Shown: positions 1-64,000 of the stretch, piece by piece
Position numbering within the stretch: position 1 is the stretch's first letter
Layout of the letters: each line of letters begins with the position of its first letter
Origin: Owenweeksia hongkongensis DSM 17368
GTDB taxonomy: Bacteria; Bacteroidota; Bacteroidia; Flavobacteriales; Schleiferiaceae
NCBI RefSeq assembly: GCF_000236705.1
Contig: NC_016599.1
Span: 372,001 to 436,000, forward strand
Length of the DNA: 64,000 nt
Reading direction: 5' to 3'
Notes under the pieces: generated by a model
Told to the model about the DNA's origin: nothing
The model's input: only the letters and a program-made list of their open reading frames with translations
Database searches by the model: none
Program-made: the position numbers and the translations under genes

Positions 1-46
1 CTGCAAGTCTTTCCCTTTCTCTGGGATGCATTTCGGGTTTTGTCAT
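1..46 (-). CDS. N-terminal start of a possible GAF-domain protein (partial)
   Basis: Reading the minus strand from an ATG at 46 gives fifteen residues, MTKPEMHPRERERLA, before the window ends. The E-R-x-R-L-A pattern just after the start resembles the opening of many GAF-domain sensor proteins and kinases, where a PxNExxRLxAL motif precedes the first helix. This is only a resemblance from a very short stretch; the gene body lies outside the window. Confidence 0.35.
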   Translation of the reverse strand, partial: MTKPEMHPRERERLA

Positions 47-326
47 AGCTGGTTTTATAAAGCCAAATTGACTCAAATCCAATATTCATCCTCAACAGAA
101 ATATAATATTATAGTCTGTTTGATGGATATGGATTGAACCAAGATATCAATGGCTAAGTACGGAAAAAAACAAGCTTGGGTTGATAAAGGCCATTCTTGC
201 TAAAAACCAACTGTTTGCGCTTTGAAGAATTTAGAAGATTCTAATACACTCTTAAATAAGTGCTATAGATCTATAGTTGTAAATAATTGCAACAAGCCTT
301 TTTTTAGCAGAATTGATTAAAGCTAC

Positions 327-782
327 TTAGGAAGGCCAAATGATTTCTTCTCCTTGCGCGTCATATTCTGGAAAAATGGTGATTGAGTCCAAAACTCCTT
401 GCTGAACCCAAAATGCCAAGCCCAACTTTTCGGAGGCGTAATCTTTGGCTTCTAGCTCCTCAAAGTCATCATCTAAAAACAAATCGTCAATTCCTTTTTC
501 TTTAGCAGTTTCCAAAAGGAACTCTTCACTTTTTCCAATAAATGGCTCTCCCATAAGGGTTGCGTCAGAAGTATAAAAAGTAACGGAGCTCAGCTTAAAG
601 TCATCTTCAGAAGAAAATACGAGGGTAACCCCAAGCTCGTTGTACACCATGGCAATATCGCTTGAGCCATCTTCAAAGTTGGAAGTATCTTCACTATCAG
701 GTTCCCCCAAAACATCAATAATCTGAGATTTTGATAGACCAAATTTGATATCCTTAAATCCTACGTGTGGCTTAATTTCCAT
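327..782 (-). CDS. Hypothetical cytosolic protein, 151 aa, acidic
   Basis: A complete ATG-started frame encoding an acidic soluble protein with no signal peptide or membrane segment. Its beginning, with G-F-K-D-I-K-F-G-L-S-K-S-Q-I-I-D-V-L-G-E-P-D, resembles the repeat unit of SmpA/OmlA-like or small immunity-type folds, in which a F-G-x-S-xx-xV-xx-x-L-G-x-P segment is common. I do not recognise a family with certainty and assign no function. It lies 78 bp downstream of the J-domain gene on the same strand, so the two may be co-transcribed. The stretch of about 280 bp beyond its stop (47-326) shows no gene or clear signal. Confidence 0.75.
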   Translation of the reverse strand: MEIKPHVGFKDIKFGLSKSQIIDVLGEPDSEDTSNFEDGSSDIAMVYNELGVTLVFSSEDDFKLSSVTFYTSDATLMGEPFIGKSEEFLLETAKEKGIDDLFLDDDFEELEAKDYASEKLGLAFWVQQGVLDSITIFPEYDAQGEEIIWPS

Positions 783-860
783 GGTAATATTTTTACAGCT
801 TGAAAGGTAGTTTATTGCTGAGAGCTATTCTAAAAAATAGTCCCAGCAATTTATCGGTGA

Positions 861-1316
861 CTAGGCTTGAGCTTCCTGTGCTTCTTTCTTTGCCTTGCGG
901 TAAGGGAATGATTGAAAAATATTTCTCTTACCAAAGCGCATCTGTTTGTCAGAGTTATTGAATTTGAGGAACAAACCTCTGTTTACACCAAAGTACTCAT
1001 AGGTGTTGCCATCCATAAATGTTACGGTCAATAAAAGGCCTTTGTGGTCATAGTCTGCAATACCTGATTCGTTGATGGTAGCAGTATATTCCGGTAGATT
1101 AGCCTCAATGGTTTCTTGAGCCATGCTTACCAAAAAATGATAGCCATCAATTATTTTGCGGCTTATAAGTTCAGCTTCAGCTGCTTTTTCATCCCCTTCC
1201 TGAAATTTGTCAGGGTGCCATTCTTTTACCAAATTTCTGTAGCTAGTCTTTAGTTCTTTAAGGGTTGGTTCTCCCTCCACATTGAACAACTTCTTGTATT
1301 CTTTGATACGTTTCAT
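861..1316 (-). CDS. J-domain plus KTSC-domain protein
   Basis: Residues about 5-70 form a DnaJ-type J domain: K-E-Y-K-K-L-F-N-V followed by a helix and the invariant HPD tripeptide in KEWHPDKF near residue 35. J domains stimulate the ATPase of a DnaK-type chaperone. The C-terminal part (about 75-140), with the G-I-A-D-Y-D segment followed by T-Y-E-Y-F-G-V and F-L-K-F, fits the small KTSC domain, where a short beta structure is expected. There is no glycine/phenylalanine-rich or zinc-finger region, so this is not the housekeeping DnaJ but a specialised co-chaperone-like protein; its client is unknown. ATG start, cytosolic, 151 aa. Confidence 0.8.
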   Translation of the reverse strand: MKRIKEYKKLFNVEGEPTLKELKTSYRNLVKEWHPDKFQEGDEKAAEAELISRKIIDGYHFLVSMAQETIEANLPEYTATINESGIADYDHKGLLLTVTFMDGNTYEYFGVNRGLFLKFNNSDKQMRFGKRNIFQSFPYRKAKKEAQEAQA

Positions 1317-1472
1317 GGCAACTTTGATTTCTGTTATTATTTAAAAATCAGGATTTTTCATTTGCTGAAAGCATGATTTTTAGCGGGCGCGAAGGTAGTG
1401 CTAATAGGTATAGCTAGCTTCGTTTTATAAATAATAAAACAAAACCTGCCTTAGCGGTAATAATTGGTGTGT

Positions 1473-2738
1473 TTAAGTTAACTTTTCAAGTGCGTGCTCT
1501 AGTTGGGTAAAGCAGGCAGCAATTGAATCTAAAGTAGATGTACCAACAGAGAGCCTAAACCATGGAGAAGTTTGGCTTGCACCAAAAGCATAAAATGGCA
1601 CTACAGCAAGTTTGGCTTCATTAAGTAAATAAGCGCAAACATCTTCTACAGTTTCCAATACGTGACCATCAGTAGTAGTTTGGCCTTGTATGTCAAATTT
1701 CACCGTAAGGTAAATAGCGGCTTGCGGGTGAATAGCATCTACATTATACCCCTTGTCTTTAAGATTTTGAATACCATCATAAAAGGCAAGCAAGCGGTCA
1801 TTCAAGTCAGACTTGAAACCTGTAAGGTAATTTTCCACCTCTCCATTCAGGTTAAGGTATGTAGCGGTTGCAACCTGCTCCGCTTTTGGAGACCAAGCAC
1901 CTATATGGCCTAAAATAGATTTCATGGCATTGATTATTTTTTTAGGACCAAAAGCCCAACCTACACGAACTCCGGTGGCTGCAAATGCTTTAGAAAGGCC
2001 ATCAATAAAAAGAGTGTATGGTTTTACTTCCGGGCAAACTTCTACCGGGTTTACATGTGTAGTATCTCCATGAGTAAGTACCCAATATATTTGGTCGTAA
2101 AGAAGGTATACAGGTTTTTCATTTGGTCCACGTCTATTATTTTCAGCCACAATGGCCTCACAAATTGCCTTTAGTCCGCCAGCTGTAAATACAGTTCCGG
2201 TAGGATTAAGTGGGGAGCATAATGCAACCAACCCTGCTTCAGAAAGGTGGGGTATAAGCTCCTCAGCAGTGGGCATAAAGTTGTTTTCGGCTGCAGTTTC
2301 TATCATTACTTTTTCAGCAGCAGAAAGGTGACTGTAGTGATTGTTATTCCAAGAAGGCACTGGGAAAACTACTTTTTCTCCTGGATTTACCAAAGCTTGG
2401 TATGCTGCATAAATTAGCGGGCGAGCACCTCCAGCAATGAGAAATTCATCAGCGGAATAGTCTAGGTTTAAACGATCCTTTACAAACTTAGCAACAGCTG
2501 CACGGAGTTCTGCTATACCATTTGCAGCAGGGTAATTGGTTTCTCCATTTTCGTATGCATTTATAATAGCCTCGGTCAATTCTGTAGGTATGGGAAATAC
2601 TTTTGGATCAAAATCACCAATGGTAAAGTTGTAAATTTTTTCGCCCTGAGCCATTTTCTCTTTTATCTCACCGGCAAGTTTTATTATTTCAGAACCTTGT
2701 AGGTTTTCTGCCATTTCCGAAATGCGCGTATTTCCCAT
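1473..2738 (-). CDS. Pyridoxal-phosphate aminotransferase, class I/II (aspartate aminotransferase-like)
   Basis: A fold-type I PLP aminotransferase of normal length (about 421 aa). Visible landmarks are the substrate/PLP binding segment CSPLNPTGTVF (Asn that contacts the pyridine ring), the Y-D-Q-I-Y segment with the PLP-phenol partner, the Schiff-base lysine in DGLSKAFAATG, and a late arginine in WFRLSVGTS that binds the substrate carboxylate. The likely reaction is transamination between an amino acid and 2-oxoglutarate; the exact substrate cannot be read from sequence. I start at the ATG at 2738; a TTG nine bases upstream is possible. A TAACTTTG element sits about 17 bp upstream. Monocistronic. 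Confidence 0.88.
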   Translation of the reverse strand: MGNTRISEMAENLQGSEIIKLAGEIKEKMAQGEKIYNFTIGDFDPKVFPIPTELTEAIINAYENGETNYPAANGIAELRAAVAKFVKDRLNLDYSADEFLIAGGARPLIYAAYQALVNPGEKVVFPVPSWNNNHYSHLSAAEKVMIETAAENNFMPTAEELIPHLSEAGLVALCSPLNPTGTVFTAGGLKAICEAIVAENNRRGPNEKPVYLLYDQIYWVLTHGDTTHVNPVEVCPEVKPYTLFIDGLSKAFAATGVRVGWAFGPKKIINAMKSILGHIGAWSPKAEQVATATYLNLNGEVENYLTGFKSDLNDRLLAFYDGIQNLKDKGYNVDAIHPQAAIYLTVKFDIQGQTTTDGHVLETVEDVCAYLLNEAKLAVVPFYAFGASQTSPWFRLSVGTSTLDSIAACFTQLEHALEKLT

Positions 2739-2754
2739 ATTTTTCAATTTTTTG

Positions 2755-2762
2755 CAAAGTTA
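2755..2762 (-). promoter_or_regulatory. Bacteroidota-type -7 element TAACTTTG
   Basis: On the minus strand the octamer TAACTTTG matches the Bacteroidota housekeeping -7 consensus TAnnTTTG and lies 17 bp upstream of the aminotransferase ATG. I see no convincing -33 TTTG at the expected distance, so the site is only a candidate. Confidence 0.4.
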
Positions 2763-2851
2763 CTTATTTAGGCCGCGTTATTTATACGGGATGAATAGGG
2801 CATTGAGGTATCTGTTCTCAAATTCCGTAATATTGATGTAAATCCTTTTTA

Positions 2852-3721
2852 CTGAAAGCAAAAACCATAAATACATTAGGAGATACAGTTTGCCCAAGCT
2901 GCAAAGAACCTCTTCGTGGTAGATACTGCGCTAACTGTGGCGAAAAGAAGTTGGAACGTGATGAAATGACACTCCGTCATTTCTTTGGCTCCGTTTGGAA
3001 TGCAGTAACATTTACCGATATCAAATTCTTACGTTCGGTTTTGGCACTACTCTTTAGGCCAGGTAAGCTTACCGTTGAATTTTTTGCCGGAAGGAGAAAG
3101 CTTTATACAGCTCCTATAGCTTTGTTTTTCTTTATCAACTTGGTGTACTTTATTTATCAGCCGGTAGATGCGCTTAATAGCTCATTGAGATCTCAAACTG
3201 AAGGCCAGTTCTATAGCGAATGGGCAAGTGGAGTTGTAGACGATTATCTGTCTAAAGAAAGTATTGCTCCAGAAAATTTTGTCAGTACTTATAACCAAAT
3301 GGCAGGTCAAGTTAGTAAGCTCTTTCTGGTCATTTTTATCTTAATATTTGCCGTAGGAGTGGCCTTAGTAAATTTTAGACGCGGTGAGCTTTTTTACGTT
3401 CACCTGATTACGGCTACTCACTTTGTAAGCTTCGCTATCCTATCTATGCTCATCATTTTACCCTTAGTGGGGAGTCTTTTAATTTGGATTTACCTTATAA
3501 TTTCTCCACAAAGTTCTTGGAATCTGAATCCTAATATGGGACCAATTACTCTTACCATATTGCTGATTTTGGCAGTTTATAGCTATGCAATGCAAAAAAG
3601 ATTATATCAGCAAGGATTTTTTGTTAATCTGATAAAAGCAGCTTTACTGATTGTGTTTTTCGCTCTATCAGTTGTGGTTTATCGCTTTTTCCTTTTTGTG
3701 GTTACTATGCAGTTAGTTTAG
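2852..3721 (+). CDS. DUF3667 membrane protein with N-terminal zinc ribbon; non-ATG start
   Basis: The body has the DUF3667 pattern: a conserved soluble segment with T-L-R-H-F-F, then F-R-P-G-K-L-T-V-E-F-F-A-G-R-R-K-L-Y-x-x-P, followed by about five hydrophobic segments. The first TTG start (2951) would miss an in-frame zinc ribbon, VCPSCKEPLRGRYCANCGEK, encoded at about 2888-2947 and typical of this family, so translation must begin further upstream. Between the in-frame TGA at 2834 and the ribbon there is no ATG, GTG or TTG; CTG at 2852 is the best candidate. Function of DUF3667 proteins is unknown. Plus strand, isolated between two minus-strand genes. Confidence 0.7.
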   Translation: MKAKTINTLGDTVCPSCKEPLRGRYCANCGEKKLERDEMTLRHFFGSVWNAVTFTDIKFLRSVLALLFRPGKLTVEFFAGRRKLYTAPIALFFFINLVYFIYQPVDALNSSLRSQTEGQFYSEWASGVVDDYLSKESIAPENFVSTYNQMAGQVSKLFLVIFILIFAVGVALVNFRRGELFYVHLITATHFVSFAILSMLIILPLVGSLLIWIYLIISPQSSWNLNPNMGPITLTILLILAVYSYAMQKRLYQQGFFVNLIKAALLIVFFALSVVVYRFFLFVVTMQLV

Positions 3722-3754
3722 CAGATGGCCTGTTAAAGTTTATCCGAATCTGTC

Positions 3755-5896
3755 TTACTTTATTCTTTTGTCTGGCTTTGGAATTTGAACGGACACGGAA
3801 GTTCCCATTTCTGGATTGTTTTTAAAATGGAGAACTCCATTATGAGCATCCACAAAATCGGTAACAATTCGAAGACCTATACCGGTACCGCTTTCCCCTG
3901 AAGTACCTTGATTTGAGATTAGCCCGTCTCTATTGTTTAAGTTGTGCAGTACATTTTCAGGAATACCCAATCCGCTATCACAAAAGGTAATTTCGGTAAA
4001 TTCAGAATTGTCCCTTACATCAATTTTCAGAAAGCCTTTTTCAGGTGTGAATTTTATAGCATTTGAAAGTAGGTTTCCACAAATGCTTCGCATCTGATTG
4101 TAATCGGCCCAAAGTTCTGTATTGGGAGAAACATTCAATTCTAACTTTAGCTGTTTGGCTCTGATGTTTGGCTCATAAATGTTAACCACTTCATTGAGCA
4201 ATTCTTTTGTATCGAGCTTTTGAATAAGCTTACTGATCTCATTCATTTGGAGCCTGGCCCATGCCAAGATTTCATGAAGGGTAGTGAGACTAATATCTAC
4301 TTCCTTTTTTAAATGCCCGAATAAATCCTGTAGCTCTTCCCGAGTTATTTCTACCGCGGACATGGTACTTAATAAACTAGATATTCCGGCTAATGGAGTG
4401 CGTAAATCATGACCCAATACTGATAGAATCTTATTTTTAAGGTCATTAGATTCTGCTAGTTCGCTCTCTCGCTCTTTTAATTTTATGTATTGTTGAGATA
4501 AAGCATCGCTGGATTCTTTCTCTCGGACAAAGGCTCTATTTCGTTGCCCTAAAGTTTTAATAAGCCATGCCCCGGCCAGAAGTAATAGAATAATAGAGAT
4601 AGATGAAATGTATAGAAGGATTTGTTGTGACTTCAATTTTTGCGATTGTGCAACCTCCTTTTCTTTTAGAACCATGTTTTCCGCTTCAGCCAAATCAGCT
4701 TCATATTGTGTTCGCAGTTCTGCAAAGTGTTGTTCTTCTTGGTTTATTTTTATACTGTCTAAAATGGCTTGCATTTTTTCAAAATACTTCAATGCATTTT
4801 CAAAATTTCCTTGGGCCTTGTTTACCTCATATAGGCCTGTATAAACACTTTCAAACATAGATAGTTGCCCAGACTCTTCAGCCATTTCTAAGCATTCTAT
4901 CAACATTTCTTCGCTTTTTTTGAAACTACCAATTTTGAAATAGATTTCACCTAAATCCATTAAGTTGTGAAAAATACCTTGCGTTAACTGATTCTCTCTG
5001 CATTGTTTTAAAGAGATGTTATGGTACTTGATGGCTTCATCATATACTTCAGATTGCTTGTAGGTAGTGGCAAGTAAATAATTTGCAGAGGCCATTTCCC
5101 CATTAGTTCCAAATTGTTGTTTTAGGGCAACCGATTTTTTTGCATAGAAGAGAGCGCTATCACGAATGTTTTCCGCAGAAAACGCAATCGAAAGGTTGTG
5201 GTAGTTTTGAGCCAATCCAAAACTGTTATTCACCTTTTTATTCGCTACAAGGGCACGTTTGTAGTGGGTTCGCGCCTCATCGTAATCATTAATGTTAATC
5301 CTATATATCTCCCCAATATTGTTTTCTACGATAGCGAGTTTGGTATAGTCTTTATTTTCAGTGAAGTATTTCTTTGCAGTAAGTAAGTTAGAAAGTGCTT
5401 TTTGATGCAAATTAACTCTGCTATATGCATTAGCCATGTTAAGCAAAATGGAATAGTAAATTTTGTCATCCCTATTGATATAATAACTGAGAGCTTTTTC
5501 ATAATACTTAATTGCTTCAGCTGCAACGCCACTTTTTACTTCTGTATTGGCAATATGACTGTAAACAAGGCCTATTTTACTGGAGTCCTGTATTTCTTCC
5601 GCAATCTCTAAAGCTTTATCAAAATATTCTCTGGACTTAGGAATGAAGCTACCATCAAAAAAATAGATACCGGAAGTAATATAAAATGATAATAACTGTC
5701 TATTGGGAGTGCTTTCCGATAAGCGATCTTCAGCTTCATTGAGGAGTTCTTCTACTTCTTGTCGGTGGTCCACTTCATTCATTTCACTTGCACTATCCAA
5801 TATTTGCTGTAGGCTTAGATTGGAGTATTGAGCCAGAGCAAAAAAAGGTGACGTAACAATTGATAAAAATGTAAGGAATGCAAAAAGTTGTTTCAT
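3755..5896 (-). CDS. TPR-containing sensor histidine kinase
   Basis: A 713-aa protein with a cleavable signal peptide ending near ALAQ, about seven TPR units over residues 40-380, one transmembrane helix near 430-450, a coiled-coil linker, and a kinase core. The H box VLGHDLRTPLAG places the phosphorylated His at residue 496; the N box is CGNLLSNAIKF, G1 is DSGLGIP and G2 is GTGIGLRIV. The periplasmic TPR domain presumably senses a protein or peptide partner, and the kinase passes phosphate to a separate response regulator, since no receiver domain is fused and no regulator gene is adjacent. This architecture is common in Bacteroidota. ATG start at 5896. Confidence 0.9.
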   Translation of the reverse strand: MKQLFAFLTFLSIVTSPFFALAQYSNLSLQQILDSASEMNEVDHRQEVEELLNEAEDRLSESTPNRQLLSFYITSGIYFFDGSFIPKSREYFDKALEIAEEIQDSSKIGLVYSHIANTEVKSGVAAEAIKYYEKALSYYINRDDKIYYSILLNMANAYSRVNLHQKALSNLLTAKKYFTENKDYTKLAIVENNIGEIYRININDYDEARTHYKRALVANKKVNNSFGLAQNYHNLSIAFSAENIRDSALFYAKKSVALKQQFGTNGEMASANYLLATTYKQSEVYDEAIKYHNISLKQCRENQLTQGIFHNLMDLGEIYFKIGSFKKSEEMLIECLEMAEESGQLSMFESVYTGLYEVNKAQGNFENALKYFEKMQAILDSIKINQEEQHFAELRTQYEADLAEAENMVLKEKEVAQSQKLKSQQILLYISSISIILLLLAGAWLIKTLGQRNRAFVREKESSDALSQQYIKLKERESELAESNDLKNKILSVLGHDLRTPLAGISSLLSTMSAVEITREELQDLFGHLKKEVDISLTTLHEILAWARLQMNEISKLIQKLDTKELLNEVVNIYEPNIRAKQLKLELNVSPNTELWADYNQMRSICGNLLSNAIKFTPEKGFLKIDVRDNSEFTEITFCDSGLGIPENVLHNLNNRDGLISNQGTSGESGTGIGLRIVTDFVDAHNGVLHFKNNPEMGTSVSVQIPKPDKRIK

Positions 5897-5960
5897 GTAT
5901 GTGTGAGTGGAGTAGGGATAAATGTAAGCGGTTTAGTATATAAATGGAACTTTTGTGCAA

Positions 5961-5993
5961 AAAAAATAGCGCAGACCGTTTATCTGCGCTATT
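5961..5993 (-). terminator. Rho-independent terminator after the M43 protease
   Basis: An 11-bp perfect stem (AATAGCGCAGA with TCTGCGCTATT) around a 7-nt loop, followed on the minus strand by a run of U. It lies about 25 bp past the stop of the protease gene. Confidence 0.8.
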
Positions 5994-6018
5994 CTAATGT
6001 TTTTACCTAGTTAGATTT

Positions 6019-7446
6019 CTATTGTTTCAATACTCTAAAAGTAGAAATTCCATTCCCGCTGTGTACTTGAATTACATAGAGTCCATTTTGTTGTCCAAGG
6101 GCTATTTTGGTTTCAGTACTGTTTGTTACTTCATGAGTTTTAATCAAACTCCCATCAATACTAAATACCCGTATTGTAGCATCGCTGTTGGTCTCATTAA
6201 AGTGTATCGTTATCTGGCCCGAGGTAGGGTTTGGATAGTAGCTAATTGCGGGGTTGGCATCAACTACAAAGGATCTGGTACTAATAAGATAAGGGCGATT
6301 GGTTTCAATTACGGTGCGCATTACATCTATCTGTCCTTGGGTAAATGAGTTTTGACAATTACCACTTGAATAGTCCATATAATTTTCAACCATATCAGGC
6401 AGATCCATTCCTAATATGGTATCCACACAATTATTGGCTACATGGTTACAATTAAAAGAACTTGATCTATCACTTCTTGGAGTGTCATGTATAAAGTCGT
6501 CCATAGTGCAATCGCCATCTCCCCAAATGTGGCGCAAGCCTAAATAATGACCCATTTCATGAACCAGTATTTTTCCACTTCTTACCAAGGCATCATAACT
6601 CTGGTAGGGTGTAGGAAATAAATTTGGATTATTAGATCCAATAACCGGATAGTGCAAAAGGATGCCTTCCTGAAACCCACCTAACTCCGTATAAATTTCA
6701 GTTGGCCAATTGGGATGATTGGCAGGAGGGGTAGCGAGTCCGAAAAATACAAGTTCCTCGAAATCATTGAACTTTGGTTCGAATATTCTTAAATCTCCCA
6801 CCCAAATATTTACATAGTTAAGGGAGTTCCAGGCACTTCTTCCACCGAGGCTATCTTGCGTTATTCTGAAATAATTATAGTACAAACTATCATTTAGCCA
6901 ATCTTGAATTTCCTGCATTTGCGTTTGATCATAAGGCAAAACACCACCAAAGTATTTTGTTGGGGAATAAGTTCTGGTAATGCCATTTGTAGGATTACCG
7001 GCAGGATCATTAGTGGCTAAAACAAACTCTATTTCACTATCGGCTACGAGCGGTTTAAAGTCAGCTCTGGTATTTACAGTGTCCGTATTTTGGCGTCTAA
7101 AGCTTTCATTCAGCACTCTTAGTTGATCTTGAATTACAGAGTCTGCAAGGTTTGCTGATGTATCATTATATAGAATATGAAACACTACTGGAATTTGCAT
7201 TACGCCACTGCTCGTTTTTTTACGATTGGCATTTTCATTTGTAATGTTGGCCAAATATTGGTTTGCTGCTTTTAGAAAACCAGGCTTAACTCTGTCAGCA
7301 TGTTTCATTAGTTCAAAGCTACCACAGCCTACCAATGTATCATTAGCAGAAGCATGATGTGGTTTGCTCAAAGCCTGTTTGATTAATCCTTGTGAAAATA
7401 GCGGGCAAGTAGTAGCTATAAGGAAACAAAGTAAAAGGTGTTTCAT
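6019..7446 (-). CDS. Secreted M43-family (pappalysin-like) zinc metalloprotease with T9SS sorting domain
   Basis: From the ATG at 7446 the protein opens with a signal peptide (MKHLLLCFLIATTCPLFSQ); an in-frame ATG at 7467 is possible but gives a poorer signal. The zinc motif is LVHEMGHYLGLRHIWGDGDC, the HExxHxxGxxH pattern of metzincins, followed by a Met-turn in VENYMDY; together these fit peptidase family M43. The last 80 residues (from ISYYPNPTSGQITIHF to STFRVLKQ) form a type A C-terminal domain, so the enzyme is expected to cross the outer membrane by type IX secretion and act at the cell surface or outside. Its own strong terminator follows. Confidence 0.92.
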   Translation of the reverse strand: MKHLLLCFLIATTCPLFSQGLIKQALSKPHHASANDTLVGCGSFELMKHADRVKPGFLKAANQYLANITNENANRKKTSSGVMQIPVVFHILYNDTSANLADSVIQDQLRVLNESFRRQNTDTVNTRADFKPLVADSEIEFVLATNDPAGNPTNGITRTYSPTKYFGGVLPYDQTQMQEIQDWLNDSLYYNYFRITQDSLGGRSAWNSLNYVNIWVGDLRIFEPKFNDFEELVFFGLATPPANHPNWPTEIYTELGGFQEGILLHYPVIGSNNPNLFPTPYQSYDALVRSGKILVHEMGHYLGLRHIWGDGDCTMDDFIHDTPRSDRSSSFNCNHVANNCVDTILGMDLPDMVENYMDYSSGNCQNSFTQGQIDVMRTVIETNRPYLISTRSFVVDANPAISYYPNPTSGQITIHFNETNSDATIRVFSIDGSLIKTHEVTNSTETKIALGQQNGLYVIQVHSGNGISTFRVLKQ

Positions 7447-7492
7447 TTTAAGTTTTAGTGTTTGCATTTTTTAAAGGGAATTTTGGGGTTAT

Positions 7493-7711
7493 TTATTCTT
7501 CAATTTGATCAGGTACATATTCTAGTATATCGCCAGGTTGGCAATCCAAAGCTTTGCAAATGGCTTCGAGCGTGGTAAAGCGTACAGCTTTAGCCTTACT
7601 TTGCTTAAGTATTGAAAGGTTTACCACAGACAGGCCGATCTCTTCAGCAAGGTCTTTTACCTTCATCTTCCGCTGAGCCAGCACCACGTCCAAATTTACA
7701 ATGATTGCCAT
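7493..7711 (-). CDS. Small XRE-family DNA-binding regulator (YozG-like)
   Basis: A 72-aa single-domain helix-turn-helix protein: the segment MKVKDLAEEIGLSVVNLSILKQ is the first HTH pair and FTTLEAICKALDCQPGDILEY is the closing part typical of Cro/C1-type HTH domains of the YozG kind. Proteins of this type often regulate a neighbouring membrane protein gene. Here it follows a small membrane protein gene by 5 bp on the same strand, which supports co-transcription and a functional link, though the target DNA is unknown. Confidence 0.85.
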   Translation of the reverse strand: MAIIVNLDVVLAQRKMKVKDLAEEIGLSVVNLSILKQSKAKAVRFTTLEAICKALDCQPGDILEYVPDQIEE

Positions 7712-7716
7712 CCAGC

Positions 7717-8223
7717 TTATATGGTAAGTGAGTCTTCAATGGAGTTAATCAAGTGTTCGGAATTTTTTTGATTCTTATCCCAGGTTTGCACCTGCATTAC
7801 AGCTACTGAATGGAAGTTCATAATGGTTTCGCCATTTTCTTCTGTAAAGTCGATGTATAAATTTTCTCCCCAGGATTTCCAGCTGATAGGGCTGATGGCA
7901 AAAATTTCGAATCGTTCTTTATCAGCATGAACCAGTTTGAATTTGGTGGTATCAAGTACCTCCAAAGTTTTTTCAAACATCAGATCTATAGGGATGTCAT
8001 AAGAAGTTTTGGAAGCATACTTTGCAGAAAGGAAATTGAAAGGGCTTAGAAAATAGGATTTAAACCTAGGGTTTTTTCGAATTACAAAATGAAAGATGAA
8101 GAAGCTCGCAATTACAGCCGTTACTATAAAAGCTGGCTTAGAATCGGCTGGAACATAGCGTGAGTAAATAATTGAAAAACCAAGGATTACCACAATCCAT
8201 ATTATGTTCTTGATGTATTTCAT
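7717..8223 (-). CDS. Hypothetical membrane protein with two N-terminal helices
   Basis: Two hydrophobic helices (about residues 5-22 and 27-46 from the ATG at 8223) precede a soluble C-terminal domain of about 110 residues with no motif that I recognise. A start 36 bp upstream (8259) is open, but the sequence from MKYIKNIIW begins with a more natural topology and reduces overlap with the DinB-like gene. The soluble part is rich in aromatic residues (SWKSWGENLYIDF). The gene sits 5 bp before the small XRE regulator, so the pair probably forms an operon in which the regulator controls both. Confidence 0.7.
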   Translation of the reverse strand: MKYIKNIIWIVVILGFSIIYSRYVPADSKPAFIVTAVIASFFIFHFVIRKNPRFKSYFLSPFNFLSAKYASKTSYDIPIDLMFEKTLEVLDTTKFKLVHADKERFEIFAISPISWKSWGENLYIDFTEENGETIMNFHSVAVMQVQTWDKNQKNSEHLINSIEDSLTI

Positions 8224-8836
8224 TTTCAAGCTTGATTTGTTGAAACGAAAATAAATCAAAATTTTCAGATAACATTAAAAAATTAATGATAAACGTTAAT
8301 TTTTTTTGGAGAGTGTGTTTCAGGTTTTCTATTGTATGTAAATGATGATGCCGCGTGTGATAATCAGTAAAATAAGTCATTTCCCGTAAGGTAAGCTTGC
8401 CCAGCAATGGGTGAGGTAGAATGAGCACATCCAAATCTTCTTCCGTGAATTTTTTTAGTCGTTTGATTAGCGTTCCTGTAGCCTTCATAAGATTATCTGC
8501 AAGCTTCTGTCTTTTGTCAAAGGAAATTCCTTCGGGCGCAAATTGAGATGGCGCCTTGCCACCAAGCCCTAGTTTTTCTTTATACCGAATTATCAAATCA
8601 TCATACGATCGGCTGGGGCGATTGGCTTTGCCAAAGTTTAACTTCATAATTGCTTTGGGCAGCATCAACGCCTTATTTAGTGGTACAATGCTTTTATAGA
8701 TGTGCTCCATTTGCTGTCCAGCAGTCCATTTGTCATTGTAAGAGTAGTTGTAATCTTCTTCGCTTAGAGAGGTAATGTAGGTTGTAAAATCCTTATTGGT
8801 TTGAACTAGCTTTTCACTGATTTCTTCTCTTGTCAT
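8138..8836 (-). CDS. DinB/YfiT-like metal-binding protein with frameshifted C-terminus
   Basis: The first 175 residues are a DinB_2-like four-helix bundle. The metal-ligand histidines are visible in the GQQMEHI segment (near 46) and in the paired motif of YHTRHHHLHTIENLKH (near 160-175). Family members act as thiol-dependent or metal-dependent enzymes or have no known substrate. The frame then continues for 55 unusual residues that overlap the next gene. An A8 run in the coding strand (8300-8307) explains this: with seven A the protein would stop at once after ...HTLQKN, giving a normal length of 179 aa. The tail is therefore probably an artefact of a one-base insertion. ATG start at 8836. 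Confidence 0.78.
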   Translation of the reverse strand: MTREEISEKLVQTNKDFTTYITSLSEEDYNYSYNDKWTAGQQMEHIYKSIVPLNKALMLPKAIMKLNFGKANRPSRSYDDLIIRYKEKLGLGGKAPSQFAPEGISFDKRQKLADNLMKATGTLIKRLKKFTEEDLDVLILPHPLLGKLTLREMTYFTDYHTRHHHLHTIENLKHTLQKKLTFIINFLMLSENFDLFSFQQIKLENEIHQEHNMDCGNPWFFNYLLTLCSSRF

Positions 8837-8908
8837 GAGTTTAGAATTTGATTGGAAGATAAGAAATAGGAATGCTAAATAATAAACTATGACTCGCTTG
8901 AGTGGTGA

Positions 8909-10627
8909 TTACTCCTTTACAATCCTTGTGAAGTAATTATAGGAGCCTATTTTCAACTTTACTAAATAAACACCACTGGCGAATTCACTGATGTCCAAAT
9001 TTCGAGTGACTCCCAACTCAATAATAAATTCGTCTCTCATTAAAGAGCCATCAGAGCTATGTGCGATGAGTTGCACGTTTGCAGTATCTAAAGGGGAGGG
9101 TAGCTTTAGAGTGAGGTTGCCAGAGCTTGGATTAGGGAAAAGTTGTATATCAGAAATAGGATTGAATGTGTTTGACGAAATTGACAATACCGAAGTATCT
9201 GATTTTAGAAGTTGCAAATTGTTGATTGTGCAACTATTAATAAGCGTATCTAAATAATATCCTCCGCACCAGGGAGAGAAATAAATATTAATCGAATCAG
9301 TAGTTATACTATCCGATTGATATGTCTGATTTATTTCTAAAGTGGTGGTGGTTACCTTTATATATTCATTAATTAGTGTATCTGTGTCAACTACTATTTG
9401 CGTGGTTGTTTTAGTATAAGTTTTTGAGAATACATTATAGCTATTCACGTAGCTATAAGTACTGTCAGACTTTGAAGGAATGGGTTTAGATTCATTAAGG
9501 TGAACCATTAACTTTCCGGAAGCCTCACCAGGCAAAGCGATATCAATCAATCCATCATCATTAATATCCCCGAGACTTAAAGCATATGGATTGGTAACTT
9601 GTACATAAGGTGAGACAATTAAGTGGTAAGGAATTGAATTGTTTATACTATCATAGTCATACAGTGATAGTTTTCCCCAAGCATGGTTAAGCACCAGTAA
9701 TTCATCAGTACCATCACAGTTAAAATCTGCCATTTCTGTAGAATGAGGTAAGTCATAGGCATCAATAAATTGGGGCGTTTGAGGCAAGGTGCCGCTTGCA
9801 TTTTGTAACCATATAGCCATTTCAGCGTGTGGTCTGTTTCCTGAAAGAGAGGCTGCAACATCTTTTCTGCCATCGCCATTAAAATCTCCAATAGCAACGC
9901 CCCTTGGAAATTTCCCCGACAGATTGTAGGACGAATATGCATTAAGTAGGCCAGATTTTTTTTGAGTAAAGACATGCACTCCCGTTTGTCCTTGGCCAGT
10001 CATAAATACCACATCGTCCAAACCGTCATTATTTACGTCCCCAATCTCCAGGTCATCCCTCCCGCTGTTTGGGCTTGGATAAGTATGAGTATTATATCCG
10101 GTAGCGGTGCGGATAAATAATCTTATAAAGTTTTCACCCCAATGACCAACAGCAATATCGGTTCTTCCATCATCATTGAAATCTCCTAGGCCTAAACCAT
10201 CAACAGTTTTTCCGCTATAATATCTTATCATAGAATTTAATGATCCAGATGAATTTTGATAAAAAATGCCAATAGAGTCTCCAAAACCTATAATCAGGTC
10301 ATTTAGCTTATCGTTATTTACATCACCTATTCGTAAAGCCATTATGCGCTTTTTAGGGCTGTACTTAAACTTAATTGGTGATTGTTGAAACCATGCAGAA
10401 CTATCCTGATAGTAGATAAAAACTCGATAGTCATTTTGTGGATCAAAATAGGACTGGGTACCAACCACAATATCATTTAGCCCGTCATTATTCAAATCAC
10501 CAATTCGAGTGACTTCAGGTGAAGATCCTATTGTGTCAATTGTAATAGCGTTAGAAAATGAGGTTTGTCCTATAGAGTATGAACCAAGTACGACTATTAA
10601 ACAAAATGAGAGTAGTTTTTTTAGCAC
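8909..10627 (-). CDS. FG-GAP/VCBS repeat protein with T9SS C-terminal sorting domain
   Basis: After a signal peptide (about residues 1-20) come seven calcium-binding-type repeats of the form D-x-N-x-D-G-x-x-D-I-x-V, e.g. DLNNDGLNDIVVG, DFNDDGRTDIAVG and DFNGDGRKDVAAS, spread over residues 40-370, which build a beta-propeller. A threonine/serine-rich linker of about 100 residues follows, then a T9SS type A domain beginning at IQLFPNPSSGNLTLKL. The protein is predicted to be exported to the surface; repeat proteins of this sort usually bind ligands or hold together a matrix. Start codon is GTG at 10627. A TAATTTTG -7-like element lies 14 bp upstream. No neighbour suggests a more specific role. 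Confidence 0.88.
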   Translation of the reverse strand: MLKKLLSFCLIVVLGSYSIGQTSFSNAITIDTIGSSPEVTRIGDLNNDGLNDIVVGTQSYFDPQNDYRVFIYYQDSSAWFQQSPIKFKYSPKKRIMALRIGDVNNDKLNDLIIGFGDSIGIFYQNSSGSLNSMIRYYSGKTVDGLGLGDFNDDGRTDIAVGHWGENFIRLFIRTATGYNTHTYPSPNSGRDDLEIGDVNNDGLDDVVFMTGQGQTGVHVFTQKKSGLLNAYSSYNLSGKFPRGVAIGDFNGDGRKDVAASLSGNRPHAEMAIWLQNASGTLPQTPQFIDAYDLPHSTEMADFNCDGTDELLVLNHAWGKLSLYDYDSINNSIPYHLIVSPYVQVTNPYALSLGDINDDGLIDIALPGEASGKLMVHLNESKPIPSKSDSTYSYVNSYNVFSKTYTKTTTQIVVDTDTLINEYIKVTTTTLEINQTYQSDSITTDSINIYFSPWCGGYYLDTLINSCTINNLQLLKSDTSVLSISSNTFNPISDIQLFPNPSSGNLTLKLPSPLDTANVQLIAHSSDGSLMRDEFIIELGVTRNLDISEFASGVYLVKLKIGSYNYFTRIVKE

Positions 10628-10640
10628 TGTTAGTTTTTTA

Positions 10641-10648
10641 CAAAATTA
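10641..10648 (-). promoter_or_regulatory. -7-like element TAATTTTG
   Basis: Minus-strand TAATTTTG fits the TAnnTTTG consensus and lies 14 bp upstream of the GTG of the FG-GAP gene. No clear -33 partner is seen. Confidence 0.3.
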
Positions 10649-10768
10649 GAAAAACTACCGATCTCTTATAAAAGGGGTGTGATGCTGTAAATGCTTAAAA
10701 ACGAGTTGGGAAAATAGCTATCTTCATAGCATCTTAACTAGTTGTATCATTAATAAAAACCAAATCTT

Positions 10769-11227
10769 ATGAACCTAAGTACCAACTTGAGCTTGCTTGA
10801 AGTAACCAAAAGCCAAACAGCAGTTCGCCACAGTATAGACAATACACCAAACGCCCAGCAATTAGAAAATCTGAAGCGTGTAGCGGAAAACATTTTTCAG
10901 CCCATTCGTGAGCATTTTAATACCCCAATTTTTATAAGCTCAGGCTTTAGGTGTGAAGATCTCAATACGCGCATTGGTGGCTCACGCACGAGTAGCCATT
11001 GCAAGGGTGAAGCTCTGGATATTGACATGGATGGACGCGGTACCATTACCAACCGTCAGGTGTTTGATTACGTGCGTGCCAACCTCCAATTCGACCAACT
11101 TATTTATGAATTTGGCGATGACCAAAATCCGGGCTGGGTACACATTAGCTATAAGAAAACAGGAAATCGTAATCAGGTGTTGAAAGCCAGTAAAGTAAAT
11201 GGAAGAACCACTTATACTCAGATGTAG
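10769..11227 (+). CDS. Peptidase M15-like (D-Ala-D-Ala carboxypeptidase-type) protein
   Basis: A 152-aa protein without signal peptide whose core fits peptidase family M15_3: the segment ISSGFRCEDLNTRIGG, then SHCKGEALDID, which supplies the zinc ligands His and Asp, and finally WVHISY with the third ligand His. These enzymes cut peptide crosslinks in peptidoglycan and are frequent in prophages, but homologues occur as lone chromosomal genes in Bacteroidota, and no phage genes surround this one. The lack of a signal peptide is notable and leaves open how it would reach the wall. ATG start; convergent with the thrombospondin-repeat gene. Confidence 0.88.
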   Translation: MNLSTNLSLLEVTKSQTAVRHSIDNTPNAQQLENLKRVAENIFQPIREHFNTPIFISSGFRCEDLNTRIGGSRTSSHCKGEALDIDMDGRGTITNRQVFDYVRANLQFDQLIYEFGDDQNPGWVHISYKKTGNRNQVLKASKVNGRTTYTQM

Positions 11228-11288
11228 TATAGGAGTAAGGTATTTGTTAGAAAAGTTTGATAAAATTGAACATAGTATATTCTAATCT

Positions 11289-12380
11289 TTAACCTGTTGT
11301 GCGTTTTTCTTTCCAGATTCCTGCAAAAAAACCAATAACGGGAAATAAAACAGCTGTAATTTGCCATTGAGGGTTGCGAGTAAGTGAAACTAAGTCTTCA
11401 AACCATGTTTTACGTGGTACTATCTCAAAAGAAAGAGGTTCTTGATAAGCCTTGATTAATTCTTTATTAGAATCCAAACTTTTCACTATAACTAAAATCT
11501 CTTGACTGGTTCCTGAAGATTTTTCCTGAGGAATTAATTTCCAAGACCATTTCAGTTCATTGTTACCTAATTCATTAAATGATTGAAAATTAGTTCCAAT
11601 AATTAATGATTTTGTGAAACTTGAGTCTTCTAAATGAAGCTCTGTGGTAAAATAATCGCCCAACGGTATATTTCCTTCAGTAATTTGCTTTGCTGATAAA
11701 GAATCTAAGTTCTTTTTTACTCTTTGTTTGTTTATTTCCCTTACCAATTCATTTCTAATTTCTGAATCATTCATAAGTTGATTGAGTGAAATGGTTAATA
11801 TAGAAGGATGCCCTACTTTAAGTTTCTCATCTAAATGGATGAGTGTTGTTACCTCTGGTTTTATGGCTAGCACAGTGCCAGTATCACTAGTATAAATAGT
11901 TTTATAAATAATTTTATTTTTCTCTAGCTGAGTATTTTGCGATTCTCCACCTGTTTTTGATGGAATTGAAACTCCTTTAAAGTTTACTTTGGTTCCTTTA
12001 GGAGTATTTGGCTCATGATCCATGTAATCAGGAACACCGTCAGCGTCAGAGTCTATTGCTCTACCATTTGCATCTACTGTTGCGCTTCGAGAAGTAAAAG
12101 GATCCTCGTCCATAAAGTCCGGTATGCCATCACCATCAACATCTAGAGCTTTCCCGCTTCCATCGACTGCTACACCTTCTGGGGTCTCAGAATCTTTATC
12201 ATAAAAATCAGGTACACCATCGTTATCAGTGTCGCGGTTTAAAACTGCAAGTCGGTCATCAATATCGGTTTGATAAGCACGGAATTCTTTTTTCGAAACA
12301 CATGATGAAAAGAATAAGAGGGAAACTATTAAAACAAATGCAATGAACTTCCAGTCGGCTCTTAAAATATGAGATTTCAT
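11289..12380 (-). CDS. Lipoprotein with thrombospondin type 3 repeats and a C-terminal membrane segment
   Basis: The start carries a lipoprotein signal (LLFFSSC, lipidated Cys 27). Residues 50-130 hold three D-x-D-x-D-G-V-P-D repeats (DTDNDGVPDFYD, DVDGDGIPDFMD, DSDADGVPDYMD), the calcium-binding thrombospondin type 3 pattern. The remainder is a predicted beta-rich domain, and the last 25 residues form a hydrophobic helix (ITAVLFPVIGFFAGIW) with positive residues after it. A lipidated N-terminus plus a C-terminal helix is unusual for the OmpA-linked TSP3 proteins and suggests inner-membrane attachment at both ends. Function not assigned. Confidence 0.8.
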   Translation of the reverse strand: MKSHILRADWKFIAFVLIVSLLFFSSCVSKKEFRAYQTDIDDRLAVLNRDTDNDGVPDFYDKDSETPEGVAVDGSGKALDVDGDGIPDFMDEDPFTSRSATVDANGRAIDSDADGVPDYMDHEPNTPKGTKVNFKGVSIPSKTGGESQNTQLEKNKIIYKTIYTSDTGTVLAIKPEVTTLIHLDEKLKVGHPSILTISLNQLMNDSEIRNELVREINKQRVKKNLDSLSAKQITEGNIPLGDYFTTELHLEDSSFTKSLIIGTNFQSFNELGNNELKWSWKLIPQEKSSGTSQEILVIVKSLDSNKELIKAYQEPLSFEIVPRKTWFEDLVSLTRNPQWQITAVLFPVIGFFAGIWKEKRTTG

Positions 12381-12596
12381 AAGAATTGGTTTGATTGGTT
12401 AAGAAAAATCAAGTTATTAATTATTTGAGTATTTCACATGTAAAAGAGGAGACTTATGAAGTTTTATACGGTCATCTGTCAACCTGAGGTACCAGAAATC
12501 AGCTTGTGCCATTTTTCGTTAACGGTCATTACCAAATTTTTCAATCTATAAACAAAATGTAGCTCATGCCATTAAGCCTCTCTAAAGTATGTTTTA

Positions 12597-13226
12597 ATGG
12601 AGTCTACCTTATTTGAAATTCTTGATACTATCGGAATCTTTGCCTTTGCTATGAGTGGCGCCACTCTGGCCATTAAAAAACGATTTGACGTTTTCGGAAT
12701 TTTCGTTTTAGCCTTTGTAACAGCTGTTGGTGGAGGCACTCTTCGAGATTTGCTAATAGGAACCAATGCAGTTTCCTGGATTAGGGATAATCAACTTATT
12801 TATACCGTTACAGCAGGTGCCATAGCAGCTATTATTCTCTTTAAGATTATCCATCGGCTCAATTTGTTCGTTTATATTTTTGACGCTATTGGCCTTGGGC
12901 TTTTTACAATTGCCGGAATAGAAAAAGGACAGATTCTGGAGCTCAACATGTTTATGTGCATAGCACTGGGAGCCATATCGGCAACTTTTGGAGGTGTGCT
13001 TCGTGATATATTGAGCGGAGAAAAGCCGATGCTCCTTACGCGAAAGGAAATATATGCGAGTGCCAGTATAGCTGGAGGCTTTGTTTATTTTGGATTAGCA
13101 GCCCTTGGAATTTCAAATCAAATCACAGCTTTTGCAGCAGTGCTATTTATAATCTTCGTTCGCATAATCACACATCAATACGATATACGCATGCCGGAAT
13201 TATATAGGGAGGAAAGTGTTGAATAG
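12597..13226 (+). CDS. TRIC-family cation channel protein (UPF0126/YicG-like)
   Basis: A 209-aa membrane protein with seven hydrophobic helices arranged as two UPF0126 repeats plus a final helix. Each repeat has the family hallmark glycine-rich kink: AFVTAVGGGTLRDLLIG in the first and GAISATFGGVLRDILSG in the second, with the conserved G-G-x-x-R-D. Prokaryotic TRIC homologues are trimeric potassium/cation channels of the inner membrane. The full length matches the family. ATG start. It stands alone on the plus strand, divergent from the TSP3-repeat gene, with about 215 bp between them in which I see no clear signals. Confidence 0.9.
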   Translation: MESTLFEILDTIGIFAFAMSGATLAIKKRFDVFGIFVLAFVTAVGGGTLRDLLIGTNAVSWIRDNQLIYTVTAGAIAAIILFKIIHRLNLFVYIFDAIGLGLFTIAGIEKGQILELNMFMCIALGAISATFGGVLRDILSGEKPMLLTRKEIYASASIAGGFVYFGLAALGISNQITAFAAVLFIIFVRIITHQYDIRMPELYREESVE

Positions 13227-13293
13227 TTTCGAACTTAGGTTGAGAAGGTAAGTAAGGGCACGAGCGGGACACTCGCGCAAACTGGGATGTTTA

Positions 13294-15315
13294 TCATTCA
13301 TTATTTTCCAGAAATCCAAGGTTAAGAAGTCGAACTTTACCTGCGCGATCGCCAAGCTTTATTCTCCATCTTTTTTCCATGAATTCTAAAAGAGACAGAC
13401 CTCTTTCAAGAATATGGATAGGTGTCCAAGAATCTTCTTTTGAAACTTCTATTTCTGAGTATGAACCAAATCTATAACTAACAGTCGTTTCAGCGTTATC
13501 TCTCTTGTCAATAAAGCATTTATCTTGAAGACTTGAATTTTTCGGTTTAGATAGGGGTAGTAGATTACCCAGGGAATTTTTAAGTTTATTTTTTTGGGCA
13601 CTAGTGTATGTACTGTAATCTGTCTGCCAACATTTTTTTCTGCTATTCTGTGGATAGATGTGTTCGACACTAATGTAGTCAGTCTTTTCTTGTGTAAATT
13701 CTACCCAGTTTATTTTTGACGTATTTGTTTTAGATCCACTTTTCAAATGTTGCTCATACTCAAAAAGAAAATAACGTATCCCAGACCAACTGTAAAAACC
13801 ATTCTTAAATTCGCTAACCAAGTTTTCAAATGAGATCTCATTTTGAAGTAGTTTTTGAATACGATGGTTAAGTATTTCCGTTACCTCTTCAACGGATTTG
13901 GTTTCATTTGAATATTCGGTAGCCAAAATTAATGCACTTGATTCTTGAGGGCCAAAAATGGCGTATCTGAAGTAGAAGCCTAATAATGACAAAACAAACT
14001 TTTCGCGCTCAATCACCCTAAGAAGGCCAAGTCTTTTTTTCGCATCAGATTCCTTTTGATAAATTAGCATTAGTAGAGGAGCATAATCAGAAAAACCTAT
14101 TCTTTCGAGTCTATCTAACCACATTCGCTCTTCCTCAAGAATATATTTATTCTCGATAGGGTTGAAAAGGTAATACCAAGATTCAACTGATCGCTGCAAA
14201 CTATTAGCATAATTATAAATATCCTTTACTGAAAGTGACTTTGCTCCATTCCCAGACGAGGATTCATTGGAAATGTGCTGATTGAAATTTGGTTTATCAA
14301 TGTTCTTTAGGGTAAACTTCTCATCAAGCAAATAGCTACTGAAATCATTTCTGTAAGCGCGATGAATTTTTCTAAAGTGTGAATTATATTCTGTAGGTAT
14401 AGCCTCGTCATTTGAAATAATTTCAGATGAAAAGCTGATTAAGAAATGATTATATAAAAATTTATCATCATCAAGTGGTTTTTGCTTGTTTTTGCCAAGA
14501 TGATGGTAAACAGATTTCCAGCAATCATTTATCTTTCTTCTTAGGTCGACTCTTTCGTATTCTTCAATATTGTACTTGGTTGTTAGGAAAATTAGCCTAT
14601 TTTTTAGTAATTCCAGAATGGAGAGGACTTTTCCTCTGTTATTCATCACTTCAAAAGCTACGTGCACATCTATATCACTTGATATTGCATAGATGTTAAA
14701 CAGAAAATGCTGAGTTATCTTAGTAAAGATCTCTTCTATTTGATCATGAGTGAGCTTAGCCAGCTGTTCTTTAAAATATTCTTTTGCATTTTCTAGATTA
14801 TGTGTGTAAATGGTTTCTTCTCTATGATATGCTCTCTCTTAATTATTGTTGAAGATTTTTGTTTTTAGAAACTCATAGCTTGGATTATCCTTATGGTAAC
14901 CAAAAATGTAGGATCCTGATATGCCATCTGGCTGGCTATCGAATATGTATCTTTTCTTAATTTCTGATAATGTCAAATATCCTAAAGTTGCATTTTGGTC
15001 GATACTTTCAAGAATGGACTGAATTAGTATTAATGAGGTAGTTAATCGCTGTTGGCCATCGACAACATAAAAAGGTTCAAAGTTTTTGGATGAAATAATC
15101 CATTCGTCATCATCCCATGTCTTATAATCGATGGGTGGCACATCTTCAAAAGTGAGAACACCAACGTAATGGTTTTGACCGTTTTCTAGTTGAACAATAT
15201 CGGCCCAAAAATCTTTTAGTTGTTTATTTGTCCAAGCATATCCCCTCTGATAGTCCGGGATTCTTAGTAATCGTTCAGTGAATAACTTAGAAAGTGACTT
15301 TAGTTGATTATCCAT
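13294..15315 (-). pseudogene. DUF262/DUF1524 (GmrSD-like) gene interrupted by one in-frame TAA
   Basis: Two collinear pieces share one reading frame. The upstream piece has the DUF262 hallmarks IPDYQRGYAW and FYVVDGQQRLTT (DGQQR at about 86-90 from the ATG at 15315). The downstream piece has VAFEVMNNRGKVLSILELLKNRL and a C-terminal DUF1524/HNH-type domain with SVEHIYPQ and SLGNLLPLS. Between them one TAA (14839-14841) breaks the frame; the 57 codons after it are open and read straight into the conserved DUF262 segment (e.g. ETIYTHNLENAKEYF). GmrSD-type proteins are type IV nucleases that cut modified phage DNA. Both catalytic motifs are intact, so this is a recent inactivation, a sequencing error, or possible readthrough. 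The gene sits alone between housekeeping genes. Confidence 0.85.
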
Positions 15316-15356
15316 TTTGCCCAAGTTTTTTTGTTAAAAGTTGAAATACATCGTCA

Positions 15357-16991
15357 TTACGCCTGTATCACCCCAGGGTTATAAGCCTTTTCAATAGGAG
15401 CCTGATTCGCGGCTTCAATTCCCATACTAATCCAGGTGCGGGTTTGCAGTGGATCGATAATGGCATCGGTCCAAAGTCGTGCAGCAGCGTACTCCGGCTT
15501 AGTTTGCTTTTCGTAGCTAGCCGTAATGCGGTCTAAAAGTTCCTTTTCTACCTCAGGAGTAATTTCTTCGCCTTTGGCTTTTAGGCTGGCGGTTTCTATT
15601 TGTAGCAATACTTTGGCGGCTTGCGCTCCACCCATTACTGCAAGGTTAGCAGTAGGCCAGGCCACAATAAGGCGTGGGTCATAGGCTTTTCCACACATGG
15701 CGTAGTTTCCGGCACCGTAGCTGTTTCCAATAATGATGGTAAACTTAGGTACCACCGAGTTTGCCATGGTACTCACCATCTTGGCGCCATCTTTAATGAT
15801 ACCACCATGCTCGCTGCGCGATCCTACCATAAATCCTGATACATCCTGAAGGAATACCAGTGGGATTTTCTTTTGGTTACAGTTGGCAATAAAGCGTGAA
15901 GCCTTGTCGGCACTGTCAGAGTAAATCACACCGCCAAACTGCATTTCGCCAGTTTTGGTTTTTATCATTTCGCGGTTGTTGGCCACTATACCTACAGCCC
16001 AGCCGTCAATGCGGGCGTATCCGGTAACTATGGTTTTTCCGTAACCTTCCTTGTATTCTTCAAATTCGCTATTGTCTACCAAGCGCTCTATGATTGCTTT
16101 CATATCATACTGCTTGGTGCGGTCTACCGGTAGCAGTCCGTAAATTTCTTTTTCGTCTTTGGCGGGTTTGGCAGGCTCAGTACGGCTAAATCCTGCTTTG
16201 TTAGATTCACCAATCTTATCCATTATAGTTTGGATGGTTCTCAAAGCATCAGGGTCATCCTCGCTTTTATAATCCGTCACACCCGAAATTTCACAATGGG
16301 TAGTAGCTCCACCCAAAGTTTCATTGTCAATATTTTCGCCAATAGCGGCTTTTACCAGGTACGAACCAGCAAGGAAAATGCTTCCTGTTTTATTTACGAT
16401 AAGTGCTTCATCACTCATAATAGGGAGGTAGGCACCACCGGCCACGCAGCTTCCCATAATGGCCGAAATCTGGGTAATACCCATAGAGCTCATAATGGCA
16501 TTATTGCGGAAAATACGTCCGAAATGTTCCTTATCCGGGAAGATTTCATCCTGCATTGGCAAATACACACCAGCGCTATCTACCAGATAAATAATAGGAA
16601 TTTTGTTTTCCATCGCGATCTCCTGAGCACGTAGGTTTTTCTTACCTGTAATGGGGAACCAGGCTCCCGCTTTTACTGTGGCATCATTGGCTACCACCAG
16701 GCAAATGCGTCCTTTTACATAACCCATCACTACCACTACGCCACCACCGGGGCAGCCGCCATGCTCGGCATACATATCATATCCGGCAAAAGCACCAATC
16801 TCAATCTGTGGACGGTTTTTATCCAGCAAATAAGCCACGCGCTCACGCGCGGTCATTTTACCTTTTGCCTTGTGCTTCTCGATTCGCTTTTCGCCACCAC
16901 CAAGGTGAATTTTCTCAAGTTTTTGCTTTATATCTGAAACCATTAGTTTCAGTTTGTCTTCGTTCTTGTTGAATTCCAGGTCTTGTGCCAT
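15357..16991 (-). CDS. Acyl-CoA carboxylase carboxyltransferase (beta) subunit
   Basis: A 544-aa biotin-dependent carboxyltransferase of the propionyl-/methylcrotonyl-CoA type. The N-terminal half carries the acyl-CoA-binding crotonase-like fold with RIFRNNAIMSSMGITQISAIMGSCVAGGAYLP, whose parts match the oxyanion region, and the C-terminal half carries FLQDVSGFMVG and GNSYGAGNYAMCG. The catalysed step moves carboxyl from carboxybiotin to an acyl-CoA. The A-M-C-G-K-A-Y-D-P-R segment is closer to methylcrotonyl-type enzymes, but I would not fix the substrate from motifs alone. No biotin carboxylase subunit gene is adjacent. ATG start. Confidence 0.9.
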   Translation of the reverse strand: MAQDLEFNKNEDKLKLMVSDIKQKLEKIHLGGGEKRIEKHKAKGKMTARERVAYLLDKNRPQIEIGAFAGYDMYAEHGGCPGGGVVVVMGYVKGRICLVVANDATVKAGAWFPITGKKNLRAQEIAMENKIPIIYLVDSAGVYLPMQDEIFPDKEHFGRIFRNNAIMSSMGITQISAIMGSCVAGGAYLPIMSDEALIVNKTGSIFLAGSYLVKAAIGENIDNETLGGATTHCEISGVTDYKSEDDPDALRTIQTIMDKIGESNKAGFSRTEPAKPAKDEKEIYGLLPVDRTKQYDMKAIIERLVDNSEFEEYKEGYGKTIVTGYARIDGWAVGIVANNREMIKTKTGEMQFGGVIYSDSADKASRFIANCNQKKIPLVFLQDVSGFMVGSRSEHGGIIKDGAKMVSTMANSVVPKFTIIIGNSYGAGNYAMCGKAYDPRLIVAWPTANLAVMGGAQAAKVLLQIETASLKAKGEEITPEVEKELLDRITASYEKQTKPEYAAARLWTDAIIDPLQTRTWISMGIEAANQAPIEKAYNPGVIQA

Positions 16992-17110
16992 TGTAAGTTT
17001 TATAAATAGGTTGTTGTAGGTTATAGGTTAAAAGTTAAAAGGACTAAGTGTAAAGTGTGCCGTTTCCGTGCACCAAACATATAACCTATAACTTTCAACA
17101 TTTAACCTCT

Positions 17111-18169
17111 TCAATAACATTTATCAATTACCCATTCCGCTTCTTTGCGCACTATCGCATTATCCTGATGAGGATCGCTGATGAAAAGGGTAAAATGATT
17201 TTTCTCTTTATACACAGAAACAAAAATGATCTCTGGAACGCCATCTCCTGTAAAATCGCCATACCAGTATATTTCGGGCATTCCGCATTGTCCGTTGTGT
17301 ACTAGTTCTTCTGTAATATTTTGCTCTACGGGCAAAAAGTATTTTTCGCCTTTAAGGCTAAGTTTGTAATTGGTCAATTCAGGGCAGGGGCCGCTACTTT
17401 CTACATTTCCAGTAGCCGATAGTTTAATAGGTTTTTCATTTTGGCCAAGCACTAATTCTTGCCCGGGGAAAACTTTACGACCGCCATATCTCAGCTGTTC
17501 GCTGTTATCTTTTATGTGCATCCCTTCTGCCTCAAGCTTTCTATTTAAACCTATCAAAAAGATGCTGCGGTTTTCATCATTTGTTTCTACGTCAAACTCC
17601 AAACCTTTGCCCACCTTGGTTTTGCTAAGCACCACATTTACTTCCACTTCTTTTACGCTCACGTAGTTTTGCCCCTTGCTTGCATCAGGAGGGTAAAAGC
17701 CGTACCAAATCAGGCCAGCATCAATTTTATTGGCATCACCACAGTAATTGTAGGTTTCGGTCATCAAACTGTACTTGGAAGACTTAGTGGTGGTAGCCAA
17801 AGGTTTTTCTTCTTCCTTAGGTTCTTCCATCACAGTGGTGTCAGGTTCTGCATTCCAGGTAGGGTTTCTTACAGCAATTATTTCCAAAAAGCCGTCAAAC
17901 ATAAACCCCGATTTTCCGCGGAATTCCACCTTACGCCAAAAGCCTGTCATTTCCTCATAGGTCATCTCACCAAAAGTTTCCTGGCAAGCTACCACCATGC
18001 TGTCATAAGGGACGCTGGTTACTACTTTTGCTTTAAGCGAAGGCGTTGCACGCAGGCGCATACCTGATTTTGCGATAATGCGGCAGTCTAATTGACGGCT
18101 ACAATCCAATTGTGCTTGAGTAGTAAAAGTGAGTAGTGCGAGGAGCAAAAAGGCGAACGATTTTTTCAT
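17111..18169 (-). CDS. Secreted SH3-domain protein
   Basis: Starting at the ATG at 18169 the protein has a signal peptide (FAFLLLALLTFTTQAQ). A frame extension of ten residues upstream is less likely. Residues about 30-95 form a bacterial SH3 domain (GMRLRATPSLKAKVVTSVPYDS and FRGKSGFMFDGFL), usually a peptide or cell-wall ligand-binding module. The C-terminal two thirds have no named domain, but the end, ITEELVHNGQCG then FTGDGVPEIIFVS, resembles a VCBS-like unit. It lies 32 bp after wbqC on the same strand and may be the last gene of the dapB-lepB-wbqC run. Role unknown. Confidence 0.75.
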   Translation of the reverse strand: MKKSFAFLLLALLTFTTQAQLDCSRQLDCRIIAKSGMRLRATPSLKAKVVTSVPYDSMVVACQETFGEMTYEEMTGFWRKVEFRGKSGFMFDGFLEIIAVRNPTWNAEPDTTVMEEPKEEEKPLATTTKSSKYSLMTETYNYCGDANKIDAGLIWYGFYPPDASKGQNYVSVKEVEVNVVLSKTKVGKGLEFDVETNDENRSIFLIGLNRKLEAEGMHIKDNSEQLRYGGRKVFPGQELVLGQNEKPIKLSATGNVESSGPCPELTNYKLSLKGEKYFLPVEQNITEELVHNGQCGMPEIYWYGDFTGDGVPEIIFVSVYKEKNHFTLFISDPHQDNAIVRKEAEWVIDKCY

Positions 18170-18201
18170 AGATCTGCTTAGAGTATGGCGAAAATACAAA
18201 T

Positions 18202-18798
18202 TCAGGTTTGTAAGTAGTCAAAGGCGGCTGGGCCTTCGTTAAATAATAAATCCAGCACCGAAAGGTTTTCGATAAACCCATGTTCATCACTAAAAACCTG
18301 AGAGTAAGGAGCAAAGATATTATCATCTTTTCTTTTGGGATGAAAAGCTTCCCTAAAGTCTTTCTGTACTTCAGTTTGCCAGCTTTCGCTGAATGTAATT
18401 TTTGGTGAAATTTGAAGCCAATCCAGGATGAGATTCAGGAGCTGAGTATTCCAATCCATCAATCGGTTGGTTGGCCTTTTATAAAACGCTTCCAGGTCAG
18501 GCCCAAGAACTTCAAAAAAGGGAGCAGAGCCGTAAGCGGTTTTAATGGCTTGCCAATGTGTGTTTTGCCAAGCCGTTTCATAGCTAATCTCCACCGTTCC
18601 CATCAAAGCCTTGTGCTCATTATTCTTAATAGGAATATTGAGCATCATGGCGCCATGTGGACCATAAATGTAAGTCCTGTTACGGTAGCTCTGCTTTTGC
18701 CAACTTTCATAGGCTTCCAGCTCTATGCTATCAAATTGCAACAGCGCTTTGAAATACGATATGGGAGGGAGGTAGGCCGTGCTAAAATGCGCGGTCAT
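18202..18798 (-). CDS. WbqC family protein
   Basis: A 198-aa soluble protein with the WbqC signature: an N-terminal TAYLPPISYFKALLQ segment, YRNRTYIYGPHGAMMLNIPI, the ISYETAWQNTHWQAIKTAYGSAPFF stretch (split here) and the closing LLFNEGP. WbqC-like proteins are found in polysaccharide gene clusters and in Bacteroidota beside lepB; their enzymatic role is not established. Its ATG overlaps the lepB stop by one base (TAATG), so translation is coupled to the signal peptidase gene. Confidence 0.88.
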   Translation of the reverse strand: MTAHFSTAYLPPISYFKALLQFDSIELEAYESWQKQSYRNRTYIYGPHGAMMLNIPIKNNEHKALMGTVEISYETAWQNTHWQAIKTAYGSAPFFEVLGPDLEAFYKRPTNRLMDWNTQLLNLILDWLQISPKITFSESWQTEVQKDFREAFHPKRKDDNIFAPYSQVFSDEHGFIENLSVLDLLFNEGPAAFDYLQT

Positions 18799-20450
18799 TA
18801 GGCTTTGGCTTTTTTGCGTTTGCGATACGTGTTAAAACCATAAATACCCGCCACCACTATTAAGAATGGTATGAAGTACGAAAATCTTTTGCCTTCTCCA
18901 TTTACTGTAGTAAACACACGGTCAAAACGAATCTTCTTGATTCCTTCGGCAAACTTGTCGTAGCTCATCCAAATGAATACAGGCTTACCTACAATGTGGT
19001 CTTCAGGTACAAATCCCCAGTAGCGGCTATCATCAGAAGCATGACGGTTATCACCCATCATCCAATAATAACCCTGCTTAAAGGTGTACTCGGTGGCCAC
19101 TTCTCCATTAAGGATAAACTGATCACCCTTGCGCTCCAAAGTATTTCCTTCATACGCTGTAATGGCTCTTGAATATTTCAAGTAGGTGTCATAATTCAGC
19201 TCAATCTTATCACCTTCTTTGGGCATATATAGCGGTCCATAATTGTCACGCGACCAATTATACACCAAGCTATCTCCGTTTTTAGGATTTGGGAAAATAT
19301 CTTGATTAGGACCAAAGGTGTTGTACTGTTCGTACAACCTTGTCAGCATTGGCGGGGTGTCAGCAGGGTATTCATTCATGCTTTGTTTTCCCACAATTTG
19401 CGTAACGCTAACAATATTTGGTAATTGCTTGAATCCTTCCAGTGCTTCGTTAGGAATATTGATGATGTACAGACTGTTGTTATCAATTCGTGTTACAGCA
19501 CCATATTCGCCAGTAGCTTGCTGCTGACGAGGAGTAACATAATTGATATCAAAACGCTCCTTTAAAATCTTAGGATTAAAATCTACACCATTGGTTTGCA
19601 CAAAATAGCTGAACTGTGGATTGGCACGATCAGGCATTGATTCAGATTCACCATTGGTATTTACAAATCCATCTATAATTCTTAAAGTATCACCAGGAAT
19701 GGCAACGCAGCGCTTTACATAGTGCTCACGTTTATCAATAGGGCGAACCTTGCCTTCCATATTAATAGGGCGAATGTCTTCAGCAGGGTAATTAAAAACC
19801 ACAGGATCGTAACGCTCTACCTCCGTAAGCTTTGGAAATCTCCAGTAAGGAAGTTGAGGCCAGTCAAAGTAAGAATCTAAGGTGGTAAAGGGAACCTTAT
19901 TGTGTACCAAAGGCAATGAAAGCGGAGTAAGAGGAGGGCGTGACCCGTAATGAATCTTACTCACAAAAAGAAAATCACCCACCATCAGTGATTTCTCCAT
20001 AGAAGGAGTGGGGATGGTGAAAGCTTCAAAAGTATAGGCACGGATAACGGTGGCGGCAACTATGGCAAAAATCAAAGAGGCTACAAGCTCACTTACATAC
20101 CTGCGCATATCCTGAATATCGCGACCTACATATTCCAGTTTTTGTGTAAAATTTAGGTATCCTAAATAAAGTCCGAAAGTGATAACTGCCAGAATGGTGT
20201 GGTATAGCTTACGGAAATTGAAAACATGAAGGATTTCAAAAATAACCACAACGGCCATCACATTTCCCACCACAGGTAGGTAGCAGAGGATAGTCCACCA
20301 CCAAGGGCGCTCAATTATTTTGAGCATTATTACGGTGCGATAAATCGGCACAAAAGCTTCCCACGATTGGCGGCCAGCTTGTTTGTAAAAGTTAAATGTA
20401 ACAATGCCACTAAAGATTTCAATGGCAAGGAAGAGGATAAGCAAGTTCAT
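18798..20450 (-). CDS. lepB: Signal peptidase I with long insertion
   Basis: A 550-aa inner-membrane serine protease that removes signal peptides. Three hydrophobic helices occupy residues 1-100, followed by the catalytic core: TIPTPSMEKSL with nucleophile Ser150, the general-base lysine in REHYVKRCVAIPGD (Lys246), and MMGDNRHASDDSRYWG near 465. About 200 residues separate the lysine box from the last box, a long insertion typical of Bacteroidota LepB. A C-terminal helix (about 523-540) adds a second anchor, which is also seen in this phylum. It is preceded by dapB by 15 bp and overlaps wbqC by one base. ATG start. Confidence 0.95.
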   Translation of the reverse strand: MNLLILFLAIEIFSGIVTFNFYKQAGRQSWEAFVPIYRTVIMLKIIERPWWWTILCYLPVVGNVMAVVVIFEILHVFNFRKLYHTILAVITFGLYLGYLNFTQKLEYVGRDIQDMRRYVSELVASLIFAIVAATVIRAYTFEAFTIPTPSMEKSLMVGDFLFVSKIHYGSRPPLTPLSLPLVHNKVPFTTLDSYFDWPQLPYWRFPKLTEVERYDPVVFNYPAEDIRPINMEGKVRPIDKREHYVKRCVAIPGDTLRIIDGFVNTNGESESMPDRANPQFSYFVQTNGVDFNPKILKERFDINYVTPRQQQATGEYGAVTRIDNNSLYIINIPNEALEGFKQLPNIVSVTQIVGKQSMNEYPADTPPMLTRLYEQYNTFGPNQDIFPNPKNGDSLVYNWSRDNYGPLYMPKEGDKIELNYDTYLKYSRAITAYEGNTLERKGDQFILNGEVATEYTFKQGYYWMMGDNRHASDDSRYWGFVPEDHIVGKPVFIWMSYDKFAEGIKKIRFDRVFTTVNGEGKRFSYFIPFLIVVAGIYGFNTYRKRKKAKA

Positions 20451-20465
20451 ATCCGAAGTGAGGTT

Positions 20466-21173
20466 TTATAAGTTTAGTACGTCTTTCATTTGGTATACAC
20501 CGGTTTTGCCACTCATAAATTCGGCAGCAAGTACGGCACCCAAAGCAAAGCCATCGCGGCTTTTGGCAGTGTGGGTTATTTCGATATCATCAATATCAGA
20601 AGTATAAGTAATGCTATGGGTTCCCGGAACATGTTCTTCACGTAAAGCATCAATATGTATTTGTTCCTTTCCGTGAGACTCATCCAAAGTCCAGCCTTCC
20701 TTTCTGTTTAGGTTTTCTATTACCTGCTCAGCCAAAGTGATTGCTGTTCCGCTTGGAGCATCTAGTTTTTGAGTGTGATGAATTTCTTGCATTTGCACGT
20801 CATAATTGCCGTAGGCATTCATAATACGTGCTAATTGCTTATTTATTTCAAAAAAAATGTTAACGCCCAAACTAAAGTTGGAAGCAAACAAAAATCCTGA
20901 TTGATTTTCCTCACACAGTTTTACGGCTTCGTCATATTTGGCTAGCCAGCCAGTAGTACCAGTTATTACCGGAACCTGGTTTTTGAAACATACGGCAAGA
21001 TTATCAAATACGGCCTCAGGGCGTGTAAACTCAATGGCTACATCAGCTTGTTTAAGTTTAGCTTCATCAATGCCTTCGCGGCCAAAGGTGGCTACCACTT
21101 CGTGATTGCGCTCCAGCAATATTCTTTCGATGGTTTTGCCCATCTTTCCGTATCCTATAAGTGCTACTTTCAT
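20466..21173 (-). CDS. dapB: 4-hydroxy-tetrahydrodipicolinate reductase
   Basis: A 235-aa reductase of the lysine/diaminopimelate pathway. The N-terminal Rossmann glycine motif is IGYGKMGKTIE, the substrate-binding and catalytic region is EIHHTQKLDAPSGTA with the catalytic His pair and Lys, and FALGAVLAAEF closes the dimer domain. It reduces 4-hydroxy-tetrahydrodipicolinate with NAD(P)H; the product feeds both lysine and the peptidoglycan crosslink precursor. The length is slightly short for the family, as usual in Bacteroidota. The ATG overlaps the stop of the DUF5683 gene by 4 bp. Confidence 0.95.
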   Translation of the reverse strand: MKVALIGYGKMGKTIERILLERNHEVVATFGREGIDEAKLKQADVAIEFTRPEAVFDNLAVCFKNQVPVITGTTGWLAKYDEAVKLCEENQSGFLFASNFSLGVNIFFEINKQLARIMNAYGNYDVQMQEIHHTQKLDAPSGTAITLAEQVIENLNRKEGWTLDESHGKEQIHIDALREEHVPGTHSITYTSDIDDIEITHTAKSRDGFALGAVLAAEFMSGKTGVYQMKDVLNL

Positions 21174-21832
21174 TTAAAACTGAGGGTTACTCCAAAACCA
21201 AAGCCTAGTGTGCCATAGTTTTGGTTATTCATTATGGTAGGTTCCCAGCGCAGGCTAAGGTCATCGCTCACATCATAATAAAAAAGGTGAGCATCTACAT
21301 AAGCATCCAGCACATTTAGCCCATAAGCCACAGCTCCCAAAATGATGGATAGATCCCGCTGCTGACGGTAAAAATTTTGTAGTTCAATTAATTGCCGCTC
21401 GTCATATACACCGGCAAATTGATCATTGCTTAAGTCATTATCCAATCTGCTATAAAAAGCGTCTTCGTATATTTTGTACTGATCCTGATTCCAAATGATG
21501 GCGTAAATAGCGGCTCCCATCGCAGCATATACTATCGGTACTTTCCAATACTTTTTATTGTACACCTGTCCCATTCCTGGGAAAGTAGAAGACAGCATAG
21601 CCGCCTTACTAGGGGAGTGGTCTCCTTGCTCAACTGATTTTTCGCCACCTACTATGGAGTCGGTGTAAATTCTTTCGGCTTGGGGTGTGTAAGATTCGGG
21701 GGCAATATCTTCAAGGGAAAGACTATCCGAGGCGGTGCTGTCTACCTGTGCTGAAGCAAAATTAGCCGACAGCAAAAATAATGTAAGGCAAAGTGTGCCT
21801 AAGATAGTATGTGATTTTCCCGATGTTTTCAA
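21170..21832 (-). CDS. DUF5683 family envelope protein
   Basis: A 220-aa protein with a signal peptide (residues 1-30 ending SANFASAQ) and the DUF5683 region (about 75-215): KAAMLSSTFPGMGQVYNKKYWKVP and the second hydrophobic stretch IVYAAMGAAIYAI are characteristic. The family, with this conserved GxGQxYN motif, is restricted to Bacteroidota and is usually coded between parB and dapB, as here. Its function is unknown; it is probably an envelope-associated protein. The start is a TTG whose bases overlap the parB stop (TTGA), which implies translational coupling. Confidence 0.88.
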   Translation of the reverse strand: MKTSGKSHTILGTLCLTLFLLSANFASAQVDSTASDSLSLEDIAPESYTPQAERIYTDSIVGGEKSVEQGDHSPSKAAMLSSTFPGMGQVYNKKYWKVPIVYAAMGAAIYAIIWNQDQYKIYEDAFYSRLDNDLSNDQFAGVYDERQLIELQNFYRQQRDLSIILGAVAYGLNVLDAYVDAHLFYYDVSDDLSLRWEPTIMNNQNYGTLGFGFGVTLSFK

Positions 21833-22728
21833 CTATTGAGCAAACTCAAAATTCTTTCAAAGTCCTTATCATTTTTAAAAGGAATTACAATCTTGCCTTT
21901 ACCACGCTTGCTGCGCGATAGGCTCACATCCGATTCTAGTTTTTCAGATAAGTTTTCCTGAACTTCTACATATTTTTCAGGCAGGGTGGGAGTAGCAGTT
22001 TTTGTGCCAGAAGTTTCATTTTCAGCCTGACGCAATTTACGTACGGCATCTTCCACTTGACGAACGCTAAGATCTTTGGCAATGATGGTTTCATAGATTT
22101 TCATCTGATCTTCCTCATTTTCAACGCTCACAATTGCACGAGCATGGCCCATGCTTATCATTTTGTCACGAAGACCAGCTTGCACGATGGGCTGTAATTT
22201 TAAAAGACGAAGGTAGTTGGTAACGGTACTTCGTTTTTTACCCACACGGTCGCTCATGGCTTCTTGTGTAAGGCTGCACTCATCAATCAGACGTTGATAG
22301 CTCAGGGCAATCTCTATACTGTCAAGCTCCTCGCGCTGAATGTTTTCTACCAAAGCCATTTCCAGCATGGTTTGGTCATCAGCCAGGCGAATGTATGCCG
22401 GCAAAGTTTCTAAACCTGCAATTTTAGAAGCACGGTACCTACGCTCACCACTGATAATGGTGAAGCTGTCGTTGCCATTTTTACGAACCGTAATAGGCTG
22501 AATAATTCCTAATTCGCGAATGGAAATAGCCAGTTCTTCAAGGGCTTCTTTGCTAAACTGTGTACGTGGTTGATCAGGATTAGGGTGAATTTTTTCAATT
22601 TCAATTTCCGCAATTGCGCCCACAATCTTGTCTGCATTCACATCTGCCGCAGAGTTTACCTCTCCAGTGTCTTTCAATAAGGCCGAAAGGCCACGTCCCA
22701 TTGCTTTTCTCTTAGGTGCCGCCATCAT
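21829..22728 (-). CDS. parB: Chromosome-partitioning protein ParB (CTPase, parS-binding)
   Basis: A 299-aa ParB/Spo0J family protein. The N-terminal CTP-binding fold holds GIIQPITVRK and ISGERRYRA (residues 94-100), the CTP-motif. The central helix-turn-helix domain (SLTQEAMSDRVGKKRSTVTNYLRLLKL, split here) binds parS, and the C-terminal part mediates dimerisation. Together with the ParA gene 66 bp upstream it forms the chromosome segregation pair. I saw no parS-like palindrome in the window. Two adjacent ATG codons begin the gene; the first is used here. Confidence 0.95.
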   Translation of the reverse strand: MMAAPKRKAMGRGLSALLKDTGEVNSAADVNADKIVGAIAEIEIEKIHPNPDQPRTQFSKEALEELAISIRELGIIQPITVRKNGNDSFTIISGERRYRASKIAGLETLPAYIRLADDQTMLEMALVENIQREELDSIEIALSYQRLIDECSLTQEAMSDRVGKKRSTVTNYLRLLKLQPIVQAGLRDKMISMGHARAIVSVENEEDQMKIYETIIAKDLSVRQVEDAVRKLRQAENETSGTKTATPTLPEKYVEVQENLSEKLESDVSLSRSKRGKGKIVIPFKNDKDFERILSLLNS

Positions 22729-22794
22729 TAGGATAAAAATGTTTTATAAAGTGGAAATAATCAGAAAACAGAGTGCCAGTGAAAACCTATTTAA

Positions 22795-23577
22795 CTAGGC
22801 TGTTTCTTCTATTGCTTCGTTCTTTTCCAAAAATTCGCGCGCCAAATTTAAGTAATTCTCCGCGCCATTACTGGAAGCATCATACATGATAATGCTTTCG
22901 CCATAACTAGGGGCTTCACTTAAGCGCACATTTCTTTGAATAATTGTGTTGAATACCATTTTCTGGAAGTGTGTTTTTACTTCTTCAACCACTTGATTGG
23001 AAAGTCTCAAGCGAGAATCGTACATGGTCAAAAGAAGTCCTTCAATATCTAAATCAGGGTTGTGGATATTTTGAACGCTCTTAATGGTATTCAGCAATTT
23101 ACCCAAACCTTCCAAAGCAAAATACTCGCATTGGATAGGTATAATCACGGAATCAGCTGCAGTAAGTGCATTCAAAGTGATAAGACCCAGAGAAGGGGCG
23201 CAGTCAATAATTATATAATCGTACTGATCTTTTACTTCAAGCAAGGCACGCTTAAGCATCTGCTCACGTCTGTCTTTGTCTACCAATTCAATTTCTACCG
23301 CAACAAGGTCAATTTGCGCAGGCATCAAATCTACGTTTGGCGACTTTGTTTTTAAAATAACCTCTGAAACTTTGTTTTCATGTTCCAAAACCTGATACGT
23401 TCCAAGGCTAATATTATCTGGGTCAAAGCCCAAACCAGAAGTGGAGTTAGCTTGTGGGTCGGCATCAATAAGTAGAACTTTCTTTTCTAAAACGCCTAAA
23501 CTTGCCGCAAGATTTACAGCTGTGGTGGTTTTTCCAACACCACCTTTTTGATTGGCTACTGCTACCGTTTTTCCCAT
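22795..23577 (-). CDS. parA: Chromosome-partitioning ATPase ParA (Soj)
   Basis: A 260-aa deviant Walker A ATPase: NQKGGVGKTTTAVNLAASLG (Walker A with signature lysine at residue 11 and Lys16), the DADPQANST Walker A' segment near 39-47, and the IIDCAPSLG Walker B segment. ParA binds DNA non-specifically when ATP-bound and works with ParB to move replicated origins. It is the first gene of the run parA-parB-DUF5683-dapB-lepB-wbqC, so expression of the following genes probably depends on its promoter, which I could not identify. Confidence 0.96.
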   Translation of the reverse strand: MGKTVAVANQKGGVGKTTTAVNLAASLGVLEKKVLLIDADPQANSTSGLGFDPDNISLGTYQVLEHENKVSEVILKTKSPNVDLMPAQIDLVAVEIELVDKDRREQMLKRALLEVKDQYDYIIIDCAPSLGLITLNALTAADSVIIPIQCEYFALEGLGKLLNTIKSVQNIHNPDLDIEGLLLTMYDSRLRLSNQVVEEVKTHFQKMVFNTIIQRNVRLSEAPSYGESIIMYDASSNGAENYLNLAREFLEKNEAIEETA

Positions 23578-23758
23578 TTTCGTCTTCGTTATTGTTTAAA
23601 ATTCTATCAAAAAACCTCAAAGGCCTACCCGTAAAAACATCATTATCAAAGGGTAAGTGGCTATTGGATTTTCCTTAGCTTTCGCGCTCCAAATTACAAT
23701 AATAAAGGGGCTTGGCGGCTCTTACAAATTCTTTTCAGATTAATTTTTTAACAAGAAT

Positions 23759-24277
23759 ATGATAAGCGTAATCTGTGGCACACACCGTCCGCAAAACCAA
23801 ACTTTGGCAGTAGTTAACAAATACGTTGAAATCCTTAAAAATTTAGGGGAGGAGGTTTGTGTATTAAAGATGGATGACCTTCCAGAAAATTTTATGGTGA
23901 CCAATACTTTTGGTGAACCCTCACATGGATTAGATGATGTGGTCGAAAAATTTGTGGCAGGATCAGATAAGTTAGTTTTTATTGCCCCAGAGTACAATGG
24001 TAGTTATCCAGGTATATTAAAGGTGTTTTTAGATGCTGTTCCTCCACATACGTGGAAAGGTAAGAAAGCAGCTCTGGTGGGAGTGGCCAGTGGCAGGGCT
24101 GGTAACCTTCGTGGGATGGATCACCTTACCGATGTATTACATTATTTACGAGTGGAAGTGTTTTCACTAAAAATTCCAATCTCCAAGTTGAACACTTTAA
24201 TTAATAATGGAGAAGTAGTCGATACTGAAACCTTAGGCGTATTGAAAATGCAGGCGGAGGAATTTTTGAGGTTTTAA
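23759..24277 (+). CDS. NADPH-dependent FMN reductase-family flavoprotein
   Basis: A 172-aa flavodoxin-like protein: ICGTHRPQNQTLAVV is the FMN-phosphate binding loop, and VFIAPEYNGSYPGILKVFLD carries the Y-N-G-S-Y-P motif of the FMN_red family. Such enzymes reduce flavin or quinone-like compounds using NADPH. Neighbours do not narrow the substrate. The protein is short and has no signal, so it acts in the cytosol. ATG start; the gene is divergent from parA with about 180 bp between, and aroC follows after 125 bp. Confidence 0.88.
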   Translation: MISVICGTHRPQNQTLAVVNKYVEILKNLGEEVCVLKMDDLPENFMVTNTFGEPSHGLDDVVEKFVAGSDKLVFIAPEYNGSYPGILKVFLDAVPPHTWKGKKAALVGVASGRAGNLRGMDHLTDVLHYLRVEVFSLKIPISKLNTLINNGEVVDTETLGVLKMQAEEFLRF

Positions 24278-24402
24278 GTTTTATCTTTTAAAACACAAAT
24301 CTTTCAGACTTACAAACTCCCGAAAGGCATAAACGTGTCTAATTTTCCTTATTTCTCAACAGGCGTATTCACTTACATTAAACTTTTCCTTTCTTTGCTT
24401 TT

Positions 24403-25464
24403 ATGGCAGGAAATACCTTCGGAAAAGTATTCACATTAACCACCTTTGGCGAGTCTCATGGAGAGGCCATTGGAGGTATTATTGATGGTTGTCCTTCTGG
24501 TTTAGATTTGGATATTGAAGAAATTCAAAATCAACTAGATAGAAGAAAGCCGGGGCAGTCTAAAATAACAACGCAAAGAAAGGAATCGGACGAGGTGAAG
24601 TTGCTTTCTGGAATCTTTGAAGGAAAGACCACGGGTGCTCCAATTGGTTTTACCATTCCAAACAGCAATGCCAAAAGCAAGGATTACGATCACATAAAAG
24701 ATGTGTTTCGCCCTTCACATGCTGATTATACCTATCAACAGAAGTATGGGCTTCGCGATTACCGAGGTGGTGGACGTTCCTCCGCTCGTGAAACGGCTAG
24801 CCGCGTGGTTGGTGGAGCTATTGCGCGTCAATTGTTAAAAGGTGTGACTATTCAGGCCTATGTTTGTGCGGTGGGGGAAATTTCAATTGAGGATGACTAC
24901 TCAAAGCTTAATCTTTCGGAGACGGATTCGAATATCGTGCGATGTCCACATTCCGCGAAAGCGGCCGAAATGATAGAGTTGATAGATAAAACGCGCAAGG
25001 AGGGAGATACGATAGGTGGCGTGGTAAGCTGCGTTATCAAAGGTGTTCCGGTCGGTTGGGGTGAGCCTGTATTTGACAGACTTCATGCTGATTTGGGCAA
25101 AGCCATGCTAAGCATCAATGCTGTTAAAGGTTTTGAGTACGGAAGCGGTTTTGCTGGAAGCCGAATGAAGGGCAGCGAGCACAACGATAATTTTGAAGCC
25201 GAAGGAGGCACTGCAAGCAACTTTTCGGGCGGTATACAGGGCGGAATTAGCAATGGCGAGGATATTTATTTTAAGGTTGCTTTTAAGCCTGTGGCCACAA
25301 TCATGCGCGATCAGCAATCTGTAAACGAAAAAGGCGAAGAGGTAATCGTAAAAGGCAAGGGAAGACACGATCCATGCGTGGTTCCGCGAGCTGTACCCAT
25401 TGTGGAAGCCATGGCTGCACTGGTATTGGCGGATCATTACCTATTGGCAAAATTGAACAAATAA
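24403..25464 (+). CDS. aroC: Chorismate synthase
   Basis: A 353-aa protein with the chorismate synthase signatures: [18 protein letters not shown] near residue 15, [19 protein letters not shown] near 122-142, and [13 protein letters not shown] near 250. The enzyme converts 5-enolpyruvylshikimate-3-phosphate to chorismate using reduced FMN as cofactor. This fits the preceding FMN reductase gene, but the two are 125 bp apart and the link may be chance. Length matches the family. The symporter gene begins 25 bp downstream, so the two may share a transcript. Confidence 0.96.
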
Positions 25465-25488
25465 AAACGCGAACAAAGCAAAGTATAG

Positions 25489-26925
25489 ATGAAGTTAGCA
25501 CTACACTGGAAGATTATTATTGGATTGGTATTAGGGGTGATTTGGGCCATAGTTTCAAGCCAGATGGGGTGGAGTCAATTTACCATTGATTGGATTGCGC
25601 CATTCGGAACCATTTTTATCAATCTTCTAAAATTAATCGCGGTACCACTGGTGCTTTTCTCCATTATCAGCGGAGTTGCCGGTTTGGGTGACCCTAAAAG
25701 TTTGGGGCGCATGGGGGCAAAAACCTTGGGCTTTTATTTTGCTACAACTCTTTTGGCCGTGGGATTGGGTTTGCTGTTGGTAAATGTGATTAATCCAGGA
25801 AAACTGGTTGATGAGCAGAGCCGAATTGACAATAGAATCAGTTATGAGCTTTGGGCGGCTTCGGAAGGAATAGAGGTGAAGGATGGTGTAAATTACTTGC
25901 AAGACCCAACTTATAGGGATAGAGCCTTGGAAATAACGGAACTTTCAAAAGCTGACTTGAAAGATGCTACAGTAGAAGAAAAAATGGCTACCGCCAATCA
26001 AGCCAAAGAGGCAGGGCCTTTACAGCCACTTGTTGACTTAGTTCCTCAAAATATTTTTAGCAGTTTGGGAGACAATGGCTCTATGCTTAAAGTAATATTC
26101 TTCGCCATATTTTTTGGGATAAGCCTCCTTTTGATTCCCAATGAAAAATCAAATCCTGTAAAGGCGTTTGTAGATGGCACCATGGAGATATTCCTGAAGA
26201 TGGTTGACATTGTGATGCAAGCTGCACCATTCTTCGTATTTGCTTTATTGGCTGGGGTTGTGAGTAAAATGGCTGGTGATGATGTAGGTAAGGTTTTAGA
26301 GATTTTTAAAGGACTAAGCTGGTATTCTTTAACTGTATTCCTTGGTTTGATGCTAATGATCTTTGCCATTTATCCTTTGATTTTAAAACTGTTTGTACGT
26401 GTGATTTCTTATACAGGATTCTTTAAAAGTATAAGTCCTGCGCAAACTTTGGCTTTTTCTACTTCTTCGAGCGCGGCTACTTTGCCGGTAACGATGGAAT
26501 GTGTAGAGGATAATCTTGGTGTGGATAAAAAGGTAACTGGTTTTGTATTGCCTATTGGAGCTACAGTAAATATGGACGGAACGAGCTTGTATCAAGCGGT
26601 GGCCGTGGTTTTCTTAGCACAGCTCCACATGATTGATTTGACGTTTGCGCAGCAACTTACCATAGTGCTTACCGCAAGCTTGGCTTCTATCGGTTCGGCT
26701 GCTGTGCCCAGTGCTGGATTGGTTATGCTGATTATCGTGCTCCAAAGTGTTGGTTTAAATCCAGCCTGGATCGGAATTATTTTGCCTGTTGATAGAATTT
26801 TGGATATGTGTCGCACCGTTGTGAACGTTACAGGTGATGCAACTGTTTCATCCGTAATCGCCAAAGGTGAAGGATTGTTGCATTATGATAAAGCACGCGA
26901 AACCGAAAGAACCTTTGAGCCGTAA
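25489..26925 (+). CDS. Dicarboxylate/amino acid:cation symporter (DAACS family)
   Basis: A 478-aa transporter with eight membrane segments and the re-entrant loops of the DAACS/GltP family: STSSSAATLPVTMECVE (HP1 serine-rich motif) near 323-340, and PIGATVNMDGTSLYQAVAVVF near 355, the substrate-binding NMDGT. A long loop after the fourth segment (about residues 105-175) is enlarged relative to the bacterial glutamate carriers. It couples uptake of an anionic amino acid or dicarboxylate to sodium or proton entry; the substrate cannot be told by eye. ATG start. Confidence 0.9.
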   Translation: MKLALHWKIIIGLVLGVIWAIVSSQMGWSQFTIDWIAPFGTIFINLLKLIAVPLVLFSIISGVAGLGDPKSLGRMGAKTLGFYFATTLLAVGLGLLLVNVINPGKLVDEQSRIDNRISYELWAASEGIEVKDGVNYLQDPTYRDRALEITELSKADLKDATVEEKMATANQAKEAGPLQPLVDLVPQNIFSSLGDNGSMLKVIFFAIFFGISLLLIPNEKSNPVKAFVDGTMEIFLKMVDIVMQAAPFFVFALLAGVVSKMAGDDVGKVLEIFKGLSWYSLTVFLGLMLMIFAIYPLILKLFVRVISYTGFFKSISPAQTLAFSTSSSAATLPVTMECVEDNLGVDKKVTGFVLPIGATVNMDGTSLYQAVAVVFLAQLHMIDLTFAQQLTIVLTASLASIGSAAVPSAGLVMLIIVLQSVGLNPAWIGIILPVDRILDMCRTVVNVTGDATVSSVIAKGEGLLHYDKARETERTFEP

Positions 26926-26954
26926 TTAAGGACAAATAAAATTTTCCATACAAA

Positions 26955-29786
26955 ATGAAAAGACTATTTCAAGTACTCGGAACCCTGATTTTACTGGTGG
27001 TGGCTGCGGCCATTATCCTTCCTATTGTTTTTAAAGATGAAATAATAGCGAGGGCCAAGGAGGAGATGAACAAGAATCTCACGGCTACCGTAGATTTCAA
27101 AGACATTAACATCAGTCTATTTCGATCCTTCCCCAATTTTGCGCTTACGCTGGAAGAAACCACAGTGGATGGTAAAGGGATTTTTGAAGGAACACGTTTG
27201 GCAGAGATCGGAAGCTTTAATGTAGATCTGAATCTATACAGTGTGATTTCTGGAAACACGTACGAAATTGAAGGTATTCAGATAAAAGACGCTACGGTGC
27301 ATGTGGTGGTAGATACCAGTGGTGCTGCAAACTATGATATTGTGAAAGCCAGCGAAGAAGAAGAGGAGGAAGTAGAAGAAACTACTGAAGAGTCTTCCAG
27401 CTTTAAGCTGAATCTGAAAGGGTATGAGTTGGAAAACTTCAACCTTATTTATGATGATCGCCCTGGTGCGATGGCTGTTCATATCAAAAACCTAAACCAT
27501 ACAGGCTCTGGTGATTTTACGGAAGTAGTGGTAAATCTTACTACCAAAACCACTATTGATGCTTTGACCTTTGATTATGAAGGTGTTGCTTATTTGAGCA
27601 AAACAAAGGTGGATGCTGACATTAATGTGGCGTTTGATCAGGAGGCTTTCAAAATTACTTTTCAGGAAAACAAGGTTGCCCTTAATGACCTAGCTTTAAA
27701 ATTTGACGGTTGGGTATTGATGCCGGAAGACGATATTGATATGGATCTTTCGTTTGAAGCTCCTGATAATAATTTCAAAAGTGTGCTTTCGCTAATTCCT
27801 GCGGTGTATGCCGAAGATTTTGCCAGTGTAAAAACAACGGGTGATTTTAACCTAAAAGGAATGGCCAAAGGAAAATACAGCGATGACCCTGAAACCTACC
27901 CAACTTTTGATTTGGTTTTCAACATCAACAATGCAACTTTCCGTTATCCTGATTTGCCGGCAGGGGTGGATGGTATAAATGTAAAAGCGCACATCTTCAA
28001 CAAAACATCTGATCTTGACGGCATGGTGATAGACGTGCCTACCGCCAGTGCTGTGGTAGCCGGAAGTCCTATTAACGCAAGTTTGAACTTAAAAACACCA
28101 ATGTCAGATCCGCAAATTGCCATGTTTGTAAAAACGGATTTTGACCTGGCTAATGTTGCCAAAGTGGTTCCTGCTTCAGGTTTTGATTATAGTGGCCGTG
28201 TAAAAGCTGATTTGGATTTGGCTACGCGTATGTCGGACATTGATAATGAGCGCTACGAAAACGTAAAAGCCGAGGGAAATCTTTTGATTGAAGGAATGAC
28301 TCTGAGAAGTGATAGCCTTCCTTATGATGTGGCATTGAGCAAAATGGAAATGGCCTTTAGTCCGCAATATGTAGATCTCAAAGCCTTTGATTCTAAAATA
28401 GGGAAGTCTGATATAGCGGCCAATGGTCGTATTGACAACCTTTTGGGCTACGCTTTGGAAGATCAAACCTTGAAAGCCAATTTCAATATTACTTCTAACC
28501 TATTGGATTTGAATGAGCTTTCTGGCCCAAGTGAAGAAGGAGCAGAGGAAACAACCACTGAAACTACCGATGCTGAAAGTGCTTTGGAAGTTATTCGCTT
28601 GCCGCAAAATGTGGATGCTACGCTTACGGCAAGCTTGCAAAAGGTGATTTATGACAATCTGGAAATAGAGCGTGTGAATGGAACAATTGCCTTGAAGGAA
28701 GGCGCAGCTTCGATGACAAACGTGAATATGGAAATGCTGGGCGGAGGGATGCAGCTGGATGGTGTTTACGATAGTAAACCTGCAGCTCCAGAGGTAGACT
28801 TTAAAATGAATATCAAAAACTTCAGCTTTAAGGAAAGTTTTGAAAAATTCATTACCGTTCAAAAAATGGCGCCTATTATGGAAAATACAACGGGAACTTA
28901 TGGTACAGAGCTGAATTTTGCATCAAAGCTAAACCCTGATATGAGCCCGGATTTAGCAACTGTGACTGCTGCTGGTAAGTTGGTAGCTAATAATATGACT
29001 ACTTCGCCTGAAGCCATGAAAAAGCTTGCGGACATGCTAAAGAATGATAAGCTATCTACTTTGGATTTGGGAAATGTAAACCTCAGCTACAAGATTCAGG
29101 ATGGCCGTGTAAGCGTTGATCCTTTTGATATTAAAGCTGGTGACGTTACTGCAAAGGTGAGTGGTAGCAATGGTTTGGATCAAACACTGGATTATACCAT
29201 GGATATGAAAATTCCAACTTCGGGGATAAAGGCCAATGCTTTACTTGAGCAATTTGGAGCAACTTCTGGCGGCAAGCTAGATCTGAAAGTGCTAATTGGC
29301 GGTACGGTGCAAGATCCAAAAGTAACTACCGATTTGGGCAACCTTGCCGGGAATGTAATTGATAACCTGAAGGATCAAGCCAAAGAAAAGGTAGAAGAAG
29401 TGAAAAAAGAAGCTATTGATAAAGCTAATGCTGAAGCGCAAAAGTTGATTGACGAGGCTGAGAAAAAAGGTGATGAATTAATAGCTAAAGCGCAAGAGGC
29501 TGGGGATAAACTTAAAGCTATAGCTAAGAAGCAAGCTGATAATATAAGAGCTGAAGGAAAGAAGAACGCTCAAAAAGCCCGTGATGAAGGAAAAGGTAAT
29601 CCTCTTAAAAAATTAGCAGCAGATAAGGCTGGCGATGAAATAGAGAAGAAAGCCAATGAAGCTGCTAAAAAAGTAGAGGATGAAGCTAACAAGCAAGCTA
29701 ATTCATTGCTGAATGAAGCCAAGAAGCAAAAAGAAGAATTAGTGAAAAACGCGAGGGAGGAAGCCAAGATTGAGGGAGGTAATTGA
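26955..29786 (+). CDS. AsmA-family envelope protein with a long coiled-coil tail
   Basis: A 943-aa protein with one N-terminal membrane helix (residues 5-27), then a very long beta-rich region matching AsmA-like bridging proteins, e.g. VDFKDINISLFRSFPNFALTLE at 46-67 (split here) and the AsmA C-terminal domain around 620-800. AsmA-like proteins span the periplasm and move lipids to the outer membrane. The final 150 residues are instead an alanine/lysine/glutamate-rich coiled coil (KEEVKKEAIDKANAEAQ and similar) that is unusual in the family. ATG start; it lies 30 bp after the symporter gene. Confidence 0.88.
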   Translation: MKRLFQVLGTLILLVVAAAIILPIVFKDEIIARAKEEMNKNLTATVDFKDINISLFRSFPNFALTLEETTVDGKGIFEGTRLAEIGSFNVDLNLYSVISGNTYEIEGIQIKDATVHVVVDTSGAANYDIVKASEEEEEEVEETTEESSSFKLNLKGYELENFNLIYDDRPGAMAVHIKNLNHTGSGDFTEVVVNLTTKTTIDALTFDYEGVAYLSKTKVDADINVAFDQEAFKITFQENKVALNDLALKFDGWVLMPEDDIDMDLSFEAPDNNFKSVLSLIPAVYAEDFASVKTTGDFNLKGMAKGKYSDDPETYPTFDLVFNINNATFRYPDLPAGVDGINVKAHIFNKTSDLDGMVIDVPTASAVVAGSPINASLNLKTPMSDPQIAMFVKTDFDLANVAKVVPASGFDYSGRVKADLDLATRMSDIDNERYENVKAEGNLLIEGMTLRSDSLPYDVALSKMEMAFSPQYVDLKAFDSKIGKSDIAANGRIDNLLGYALEDQTLKANFNITSNLLDLNELSGPSEEGAEETTTETTDAESALEVIRLPQNVDATLTASLQKVIYDNLEIERVNGTIALKEGAASMTNVNMEMLGGGMQLDGVYDSKPAAPEVDFKMNIKNFSFKESFEKFITVQKMAPIMENTTGTYGTELNFASKLNPDMSPDLATVTAAGKLVANNMTTSPEAMKKLADMLKNDKLSTLDLGNVNLSYKIQDGRVSVDPFDIKAGDVTAKVSGSNGLDQTLDYTMDMKIPTSGIKANALLEQFGATSGGKLDLKVLIGGTVQDPKVTTDLGNLAGNVIDNLKDQAKEKVEEVKKEAIDKANAEAQKLIDEAEKKGDELIAKAQEAGDKLKAIAKKQADNIRAEGKKNAQKARDEGKGNPLKKLAADKAGDEIEKKANEAAKKVEDEANKQANSLLNEAKKQKEELVKNAREEAKIEGGN

Positions 29787-29831
29787 TGTTATAGCGATTT
29801 CGGAAGAAGTGGTATTGATTCTTGGAGAAGT

Positions 29832-30767
29832 ATGAATTTTTGGAAAACTATATTTAAGAAAGTTGAAACAGCAAAATCTTCTGGTTCAATTGAACAACCA
29901 AAAGTTGAAAGGCCAAACGGAAAGTTGACAATCGCAAAAAAGCGGGAATTCTTCGGTATGATAAAGAATGAAGAATTTGACCATTTGAATGAGATTTCAA
30001 GTTCTCTTGATAATTACCCTGAATTAGCCAACGAAGTGGTGTCAGGGTTATCAAAAGGTATCGATGGATTTTCTTCTCTGATGCTTTCAATTCGATTCTA
30101 TAATTTTTCGGTTGCAAAGTTGCTTGTTAAACGAGGCGCTGATGTGAATTACATAGACAGTTCTCAATTCCGAAAAAATCATCATCCCGTTTTATTTGAT
30201 CTCATTGAAACTATTAGAGATGTGGTTGAGTTAGGAAATTTTGATGCAGCAAATAAGGCCTTGGAGTTGTGGGATTTGATGGACTCTAACGGTCTCGATT
30301 ATTTGTTGAAGTCGGAAGTAAGTGATGGTATAAATCAATCTCAGAACTGCCTTGAGGCCTTTCTAAGACTTGTTGGAGTGAAATACGGGAATCGACATAT
30401 GGTGGCAAAGGCAGACTCTAAAGTGTTAAACTCCGAGGGAGTTAACATGATTTTTAAACTTGGAAAAGAGGATAGGGATTTGGAGAAAGAGATGTATTAC
30501 AAAGAAGTTGCCTCCCGTATTTTAAACAATATTAGTGAAGAAGCCTTGCGTGATATTGACGCAAATAGATTTCGTTCTTGGTCAACATCAATACTGCCTT
30601 TTTATAGAGAACGTGGTTTTGTGGATACTTATGCTTTAACTCTAGTTAATGACATCGTCATTCAGAAATATGGTTTTGAAATTAATAACATTAAAGATAG
30701 CAGTTACATAAAGGCAAACTTTGACGGTCAAATTCCTGGCGTTGTTGATTGTTCTTTAGATGATTGA
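29832..30767 (+). CDS. Orphan protein with one ankyrin-like unit
   Basis: A 311-aa soluble protein with no signal peptide. Residues about 80-110, with SLMLSIRFYNFSVAKLLVKRGADVNYID, resemble one ankyrin repeat (hydrophobic helix pair followed by G-A-D-V-N), but only one clear unit is visible, so a full ankyrin fold is doubtful. No catalytic motif is seen. The base composition is more A+T-rich than the flanking AsmA and PorE-like genes, which suggests a later insertion. It lies 45 bp after the AsmA gene and 71 bp before the PorE-like gene. Confidence 0.65.
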   Translation: MNFWKTIFKKVETAKSSGSIEQPKVERPNGKLTIAKKREFFGMIKNEEFDHLNEISSSLDNYPELANEVVSGLSKGIDGFSSLMLSIRFYNFSVAKLLVKRGADVNYIDSSQFRKNHHPVLFDLIETIRDVVELGNFDAANKALELWDLMDSNGLDYLLKSEVSDGINQSQNCLEAFLRLVGVKYGNRHMVAKADSKVLNSEGVNMIFKLGKEDRDLEKEMYYKEVASRILNNISEEALRDIDANRFRSWSTSILPFYRERGFVDTYALTLVNDIVIQKYGFEINNIKDSSYIKANFDGQIPGVVDCSLDD

Positions 30768-30838
30768 ATAGAACTGAAGTAACTTGTAAATAGCATATCT
30801 TCTTCTCGTTAATACTGAAAAGATATTTAAACATAACA

Positions 30839-32800
30839 ATGAAAAACCTACTCGTTTTTACAATTTCAATACTTATAGGTTACAGCACCTATGCACAGCC
30901 CGAGTTGGGGGAGTGTGATCAAGAGGTAGAGGAAATTGCTGCTAGTCAATTGCCAAAGGCATTGAAAAACTGGAAAGCAAAAAATTACCGAGAGACCGAG
31001 CGCTATTTAAAAAAGGCGGTTTCTTTAGATCCTGAATATGCAGATGCATTGTATTTACTTGGTGATTTTTATATCAAACAACGTCAGATTGATAAAGCAG
31101 AACCTTTATGGTTAAAGCTTTTGGAAGTGTGCCCAAACTATAAGGCTGAAGTAAAATACTTTGTGGGTGTAATCTTAATGGAAAATGGAAAACGGCCAGA
31201 AGCTATTGAAATGTTTGAATCATTTTTATCAGATCCTGAGCGAGATAGAGGTTATGATAAAGAAGTGAAAAGCGCTCTTAAAGAAGCACAGCTTATGGAT
31301 GAACTATTGAGCAATCCGGTGGCTTTTAACCCAACCGTGGTGCAGCGAATCTCAACCCAGGAGGACGAGTATTTGGCAAGTATTTCTCCGGATCAGCAAA
31401 AGATGTTTTTTACCAGAAAGACCAAGAAAGTAAACCGCATGGATGGCCCAGCGGCAAAAGTGCGCATGGTAGAAGAGTTTTGCATGGCAGAGCGAAATGG
31501 TACCAATGGAGACTTTGAAATTGGGGCAGCTATGCCACCTCCCTTTAACACGAGCTTTAACGAAGGTGGGCCAAGTATTTCAGCTGATAATTCAGAAATA
31601 TATTTTACCGTTTGCCAGGATTTGAAGGGCTATATAAACTGTGATGTCTATTTTTCTGAGCGTGATGGTTACGGTGGTTGGACCACTCCAAAGTCCGTAG
31701 GTGATCATATTAATAATCGCGATAGCTGGGAGAGTCAACCTACGGTTTCGGCCAATGGTGATGTGCTTTTTTTTACCAGCAATAGAGAAGGAGGACTTGG
31801 TGGTCTTGACTTGTATTACTGCACGCGCAAGGTAGGTGAGGGTTGGAGTGCTCCAAAAAATGTTGGCGCGCCAGTGAATACGCGTAAAAACGAAAAAACG
31901 CCTTTCCTTCATAGTGATAGCAAAACGCTTTACTTTTCATCTGATGGCCTTGAAGGTATGGGCGCTTTTGATATTTATTATTCCAAAGCATCGAATGATT
32001 CTCTGTGGGATGAGCCTATGAATATTGGTTACCCTATAAACACAAAGGAGGATGATTTAGGACTTTTTGTAAGTCTGGATGGACAGACTGGATATTTTGC
32101 TTCCACAAAGTACCGTGCACAAGGAGGTTGGGATGTTTTTGAGTTTTCATTGCCGGAAAAGGCGCGCCCTGAAGAGGTAAGCCTGATAACAGGAACTTTG
32201 GTAGATGAATATGATGAACCTATCAAGGATGCAACGGTAGAGGTTAAAAACCTTAAGACCAAAGAAATCACTAAGGTGAGGGTGGATGAGCAAACAGGAA
32301 CTTACGCTCGTGTGGTTTCTGCTAAGCCAGACCAGGACGTGATTATAACTGTAAAAAAGAAAGGAGCAGCTTTTAGTTCAAAATACGTTTCGAGTAAAGA
32401 ACTTAAAGGAAGTCAGGTTGTAGATGCCCCCCTGGTAGTAGCAACTTTGGAAATTGGAAAGGAGTATAAGTTGAACGATATCAACTTTGAGTCAAACTCT
32501 TATGAGCTAGATGTAGCAGCTGAAAGTGTAATTGATGAGTTTATTATTTTCTTAAAAGACAACCCAGAGCTTAAAGCGGACATTCAAGGGCACACCGATA
32601 ATGTTGGTAATCCTTCGGCAAACCAAACGCTGTCGCATAACCGTTCAAAAACGGTGTATGATTATGTTTTGAATCATGGAATTGACGCCAGCCGTGTGTC
32701 TTTCCACGGATATGGTGAAACCCGTCCCATTGCGCCCAATAATACTGAAGAGGGCCGCGCGAAAAACAGACGTACTGTTTTTGTGATTACCTCCAAATAG
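30839..32800 (+). CDS. PorE-like protein: TPR, beta-propeller (PD40) and OmpA peptidoglycan-binding domain
   Basis: A 653-aa exported protein. After a signal peptide (residues 1-20, ending YA) come TPR units (about 35-145), a PD40-type propeller from about 170 to 440 with repeats such as GGPSISADNSEIYFT and LDGQTGYFAS, a carboxypeptidase-regulatory-like beta domain (about 445-530), and an OmpA domain (about 540-653) with NDINFESNSYEL, GHTDNVG and NRRTVFV. This order matches PorE, a type IX secretion component that anchors the system to peptidoglycan. It may serve the T9SS cargo proteins in this window. ATG start. A similar gene lies at 42145-44037. Confidence 0.88.
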   Translation: MKNLLVFTISILIGYSTYAQPELGECDQEVEEIAASQLPKALKNWKAKNYRETERYLKKAVSLDPEYADALYLLGDFYIKQRQIDKAEPLWLKLLEVCPNYKAEVKYFVGVILMENGKRPEAIEMFESFLSDPERDRGYDKEVKSALKEAQLMDELLSNPVAFNPTVVQRISTQEDEYLASISPDQQKMFFTRKTKKVNRMDGPAAKVRMVEEFCMAERNGTNGDFEIGAAMPPPFNTSFNEGGPSISADNSEIYFTVCQDLKGYINCDVYFSERDGYGGWTTPKSVGDHINNRDSWESQPTVSANGDVLFFTSNREGGLGGLDLYYCTRKVGEGWSAPKNVGAPVNTRKNEKTPFLHSDSKTLYFSSDGLEGMGAFDIYYSKASNDSLWDEPMNIGYPINTKEDDLGLFVSLDGQTGYFASTKYRAQGGWDVFEFSLPEKARPEEVSLITGTLVDEYDEPIKDATVEVKNLKTKEITKVRVDEQTGTYARVVSAKPDQDVIITVKKKGAAFSSKYVSSKELKGSQVVDAPLVVATLEIGKEYKLNDINFESNSYELDVAAESVIDEFIIFLKDNPELKADIQGHTDNVGNPSANQTLSHNRSKTVYDYVLNHGIDASRVSFHGYGETRPIAPNNTEEGRAKNRRTVFVITSK

Positions 32801-32823
32801 TATGCATATTATCGCTTAGCATT

Positions 32824-32892
32824 CCCCTCTCTTAGGAGAGGGGTGGCATAGCACTTTTGTGCTATGGTGGGGTGTGGCGCTTTGCGTAAAGC
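32824..32892. repeat. Block of three stem-loops in the intergenic region
   Basis: Three adjacent inverted repeats: CCCCTCTC-TTAG-GAGAGGGG (32824-32843), CATAGCAC-TTTT-GTGCTATG (32847-32866) and GCTTT-GCGT-AAAGC (32879-32892). The first two are perfect with 4-nt loops. Such blocks look like dispersed intergenic repeats of Bacteroidota; the first stem could also act as a bidirectional barrier after the PorE-like gene, though no clear U run follows. Confidence 0.6.
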
Positions 32893-32940
32893 AAAATGTG
32901 ACATATTTGTTTTAGTCAGAATAGTTACCTGATCCCAGCA

Positions 32941-33162
32941 TCAAATCCCCTTGGCATACACTACCTTTTGATAGTAGCCTTCTGCTTGTCCCAGGTCTTC
33001 AAAGGTTAAATACCTCCGCTTTAGCGGGAAGCCTAGAAAGTATCTCGTTATCATTACCAGATAACGACTGCCATTTTGGGCAAATAATTTTATCGATAAG
33101 CTGTTACGCTTCTGAGCCTTCAAGATTTTGAAACCTCTCATAGTTGTTGGTCTTCCGTTCAT
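32941..33162 (-). CDS. Small basic hypothetical protein, 73 aa
   Basis: An ATG-started frame encoding a lysine/arginine-rich protein of 73 residues ending in YYQKVVYAKGI. The middle part, SIKLFAQNGSRYLVMITRY, alternates like a beta hairpin. It sits between the hairpin block and the rplS terminator, on the same strand as rplS, but past its terminator, so it needs its own promoter. It could be a small conserved protein of the phylum; no function is assigned. Confidence 0.45.
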   Translation of the reverse strand: MNGRPTTMRGFKILKAQKRNSLSIKLFAQNGSRYLVMITRYFLGFPLKRRYLTFEDLGQAEGYYQKVVYAKGI

Positions 33163-33171
33163 TTACTGCAT

Positions 33172-33209
33172 AAAAAAAGCCGCTCCGAAAATTAATACTT
33201 CGGGGCGGC
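33172..33209 (-). terminator. Rho-independent terminator after rplS
   Basis: An 11-bp stem (GCCGCTCCGAA with TTCGGGGCGGC, one G-U pair) with a 9-nt loop, followed on the minus strand by seven U. It starts 25 bp past the rplS stop. Confidence 0.85.
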
Positions 33210-33233
33210 TTTAGTGTTATACGAAAGTGAACC

Positions 33234-33581
33234 TTACATTCTCCTTTCTTTAATTCTTGCAGCTTTACCTGTACGTTCTCTTTGGTAGAAGATACGGGCT
33301 CTGCGAACTTTAGCTTTCTTGTTCATCTCAATTTTTTCGATGGTAGGAAGATTCACTGGGAAAATTCTTTCTACACCGATGTTTCCTGAAATCTTACGAA
33401 TGGTAAAAGTTTCAGTAGCTCCAGAACCTCTGCGCTGTAATACTACACCACGGAAAAACTGAACACGCTCTTTTGCACCTTCCACAATTTTGTAATACAC
33501 AGTGATAGTATCACCAGCACCAAATTTTGGGAATTCTTTTCTTTCAATGTACTCTTCTTGTACAAATTTTAATAAATCCAT
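33234..33581 (-). CDS. rplS: 50S ribosomal protein L19
   Basis: A 115-aa protein whose signatures are F-G-A-G-D-T-I-T-V-Y-Y-K near residue 20, RRGSGATETFTIRKISGNIGVER (split here) around 50-75, and the C-terminal basic stretch KVRRARIFYQRERTGKAARI. L19 lies at the 30S-50S interface near the aminoacyl-tRNA binding site. It is downstream of trmD on the same strand, 137 bp apart, which resembles the rpsP-rimM-trmD-rplS order of many bacteria with the first two genes elsewhere. Followed by a strong terminator. Confidence 0.97.
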   Translation of the reverse strand: MDLLKFVQEEYIERKEFPKFGAGDTITVYYKIVEGAKERVQFFRGVVLQRRGSGATETFTIRKISGNIGVERIFPVNLPTIEKIEMNKKAKVRRARIFYQRERTGKAARIKERRM

Positions 33582-33718
33582 CTTAAGGATAATTTATAGT
33601 TTGCTGAAAGCCAACATTCACAATTTTTGCCAGAGGTTGAATATCAGTTGCTTATCACATTTTTGTAAGAGGTGGTAAACAGGCTGCAATATTAATACAA
33701 AACAATTAATTGGAGAAA

Positions 33719-34396
33719 CTAATCTTCTAATAAATCTGGCCTGCGTAGGCGAGTACGCTCCATGGCTTGCTCATGCCTCCAGTCATCTATTGCCGGAAAG
33801 TTTCCTGAAGTGAGTATCTCGGGAACTTTCAATCCTCTAAAATCAGCTGGGCGAGTGTACACGGGTGGAGCCAAAAGTCCATCCTGAAAAGAATCGGTCA
33901 GGGCAGAAGACTCGTCATTAAGCACACCGGGTATTAAACGGATAATAGCATCACTAACTACTGCTGCTCCAAGCTCACCACCACTCATCACAAAATCACC
34001 GATAGAAATTTCTTTGGTAATCAGCTCATCGCGCACACGTTGGTCTATTCCTTTATAGTGTCCACAAAGGATCATGATATTCCCCTTTAGCGAAAGTGTA
34101 TTGGCCATAGGCTGATTGAAAACTTCGCCATCAGGAGTCATGTAAATGATTTCATCATATTCACGCTCAGCTTTAAGGTCTTCAATAGATTCAAAAAGCG
34201 GTTCGCACATCATTACCAAACCAGCGCCACCGCCAAATTGATAATCATCCAATTTTTTATGCTTTCCCTTTCCGTATTTCCTTAGATCATGAATATGTAC
34301 TTCAACCAATCCTTTTTCAATGGCTCTCTTTAAAATAGAGTCAGCAAAAGGGCTTTCAAGTAATTTGGGCAAAAGGGTAATGATGTCGATGCGCAT
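33719..34396 (-). CDS. trmD: tRNA (guanine-N1-)-methyltransferase
   Basis: A 225-aa SPOUT-family methyltransferase that makes m1G37 in tRNAs with G36, preventing +1 frameshifts. Visible segments are [14 protein letters not shown] at the N-terminus, [34 protein letters not shown] (part of the trefoil knot with the S-adenosylmethionine site), and [17 protein letters not shown]. The C-terminal linker reads [14 protein letters not shown] rather than the canonical SGnHa form but keeps the WR pair. The length and knot motifs are complete. ATG start. Confidence 0.96.
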
Positions 34397-34450
34397 CTAT
34401 GAGAATAATTTTGTGCAAACTTAACAAAGTAAAGCGAGAGGGGTAGGCAT

Positions 34451-34484
34451 AAAAAAGGAGCCCCAAAAATTAATTCAGGGCTCC
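34451..34484 (-). terminator. Rho-independent terminator after msrB
   Basis: A 7-bp G+C-rich stem (GGAGCCC with GGGCTCC), 14-nt loop, then six U on the minus strand, beginning 32 bp past the msrB stop. Confidence 0.8.
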
Positions 34485-34515
34485 GGGATTCATTGTTAAC
34501 CTCACTTAACAACTA

Positions 34516-35010
34516 TTATTTTTCTGACTCGCCTTCTTTTTTAAAACCTAAAGAGGCCGAGTTTATACAGTAACGCATGCCTGTTTCGGTGGGGCCATCG
34601 TCAAATACGTGACCTAAATGTCCTCCGCAGGTTCCGCAAAGTATTTCGGTTCTTACCATTCCAAAGGAATAGTCTTTCTTTTCCACCACACTATTTTCGC
34701 TGATAGCCTTGTCAAAACTTGGCCACCCGCAATGTGCATCAAACTTTGATTCGCTTTCAAATAGCGGTGTATCACAGGCTGCACATTTATAAATGCCATC
34801 TTCAAAGTGAAGATTGTATTCTCCCGTTCCAGGGCGTTCAGTTCCTTTTTCGCGCAACACTCTGTATTGCTCGGGCGTAAGCTCTTTACGCCATTGCTCG
34901 TCCGTTTTTTGAACTTTGTATTCCGTCATGTCTTCGATTTCTGTTTTGGTTTGAGCATTGCAGCCCCAAGCCAAAAATAGACTCATTGTTATTAACAGTA
35001 AATTCTTCAT
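34516..35010 (-). CDS. msrB: Peptide-methionine (R)-S-oxide reductase, lipoprotein form
   Basis: The MsrB core covers most of the protein: the zinc-binding CAACDTPLFESESKFDAHCGWPSF segment (pair CxxC, split here), CGTCGGHLGHVFDDGP with the second CxxC, and the catalytic cysteine in RYCINSASLGF. It reduces the R form of methionine sulfoxide in proteins. The N-terminus reads LITMSLFLAWGCNAQ, a lipoprotein-type signal, so the enzyme is expected to be anchored in the envelope and to repair exported proteins. I use the ATG at 35010; another ATG nine bases upstream is possible. Confidence 0.93.
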   Translation of the reverse strand: MKNLLLITMSLFLAWGCNAQTKTEIEDMTEYKVQKTDEQWRKELTPEQYRVLREKGTERPGTGEYNLHFEDGIYKCAACDTPLFESESKFDAHCGWPSFDKAISENSVVEKKDYSFGMVRTEILCGTCGGHLGHVFDDGPTETGMRYCINSASLGFKKEGESEK

Positions 35011-35050
35011 AGGGTTCATTATTAATATTATTTACAAAAGCCGCGCCAAT

Positions 35051-35848
35051 CTAGTTGAGCGGCAAGAAACCTATAATGCTATCAATCACTTTTTGATCCA
35101 TCAGTACTTTTCGGTGTCCCAAACCTTGGGTAATAACTAATTGGGCGTTAGGCCATTTTGCGGCCAGCTGCTTAGCTTGTTCCACACTTATGTCTTGATC
35201 ATCAGTATCATGAATAATCATTCCTTGCGGATCAAACCTTGAGGCCAGGTCGTCCGTAGAAGCGTCTTCCACTTTCATAGAGTATCGGTTTTCGATGTTT
35301 TCGATTATCCGATTCGCTACTTTGGGTGTGGCCTTTACTTTTTCGCAAAAATCATTTACCACACTGCGTATGCTTACCGGAGTACCAATAACTACGATTT
35401 TATGTGGAGATAGGTTTCTTAACAGACTGTTAAATATTGCCATCCCGCCAAGGGAGTGGCCTATAGCGAAGTCAAACTGGCCAAATTTATCTTGTACCGT
35501 TTCCACGCAATCTACAAATTCGAGCATGTGCGTTTTCCTTTGCTTTGAAGTACCATGGGCCGGTGCTTCAATAGAAAATACGTGATAGCCCTTTTTGTGA
35601 AGCTCTTCTATAATTCTAAAAAACTGAGTGGCTCGTCCGCCCCAGCCGTGCACCAAAAGAACTTTTGGACCATCGTTTTTCCATTCAAATAATGAAAATT
35701 CACTTTTGCCAGTGTGCATGATGTGTTCAGTTGCACTTTCTCTTACGGGCATTTCCCTTGTGGGGATAGGAAACTTGATAGGTGTGAAGAATAGATTTAG
35801 CGCAAGCTTAGTGGCTAGCGGTGTGGAAACAGCACTGAGCGCAGACAT
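35051..35848 (-). CDS. Alpha/beta-hydrolase family protein
   Basis: A 265-aa protein with an alpha/beta-hydrolase fold: LLVHGWGGRATQFFRIIEEL forms the oxyanion loop, AIGHSLGGMAIF is the nucleophile elbow (Ser in GHSLGG), the acid is probably the Asp in IIHDTDDQDI, and GLGHRKVL gives the catalytic His. Substrate unknown; it could be a lipase- or esterase-like enzyme. An N-terminal hydrophobic stretch is short, so it may be membrane-associated or cytosolic. ATG start. The 268 bp upstream (35849-36116) contain no gene or clear signal. Confidence 0.85.
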   Translation of the reverse strand: MSALSAVSTPLATKLALNLFFTPIKFPIPTREMPVRESATEHIMHTGKSEFSLFEWKNDGPKVLLVHGWGGRATQFFRIIEELHKKGYHVFSIEAPAHGTSKQRKTHMLEFVDCVETVQDKFGQFDFAIGHSLGGMAIFNSLLRNLSPHKIVVIGTPVSIRSVVNDFCEKVKATPKVANRIIENIENRYSMKVEDASTDDLASRFDPQGMIIHDTDDQDISVEQAKQLAAKWPNAQLVITQGLGHRKVLMDQKVIDSIIGFLPLN

Positions 35849-36116
35849 GGTTCCGGTAATATATCCCGGAAGTTTAAAACTCTTTGGGGCGTTGGTAGAC
35901 TTTGAATTTTTGATGACAAATGATTTTGTACAAAAGTAAACTATGCACGCATAATAAGGTTGTCAGATTTGGTTTTTCTATGAAAGGATTGGGAGGGAGG
36001 AGAGTTGGTAATTGGCAGTTTAAAGTATGCAAAGAATTGGAATATAAACGAATAAGGTGGGAAGGGGCAAAGGTTTGCGAATGCACTCGTATGGCAGCTC
36101 TAAACGAACGGGTATA

Positions 36117-36638
36117 TTATTTAAGCAGTTTTGAAACAGTCTCACTCATGCTTTTATTTAGCTTACACAATGGTTTTAAGGAATTGTCAATATACTTATC
36201 GGTCAAAAGGTTTTTATTTTTAATTGAAGTATAATAAACAGGTGTGGAAAAACCTTTTGGATAGTATTTGCCATTTTGAACATAAGCAATTGACCGAGTA
36301 TCTTCAGAGCAAACAAGCTTACACCTAGTTACTATAGCTATTGCGGGCAAGTGGGGGTCGTCAAAATCTTTATTATCTCTTAGATCCTCGATTTTTTTTT
36401 GATATTTATCAATATCTTCTTTACACCCTTCAACAGCTTTTCCAACTTCTTTTAATAGCCTGATGATTGGTAAATATTTGGAGGTTTTCGAAAGTTCTTG
36501 TTTGTACTTTGTGCCTCCATAAATCATTAAACCCTTTCCATGAAGAATCCAATTCAAAACGGGTTCAAAATTTTCATGGTTGTCCGATTTTTTTGAAAAA
36601 ACATTAGCAATGCAATTTGTGTCTATAATTATTGCCAT
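36117..36638 (-). CDS. PIN-like nuclease of a two-gene AAA15/PIN module
   Basis: A 173-aa protein with the acidic pattern of PIN nucleases: IIIDTN (Asp6), KYKQEL (Glu48), DNKDFDDPHLPAIA (Asp93/94) and VCSEDTRS (Asp113), in the right order and spacing to coordinate metal ions. PIN nucleases cut RNA, often tRNA or rRNA, and are common toxins. It starts 1 bp after the stop of the AAA15-type gene, a clear translational coupling, so its activity is probably controlled by that ATPase. No antitoxin gene of the usual small type is nearby. The C-terminus has an extra 50 residues beyond the PIN core. A+T-rich compared with its housekeeping neighbours. Confidence 0.75.
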   Translation of the reverse strand: MAIIIDTNCIANVFSKKSDNHENFEPVLNWILHGKGLMIYGGTKYKQELSKTSKYLPIIRLLKEVGKAVEGCKEDIDKYQKKIEDLRDNKDFDDPHLPAIAIVTRCKLVCSEDTRSIAYVQNGKYYPKGFSTPVYYTSIKNKNLLTDKYIDNSLKPLCKLNKSMSETVSKLLK

Positions 36639-36639
36639 A

Positions 36640-37920
36640 CTAGATTTCTAATAATTTGAGTTCTTCATCAATGAAAAAATCTCTGTAATTCGAAGGTACA
36701 TTTTGTGAATAGGAGCCATCTTTATTAATTCCAATTTTCGTAATTGTATTACCCTCACTACTACGAGTAAAAAACAATACCTTGGAAGTGAAATTCACAT
36801 CCTGTTTTGCTGTATTCAATTTATACCGTAATCGATTTATTGTAAAATCACTATGGGTTTCAATTATAAACTTGTTATTGTCAACTTTTACAGCGTTAAA
36901 TAGAAAACTACCAAAGGCGGACTGTGCTTTTGGATGTAGATGAACTTCCGGTTGTTGTATTGAAAAACATGTATTTTTAGAGGATAATATTTCAATAATT
37001 AGCGGTAGAGATTGAGATACACCATATCCAACATTTGGTAATTTGACCTCAATGTTTTCATATTTGACAATTATTTCAAAGGGCGAACTATTTTTTTTAC
37101 CCAATTCCCGAACTTCTATTTTATCGAATAAATTACTGTCTTTCCCGAATTTTTCTAAGGCACCGATTATTCTGGTCTTTTCTTTTTGTGATTTGCTGGA
37201 TAGAATTTGCCTTAGAATTGACGGAATGTGCTCTCCTTCTGGGGAAAATTTAATTTTATAAGATTCATATGTTCTTTTGGCTTTCGCTCTTATAGGAGCT
37301 AACCATTTGTAACTGGAATAAAGATTTACATTATTAAAATAACGATTAGACTTGGTAATCTCAATATTTTTAATGAGTTCGTTTTCAATTAGGTGGGCTA
37401 AAATGTATACAGGTAGGTTATGTCTTGCAAAGTACGAGGGAAGAACTTTATAATTTTTGGGGAAATCAAAATCAGATATCCAACTCTCATATTCAGAGGT
37501 ATTTTGCTCTTTTACTCTGTAACTAATTTGCTTTTTGGCAAATTTTATGAGGACATCACGATCAGCGATATTTAATTTTATTAGTTTTAGTACTGGTACT
37601 GAGTTTAGTTCATGGAACTCTAATACTACTCTGAAAACTTGCTTTTCATTATGTTCACTATTTTTATATTCTCTCTCAATACCTAATTGAAAAAAGTCAG
37701 CATTCGCCTGTTTCTTTATTATTTCCTCGAAGTAACCCAACTCTACTTCATTGTTATTAAATTCATAGTCATACCAAAACTCAGAACTAGATAGTAAGTT
37801 TATCACTTTCAATAAGGATGTTTTACCTGTACTGTTTTCTCCTACTAAAAAATTGATTTCGTCTAAGGTGATTACCTCATGTTTAAATCCTTTATAGTTT
37901 TTTAAGAATATCTTTTCCAT
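36640..37920 (-). CDS. AAA15-type ATPase (OLD/SMC-like) of a two-gene module
   Basis: A 426-aa ABC-like ATPase. Walker A is LVGENSTGKTS (27-35 for the G-to-S core), the signature-like segment is NVGYGVSQSLP (296-306), Walker B is CFSIQQPEVHLHP (318-330) and the H-loop is IETHSD (353-358). This places it with the AAA15/DUF3696 group of OLD-like ATPases, but there is no TOPRIM domain; the nuclease partner is the separate PIN-like protein. Such ATPases in defence systems sense an invader and license an effector. In the Walker B the residue before the Pro-Glu is Gln (QQPE) rather than Glu. ATG start; the gene lies about 240 bp from tRNA-Lys, whose terminator ends near 38121. Confidence 0.85.
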   Translation of the reverse strand: MEKIFLKNYKGFKHEVITLDEINFLVGENSTGKTSLLKVINLLSSSEFWYDYEFNNNEVELGYFEEIIKKQANADFFQLGIEREYKNSEHNEKQVFRVVLEFHELNSVPVLKLIKLNIADRDVLIKFAKKQISYRVKEQNTSEYESWISDFDFPKNYKVLPSYFARHNLPVYILAHLIENELIKNIEITKSNRYFNNVNLYSSYKWLAPIRAKAKRTYESYKIKFSPEGEHIPSILRQILSSKSQKEKTRIIGALEKFGKDSNLFDKIEVRELGKKNSSPFEIIVKYENIEVKLPNVGYGVSQSLPLIIEILSSKNTCFSIQQPEVHLHPKAQSAFGSFLFNAVKVDNNKFIIETHSDFTINRLRYKLNTAKQDVNFTSKVLFFTRSSEGNTITKIGINKDGSYSQNVPSNYRDFFIDEELKLLEI

Positions 37921-38120
37921 TTACTATTGTTTTACAATATATTCAAGCATCTGTATATGATTGCTTTCTTGGTTTGAATAGGTTAAAAGTGAAAGTAAGT
38001 GTTTAATTTCTGAAATGTCGGAAATATTCATGAAAGCGAACCTATCGATGCAGTGCGTTTCAATCCTGCAGAAGGTCTTTTTGTTTATGATCTCAGATTG
38101 ATAAATGGGAGTAGAGGGCA

Positions 38121-38152
38121 AAGAAAAAGCCCCAACAACTGTTGAGGCTTTT
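38121..38152 (-). terminator. Terminator after tRNA-Lys
   Basis: AAGCC and CAAC pair with GTTG and GGCTT across one mismatch, with a 4-nt loop, followed on the minus strand by a U-rich stretch. It lies 7 bp past the tRNA 3' end. Confidence 0.8.
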
Positions 38153-38158
38153 AAAAAG

Positions 38159-38231
38159 TGATTCAGCAGGGGCTCGAACCCTGGACCCTCTCCTTAAAAG
38201 GGAGATGCTCTACCAACTGAGCTACTGAATC
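38159..38231 (-). tRNA. tRNA-Lys (anticodon TTT)
   Basis: The minus strand folds as a full cloverleaf of 73 nt: acceptor stem GATTCAG/CTGAATC, D arm with AGCTC...GAGC, anticodon stem TCTCC/GGAGA with loop CTTTTAA, so anticodon TTT (lysine), and T loop TTCGAGC. Discriminator is A; CCA is not encoded. It is followed by a terminator and then by the AAA15/PIN module, a common setting for accessory-gene insertion. Confidence 0.95.
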
Positions 38232-38448
38232 CTATGTCTTTTTAATTTTTGGTGGAAAATTGAACACTCAAAAAAATAAAAATCCTTTAGACAATCACAG
38301 TGTTTATAGCACTTATATGTTGTTTTTAAGGGGCGGCAAAGATGTAAAAACAAATTAAGTACACCAGCATTTTGAAGGCTTTTTTTTGATAAAATTTGGA
38401 ATATCTCAACCACGCAGGTGTAATAATCTTGTTCTGTGTGATTTGCGT

Positions 38449-39021
38449 TTATTCAATTTTAAGTTGATACTTATCCAAAAGTCCTGCAAGGCCATCTTTT
38501 GAGAATTGAGCTCTCTGAATTTTATTATTCTCAGGATCGATGGAGTAGCCATTGGCGGTTGAAAAATTGGCCTTCGTAAGATTTGTGCCGTCAAATATGG
38601 CCCCTCTCAAATTGGATAAATTAAAATCAGCTTCATTTAGTTGGGTATCGCTAAAGTCAACATCTTCCAGTTTACAATTATTAAAGTAAGTCTTCGAAAT
38701 CTTAAGATTATGAAAGGAGCTAAACTGAAGATTGCAAGTAGAGAATGAAAAGCTCAAGAGGAAAGAACTGCACTCATTAAACTTAAGGCCCAGCATTTTA
38801 CAACCCGAAAAACTGCAGTTTCTAAAAGATGTATTTCTTACATCAGCATTACTCAGGTTGCAGTTTTCAAACTCACATTCATCAAAAATAAAGTTTGAAA
38901 TGGACGTTGATTCAAAATTACAATTGCGAAAAGTGCAGTAGCTGTACTCTGCTTTTTTAAGTGCTTCAGAAGTAAAATCTTTGGACTCAAAAACTTCATC
39001 ATCCACAAAAGAAATATCCAT
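38449..39021 (-). CDS. Pentapeptide-repeat protein
   Basis: A 190-aa protein built of tandem pentapeptides of the form C/A-x-F/L-x-x, such as CTFRNCNFEST, CEFENCNLSNADVRNTSFRN and ANFSTANG. The fold is a right-handed quadrilateral beta-helix. Members of this family bind DNA gyrase or serve as simple scaffolds; no sequence clue selects one here. The motif runs nearly the whole protein after an N-terminal 15-residue cap. ATG start. It lies about 220 bp past tRNA-Lys on the same strand. Confidence 0.88.
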   Translation of the reverse strand: MDISFVDDEVFESKDFTSEALKKAEYSYCTFRNCNFESTSISNFIFDECEFENCNLSNADVRNTSFRNCSFSGCKMLGLKFNECSSFLLSFSFSTCNLQFSSFHNLKISKTYFNNCKLEDVDFSDTQLNEADFNLSNLRGAIFDGTNLTKANFSTANGYSIDPENNKIQRAQFSKDGLAGLLDKYQLKIE

Positions 39022-39034
39022 TAGTTGTTTGTTA

Positions 39035-40237
39035 TCAGTGCGTTTTTAGCAGCTTAATGGTGCCGAAGTGACCGCTGCCTTTTAGGCTGGCAAAGTACAA
39101 ACCTTGCGGTAATGCGCTCATGTCAATCGTTGATTTTTGTCCACTAATTGCCTGTTCCATCCATACTTTTCCCTGAATGCCAGTAAGCACCAAATTGATT
39201 TTTTCAAAGCTGAAACTCTCTTCAATTTCTATTCGTAGTTTATCCTGAACAGGGTTTGGGAAAACCTTCCATTTTGATATTTCAGACTCTTGGTTGCTGA
39301 TGAGTGCATCAGTGCATTTCCAGGTTTGTTTAAGCCTTGTATTGGTGGCTGTAATTCCCGTGGTGTAATACAGCTTTTCATCTTTGCTAAATACCATACC
39401 TCCTTTGCGGTCAGAGTCTGGTATCGCGCTAAGCTGCTGCCAAGTTTGGTTATTGATATCATAGCGATGCAAGTATTTAGAGTAAACTCCAAGAGAATCA
39501 CGACCGCCCATAGTAAGCAAAAAGTTGCCACTTGAAACCATTGAGCCATGAGAATGACCTGTCTCGGGGTAAGGAGGTAAATCGATCCAACTATCGGTTT
39601 GAGGGATGTATTCCAACAGGTTTTCGGGAAAACTTCCATTATCGGTCATGCCAAATGTAAGGTAGCCCTTGCCATTTACAGATGTAGATTTGGCGGTCCA
39701 GATAGTGTACGGGAGGTCGTTTTTTTGTTCCCAGGAGTCATCATTTATGGAGTAGGCCCACACATCGGGAATGGCACCGCCCATGGTTTTGGTGCCTCCA
39801 ACAATGTAAATCGTGTCATTAATTATAAAACCCGTGGATCCGCTTCGGCCAGAGTCGGGCATGGAGCTGAGTTGTGTCCAAATAGCGGTAGCCGGATCAA
39901 ATTTCCATAAATCGTTATAAAAAATACCGTTTCCCGTGCCGCCAAATAAGTAGCCAAAAGATTGATCTGAAAGTCCTACAGCATATTGTCTTTCCATACC
40001 AGTCGGTAGCGGGGTAGAGTTAGTCCAGGTTTCGGAAACTAAATCGAAGGAATAGAAATCTGTGGTTGTAGAAAACCAAGGCGTCATTCCTGTGCCGCAA
40101 TAAGCTTTGTTGCCAATGGTGAAGGATGTACCATCATCACAAGCTACACCCGGGTAGTCACTTTTTTGAATCCAGCTCTGGCTAAAACCAGCAGCCACAA
40201 TGGAAAAATTAAGTAAGAGTATAATTAGTCTTTTCAA
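39035..40237 (-). CDS. Kelch-repeat protein with T9SS C-terminal domain
   Basis: A 400-aa exported protein: signal peptide (residues 1-20, ending GFSQ), six kelch-type beta-propeller repeats (e.g. SFGYLFGGTGNGIFYNDLWK and FIINDTIYIVGGTKTMGG, split here), and a T9SS type A domain from KWKVFPNPVQDKLRIE to the end. Kelch propellers typically bind sugars or proteins. It is expected on the cell surface through type IX secretion. The start codon appears to be TTG at 40237; the residues after it (MKRLIILLL) fit a signal peptide. Confidence 0.88.
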   Translation of the reverse strand: MKRLIILLLNFSIVAAGFSQSWIQKSDYPGVACDDGTSFTIGNKAYCGTGMTPWFSTTTDFYSFDLVSETWTNSTPLPTGMERQYAVGLSDQSFGYLFGGTGNGIFYNDLWKFDPATAIWTQLSSMPDSGRSGSTGFIINDTIYIVGGTKTMGGAIPDVWAYSINDDSWEQKNDLPYTIWTAKSTSVNGKGYLTFGMTDNGSFPENLLEYIPQTDSWIDLPPYPETGHSHGSMVSSGNFLLTMGGRDSLGVYSKYLHRYDINNQTWQQLSAIPDSDRKGGMVFSKDEKLYYTTGITATNTRLKQTWKCTDALISNQESEISKWKVFPNPVQDKLRIEIEESFSFEKINLVLTGIQGKVWMEQAISGQKSTIDMSALPQGLYFASLKGSGHFGTIKLLKTH

Positions 40238-40359
40238 GTATTGAAAGGTTTACGGTTGCATCAAGTTGAACGGTTTAGCAAAAATCTTATTGCAAGATTA
40301 GATTTTTAAAACCAAAACAATGAAGCCCGTGAATTCTTAGTGGGACTGATTTCTATCCA

Positions 40360-40367
40360 TACATTTG
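40360..40367 (+). promoter_or_regulatory. -7-like element TACATTTG
   Basis: TACATTTG fits the TAnnTTTG consensus and lies 20 bp upstream of the rhomboid gene ATG. No clear -33 element is seen. Confidence 0.35.
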
Positions 40368-40386
40368 CCTTCAACAATGTTAGAAT

Positions 40387-41202
40387 ATGATGAATCTGGA
40401 TATGGCCTCGATGGCGCTTATTGCGGCCAATGTGATAATAAGTTTACAAGGTTTTAAGAATCGTGCATTTTTAGATAAATGGACTTTTGAAGTTGGTAAG
40501 ATTCTGGGCGGAAAAGAATACTATCGAATGATAAGTTCAGGCTTCGTTCACGTAGATGGAAACCACCTTCTTTTTAATATGCTTTCTCTTTTCTTCTTTG
40601 CTGGAAATATCGAGAGAAGCTTAGGAATAGAAGGTTTGCTGGCGGTGTATTTTGGAAGCTTATTAGCAGGGAGTTTGTTTTCGTTAGTTGTACATAGAAA
40701 CAGCCCGGGTTATAGAGCAGTAGGTGCTTCCGGAGCGGTGAGTGGAGTTGTGTTTGCTGCCATTGCTTTGTTTCCAGGAATGAAGTTGGGGCTTTTGTTT
40801 CTACCCATTTTCTTTCCGGCTTGGGTGTTTGGTTTGGGTTTTGTAGCGTATTCCATTTATGGCATCCGCAGCCAGCGTGACAATGTAGGACACGAGGCGC
40901 ACCTTGGTGGTGCCATTGTAGGTTTGCTCATTGCTTTACTTTTTGATCCACAGGCTTTCTTCAATAATACTTTTACCATTCTACTCATATTTATTCCCAC
41001 AGCTATCTTTATGATAATTGCCTGGCAAAAGCCTCAATGGCTGTTTAAAAGGCAGGTACAGCCACAAACGATGGATGATTCGTACAATGAAAGACAGGCT
41101 CAGCTTAAAGCTGAATTGAACCGTATTCTGGAAAAAGTAAATACGCACGGGGCCGACAGCTTAACGCACCAGGAAAGAGAGTTTTTAAATCACTTTAGAT
41201 AA
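40387..41202 (+). CDS. Rhomboid-family intramembrane serine protease
   Basis: A 271-aa protein with six membrane helices in the rhomboid layout. The catalytic dyad is visible: GASGAVSG (Ser115) in helix 4 and HEAHLGGA (His172) in helix 6; HLLFN with His60 and Asn64 supplies the oxyanion-side residues. It is predicted to cut transmembrane substrates within the inner membrane. The C-terminal 60 residues form a soluble tail with a helical end. Two adjacent ATG codons begin the gene. The gene is divergent from the kelch protein gene, with 149 bp between. Confidence 0.93.
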   Translation: MMNLDMASMALIAANVIISLQGFKNRAFLDKWTFEVGKILGGKEYYRMISSGFVHVDGNHLLFNMLSLFFFAGNIERSLGIEGLLAVYFGSLLAGSLFSLVVHRNSPGYRAVGASGAVSGVVFAAIALFPGMKLGLLFLPIFFPAWVFGLGFVAYSIYGIRSQRDNVGHEAHLGGAIVGLLIALLFDPQAFFNNTFTILLIFIPTAIFMIIAWQKPQWLFKRQVQPQTMDDSYNERQAQLKAELNRILEKVNTHGADSLTHQEREFLNHFR

Positions 41203-41375
41203 GAAAATACCCGAAGCGCTAATTCTTGGGAAGAAAAAATAAGCCTAAAAACTCTGCTCCATCTGACCTTTGTGTAACTTATTGAAAATCAATTTTATTA
41301 TTTTCATTCGCCTTTGGGTGAAAGTGATTTTCGTGTCATTCCATTAGCTAATTTCGAGTAAATTTTAATGGAATA

Positions 41376-42005
41376 ATGATACACCCTGATACCGAAGTTC
41401 GGTTTATTTCTGATGAAATTGGCTACGGTGTGGTAGCCAAAAAAATGATCCCAAAAGGTACCATAACCTGGGTGCTGGATGAATTGGACAGAGAGTTTAC
41501 TCCACAAGAAGTAGAGGCCCTTTCAGACCCAATTAAGAATACCATTGATGTGTACGCTTATCGCAATAGTGCCGGTAATTTTATTCTGTGCTGGGACAAC
41601 GGTCGATTTGTGAACCATAGTTTCAATTCCAACTGTATTTCTACAGCTTATGATTTTGAGATTGCCGTACGCGACATTGAGCCAGGTGAGCAGCTTACGG
41701 ATGATTATGGGTATCTGAATATTTCAGAACCTTTTAGGGCCCATGCTGAAGGAACCAGACGTAAAACGGTTTACCCAAATGACTTGGTAAAGTATCACCA
41801 TGCTTGGGACAAAAAGCTGGAAGCAAGTTTTAAATATATCTTAAAACGTGAACAGCCACTAGGGAAACTGTTGAGTGCTTCGCAATGGGACAAGGTAAGA
41901 GCAATTTCTGAGGGGAGGGAAAAAATGGACTCGATTCTCAATATTTATTATGATGAAGAAAAGGTAAAACGAGGCTATAGTAGCTTACGCAAAACGGGAG
42001 ATTAG
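41376..42005 (+). CDS. SET-domain protein (predicted protein lysine methyltransferase)
   Basis: A 209-aa protein with a SET fold over about residues 5-115: ISDEIGYGVVAKKMIPKGTI (start of the fold), RFVNHSFNSNC (Asn80-His81-Ser82 and Cys87, cofactor binding) and EPGEQLTDDYGYLN (the pseudoknot Tyr). SET domains move methyl from S-adenosylmethionine to protein lysines. The extra 90 C-terminal residues are basic and helical, perhaps a substrate- or nucleic acid-binding part. Bacterial targets are mostly unknown. ATG start, followed by a terminator. Confidence 0.85.
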   Translation: MIHPDTEVRFISDEIGYGVVAKKMIPKGTITWVLDELDREFTPQEVEALSDPIKNTIDVYAYRNSAGNFILCWDNGRFVNHSFNSNCISTAYDFEIAVRDIEPGEQLTDDYGYLNISEPFRAHAEGTRRKTVYPNDLVKYHHAWDKKLEASFKYILKREQPLGKLLSASQWDKVRAISEGREKMDSILNIYYDEEKVKRGYSSLRKTGD

Positions 42006-42042
42006 AGCTTTGAAATAATTAAAAATTGTTCAGTGATTAGAG

Positions 42043-42088
42043 ATAGGAGCGTGCATTCTGCTAGTAAGGATGTTCGCTCCTATTTTAT
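42043..42088 (+). terminator. Terminator after the SET gene
   Basis: ATAGGAGCG pairs with CGCTCCTAT around a 23-nt loop, followed by TTTATTT. It lies 38 bp past the SET stop. Confidence 0.6.
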
Positions 42089-42144
42089 TTGAAGTGTACA
42101 TTAATGCACAGTTTTTGTTTCTTTGGGAATTATAACCCATTTCT

Positions 42145-44037
42145 ATGAGATTTTTATCGCTCGCTCTTCTGATTTTCAGTTTGTCATTTTCTGCATTTTC
42201 ACAGTCTAAGAAGTCATTTAAATACTTCAATAGCGCTCGCGAAGAGATGCGTAACAACAATTACCAAAAGGCGCTTGACGATTTGGATAAGGCCATTACT
42301 GATAGTCCGGATTTTATTGAAGCTATTCTCTTTAAAGCAGATTTGTACAAGGAAATGGGGCAAGGGGACAAAGCTCTGCCTCTGTATGAGCAAGCCTTGC
42401 AAAACAATGCTCCGTTTTATGTAAATCTATTTTACGGTGAAGCACTTTTTAATGAAGGAGAATATTCAAAGGCTATTGAATACTTGAAGCGCTATGCGCA
42501 AAACCCTCAGGCTTCGCAAAAGTATATGAGCCAGGCCAATGAGCTGATTGAGAATTGCGAATTTGCATTAACCGCCACGCAGCAGCCAAAAGCTTATAAC
42601 CCACAAAATTTAGGTCAAAAAGTAAACAGCAAGGCGATGGAGTATTTTCCAAGCATTTCTGCTGATGGCAACACTTTAGTTTTTACACACCGCGATCCAA
42701 ACGGTAACCCAAGTGATGAGGATTTTTGGTTTACCACCAGGGATTCAGTTGGCGCAGATTGGGGTAAAGCAAGCCCTTTGAAAGGAAGCCTTAATACTAC
42801 TTTAAACGAAGGTGCGCAGTCTATCACGGCAAGTGGAAATGTGATTTTCTTCGCGGCTTGTGACCGTCCACAGGGGCAAGGCTCTTGCGATATTTATGCT
42901 TCGTTTCTCACCAAAGAGGGTTTTTGGAGTAAGCCTGTAAACCTTGGCCCAAATGTGAATACTGGAATGTGGGAAAGCCAGCCATCCATTTCTTCTGATG
43001 GTAAAACCATCTATTTTGTGCGAGGTAGAAATTCTTACGACAAGAATATAGAAATAATGTATTCCACACTTGAAAATGGCCGATGGAGTGAAGCTCAAAA
43101 AATTCCCGGCAAGGTGAATACTAAAGGACAGGAAACTTCACCGTATATACACTTCGATAATCAGAGTTTATACTTTTCGTCAAATGGCCATCCGGGCATG
43201 GGCGACCTTGACTTTTTTGTGAGTCGCAGACAAGAAGACGGAACTTGGGGTGAGCCTCAAAATTTGGGTTATCCGATTAACACAAGCGGCCAGGAGTTTA
43301 GTTTGATAGTTTCTCCTGATGGTAAAACGGGCTTCTTTTCTTCTGATAATATTGCTGGTGGTTTTGGCCTGTTAGATTTATACAGTTTTGAATTACCGGA
43401 AGAATCGCAGGCAGTGGAAATCGCCTATATAAAAGGAAAGGTGACTAATAAGAAAACGGGCGAACTTGTGGATGCTGAAATTGAGTTTAGCGATTTGGAC
43501 AAAAACAAAGTTGTGCTTTTGGAGAACAGTGGGAGAGACGGCCGCTACTTTTCTGTGCTTCCCGGAAACGGGGACTACGGTTTGAGTGTACAGAAAAAGG
43601 GCTTTCTTTTTTACTCTAAAAACTTCAGTTTGAAAACGGAATCTCAGGAGAGAGCTTTTGAGCTAAACGTAGAACTACTGCCAATAGAAATTGGAGACAA
43701 AGTGAAATTGGAGAATATTTTCTTCGGTTTTGATTCCTATGAAATTGATGAAAAATCTTTTTCAGAATTGGCTACTGTAGAGCATTTTATGAAAGAAAAC
43801 CCAACGGTGAAGATCAGTGTTGAAGGACATACTGATAATGAAGGTTCAGCGTCTCATAACAAGACTCTTAGTGAAAATAGAGCCAAGGCGGTGTATAATT
43901 ATCTTGTAAATAAAGGAATTGATGCTTCGCGATTGAGCTACAAAGGATTTGGCGACAGCGAGCCTGTGGCAACAAATGATACTGAAGAGGGGCGTGCTTT
44001 AAACAGACGTACCGAAATAAAAATCACTGGAATTTAA
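42145..44037 (+). CDS. Second PorE-like TPR/PD40/OmpA protein
   Basis: A 630-aa protein with the same domain order as the gene at 30839: signal peptide (about 1-20, ending FSQ), TPR units (25-125), a PD40-type propeller (about 150-425), a CRD-like beta domain and a C-terminal OmpA domain from about 520 with LENIFFGFDSYEI, GHTDNEG and NRRTEIKI. The two differ in many positions, so they are paralogues and probably have distinct roles, possibly in type IX secretion or gliding. The stop overlaps the stop of the convergent DUF5723 gene by 3 bases. ATG start. Confidence 0.86.
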   Translation: MRFLSLALLIFSLSFSAFSQSKKSFKYFNSAREEMRNNNYQKALDDLDKAITDSPDFIEAILFKADLYKEMGQGDKALPLYEQALQNNAPFYVNLFYGEALFNEGEYSKAIEYLKRYAQNPQASQKYMSQANELIENCEFALTATQQPKAYNPQNLGQKVNSKAMEYFPSISADGNTLVFTHRDPNGNPSDEDFWFTTRDSVGADWGKASPLKGSLNTTLNEGAQSITASGNVIFFAACDRPQGQGSCDIYASFLTKEGFWSKPVNLGPNVNTGMWESQPSISSDGKTIYFVRGRNSYDKNIEIMYSTLENGRWSEAQKIPGKVNTKGQETSPYIHFDNQSLYFSSNGHPGMGDLDFFVSRRQEDGTWGEPQNLGYPINTSGQEFSLIVSPDGKTGFFSSDNIAGGFGLLDLYSFELPEESQAVEIAYIKGKVTNKKTGELVDAEIEFSDLDKNKVVLLENSGRDGRYFSVLPGNGDYGLSVQKKGFLFYSKNFSLKTESQERAFELNVELLPIEIGDKVKLENIFFGFDSYEIDEKSFSELATVEHFMKENPTVKISVEGHTDNEGSASHNKTLSENRAKAVYNYLVNKGIDASRLSYKGFGDSEPVATNDTEEGRALNRRTEIKITGI

Positions 44038-45281
44038 AGTCGGTATTGAACGGCTATTGTGCCGAAGGCTCCACCCGAAGTTACAGGAATTACAAGTCCA
44101 TTTATATTGTGGATAGCTAAGGCAAATTTCCAATCACGGCCTATTTGAAAATCATAGCCCAAATCTACACCGGCCCATGTGTAGCCGCCCACTGTGGCTA
44201 TTGCGGTAAGCTGCTGCTTGCGACCAGTTTTTATTCGTGCACCGCCTCTTAGTTGGGGGTAGTATCCTGCCAGGTAACGATAATTTGCTCCAATAAATAC
44301 TTCTGGCAACCATTTGTACTTATCTGTTTTGTGCGTGTAGGCGGCAGAAACTTTAAAAGGCATTAATCTATAGTAGCTTCTTGAATCACTATAGTAAAAG
44401 GCACTTTTATATTCATCGCTGGCGTGATCTCTCAAGCTGTCATTCAAGTCAAAAATGTCACTAAAGTAAACGCCTTCAAATCGAAAAGTACTGTCGGCAT
44501 TTAGCACATTTCCTTTGTCCCAATACATTACTCCAAAGTCTGAAACACTAAGCTGCAAGCTCCCTTTTTCCTTTATGGGAAGTTCTATTGCAGCACCTAC
44601 AGATGCACCGATTCCAGCCATCGGATGTACGTCACCATCTTTATCGCGGGTTTTATAATCCAAATCCATGTCTAAATACGCACCTTGAGGATCGGTATAA
44701 ATGCTGGCCATTTTTACACCATAATAATTATGGTCGTGGCCAGAATGTAAGGAGACAGTAAGTTGAAGTGGATAAATGCTGTCTAGTAAAACATCAAAAT
44801 TGTAATCAATGGATGAGAAATACCAGGTTTCGAATTTTGAGTCACCAATATTTATCGTAGTTCCGGCATAAGGTTTATTTCCATAAAACATAAGGTTTAG
44901 AAGGTCCTTGCTGAGTTTTGCACTGTTATAATAGGTGTTTCTCACATTTATTCCCCAACCTTTTTTATAAGCTCCAAAAATGTCATATCCGGGTTCTTGA
45001 TAACCTGCACTAAAAGATCGAATGTATCCAAAACGTAAAGAGGAGGGGATGCTCTCTAAAAGCTCTTCTTTTTCATCATTGTCAAGAAAATCTTGTGAAA
45101 CAAAATTCAAAAGTTCAATAGCCGAAAGCGAGTTGCTGAGTGCTCCATATTGCACTTTGGCCGAAAGATAAGGGTACTGCTTTACAGGTAAAATTACATC
45201 ATCAACCATATTGGTATCCGAAGATTGACCAAAAGCAAATAGTGCATTAAAAATGAAAAGGCAGGAGTAAAAATGCTTCAT
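44034..45281 (-). CDS. DUF5723-like outer-membrane protein
   Basis: A 415-aa exported protein with a signal peptide (residues 1-18, ending FGQ) and a beta-barrel-like remainder: alternating aromatic strands, a glycine-rich GAYKKGWGINVRNTYYN region, and a final strand ending in IAVQYRL, with a terminal hydrophobic pattern typical of outer membrane barrels. The layout fits DUF5723 proteins. It follows the lipoprotein gene 45282-47366 directly (ATG of this gene next to that stop region), forming a cassette whose partner copy runs the other way at 47546-50460. Function unknown. Confidence 0.8.
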   Translation of the reverse strand: MKHFYSCLFIFNALFAFGQSSDTNMVDDVILPVKQYPYLSAKVQYGALSNSLSAIELLNFVSQDFLDNDEKEELLESIPSSLRFGYIRSFSAGYQEPGYDIFGAYKKGWGINVRNTYYNSAKLSKDLLNLMFYGNKPYAGTTINIGDSKFETWYFSSIDYNFDVLLDSIYPLQLTVSLHSGHDHNYYGVKMASIYTDPQGAYLDMDLDYKTRDKDGDVHPMAGIGASVGAAIELPIKEKGSLQLSVSDFGVMYWDKGNVLNADSTFRFEGVYFSDIFDLNDSLRDHASDEYKSAFYYSDSRSYYRLMPFKVSAAYTHKTDKYKWLPEVFIGANYRYLAGYYPQLRGGARIKTGRKQQLTAIATVGGYTWAGVDLGYDFQIGRDWKFALAIHNINGLVIPVTSGGAFGTIAVQYRL

Positions 45282-47366
45282 TTACTTGGTACGAATAGTT
45301 AAATCCCCGGAAAGGGTCATATCGAGATAATCGGTGTGATAAAGCTTTACCTTTTCAGTAGGTGAAGGAGTTTCCAGATGAACATCCATTACAATCCGTG
45401 TGGTTTTTTTTAAGTTGGCCACTTGCTCAGCATTTAGCGGAAAGTTTAGAATGCTCTGTACTTCAGAAATAGTTTTACCCGCACTATTAGTTTCTCCGGG
45501 AAGTATTCGGTCGCTGGTGCTTAAAATCCCCAATCGTACGCCCATATCATTTACCAAATAAATTTCCACGGAGCCACCCAGAGGAAAATGGTTTTTAGAA
45601 ATCAGTTTCAAAACACCCTGCTGAAGCTGACCATCTTTATCCAGGCTGAAATAATCAAAGGCCATGGAATCTGAAATATGAATATCCGTGGCGGAAAAAT
45701 GCATCGGGATTTCAAGATTCAGATAGGTGTCTATTCCATATTTAGAAAAGATGAATTGATTGTAATCTGGAGCGTTTGTGGGGCCATTGAGGTATGAAGT
45801 TACACTTGTGCTGAAGAAGTTTGGGTTGGCCTCAACCAGCTCATCCAGGTTGCTATTGCTTTTATCTAAGTCTATTTCCAAACTAGAGGCTATTGGGAGA
45901 TTCAGTGCTGATAATGTTGCTGCCGGAATTGTGCTTACAGTGCCAAGTCCATTCCATGCAAGATCTGTGCTGTTTCCTTGATTAATGCCTTGAGGTGTTG
46001 TTGCATTGCTGGATGAAAGGCGATCGATTTGTATGTCAATAGGCGCACCAATACGGTTTACAAATTCAAGCTTAAGCTTTACTTCTTCTAGGTCGATGCT
46101 ACTGTTTTGTAGGTTTCCAAAAAGCGAAACTTCATTTACGTCTTCAGCCAGGCTGGTATCTTTGCCTAAGTAGCCATAACCTTCATCTGCCGTGAGTGCG
46201 GAAATACCTGTTTCTATTAATACACTGTCTTGTAGCGAAAGGCTTATGAGGTTGCCGGTTGAATCAATTTTGCCTAGAAGTATAGTGTGAAAGGTGTTAT
46301 AAATGTTGGTATAAGAAGGCCTTCCTGTAAGGTCAATATTATATCCACTAATGTCTACGGTAGAGTTTTTGGAAGATGTGGCACCTGCAGGAGCGGGGGG
46401 CACATTTTCTATTATTGCAAAAGGCACCCCGTTTTTAGTAGCTCCTGGTACAGAGTAATCTAAGCTAATTTGATCTTCGATGGTGCTAGTAGCATTCAAA
46501 TAAATCGAACCACTTTTTACATTTACAGAAGTGAGCTGAGCCGATCCAGTTTCTATTTCTGTATCAGCGGTATCGTTGGCCAAAATTTGATCAGGAAAAA
46601 TTGCCGTAGCAGAAGATGGAACTAAATTGTCCAGAGATACTGTGATGAAAATTTTACGTGAGGTATCGATTAACATTGAATCTTGACCGCTACCGGGAGT
46701 TCCCAATTTAGCTAAAGTTGCACTCAGCTCACCTTCTATGGTCATTCCATTTAACGCAAAGGTTTCTGAGTAAGTCTCTTGAGGTTTTAGTGTGTCAATA
46801 GTTTTTTGAGCAAGGGTAGTACCGGAAACCTTGTTTTTCAAATTATACTCAATATCAGTAAGTACTAGAGGCAAATCATTATATAATTTTACGGTTATCT
46901 CCCCAGAAACTAGAGTTATATTTTGAAAAATATTGGTCGCGTCTACGGTAAAAGTCTTCTTATTAGTGGTGTTAAAAGGCGGTATGATAGTAGTTTTTCC
47001 GTTATTATAAATTATGAATTGACCTACAGGAGTGCCACTTTTACTTAAATACCCTAATGAAATTGCATCGTTGATTGTTGGACTTCCAAGATTAATATCT
47101 TCAAGCTTTATAATATTGGCAAATGAAGCATCTAATGGCTTAATAATTTCATTGGGAAGTATTGTGGCTAATCTATTTTGATAAACTATGCTCACCAGAC
47201 CATCTGGATCTATGGTTAGATTGGAGTCCGCAAGAATATCACCAATATCCATTCGGGTACTTACCAATGGGGTAAGTGCTTCAACATCCCATTTAGGAAT
47301 TTTTGGGTCAGGCTTACAGCTAAAGGCTAAAACAGCCAAAAGCAAGATGGAAATATAGGGTTTCAT
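45282..47366 (-). CDS. Large surface or periplasmic lipoprotein, paralogue A
   Basis: A 694-aa lipoprotein: the start MKPYISILLLAVLAFSC gives lipidation at Cys17. The rest is beta-rich, with repeated threonine/serine/isoleucine stretches. Near the N-terminus DIGDILADSNLTIDPDGLVSIVYQN aligns with LEDLEARDTNIVVDPDNALRIKY of the lipoprotein at 47546, and both proteins end with a TDY segment (HTDYLDM versus YTDYELG), so they are paralogues. It is followed on the same strand by a DUF5723-like gene with no space. Start at the ATG at 47366; a TTG lies 3 bases upstream. Confidence 0.78.
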   Translation of the reverse strand: MKPYISILLLAVLAFSCKPDPKIPKWDVEALTPLVSTRMDIGDILADSNLTIDPDGLVSIVYQNRLATILPNEIIKPLDASFANIIKLEDINLGSPTINDAISLGYLSKSGTPVGQFIIYNNGKTTIIPPFNTTNKKTFTVDATNIFQNITLVSGEITVKLYNDLPLVLTDIEYNLKNKVSGTTLAQKTIDTLKPQETYSETFALNGMTIEGELSATLAKLGTPGSGQDSMLIDTSRKIFITVSLDNLVPSSATAIFPDQILANDTADTEIETGSAQLTSVNVKSGSIYLNATSTIEDQISLDYSVPGATKNGVPFAIIENVPPAPAGATSSKNSTVDISGYNIDLTGRPSYTNIYNTFHTILLGKIDSTGNLISLSLQDSVLIETGISALTADEGYGYLGKDTSLAEDVNEVSLFGNLQNSSIDLEEVKLKLEFVNRIGAPIDIQIDRLSSSNATTPQGINQGNSTDLAWNGLGTVSTIPAATLSALNLPIASSLEIDLDKSNSNLDELVEANPNFFSTSVTSYLNGPTNAPDYNQFIFSKYGIDTYLNLEIPMHFSATDIHISDSMAFDYFSLDKDGQLQQGVLKLISKNHFPLGGSVEIYLVNDMGVRLGILSTSDRILPGETNSAGKTISEVQSILNFPLNAEQVANLKKTTRIVMDVHLETPSPTEKVKLYHTDYLDMTLSGDLTIRTK

Positions 47367-47443
47367 CAATTTTTAAATCAGGGCAATAAGTTTGCAAGAT
47401 ACCAAACAGATTTTTGATTTAGCAATAAGGGGCTTTTTCCTCC

Positions 47444-47475
47444 TTGTGTCATACATCTAGTAAAACGTAAGTTTG
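47444..47475 (+). promoter_or_regulatory. Candidate promoter for the plus-strand lipoprotein cassette
   Basis: A TTG at 47444-47446 and TAAGTTTG at 47468-47475 are 21 bp apart, near the spacing of the Bacteroidota -33/-7 promoter. The gene ATG lies about 70 bp downstream. Confidence 0.4.
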
Positions 47476-47545
47476 ATAGAAAAATAATTCAGCCATGCCC
47501 AAAACTTTTAACTTAGCCGAAGTTTTACCAAACTCTCGAACTTTT

Positions 47546-49078
47546 ATGAAACAACTAACAATTCTCGCAGTGCTTGTCATAGCTATGTCTTGCTCTAAGG
47601 ATAAGCTAGATTTCGACATGGCGAAAGACATCAGGTTTCAGCCTGAAATAGAAGCGCCACTAATCAATGCAACTCTCAGCCTTGAAGACTTAGAAGCACG
47701 AGATACAAACATTGTAGTGGATCCAGATAATGCATTAAGAATAAAATATACTAAGGATAGCCTATTTTATATTTCAGCCTCAGAATTTGTTAAAATTCCA
47801 GAGCAAAACCCTGTTTCCGTTTCTTTACAAAAAAGTGCACCACAGCTGGATACTGATATTCAATTGGGAACGCTAGGCGGTGTAGAGCTCGGACAAGCTA
47901 CTTTTTCAGCAGGTTTTTATGTAATCAATTTAGAAACCACAAGCCCCGCTGTATCCGCTGTAGATGTAGAGGTAACTTTAAAAAATGCTATTCAGAATGG
48001 CAATCCTATTAGTAAAACGGTGACTTTATCTACGGGTGAAACTTTCGCCAAAGATTCTATTGACCTCTCCAATATTGAGTTTGACTTTACTGGGGGGCAG
48101 CAAAAAGTGAATTATATAGGCATGTCGATGGAGGTTTTAAATCCATCTGCGATGGCACCATCTAGTTCAATTGAAGTTATTACACAGTTCAAAAGACTGG
48201 GGCTGGAAGAAGCGACTGGATTTTTTGGTCAGAGAAGTATTAATATACCTGGAAGCAGTCTGGATTTAGATATTTCCGGTTTAGATGACTTGGTGAATGG
48301 CCTTTACCTTACTGAGCCTAAACTAACCTTAAATACGTCAAGTACATTAGGCGCCAACTTATCCATGAATTTAGATTTGGATGGTATCAATTCAAAAGGA
48401 GATGTAGTAAGTCTGGATGCTGGAAACAAGCCGATAGCTGCAGCGGATGACCCTATTACACCGAAGCAAAACTCAATTACCTTCGATAAGAGCAATAGTA
48501 ATATTGCCGATTTTTTGGCCAACATTCCGGCTGAAGTGCTTTACTCAGGTAAGGTGGAGCTCAATCCATCTGGCATGGCAAATAATTTTATTACAAAGAA
48601 CTCGGGTGTGAAAGTAGGAGTGGATGTAGATGTGCCACTTCGTTTGCGAGCCGATAATATGCAATTGGATAAAATTCTGGATGATATTGATTTTTTTAGT
48701 GAAAACCCAGAGGAAGTAGAAGCACTCACATTAATATTTTACACTGATAATGGTTTTCCATTTGACATGTTTGTGGATGTTCAGTTTCTTGAAATTAATA
48801 CAGGAGATAGTATTCAGGGGTTTCAGTTGCCATTGCTAAAGGCAGCTCCTGTTGATGGCAGTGGAAGGGTAACTTCCAATGCCCCAGTTGAGCGCCTGGA
48901 GGTAACATTTACAGCTGAAATGTTGGATAGAATACAACACGCGGACAAGCTTCGCTTTGTAGGGAAAATAAGTACCGCAAATAGCGGGAGCCAAGTAGCC
49001 ACTCTTTATACAGATTATGAGCTTGGGATAAGGATTGCCGCTCGAGTAAAGTTGAATGTAAAATTGAATGACGAATGA
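47546..49078 (+). CDS. Surface or periplasmic lipoprotein, paralogue B
   Basis: A 510-aa lipoprotein with LAVLVIAMSC (lipidated Cys16 from the ATG at 47546); a start 51 bp upstream (47495) is open but places the signal too far in. After the signal a 490-residue beta-rich body follows, with the N-terminal LEDLEARDTNIVVDPDN segment shared with the lipoprotein at 45282. It is directly followed by a DUF5723-like gene, ATG overlapping its stop (ATGA). Together they match the cassette on the other strand. No function is known. Confidence 0.78.
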   Translation: MKQLTILAVLVIAMSCSKDKLDFDMAKDIRFQPEIEAPLINATLSLEDLEARDTNIVVDPDNALRIKYTKDSLFYISASEFVKIPEQNPVSVSLQKSAPQLDTDIQLGTLGGVELGQATFSAGFYVINLETTSPAVSAVDVEVTLKNAIQNGNPISKTVTLSTGETFAKDSIDLSNIEFDFTGGQQKVNYIGMSMEVLNPSAMAPSSSIEVITQFKRLGLEEATGFFGQRSINIPGSSLDLDISGLDDLVNGLYLTEPKLTLNTSSTLGANLSMNLDLDGINSKGDVVSLDAGNKPIAAADDPITPKQNSITFDKSNSNIADFLANIPAEVLYSGKVELNPSGMANNFITKNSGVKVGVDVDVPLRLRADNMQLDKILDDIDFFSENPEEVEALTLIFYTDNGFPFDMFVDVQFLEINTGDSIQGFQLPLLKAAPVDGSGRVTSNAPVERLEVTFTAEMLDRIQHADKLRFVGKISTANSGSQVATLYTDYELGIRIAARVKLNVKLNDE

Positions 49079-50460
49079 AAAAGCTAATACTTTTCGCTTC
49101 TGCTTTGGTTGGATTTTCTACGCATTCTTTTGCTCAGTCCGATCTTACACTTTATAATTTTAACAGCGTTGCGCAGAGCTTGCATGTAAATCCTGCACTG
49201 CCACAACAAACTCGCGTGTGGGTTGGAATTCCTTTGTTATCGAGCATTCAAGTTTCTTATCATAATGATGGCTTTAGGCCAATAGATCTTTTTGAAACAG
49301 GGACTGACGTAAATGAAAATCTGGATAATATTATCCTGGGTCTCGATGATGAAAGTCAATTTGCCATTAATCAGTCTATTGATTTGCTAGGTGTAGGTTT
49401 TCAAGTGAGTGGAGGGTTTTTAACTCTAGGCGCCCAGCAGGTAACAGACTATAGAATGGATTACCCCGTGGACTTATTGAGATTAGTTCGTTTTGGAAAT
49501 GCTGGGGCAGATTATCGTAGCTCTAATGTTTCTGAGTTTGATTTTGAAACTGTAACTAGAACCAATTACTACATAGGATATCAAAAAGATGTGAATGATA
49601 AATTAAGTCTCGGTGGACGTTTTAAGTATATTATAGGTCAAGGTCATGCTTATGTAGAAAAAATGGATGCCACAATAGAGACTTTGGATAATTCAAACTT
49701 GGAAATTGAAACGGATATTATAATTCGGACTGCTGGAATCAGTGATTACATTGAAGAGAATCCTTTTGAAATTAAGACAAGTGTATTTCCAGATAATAAT
49801 GGTTTTGGAATTGACTTGGGCGCAAATTATGTCCTAGATGATAAGTGGTCTTTTTCTGCGAGTGTATTGGATTTAGGTTTTATAAACTGGAAATCCGGCA
49901 CTAGAGATTATGTTAGCAAAGGAACCTTTGAGTACGAAGGTGTGGATGCTAATCTTAATGATGATGATCCTGTAGGCTCATTTGATGAAATATTGGATAG
50001 TCTTGCAGCAGCCTTCGAATTTACGGAGGTAGACGGTGAAAAATATACAAAGTGGCTAGCGTCAAGAGTGTTTTTGGCAGCCAATTATAAAATTAATGAG
50101 AGGCACACTTTTGGAGCTGTTTATCAAATGAAGTTGTGGAGTGGAACAACCTATCATGACTTTAGTGTAAACTACCAAGGAAGGTTAGCCAGAGCTTTTC
50201 AATATACTGTTAGCTATTCTATTATTAATGGAACTTATAATAATGTGGGAGCTGGGTTTCAAACTAAGTTAGGGCCAGTACAGCTGTATTTGCTTACCGA
50301 CAATTTTTTGAACATCATGTATTATGAGAACCTTGAAACCACCAATGTAAGGCTAGGGTTAAATGTTGCATTATTTGACAAAAAGACTAAGAAGAATAAA
50401 ACTAAGGCACCTACGAATGTTGAAGACGCTTTGGAGCCAGTAAAACTTGAAAACCAATAA
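49075..50460 (+). CDS. DUF5723-like outer-membrane protein, paralogue B
   Basis: A 461-aa exported protein with a signal peptide ending SFAQ (about residue 20). It opens with DLTLYNFNSVAQSLHVNPALPQQTRVWVG (split here), close to the first segment of DUF5723 proteins with their N-P-A-L motif, followed by a beta-barrel-like series of strands, e.g. RFKYIIGQGHAYVEKM. The last 25 residues are lysine-rich and hydrophilic (KKTKKNKTKAPTNVED), a tail after the final strand. The ATG overlaps the lipoprotein stop, so translation is coupled. The related gene at 44034-45281 lies on the opposite strand. Confidence 0.82.
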   Translation: MKKLILFASALVGFSTHSFAQSDLTLYNFNSVAQSLHVNPALPQQTRVWVGIPLLSSIQVSYHNDGFRPIDLFETGTDVNENLDNIILGLDDESQFAINQSIDLLGVGFQVSGGFLTLGAQQVTDYRMDYPVDLLRLVRFGNAGADYRSSNVSEFDFETVTRTNYYIGYQKDVNDKLSLGGRFKYIIGQGHAYVEKMDATIETLDNSNLEIETDIIIRTAGISDYIEENPFEIKTSVFPDNNGFGIDLGANYVLDDKWSFSASVLDLGFINWKSGTRDYVSKGTFEYEGVDANLNDDDPVGSFDEILDSLAAAFEFTEVDGEKYTKWLASRVFLAANYKINERHTFGAVYQMKLWSGTTYHDFSVNYQGRLARAFQYTVSYSIINGTYNNVGAGFQTKLGPVQLYLLTDNFLNIMYYENLETTNVRLGLNVALFDKKTKKNKTKAPTNVEDALEPVKLENQ

Positions 50461-50474
50461 TTAAAAATCAAAGT

Positions 50475-51299
50475 ATGAAAAACTCGAAACTTTTTAGCGG
50501 GACCATCTTAATGGCAGCTTTTGCACTAACAGTAGGATGTGAGGATACAAGTCTTGAAGATTTACTTTCTGAAGGCGATGCTCAGGTGAGTGAAAGTTAT
50601 ATGAAAACAGAGGCATCTCTATACAACCTTTACAGTGTTGTTGATGTAAGCCTTAGAGATTCTTTATTTCAGGTTAATGATTCAGCTATGGTAGATGGTG
50701 CAACTGTAATTCGCAGTGGGTCAAATGTTACAATTAATTTTGGAACAGGTGTAATTGGCAGCGATGGCAGAACACGCAAAGGCATAATAGAAGTAATAGA
50801 GTCAGGTGATTATATGACATCGGCTTCTTTAGACATAGAGCTTAAAGGATATTCAGTAAATGATGAAAAAGTTACTGGAAGCATAGAGCTTGATAAAGCA
50901 GGTAGTGATTTTGGACTTGTAATCACAGGATTTTCAGCAGACCAAGAAATTGAAATTGATGCTAATAAAACCATTTCTTGGAGAAAAGGATTTACAACCT
51001 TGAGCAACAGCGATGATGACGTATTTGATATCAGTGGTACCGCAACAGGTAAAGATTTGAAGGATAATAGAGAGCTATCTACATCAATCACCGAAGCGAT
51101 GAACTACGATAGAAGTTGTGAGTTTAAGATGGTATCTGGAATTATTGAGCTTACACTTCAACCAAATGATAGTATTCCTGACGTAACGGAGGCTGCTATT
51201 GACTTTTTAGCGGATGATGCTTGTAATAATTTAGCTAAAATAAAATTGAAGCAAGGCGAAACTGAAATTGAAGTAACCAAACAATTCAATGGCTTCTAA
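50475..51299 (+). CDS. Third-gene lipoprotein of the plus-strand cassette
   Basis: A 274-aa lipoprotein (LTVGC, lipidated Cys22) with a beta-rich body and no recognisable domain. The residues NDSAMVDGATVIRSGSN and the closing LKQGETEIEVTKQFNGF suggest an immunoglobulin-like or other small beta domain. It starts 14 bp after the DUF5723-like gene and is followed by a strong terminator, so it is the third and last gene of the operon. The minus-strand copy of the cassette has no equivalent third gene. Confidence 0.75.
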   Translation: MKNSKLFSGTILMAAFALTVGCEDTSLEDLLSEGDAQVSESYMKTEASLYNLYSVVDVSLRDSLFQVNDSAMVDGATVIRSGSNVTINFGTGVIGSDGRTRKGIIEVIESGDYMTSASLDIELKGYSVNDEKVTGSIELDKAGSDFGLVITGFSADQEIEIDANKTISWRKGFTTLSNSDDDVFDISGTATGKDLKDNRELSTSITEAMNYDRSCEFKMVSGIIELTLQPNDSIPDVTEAAIDFLADDACNNLAKIKLKQGETEIEVTKQFNGF

Positions 51300-51321
51300 T
51301 CGAACTTTGACAAAATAATAA

Positions 51322-51353
51322 AAGACCCGATACTATCCGTATCGGGTCTTTTT
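51322..51353 (+). terminator. Terminator after the lipoprotein operon
   Basis: A perfect 12-bp stem (AAGACCCGATAC with GTATCGGGTCTT), 5-nt loop, followed by T5. The A-rich run in front makes it likely bidirectional, serving the convergent gene at 51374 as well. Confidence 0.9.
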
Positions 51354-51373
51354 GATTTAATGGAGGTCGAGGT

Positions 51374-51730
51374 TTATTTAAAAGTCATTTTCATAGAATA
51401 GCTCTTGTTTACATTTTCCTTGTCCACAAATATGGCTTGAGAAGCCAGGCTTTTTTCAATATGACTTTTCAGTCTATTGTCTTCGCAAGCCATATCATCA
51501 ATTATTACCTTAAAGCTGTTGGTAACATGAAATTTGATGAATACTGTTTGTGGAGTCATTTCTTGAGTTACAAAAAATGGGGAACTAAGTTTTGAAGCAA
51601 ATTGGTTTTCAATACTGAAGTAGCTTTTGGCCACTTTTTTTTCAGCTTCACCTTCTTCGCCACTAGCCGATACTTGAAAATAAGAGAGTAGGGTAAGGGC
51701 TGTGCTTAGTAGAATTGTTTTAGTTTTCAT
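51374..51730 (-). CDS. Secreted hypothetical protein, small
   Basis: From the ATG at 51730 the protein has a signal peptide (TILLSTALTLLSYFQVSAS) and about 100 mature residues. An upstream frame start (51808) adds a lysine/threonine-rich stretch that looks like untranslated leader. The mature part has an acidic-then-lysine start (GEEGEAEKKVAKSYFS) and a C-terminal beta segment with a pair of Cys-like neighbours (DDMACEDN). No family is recognised. Convergent with the lipoprotein operon; the shared terminator sits just past its stop. Confidence 0.65.
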   Translation of the reverse strand: MKTKTILLSTALTLLSYFQVSASGEEGEAEKKVAKSYFSIENQFASKLSSPFFVTQEMTPQTVFIKFHVTNSFKVIIDDMACEDNRLKSHIEKSLASQAIFVDKENVNKSYSMKMTFK

Positions 51731-51976
51731 GGTGTCAGTCTTTGTTTTGGTTTTTGACTTGGTGTTTGTTTTTTTTAACACCACAAATAGACTGAAGAAA
51801 CCAATCAAGCTGGTTAAGGGCAGGTGCTACTTTTGTTAAGCTTAGATATACTATTTTGAGCTTTAAAGCACTTTGTAAGAAGCATTTATTAAGAATGTAT
51901 ACCCAATATTAAGGCCCCATATCGAGGCCTTAAATTTTGAAATAATTGAGGGTGTTAAGAATCAGGAAGGTATGAT

Positions 51977-52012
51977 TTAAAGAAGATTTTTATCGATAAA
52001 AATCTTCTTTAA
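51977..52012. terminator. 36-nt perfect palindrome, terminator-like
   Basis: A 36-nt perfect inverted repeat, centred on TCGA, whose right end overlaps the stop codon of the gene at 52009. Each arm is TTAAAGAAGATTTTTA, so the hairpin has a 16-bp stem and ends in A/T-rich arms. It would serve as a terminator on the minus strand, although a long perfect palindrome can also be a protein-binding site. Confidence 0.6.
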
Positions 52013-52362
52013 GCAACACTATCCAAAAGTTCATATAGCTTTTGCTTGCTGTCATTCCATAGCTCAAATTGAATCATGCCTATACTCATATTTATCTCGT
52101 GAGCAAAGTGTAAAGTATAATTTGGGCGAAGCTCCAATAAGCAAGCTCGTATATCTTTAAGATGATTTGTGGATTGGCTAAATTTAGCCAGTAACTCATT
52201 TTGCCCACTTGCAGATTGTTGACAAGTTTTAAAAGTGAGAGCCAAAGAATTATCAATTTCCGCAATCAAATCCTCAAAATGTGTACACTTAAGCACACGT
52301 TTTTTTCGCATTTCAAATTCGAGGATCAAATTTTTTGTTTCATTTTGTAGTGACTTAACCAT
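52009..52362 (-). CDS. Small helical hypothetical protein
   Basis: A 117-aa soluble protein, all helical, without known motif: HFEDLIAEIDNSLALTFKTC and ELLAKFSQSTNHLKDIRACLLEL (split here) form amphipathic helices. It could be a four-helix bundle, but I can name no family. The stop is embedded in the 36-nt palindrome. A TAGATTTG element on the minus strand (52370-52377) lies just upstream of the ATG, which would make a nearly leaderless mRNA. ATG start. Confidence 0.6.
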   Translation of the reverse strand: MVKSLQNETKNLILEFEMRKKRVLKCTHFEDLIAEIDNSLALTFKTCQQSASGQNELLAKFSQSTNHLKDIRACLLELRPNYTLHFAHEINMSIGMIQFELWNDSKQKLYELLDSVA

Positions 52363-52369
52363 TAGGTTT

Positions 52370-52377
52370 CAAATCTA
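52370..52377 (-). promoter_or_regulatory. -7-like element TAGATTTG
   Basis: Minus-strand TAGATTTG fits the TAnnTTTG consensus and lies only 7 bp from the ATG at 52362. If used, the transcript would be almost leaderless. Confidence 0.3.
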
Positions 52378-52513
52378 TTAGCGTTTTTAGAGTAGAAAAA
52401 AATTAGAGGAGTCATCTGTTATTATCAAGACGAATATATAGATTTTGATAGTGATAACGGTAGTTTGAGAGATTCCGTATTTCAGTTTTAACACTTATAA
52501 TTATCTTGCAAGC

Positions 52514-52876
52514 ATGCAAAATGTTCCTGTTCAAAATACCTCAGACAGCAGTCACAATTTTAGTTTTTGGTTCCACCTTTTCATCAGCATTTTGGCTTGG
52601 GTTGGTCCTTTTTTATTTTCCTGGTACTTGATGATTACTTCGTACCTAATTGTGATTTTACAATTTATGGTATTCGATAAATGTCTGCTCAATGCAAAAC
52701 ATGATCTCAAAACTGAAGGAGACGCCACTTTTTATTCCTACCTATTTGAGCAAATGGGAATGGAAATAGACAGACCTCGGCTAAAGAAGTTTGTGAGAAT
52801 TTACTTGTACCCAATACTTGGTGCCTTCACAGTACTGTGGCAGCTCTACTTTGGGTTTGAAGCTATTCCATTTTAG
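52514..52876 (+). CDS. Small membrane protein, 120 aa
   Basis: A 120-aa protein with three hydrophobic stretches: about residues 17-38, 40-58 and 98-117. The loop between the second and third (NAKHDLKTEGDATFYSYLFEQMGMEIDRPRLK, split here) is polar and charged. The family is not recognised. It stands alone between two minus-strand genes, with its stop 2 bp from the convergent DsbA-family stop, so the two may interfere by transcription. ATG start. Confidence 0.65.
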   Translation: MQNVPVQNTSDSSHNFSFWFHLFISILAWVGPFLFSWYLMITSYLIVILQFMVFDKCLLNAKHDLKTEGDATFYSYLFEQMGMEIDRPRLKKFVRIYLYPILGAFTVLWQLYFGFEAIPF

Positions 52877-52878
52877 AC

Positions 52879-53532
52879 CTAGCTTTTTTGAATTTCTGAT
52901 TGAATTTTATCTAGAACCTCTTCCATTTCTTCAATACTGCTGTATCCTCTAGTTACCACGTATGCCTTTTGGTCTTGCTGCAGTAGTACTGTAGGGAAGC
53001 CTTTTATTCCCCAATTAGAAACTACCTCAAACTCTTGTTGGGTGAGCTGAAGCAATTTTTGGTTTTGAAGCTTTTCGGCAAAGTCAATTGCATTTAAGCC
53101 AAATTCAGAAGCGCATTTTCCATAGGTATTCCAGTCTGCTGGCGGCATACCTTCGTAATAGATAGCGTTTTGCATGCGAGTGGCAAAAGCAAGTTCGTTT
53201 TCAGGCTGCTGAGTTCTAAAGAGAGCTAGGGCCATTGCAGAGGGTACTGAGGTGAAAATTTCAGAGCTATCATTAAATAGCTTCTGTAAAAAAGGTTCGC
53301 CAAATTTGATGCCCGTTCTATCCTGTACATTTAAATGTCCTTCCTTTATATAGGATGCAACCTCAGAAATAGGCCCAATTCTATCACCTGTTACCATACC
53401 TCCAGAAAGAACTCTAAAATTATAATCCTCTTTATGTTTTTCATAAAATGCATTTATCACTGGGCTAAAACCGTAGCACCAACCGCAAAGAGCATCGTAC
53501 ACATAAAATATAGTAGGCTTGTTTTCAGACAT
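52879..53532 (-). CDS. DsbA-family protein (FrnE-like)
   Basis: A 217-aa protein with thioredoxin-like CxxC in VYDALCGWCYGF (Cys16-Gly-Trp-Cys19 from the ATG at 53532) followed by the helical insertion and a cis-Pro segment (GIKGFPTVLL). Such FrnE/DsbA-like proteins are oxidoreductases or isomerases. No signal peptide is seen, so it probably acts in the cytosol. An upstream ATG (53565) adds 11 poorly conserved residues, so I use the shorter start. It stands alone. Confidence 0.88.
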   Translation of the reverse strand: MSENKPTIFYVYDALCGWCYGFSPVINAFYEKHKEDYNFRVLSGGMVTGDRIGPISEVASYIKEGHLNVQDRTGIKFGEPFLQKLFNDSSEIFTSVPSAMALALFRTQQPENELAFATRMQNAIYYEGMPPADWNTYGKCASEFGLNAIDFAEKLQNQKLLQLTQQEFEVVSNWGIKGFPTVLLQQDQKAYVVTRGYSSIEEMEEVLDKIQSEIQKS

Positions 53533-53821
53533 AACAGTAGCTTTCTGGTAATAATGAGATTTCAAAAAGCGAAGGTATAGTATATCATTGAAATGTAGGA
53601 ATTCTACCCATAAAGCAGTCCATAAAGAAGGGGAGTGCTTAACATTATGATAAAATGGGACGAAATACTGGCAAATCTCAGTTTATCACAATATCTTTGT
53701 AGCTTCTTTGATTTAACCCCGTCCTAGTAAAGTTTAACTTGATCTATCTTTTTTTGAAGGTGGAGGGGCGTTTTTGGGCTTATTGAAAGAAATTAATAAT
53801 ACTAATAAAAAAAGCAGGGCA

Positions 53822-54205
53822 ATGTTAAAAGCAAGCGTGGATTCAGGAAAGTATCAGGAAGCAATGAATCGTGCAGTAGATTATGTGCAAAACCTGGGTT
53901 TCGAGAATATCCGTGCCCGTCATGAAGATTATGATGAACCTGCAAAACTGGTAATGCAAGGTCAGGACAAAACTTTTATTCCTGATATCACGGCTATGAA
54001 AAATGGTGGTAAATACTATTTTGAAATTGCTGATCGCTCAGAAGACGCTACAGAAATTGTAGGTAAGTGGAAGCTAATGGCTACTCTTGCTGACATGAAA
54101 AGCGGTGATTTGAGAATCTTCGTTCCTTACGGGTGCATGAAGTTTACCACAGAAATTTTAGAAAAAAAACACATCAAAGCTGAAATCATTAAGCTTGATC
54201 GTTAA
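53822..54205 (+). CDS. Hypothetical protein with PD-(D/E)xK-like pattern
   Basis: About 127 residues from the ATG at 53822; a TTG 48 bases upstream is open. The central part, KTFIPDITAMKNGGKYYFEIADRSED, resembles the PD-(D/E)xK nuclease core: Pro-Asp followed eleven residues later by a Glu in a beta strand, but the second acidic pair is ExD rather than ExK, so an intact active site is uncertain. It could be a degraded or divergent nuclease-fold protein. It has its own terminator just after the stop. Confidence 0.6.
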   Translation: MLKASVDSGKYQEAMNRAVDYVQNLGFENIRARHEDYDEPAKLVMQGQDKTFIPDITAMKNGGKYYFEIADRSEDATEIVGKWKLMATLADMKSGDLRIFVPYGCMKFTTEILEKKHIKAEIIKLDR

Positions 54206-54252
54206 TCCTCGGATTATATAAATTCTTTAAAAAAGGATTGAATAAGATTATG

Positions 54253-54278
54253 AAGCCTCGCATTGCGGGGCTTTTTTT
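54253..54278 (+). terminator. Terminator before the exonuclease gene
   Basis: A 9-bp stem (AAGCCTCGC with GCGGGGCTT, including G-U) with a 3-nt ATT loop, followed by T7 overlapping the stem. It lies 48 bp past the upstream stop. Confidence 0.8.
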
Positions 54279-54313
54279 ATGGCTATTTTAGCGAATATTC
54301 AAAACCTACTTTC

Positions 54314-55639
54314 TTGTTTGCCATAGTTGATGTAGAAACCACAGGAGGCCACGCCTCGGGTCATGCCATGACCGAAATTGCCATAGTACTTTACGATGGC
54401 ACTAAGGTGGTAGATAATTATTCCCAGCTTTTAAATCCTAAGCAGCACATTCCTTTAAATATTCAAACCCTTACGGGAATAACACCAGATATGGTGGAGG
54501 ATGCGCCTACTTTTCCGGACGTTGCAGATGAAGTGCGTGAGTTTTTGGGCGATCACATCTTTGTGGCGCACAATGTGAATTTCGACTACTCTTTTGTAAA
54601 GTCAGCTTTTGCATCTGTCGGTATAGATTACAATCCAAAAAGGATGTGCAGCGTGCGCTATGCGCGTAGGGTTGAAAAAGGGCTTAAATCCTATTCATTG
54701 GGAAACCTGTGCAAACACTTTAAAGTAAATAATGAGGCAGCTCACCGCGCCTGGGGTGATGCCACAGCTACGGCCAAAATAATGGAGTACTTGCTGGAGA
54801 AGGATAAAGATGGCCAATGGCAGTTTTTGATAAAGAAAAACTCAGGGGAGTTTAACCTTCCGGCAAATTTGCCTTCAGATGATTATCATGATTTGCCTGA
54901 AGTACCCGGGGTATATTACTTTATGGATAACCTCGGAAAGCCATTGTACATCGGCAAGGCAAAGAACCTGAAAAAACGGGTAGCTACTCATTTCGTTTCA
55001 GATAAGGAGGGAAGCAAGAGTCAGGGTTTTAAGCGGGAAATATTTAACATAAAGTTTGAAAAAACAGGAAGTGAGCTTTTGGCCAGCTTGCTGGAAGACC
55101 ACGAGATTCGACATTATTGGCCCAAGTATAATCGTGCCCAAAAGAATCCGAAGCGAAAGTTTGCGGTGTATTTATTTTACAACCAAAAAAATGTGCCCTC
55201 GCTGGCTATTAATAAAATCACCTCACAGCAAGGTTATTTGCGGGATTTTCATTCTAACTCTCAGGCCCAGTCTTGGGTACTTAAGCAAATTGAAGAGTAC
55301 AACCTGAATGCAGCTAAGTGCGGTTTTCCTTTTTCCTTTCTAGACAGAGAAATTACGGAGGAGCAACACATGACAGGCGTTCAGAGACTAATAGATGATC
55401 TAAACAGCCAAAGCCAAAATTTGGTAATAAAAACCTATGGCCGCGAACCTGATGAAGACGGCTTTGCCCTTGTAAAAGATGGTCACCTTGCTGGAATGGG
55501 ATTTGTACCACACGATGTGCAAATAAGCAGTTATGGCGAGTTGCAGGGCTTTACCCGAGAACTACACAGCAGCATAACCACTCAGGCCATTATTAGAAAA
55601 GTATTGGAAGAGGGTAGGTATGCAGTGGAGGAGTTTTAA
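54314..55639 (+). CDS. DnaQ-type exonuclease fused to a GIY-YIG domain
   Basis: Residues about 1-165 form a DEDDh-type 3'-5' exonuclease: FAIVDVETTGG (first acidic pair), FVAHNVNFDYSFV, and HRAWGDATATA with the last His and Asp. Residues about 195-280 form a GIY-YIG nuclease domain (VPGVYYFMDNLGKPLYIGKAKNLKKRV, split here), of the UvrC type. The likely start is TTG at 54314, just before FAIVD; the longer frame from 54263 runs through a terminator hairpin. Such fusions act in DNA repair as a UvrC-like incision factor with proofreading-type exonuclease. Confidence 0.85.
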   Translation: MFAIVDVETTGGHASGHAMTEIAIVLYDGTKVVDNYSQLLNPKQHIPLNIQTLTGITPDMVEDAPTFPDVADEVREFLGDHIFVAHNVNFDYSFVKSAFASVGIDYNPKRMCSVRYARRVEKGLKSYSLGNLCKHFKVNNEAAHRAWGDATATAKIMEYLLEKDKDGQWQFLIKKNSGEFNLPANLPSDDYHDLPEVPGVYYFMDNLGKPLYIGKAKNLKKRVATHFVSDKEGSKSQGFKREIFNIKFEKTGSELLASLLEDHEIRHYWPKYNRAQKNPKRKFAVYLFYNQKNVPSLAINKITSQQGYLRDFHSNSQAQSWVLKQIEEYNLNAAKCGFPFSFLDREITEEQHMTGVQRLIDDLNSQSQNLVIKTYGREPDEDGFALVKDGHLAGMGFVPHDVQISSYGELQGFTRELHSSITTQAIIRKVLEEGRYAVEEF

Positions 55640-55645
55640 AGTTTA

Positions 55646-56120
55646 TTGCTCAAGCCGCAATGTTCTTCTTTTCATTTTGCCATGATGCAAAACGAAACAA
55701 AAAATCTAGATCATTTAAGGAACTTTTGCTCCGCTTAACTTTGCAAACCACGGTCAAATAATGGTTTCATGCTCCTTTCTTCTTCGAAGAACGCAATTCC
55801 ACCTTATTTGCCGCTAGTTCTGAAAATGCTCTTGGGCCACACCATAGTTCTGTTCTTTGAAATAGGCCTTTCAGCTTTTCCATAGAAAGGCAAATGGAGT
55901 GGAGCGTAAAAATTTAAAAACTCCTCTCGCAAGCTGGCGTGATGAGTTTCAAAATTTTAGCGAAACGGAAAGTAGGTTTCAAGGAAGAAATGAGAAGCCT
56001 GGGGGTTTTTATTCGCTTGTTTTTATTGTCACAGGTGTTCATGAGCTTCCTCTGGTCGGTTGTTTACTTTTTTGACTCGAGCAAAAAGTAAGGGATAATT
56101 TTTCTTTGCTCAAGCCGCAA
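55646..56120. repeat. Gene-free region with repeated TTGCTCAAGCCGCAA motif and stem-loops
   Basis: The 633-bp gap between 55640 and 56272 has no gene. The 15-mer TTGCTCAAGCCGCAA occurs at 55646-55660 and again at 56106-56120, and a close inverse form, GCGGCTTGAG, lies in the terminator at 56203. A stem-loop at 55673-55694 (CATTTTGC/GCAAAACG) resembles one at 58363-58385. The region looks like accumulated dispersed repeats or decayed sequence. Confidence 0.55.
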
Positions 56121-56194
56121 GGCTCTTCCTTCTTCTTTGAAAAAAAGGAAGTAAAATGACTTTGAGAAAAAAGTAAAACACATACTCAACTGGC

Positions 56195-56230
56195 AAAAAA
56201 AAGCGGCTTGAGAATACTCTCAAACCGCTT
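56195..56230 (-). terminator. Terminator after the nitroreductase operon
   Basis: GCGG and TTGAGA pair with TCTCAA and CCGC across one mismatch, with a 4-nt loop, then an eight-base U run on the minus strand. It lies 43 bp past the nitroreductase stop. Confidence 0.8.
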
Positions 56231-56272
56231 TCACCCTATCTAAACTTAACAAAACCTCCTAAAAAATCACTA

Positions 56273-56905
56273 TTAATCTAAAACAGTAACCAAGTCTTCT
56301 TTACTCTTCCTTACTTTGGTAAGATTCACAAGCCAGTCATTTTCGGCATCTCTATATCCTACAGGAAGCATCACACAGCTTTTCAGTCCTTTTTCTTTTA
56401 GTCCTAAAATTTCATCCACAGCAGTGGGGTCAAAACCTTCCAGCGGTGTACTGTCTAAGCCTTCAAAAGCTGCAGCAGCAATAGCCTGCGAAAAAGCAAT
56501 GTAGGCCTGCTTAGCGGCATGGTTAAAGTTTACATCAGCATCTTTTTGAGGATAACTGTTCAATAACATTTGGCGGTAGTTTTCCCAACCTTCATTTTTG
56601 AAGCCACGAACAGTGTTTGTCAAATCAAACATTTTATTGATTCGATCAGCCGTATAGGTGTCCCATGCTGCAAATACAAATAGGTGCGAGCAATCTGTAA
56701 TTACTGATTGATTCCACGCTACTGGCTTTATCTTTTCTTTTATTTCCGGATTAGTGATTACAATAACTTCAAAAGGCTGCAAGCCACTTGAGGTAGGAGC
56801 GAGCGAAATAGCTTCAATGATATTATCAATCTTTTCCTGAGGTACTTTTTTGCCATTCATGGCTTTGGCGGCATAGCGCCAGTTGAGTTTATCTAATAAT
56901 TCCAT
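56273..56905 (-). CDS. Nitroreductase-family flavoprotein (NfsB-like)
   Basis: A 210-aa FMN-dependent oxidoreductase: WRYAAKAMNGKKVPQEKID near the start carries the FMN-phosphate-binding Arg/Lys, SLAPTSSGLQPFEVIVI is the second flavin-binding segment, and LPVGYRDAENDW ends the core. The fold matches the NfsB/oxygen-insensitive nitroreductase group, which reduces nitroaromatics or quinones with NAD(P)H. It follows a MarR/OhrR-like gene by 19 bp and probably shares its operon, so the regulator likely controls it. ATG start. Confidence 0.9.
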   Translation of the reverse strand: MELLDKLNWRYAAKAMNGKKVPQEKIDNIIEAISLAPTSSGLQPFEVIVITNPEIKEKIKPVAWNQSVITDCSHLFVFAAWDTYTADRINKMFDLTNTVRGFKNEGWENYRQMLLNSYPQKDADVNFNHAAKQAYIAFSQAIAAAAFEGLDSTPLEGFDPTAVDEILGLKEKGLKSCVMLPVGYRDAENDWLVNLTKVRKSKEDLVTVLD

Positions 56906-56924
56906 TCTTCTTATTTATAGGTAT

Positions 56925-57371
56925 TTAATCTTTCTGTTTTAAAATTTCAATCCACTGATTTAGCAAGAGTTTAAGTTGCACCACATCGTCCAATTCCACA
57001 GATTGAGACAAGAGATTGTTCATTAACTCCTGAGGGATATACTCCGCATCAGCCTTCATTTTTTTACCATTATCCGTTAGTGCTATTACCACACTTCTCT
57101 CATCTTCGGTAGAGCGATTGCGCTGAATAAGATCGAGTTTGGCCATGCGCTGTAGCAATGGCGAGAGAGTATTGGTTTTCAGAATTAGCTTTTGAGATAT
57201 TTCGTTTACGGAAACCTCGTCTTTTTCCCAAAGCACAAGCAGCACCAGGTACTGTGGGTAGGTAATGCCCAGTTTATCCAAATAAGGTTTGTATGCCTGT
57301 GTGATTAAGCGCGAGGCAGAGTAGAGGGGGAAACAAACCTGATTACTCAATTTTAAATCTTCGCTGCTCAT
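56925..57371 (-). CDS. MarR-family regulator of the OhrR type
   Basis: A 148-aa winged helix repressor. The N-terminal segment NQVCFPLYSASRLI carries a cysteine at residue 13 in the place of the peroxide-sensing Cys of OhrR, and the DNA-binding part reads NEISQKLILKTNTLSPLLQRM with the wing STEDERSVVIALT. These proteins release DNA when their cysteine is oxidised by organic hydroperoxide. No ohr peroxidase gene is adjacent; instead a nitroreductase and a DoxX gene flank it, so the regulon here may respond to quinone or electrophile stress. ATG start. Confidence 0.9.
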   Translation of the reverse strand: MSSEDLKLSNQVCFPLYSASRLITQAYKPYLDKLGITYPQYLVLLVLWEKDEVSVNEISQKLILKTNTLSPLLQRMAKLDLIQRNRSTEDERSVVIALTDNGKKMKADAEYIPQELMNNLLSQSVELDDVVQLKLLLNQWIEILKQKD

Positions 57372-57377
57372 ATTTTC

Positions 57378-57821
57378 TTATTTATTGATTTGAGCATCCT
57401 TTTTACTTTGGCGCCAAGCTTTCCAGGCACCAGATGACCATAATGCCCAAACAATAAGTACTGGCTGAAAAAACAGACGTATCAATCTTGCGCGGTCTGA
57501 GTTTAAAGCACCAAAAGCATCATCGCCATCCAGATATTGAGAAATATTTCCCGGAAAAATCAAGACAAAGAATATGGCTAAAGCCCAGCCAAAAGTTACA
57601 CGGTGGTTTTTCCAAAGGGCTAATCCAAGCCCTAAAGCCATTTCTACAATGCCTGATAGTATCACAACCAAATCCTTTTCCATAGGAACCCAATCGGGTA
57701 CCTGAGCCTGAAAATCTACTCTATTGAAGGTAAGGTGGCTAAATCCGGCATATATCATAAAGATGGCCAGGAGTATTCTAAAAATGTTTTGAACAAGGGA
57801 GGTTTTTATGTAGGTGTTCAT
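57378..57821 (-). CDS. DoxX-like membrane protein
   Basis: From the ATG at 57821 the protein has about 147 residues and four membrane helices (for example RILLAIFMIYAGFSHLTF, then VILSGIVEMALGLGLALW), which fit the DoxX family. Members sit in the inner membrane and are linked to thiol and quinone redox balance. It is 6 bp upstream of the OhrR-like gene and first in the three-gene operon with the nitroreductase. A longer frame from 57866 is open but its extra residues are polar and unlikely. Confidence 0.82.
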   Translation of the reverse strand: MNTYIKTSLVQNIFRILLAIFMIYAGFSHLTFNRVDFQAQVPDWVPMEKDLVVILSGIVEMALGLGLALWKNHRVTFGWALAIFFVLIFPGNISQYLDGDDAFGALNSDRARLIRLFFQPVLIVWALWSSGAWKAWRQSKKDAQINK

Positions 57822-58113
57822 ATTGCTTATTTTAAATCGCTCACAATTATATCGTGCACGATGCAAATGTATGAAGGATTAGTTTGATGGAATAATTATT
57901 TGGTGAAAACTTTTTGAAAGGGACGGGAGTGGAGTACCGATACAAATAGTAGAGATGATATTTCGAAGCTAAATGTGAGTCTGAGTTTCTGACGAAAGGG
58001 AAGAAGTATCAAAGACTGAAACTTAGGGAATATATGAGCAACGGATGCTGGGCAAGCTGAGTAATAGCTCTAGCTTAAAGCTTAATTGAATTGATTTTTA
58101 CCACAAAGGAGGA

Positions 58114-58385
58114 CTCTCGCGGTAGCGGTGAGAGCTCTCGCGGTACCGGTGTTTGTTGAAGCACGGATTACAAATCCGCGCCATCGGGGCCATTACACAG
58201 ACCCGTATTTTTGGACTGGCATCTTATCAATTTCGCGTAAAAGCAAGGTAAAACTTACCTCAGAGAAGTGCCGAAGTGAAGCGCAGCGAAACGGCTGGGG
58301 CTTAGAAGGGTAAGTAAGCCGTAGATTTTCAGAAATTTATAAGCAGCCTAGACCTTTTGGTTCGTTTTGGGGCGATGCCAAAATG
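58114..58385. repeat. Gene-free region with direct repeats and stem-loops
   Basis: The roughly 740-bp gap between 57822 and 58565 has no convincing gene. It holds the near-repeat CTCTCGCGGTAGCGGTG (58114) and CTCTCGCGGTACCGGTG (58135), a hairpin CGGATT-ACA-AATCCG (58164-58178) and a stem-loop CGTTTTGG/CCAAAATG at 58363-58385. A similar short hairpin, CGAG-CGGGACA-CTCG, occurs at 13261-13275. These look like dispersed REP-like intergenic elements of the phylum. Confidence 0.55.
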
Positions 58386-58565
58386 AACAGGAGCCACACA
58401 TCCAGCCACTCTACCACAGCAAAACTTACAAAGTATACTCCATCCGGATTATGAAATTTGTAATTTCTACTCATAGCATTAAAGTAGAGATTTTGGAGGA
58501 AAGGAGAGTTAGGTAAGAGTTTTTAGTAACCACGCGTTAGGAAACGCGCGGGAACGGGGGGAGAA

Positions 58566-58931
58566 CTAACTGATTGAAACAACCTTCTCCCTTAGCTTTT
58601 CTACTTTTGATTGAAGATGTTGAATTAGCTGTTGTCTGCTTCTGTCCTCAGAAGATTTTAAATTCTTATAATCGTTTTCTAAGTGATAGAGTGCATCCTG
58701 ATAATGTCCGATAGCTTTTTCAAAGTTCCTCTTATACTCTTCTTTTTTTCCTTGATCTTCATGAACCTTGTAGTGATGAGCTTGAGGTTTATCTGATAAC
58801 AACACTATTATGAGTCCAATTAGAGGAGAAACAATGATAGCCCAGAAGAAGGCCCACCCGAATCCTATTTTTCTTTTCTGACCTAGTAGACCAACACCCA
58901 CTGCAAATCCAATCCAAAGTATGTATACCAT
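58566..58931 (-). CDS. Membrane protein with C-terminal coiled coil
   Basis: A 121-aa protein with two membrane segments: about residues 1-16 and 24-45 (IGFGWAFFWAIIVSPLIGLI). The rest is a charged, lysine/glutamate/glutamine-rich helix, residues 60-120 (EEYKRNFEKAIGHYQDALYHL), likely a coiled coil on the cytosolic side. The family is unrecognised. It leads a run of three lineage-specific genes on the minus strand (58566-60108) before rlmD. ATG start. Confidence 0.65.
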   Translation of the reverse strand: MVYILWIGFAVGVGLLGQKRKIGFGWAFFWAIIVSPLIGLIIVLLSDKPQAHHYKVHEDQGKKEEYKRNFEKAIGHYQDALYHLENDYKNLKSSEDRSRQQLIQHLQSKVEKLREKVVSIS

Positions 58932-58992
58932 TTTCGAGTTAAGTTTTTTTAATTAATCACTGACTGACAAGTTGTGGGTTAGAACAAGGGAG

Positions 58993-59538
58993 TTATTCGT
59001 TTTCTAAATCCTCTAGTATGATTCGATGCTTCTGCTTACGATCCTTTTTTACCCTTTCTGATTTGTTCTGAGCTGCATACTTATTCTTGTCAGACTGAAA
59101 ATACAAATGGCCATAGCCAAGAAGAGAATCTTGTTTCACCATCACACCATTCATGAAGCAGTCATCATAACCACAGTTATGCTTAGAGTAATTTCCAAAG
59201 TTTCGGTGTTTGATTTTCTTATCGGATAGAATCTTTTGTTGATTAGCACGAATAGTATCCCAGATAGCCCTTTCATCAGCGTTAGTTAATTCCTGTCCCA
59301 ACGTGGTTACAGCGAAGTAGGTTTCCGGATCTTTTAGTTGAAAGAAGTTAAAGGTCTTTTCAAAAAATTGGTTGGTATAATCTCGAATCTCAATTTTATC
59401 ATCTAAACTCAGCTTTCCATTTTCACCGATAGAACGATATAAGCCAAGCGTATTAAAGTCAGTGTATTTCTTATGATTGTCAATGTAGTGGAAATACTCA
59501 CTCTTGCTCAGCTCATTAAATTTCTTTCCAATTTTCAT
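58993..59538 (-). CDS. Hypothetical cytosolic protein with Cys/His motif
   Basis: A 181-aa soluble protein with no known family. Its distinctive segment, FGNYSKHNCGYDDCFMNGVM (residues near 118-137), concentrates His, Cys, Asp and Asn residues as in a metal or nucleotide site. The N-terminal half has mixed helix with SLDDKIEIRDYTNQFFEKTF; the C-terminal 40 residues are strongly basic. The gene belongs to the same minus-strand run of orphan genes as its neighbours. ATG start. Confidence 0.65.
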   Translation of the reverse strand: MKIGKKFNELSKSEYFHYIDNHKKYTDFNTLGLYRSIGENGKLSLDDKIEIRDYTNQFFEKTFNFFQLKDPETYFAVTTLGQELTNADERAIWDTIRANQQKILSDKKIKHRNFGNYSKHNCGYDDCFMNGVMVKQDSLLGYGHLYFQSDKNKYAAQNKSERVKKDRKQKHRIILEDLENE

Positions 59539-59601
59539 TTATAATCTTGTTTTTAATACCAAGCGTAGCAACTGAGGGCGCTACATGTCGGAGTAATCTT
59601 C

Positions 59602-60108
59602 TTAGTCAATGCCCAAAATACTAGAAATCCTTTTATGAAGAGGCCAAATTCCAACTAAAGGATTTAGAAAAATCCATAGTGTGGAAAGATAGGTCCAGAT
59701 ATTCCAGGCTTGTCTTTCAGAGTGCATGAGAAGCTTGCTTAAGTAGTGGAAACGGGTAAGCTCAATGATGCCTGCAAGTAGGAAGAGTACAAATCCTAAA
59801 GGCATTTCCCTGACAATGGAAACACATGCAGCAATCATCAAACAGACTGAGAGAGCTCCCAAAGTATTAAGCTTCTTCTTTGTGATGATCCGTTGTTCCG
59901 TATTAGCTCCAATTAAAAGAAAACCAAGTGAATGAGTATACAATAGGTAAACACAAAACTGAATCAACACTGTGCTCCACAGAAAGTAAAGCAATACCAT
60001 TAGGTTTTTGCTGCCAATGATCAGGAGTAAGCATAAGGACAAAATCAGCGGAGATACCAGTAATAGCGCTATCTGGTTTGGTCTTCTATGTATTATCCAG
60101 TTCTTCAA
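59602..60108 (-). CDS. Hypothetical membrane protein with four to five helices
   Basis: A 168-aa protein with hydrophobic helices at about residues 12-33, 35-58, 60-68, 84-104 and 107-125. It starts with a TTG at 60108, followed by MKNWIIHRRPNQ, a positively charged beginning that fits an inner membrane insertion. No domain is recognised. It lies 11 bp after the rlmD stop on the same strand, so it may be co-transcribed with rlmD. Confidence 0.65.
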   Translation of the reverse strand: MKNWIIHRRPNQIALLLVSPLILSLCLLLIIGSKNLMVLLYFLWSTVLIQFCVYLLYTHSLGFLLIGANTEQRIITKKKLNTLGALSVCLMIAACVSIVREMPLGFVLFLLAGIIELTRFHYLSKLLMHSERQAWNIWTYLSTLWIFLNPLVGIWPLHKRISSILGID

Positions 60109-60118
60109 ATATTCTTAT

Positions 60119-61558
60119 TTACCTCTCAAATAACGCCACACTCTCAATATGAGCCGTATGTGGAAACTGATCTACCAATGAGTATTTTTTCAACTTATAA
60201 CCAGCTTCGGCAAGCGTTACCATATCACGAGCCTGTGTAGCTGGGTTGCAAGAAACATACACCATGCGCTTGGCATTAAGGCGTATCACTTTGCGCAGAG
60301 TTTTGGGAGCAATACCGGCACGGGGAGGGTCCATTACTATGGTGTCAATCTTGTCGGTGTATTCGGGGTGTTCCAAAAGGAATTTGCCTACATCAGCGGC
60401 AAAGAATTTTAGGTTGTCAAAACCATTGGCTTTGGCAGTTTTCTTAGCATCAGCTACAGCTTGAGGTACCAATTCCACACCAATTATTTCTTTATCGGTA
60501 CTACGCTGCGCCAGTAGCTGCGTTATGGTTCCCGTTCCTGAGAAAAGGTCCATCACCACGGGGCGGCTTCCGGGCTCGGTTTCAAAAACATAGTTCAAGG
60601 CTTTTTGGTACAAACGCTCGGCACTGGCGGGGTTGGTCTGGAAAAAGCTTTCTAAGCTAATGCGGAATTGCAGTCCACAAATTTCTTCGGTGATGGTGCC
60701 TTTGCCATAAATCACATTCTGCTTGCCATCGGTGGTCAGCGGTCGGTCGCCAATATCATCATTTAGGGTGTGCACCAGGCCTAGCAATCTATCGCCAAGG
60801 AGGTCTTTCATAAAGGCTACAAACTCGTCTTTGTCAAAGCGGTCAAGCTCACTGGAGGTTGTCACCAAATTAATAAGAAGCCCATCTTCTGAGAAAGACC
60901 TTTTTACCGTAAGGAAACGACAAAAGCCGGTATGCTGCAATCCGTGCCAGGCGCTAAATCCACGTGAAGTGAAATAGTCAGAAATAGCAGGAAGCGCATT
61001 TTCTATTTGTGGGTCAAAAAGACCTGAGTCTTTTTTAAGCTGCTCTACTGAAAGCCATTGTCCACGCTTTTTAAAACCTAAGGTAAAACCGTCAAACTCT
61101 TCATCTGTATTTCTATCATAGCCTACAGCCGAAAAGGAATATTCCATTTTGTTGCGATAATGAAAATCGTCAGGCGAAGACATAAATTCATCCAAAAGGT
61201 CAGCCGCATTTTCAATTTTGCCTATTCGCCTAAAAAGCTCAATGGTGGTATTCTTTTTATACTCGTGCTGCTTTTCTACCGGAAGGGTAATGTAGGGCGC
61301 ACCGGGAATAGGGTGGTAGGGCATTTCCACTTCCAGCGGACTGGGTGTGATTACCTTTAGCAATTTGGCTTCGGCATAGGAGTTTTTGGCCTTTATAATT
61401 TTGGCTGAAACCACTTGCCCCGGAATAGTATTGGGTACAAATACAATGTATTTGCCGTCTTCAGTTTCTACACGTGATATCCCTTTACCTTCAAAGGCCA
61501 TATCATCAATTTTCAGCTCCACACGCTGATTTCTGGAAAATGGGCGTTTTTGTGACAT
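60119..61558 (-). CDS. rlmD: 23S rRNA (uracil-C5) methyltransferase, cluster-less variant
   Basis: A 479-aa RumA/RlmD-family RNA methyltransferase. A TRAM-like N-terminal beta domain (residues 5-65) precedes the catalytic part, with FFQTNPASAERLYQKAL, the S-adenosylmethionine loop PVVMDLFSGTGTITQLL, and the catalytic region DPPRAGIAPK followed by YVSCNPATQARD (nucleophile Cys). The usual iron-sulfur cluster motif, CxxxxxCGGC, is absent: the same place reads PYHPIPGAPYITLPVEKQHEYK, with no cysteine. The enzyme is expected to make m5U in 23S rRNA, the exact position being uncertain. Start at the ATG at 61558. Confidence 0.85.
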   Translation of the reverse strand: MSQKRPFSRNQRVELKIDDMAFEGKGISRVETEDGKYIVFVPNTIPGQVVSAKIIKAKNSYAEAKLLKVITPSPLEVEMPYHPIPGAPYITLPVEKQHEYKKNTTIELFRRIGKIENAADLLDEFMSSPDDFHYRNKMEYSFSAVGYDRNTDEEFDGFTLGFKKRGQWLSVEQLKKDSGLFDPQIENALPAISDYFTSRGFSAWHGLQHTGFCRFLTVKRSFSEDGLLINLVTTSSELDRFDKDEFVAFMKDLLGDRLLGLVHTLNDDIGDRPLTTDGKQNVIYGKGTITEEICGLQFRISLESFFQTNPASAERLYQKALNYVFETEPGSRPVVMDLFSGTGTITQLLAQRSTDKEIIGVELVPQAVADAKKTAKANGFDNLKFFAADVGKFLLEHPEYTDKIDTIVMDPPRAGIAPKTLRKVIRLNAKRMVYVSCNPATQARDMVTLAEAGYKLKKYSLVDQFPHTAHIESVALFER

Positions 61559-61639
61559 AGGCGGCAAAAATACCCTAATTTTGAGCTTCGCAAATTAAAG
61601 AGGTAGCTCTTTTTTTAATCACATAAAAATAGACAGATT

Positions 61640-62887
61640 ATGAACTTAGTAGCTGATAAGCTGAGCTCAAAAGATGCCATTGAGTTGGAAAATAAATACG
61701 GAGCCCATAACTACCACCCACTTCCTGTGGTGCTGGACAAAGGTGAAGGCGTATTTGTGTGGGATTTGGAAGGAAAAAAATACTATGACTTTTTATCAGC
61801 CTATTCGGCTATCAATCAAGGACATTGTCATCCAAGAATTATAGGAGCACTTAAGGCGCAAGCCGAGCGTATTACGCTTACCAGCCGTGCTTTCTTCAAC
61901 TCGCGCTTAGGTGAGTTTGAAAAATACATGAGTGAGTATTTTGGTTTTGACAAAGTACTGGCCATGAATAGTGGTGCCGAAGCTGTGGAAACGGCTATCA
62001 AAATTGCACGTAAGTGGGGTTATGAAAAGAAAGGTGTAGAAGAGCACGAAGCGCAAATTATTGTTGCTAAAAACAACTTTCACGGACGTACCACTACCAT
62101 TATTTCATTTTCTAATGATGAAGATGCACGTAAAAACTTTGGCCCTTATACACCTGGTTTTATCAAGGTAGATTATGATAATGTGGATTCTCTGGAAGAA
62201 GCTATAAAGAGTAGTAAAAACGTTGTAGCATTTCTTGTTGAGCCTATTCAAGGTGAAGCGGGTGTATTTGTACCGCAAGATGGATACCTTACTGCTGCAC
62301 GTGAACTTTGCGCTCAAAACAATGTGCTTTTTATTGCTGACGAAATTCAAACAGGAATTGCCCGTACGGGAAATCTTTTGGCTGTAGATCACGAAGGTGT
62401 GAAGCCGGATATGTTGATTCTTGGAAAAGCGTTGAGCGGTGGTGTTTACCCGGTTTCTGCGGTTTTGGCTAATGATGACATTATGAATGTAATCAAGCCC
62501 GGGCAACACGGTTCTACTTTTGGTGGAAACCCATTGGCCGCAGCCGTAGCCATGGAAGCTCTTGAAGTAGTAAAAGACGAGAAGCTTGCCGAAAATGCTT
62601 TCGAAATGGGAGAGCTTTTCCGTGAGAAAATGAACGAGTATATTTCTAAAAACAGTTTGGTGAAGCTAGTTCGTGGTCGCGGTTTGCTTAATGCCATCGT
62701 AATTAATGATAGCGAGGATAGCAGTACAGCTTGGGATATTTGTGTGGCTTTGAAAGACAATGGTCTTTTGGCTAAGCCAACCCATGGAAATATTATCCGT
62801 TTTGCGCCACCATTGGTAATGAACAGAGAGCAAATTTTGGATTGTGTTGATATTATTACCAGCACTATTTCAAAGTTTGAGAAATAA
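61640..62887 (+). CDS. rocD: Ornithine aminotransferase
   Basis: A 415-aa class III PLP aminotransferase: the fold contains MNSGAEAVETAIKIARKWGY (near 114-133), FHGRTTTIISFSND, EPIQGEAG, the Asp pair in FIADEIQTGI and the Schiff-base Lys in LILGKALSGGVYP. It converts ornithine and 2-oxoglutarate to glutamate semialdehyde and glutamate, part of arginine breakdown to proline or glutamate. Length and motifs match OAT. ATG start. It is divergent from rlmD with about 80 bp between, in which no clear promoter is seen. Confidence 0.93.
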   Translation: MNLVADKLSSKDAIELENKYGAHNYHPLPVVLDKGEGVFVWDLEGKKYYDFLSAYSAINQGHCHPRIIGALKAQAERITLTSRAFFNSRLGEFEKYMSEYFGFDKVLAMNSGAEAVETAIKIARKWGYEKKGVEEHEAQIIVAKNNFHGRTTTIISFSNDEDARKNFGPYTPGFIKVDYDNVDSLEEAIKSSKNVVAFLVEPIQGEAGVFVPQDGYLTAARELCAQNNVLFIADEIQTGIARTGNLLAVDHEGVKPDMLILGKALSGGVYPVSAVLANDDIMNVIKPGQHGSTFGGNPLAAAVAMEALEVVKDEKLAENAFEMGELFREKMNEYISKNSLVKLVRGRGLLNAIVINDSEDSSTAWDICVALKDNGLLAKPTHGNIIRFAPPLVMNREQILDCVDIITSTISKFEK

Positions 62888-62969
62888 AAAATAGGCCTTT
62901 GTCAGGTTAATGGCATTAGGCTTAAATCTCAATGCTGATATTGTACGTACATTAAAACAAAACAACAGC

Positions 62970-63320
62970 ATGCAAGAGATTTGGGAAAGTGTTAAGACCT
63001 GGTTTTTGAGCCTTGGAGAAACTTACGGGGTAGATCCTATCATATTTGGAAGCATTTATGTGGGGGCTATCCCGTTTTTTACGCTATCTGTAGCCTGGAT
63101 AGTGCGTAATTACCGTAAGGATAAACCTATTACGATACCCGTGCTCTGTGCTGGTTTTTTCTTTGTTTCGGCATACCTTTATCTTTTTATTGTAGGAGAA
63201 AATATTCCTTGGTGGGTATATGTTTTGCTTGGCGCAATGATAGCGTATGGCGCATGGAGCACTTATCAAAGTACCAAAAAGAAGGCTCTAAAGGCCAAAG
63301 AAGAAAAAGATGACGATTAG
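62970..63320 (+). CDS. Small three-helix membrane protein
   Basis: From the ATG at 62970 a 116-aa protein with an amphipathic N-terminus (IWESVKTWFLSLG) and three hydrophobic helices (near PIIFGSIYVGAIPFFTLSVAW, split here, then VLCAGFFFVSAYLYLFI and VYVLLGAMIAYGAW). An in-frame ATG at 62910 is possible. The C-terminal tail is lysine-rich (KKKALKAKEEKDDD). No family with known function is recognised. It overlaps the start of prmC by 11 bp, which suggests co-expression. Confidence 0.72.
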   Translation: MQEIWESVKTWFLSLGETYGVDPIIFGSIYVGAIPFFTLSVAWIVRNYRKDKPITIPVLCAGFFFVSAYLYLFIVGENIPWWVYVLLGAMIAYGAWSTYQSTKKKALKAKEEKDDD

Positions 63321-64000
63321 CGATTTACAATCAAATTTTATTGAAAAGCTGGAAGGGCTTTATACCAAAGGAGAGGCAGAGCGCCTCTTTTTTATTGGAC
63401 TGGAAGATCTGATGGATATAAACCTTTCACAGTATAGAGTAGAGCAAAATCGTACTACAAAGGAGATTGACCCCAAACGTATGCTGAACTACCTTCAGGG
63501 CTTGCTTGAGGGGAAGCCTTATCAGCATTTGATAGGTGAGGTACACTTTGCTAATCTAAAGTTAAGGGTGGGGCCAGAGGCGCTTATTCCAAGGCCAGAA
63601 ACGGAGGAGCTGGCTTATCTGATTAAGGAAGAAAATGATACTGCTGCACAACTTAGTATTTTAGATATAGGCACAGGAACAGGATGCTTGGCTCTGGCTT
63701 GTGCTCATTTGTTTAAAAATTCAAATGTAGAAGCTGTTGATATTTCTAAAGAAGCTTTGGGTTTAGCTAGAGCTAATACTAAACAGAATTCACTTGATGT
63801 AAAGTTTTGGGAAGCGGACATTTTAGATAAAAGTAAATGGCCATCTGGAAATTGGGACTTGATAGTGAGCAACCCTCCATACATTGGTGAAAGCGAAGCT
63901 GTAGAAATGGATGATTTGGTAAAAGAACATGAGCCACATACAGCGCTTTTTGTGCCAGATAATGACATCCTCATTTTTTACCGAGCTATAATGGAGCTGG
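63310..64000 (+). CDS. prmC: Peptide chain release factor N5-glutamine methyltransferase (5' part)
   Basis: The frame begins with an ATG at 63310 and runs off the window. The N-terminal helical domain (to about residue 80) is followed by LIPRPETEELA, the S-adenosylmethionine loop DIGTGTGCLALACA (near 119-132) and the catalytic NPPY (Asn188-Pro-Pro-Tyr191). PrmC methylates the glutamine of the GGQ motif in release factors. It overlaps the small membrane protein gene by 11 bp. Only the 5' 230 codons lie in the window; the end is missing. Confidence 0.94.
   Translation, partial: MTISDLQSNFIEKLEGLYTKGEAERLFFIGLEDLMDINLSQYRVEQNRTTKEIDPKRMLNYLQGLLEGKPYQHLIGEVHFANLKLRVGPEALIPRPETEELAYLIKEENDTAAQLSILDIGTGTGCLALACAHLFKNSNVEAVDISKEALGLARANTKQNSLDVKFWEADILDKSKWPSGNWDLIVSNPPYIGESEAVEMDDLVKEHEPHTALFVPDNDILIFYRAIMEL

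Follow-up and report, generated by a model that had tools for sequence, protein, structure and literature searches.

GmrSD-family proteins are type IV restriction enzymes in which single-chain forms predominate (PMC4619093, PMC4437046), and HEC-06 and HEC-05 (BrxU) have been characterized as GmrSD-like and as acting on their own (PMC11411939). In an intact enzyme of this kind, as in BrxU and related enzymes, a nucleotide-binding DUF262 domain would sense modified invading DNA and license a DUF1524 HNH nuclease. Here we analyzed a gene with this architecture from Owenweeksia hongkongensis, located in a window of 64,000 nucleotides (the whole stretch of DNA analyzed; contig NC_016599.1, positions 372,001 to 436,000; coordinates below are those of the window). 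The gene is divided by one in-frame stop codon and is very probably a recent pseudogene, derived from a type IV restriction gene like those of HEC-06 and BrxU that had been acquired horizontally.

A single-chain GmrSD-family gene with one internal TAA

The features of the locus are as follows.

13294 to 15315, minus strand: interrupted single-chain GmrSD-family gene, 674 codons (672 sense codons, the internal TAA and the terminal stop)
14842 to 15315, minus strand: N-terminal fragment of 158 codons, which covers the first half of DUF262 (Pfam GmrSD_N, 2.8e-20, profile positions 2-89)
15046 to 15060, minus strand: DGQQR motif, residues 86-90, the DUF262 nucleotide-binding/hydrolysis motif, invariant in an alignment of 42 sequences
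14839 to 14841, minus strand (reading 14841-14839): TAA at codon 159, the sole internal stop in the frame
13294 to 14838, minus strand: C-terminal fragment, 514 codons plus stop, comprising the remainder of DUF262, a helical linker and DUF1524 (Pfam GmrSD_C, 4.9e-15; GmrSD_N profile positions 139-198; secondary structure of the model)
14667 to 14669, minus strand: GTG, the first in-frame start-like codon past the stop, 57 codons after the TAA (start position 14667; low edge of the span approximate)
14629 to 14643, minus strand: NNRGK motif, residues 225-229, the second conserved DUF262 block, invariant in the alignment
13648 to 13665, minus strand: EHIYPQ motif, residues 551-556, the HNH/His-Me nuclease motif of DUF1524 (E551, H552, I553 and P555 invariant)
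15357 to 15358, no strand: homology breakpoint against the closest congener, coinciding with the stop codon that ends the carboxyltransferase gene

The frame opens with ATG at 15315, closes with its terminal stop at 13294 and encodes both DUF262 and DUF1524, as had been proposed from the letters alone together with the single in-frame TAA. That proposal left the strand unstated; it is the minus strand. The two domains do not share an uninterrupted frame, as the TAA falls at codon 159 and cuts the Pfam GmrSD_N match between profile positions 89 and 139. A frameshift was considered and rejected, the frame being identical on both sides of the TAA. The sequence-only reading had reported 57 open codons after the stop; this holds and extends further, since all 514 remaining sense codons are open (P ≈ 1.5e-18 from base composition alone) and 57 is the distance to the first possible restart, the GTG at 14667 (later start-like codons in frame are GTG 14649 and ATG 14646). 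Across the single contig of the genome (4,000,057 bp) the GmrSD-type gene was matched once, with the same single internal TAA, and no second full-length copy was found. A search of the gene against NCBIfam gave no match.

Assignment to the GmrSD family, also suggested beforehand, was borne out by sequence and fold. The QR (Q23/R24), DGQQR (86-90) and FxxxN (F221-N225) motifs of DUF262 are all present and invariant across the 42 sequences, and the DUF1524 HNH domain carries both EHIYPQ and LGNL. The earlier statement that all motifs are intact therefore holds for DGQQR, NNRGK and EHIYPQ but not for the C-terminal NxxF motif, where the near-invariant last Asn is Asp at residue 598. This substitution is not damage specific to the O. 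hongkongensis copy, because an intact relative (L010) likewise has Asp at that position. When the read-through protein was modeled with AlphaFold2 (pLDDT 84.8, pTM 0.81), the result matched the fold shared by DndI, SspE and BrxU, with Z scores of 19.4 (PDB 9jfl), ∼15 (SspE) and 10.8 (BrxU), well above those of unrelated structures. Codon 159 lies within DUF262 in the modeled loop between helices 145-154 and 169-185, ahead of strand 204-211, so that this strand is missing from the 158-residue piece, together with NNRGK, the linker and the nuclease. According to the model, a C-terminal piece initiated at the first restart would begin in the middle of DUF262, past the same strand; bypass of the lesion through an internal start was rejected, as no start-like codon occurs until 57 codons beyond the TAA. 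Neither piece corresponds to natural GmrS or GmrD, and the interrupted gene is a broken homolog of the GmrSD family, not a working member.

The same genome is reported to contain a second, intact gene of 351 codons that matches DUF262 but not DUF1524 (G000:C1:2752035-2752439; L164:937-1992) and adjoins a frame without family assignment.

The stop is found in no homolog examined

Homologs were searched for in a 395-genome sample of the class, in GTDB contigs and in viral contigs. A contig search with the C-terminal part alone as query returned no relative, whereas the alignment as query did. Intact homologs were found, the nearest ∼54% identical, and the aligned part of all 115 homologous loci is free of in-frame stops. 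The alignment crosses codon 159 in 112 of these loci, each with a residue or a short gap at that point; the column marks the start of a variable loop and is serine in 44 of the 50 closest relatives and another residue in 6. Because homologs align there with a residue or a gap and never with a stop, the TAA is, as far as the alignment reaches, private to the O. hongkongensis copy. In the relatives inspected, homologous genes often adjoin housekeeping genes (e.g., IMPDH/GMP synthase, FGAR amidotransferase), and the O. hongkongensis copy does likewise.

Two homologs, both from other bacteria, are broken in other ways, one by a frameshift near residue 82 (L079) and the other by absence of the first 110 residues (L080). 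These lesions are unrelated to the TAA, and loss therefore recurs in the GmrSD family. In Chitinophaga qingshengii the homolog (L070:115-2313) has as its neighbor a further DUF262 protein, with a match to the PADLOC model NsnA (2.1e-62), and the two may form a defence pair.

No further decay is visible in the frame. Among the columns that 90% or more of the relatives conserve, the O. hongkongensis copy deviates in 3 of the 49 that precede the stop and in 5 of the 103 that follow it, so by this count damage at conserved sites is not enriched downstream of the TAA. Intact relatives depart at 0 to 16 conserved columns in all, which places the 8 observed here in the upper part of the range but within it. 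Of the single substitutions that the frame could undergo, 5.9% create a nonsense codon. With indels assumed to occur at 10% to 3% of the substitution rate, another lesion should have appeared (95%) by the time neutral divergence reached ∼1.2 to 1.9%, respectively; none was seen. As there is neither a second lesion nor an enrichment of damage after the stop, the loss of the gene, if real, looks recent. A very recent loss and a functional gene expressed by read-through nevertheless look alike in sequence, except for the stop.

A variable site beside the carboxyltransferase gene

The GmrSD-type gene had no match in three congeners (two of them fragmented assemblies). The closest congener (G026) shares 93% nucleotide identity with O. 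hongkongensis in a 3,159-bp stretch right of the gene, up to the breakpoint; past this point, G026 has the first part of a gene for a nucleotidyltransferase substrate-binding protein (L052:1-222). Homology to another congener (G028) stops at the identical base, beyond which lie a short frame without assignment and a gene of the YjgF family (L051:11859-14838). The GC content of the GmrSD-type gene is 33.8%, against 39.3% for the window. Its absence from congeners, the end of homology at the breakpoint and the low GC content are compatible with an accessory gene in a variable site, probably acquired horizontally. A search for direct and inverted repeats around the gene revealed no target-site duplication and no element ends. 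Just past the carboxyltransferase gene, each congener with coverage of the site carries something different, O. hongkongensis having the GmrSD gene; this may be a small exchange site. Elsewhere in the window, a small peptidase M15_3 gene (10769-11227, plus strand; Pfam 6.1e-20) is of a kind also found in phages.

Probable inactivation and its alternatives

Recent inactivation of a horizontally acquired gene accounts best for the locus. An accessory, HEC-06-like single-chain GmrSD gene would have inserted beside the acyl-CoA carboxylase carboxyltransferase gene, and one nonsense substitution would then have arisen at codon 159. Translation should terminate inside DUF262, and the 158-residue product would keep DGQQR without the remaining DUF262 fold and the whole nuclease, from which we infer that the defence function of a formerly active enzyme was lost. 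Of the three readings offered from the sequence alone (very recent loss, base-call error or programmed read-through of a toxic nuclease), the first is the best supported, by the private stop, the lack of any other lesion and the lack of excess damage after the stop. For the genome of O. hongkongensis, 33 pseudogenes are reported (PMC3570807).

It is unlikely that the TAA is a base-call or assembly error and that the gene is intact in the organism. Typical 454 errors are not single substitutions outside long homopolymers, which counts against a miscalled base here. The genome is finished, was sequenced to 300× with Illumina and 8.6× with 454, and was polished with the Illumina data to a stated error of <1 in 100,000 (PMC3570807), which disfavors the second of those readings. 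However, an error ceiling of 1 per 100,000 bases still allows up to ∼40 errors in 4 Mb, and if 5.9% of random substitutions give nonsense codons, the genome could still hold about two false stops.

Programmed or tolerated read-through of the TAA, yielding a little full-length nuclease and so keeping a costly defence enzyme low, is very improbable. The frame after the stop is open without visible decay, and a residue inserted at the TAA should be tolerated in the loop between helices 145-154 and 169-185. Against this, not one of the 115 homologs carries a stop at the corresponding position. Functional recoding, where known, is usually conserved between relatives, which counts against read-through. 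TAA is also the commonest terminator in the window, closing 20 of 39 long frames, and general suppression of TAA would be costly because so many frames end in it. The 37 tRNA genes found include none with anticodon tta, cta or tca (for TAA, TAG and TGA), a survey that addresses suppressor tRNAs, low near-cognate decoding leaving no trace in sequence; one gene may be missing from the 37, as 38 tRNAs are counted in the O. hongkongensis paper (PMC3570807). A literature search on read-through of bacterial pseudogenes found nothing directly applicable. The proposal of programmed read-through thus finds no support in homologs, tRNA genes or terminator usage. The accompanying description of the product as a toxic nuclease is conjecture, the solved relatives being regulated restriction enzymes. 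There is a similarly slim chance that the gene is a stop-gated defence enzyme private to the lineage, in which low and possibly regulated read-through would give trace amounts of full-length GmrSD nuclease.

Least probable of all is a division by the stop into two working subunits like the two-gene GmrS/GmrD systems: the two are separate proteins in some bacteria (PMC4619093), but the split here falls inside DUF262, ahead of its last predicted strand (204-211) and of NNRGK, not between the domains, and the first restart-like codon (14667) lies 57 codons downstream, beyond that strand.

If the loss of function is real, the locus would offer a snapshot of a defence gene shortly after its inactivation, in a position that other genes occupy in related strains. 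This matches the gain-and-loss turnover expected of bacterial defence genes and is ordinary, not specially novel; the case would gain importance only with a demonstration that full-length protein forms despite the TAA.

Comparison with known systems

By sequence profile and fold, the nearest solved relatives of the read-through protein are DndI (PDB 9jfl; Z of 19.4 over residues 1-653) and SspE (PDB 6jiv and 7drr). Both are part of phosphorothioation systems; DndC, sought as a phosphorothioation partner, was not found in the O. hongkongensis genome, and a link to phosphorothioation is unlikely for this reason. Among PADLOC models, those of the candidate system HEC-06 were the best for the read-through frame (E = 1.4e-39) and span both DUF262 and DUF1524. 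The O. hongkongensis copy differs from HEC-06 in being interrupted by a stop and in having housekeeping genes as neighbors, no further defence gene being recognized close by. BrxU (PDB 7p9k and 7p9m), a type IV restriction enzyme of the GmrSD family, shares the two-domain architecture and the DGQQR and (D/E)HIYP motifs, and matches the whole model in structure (Z of 10.8; Foldseek E = 1e-4), but it is only ∼14% identical to the read-through protein, is intact and lies within a BREX locus (PMC8565348). Compared with Eco94GmrSD and the GmrS-GmrD enzymes, the O. hongkongensis gene is interrupted, yet it shares their membership of the type IV family that cuts modified phage DNA (PMC4619093, PMC4437046).
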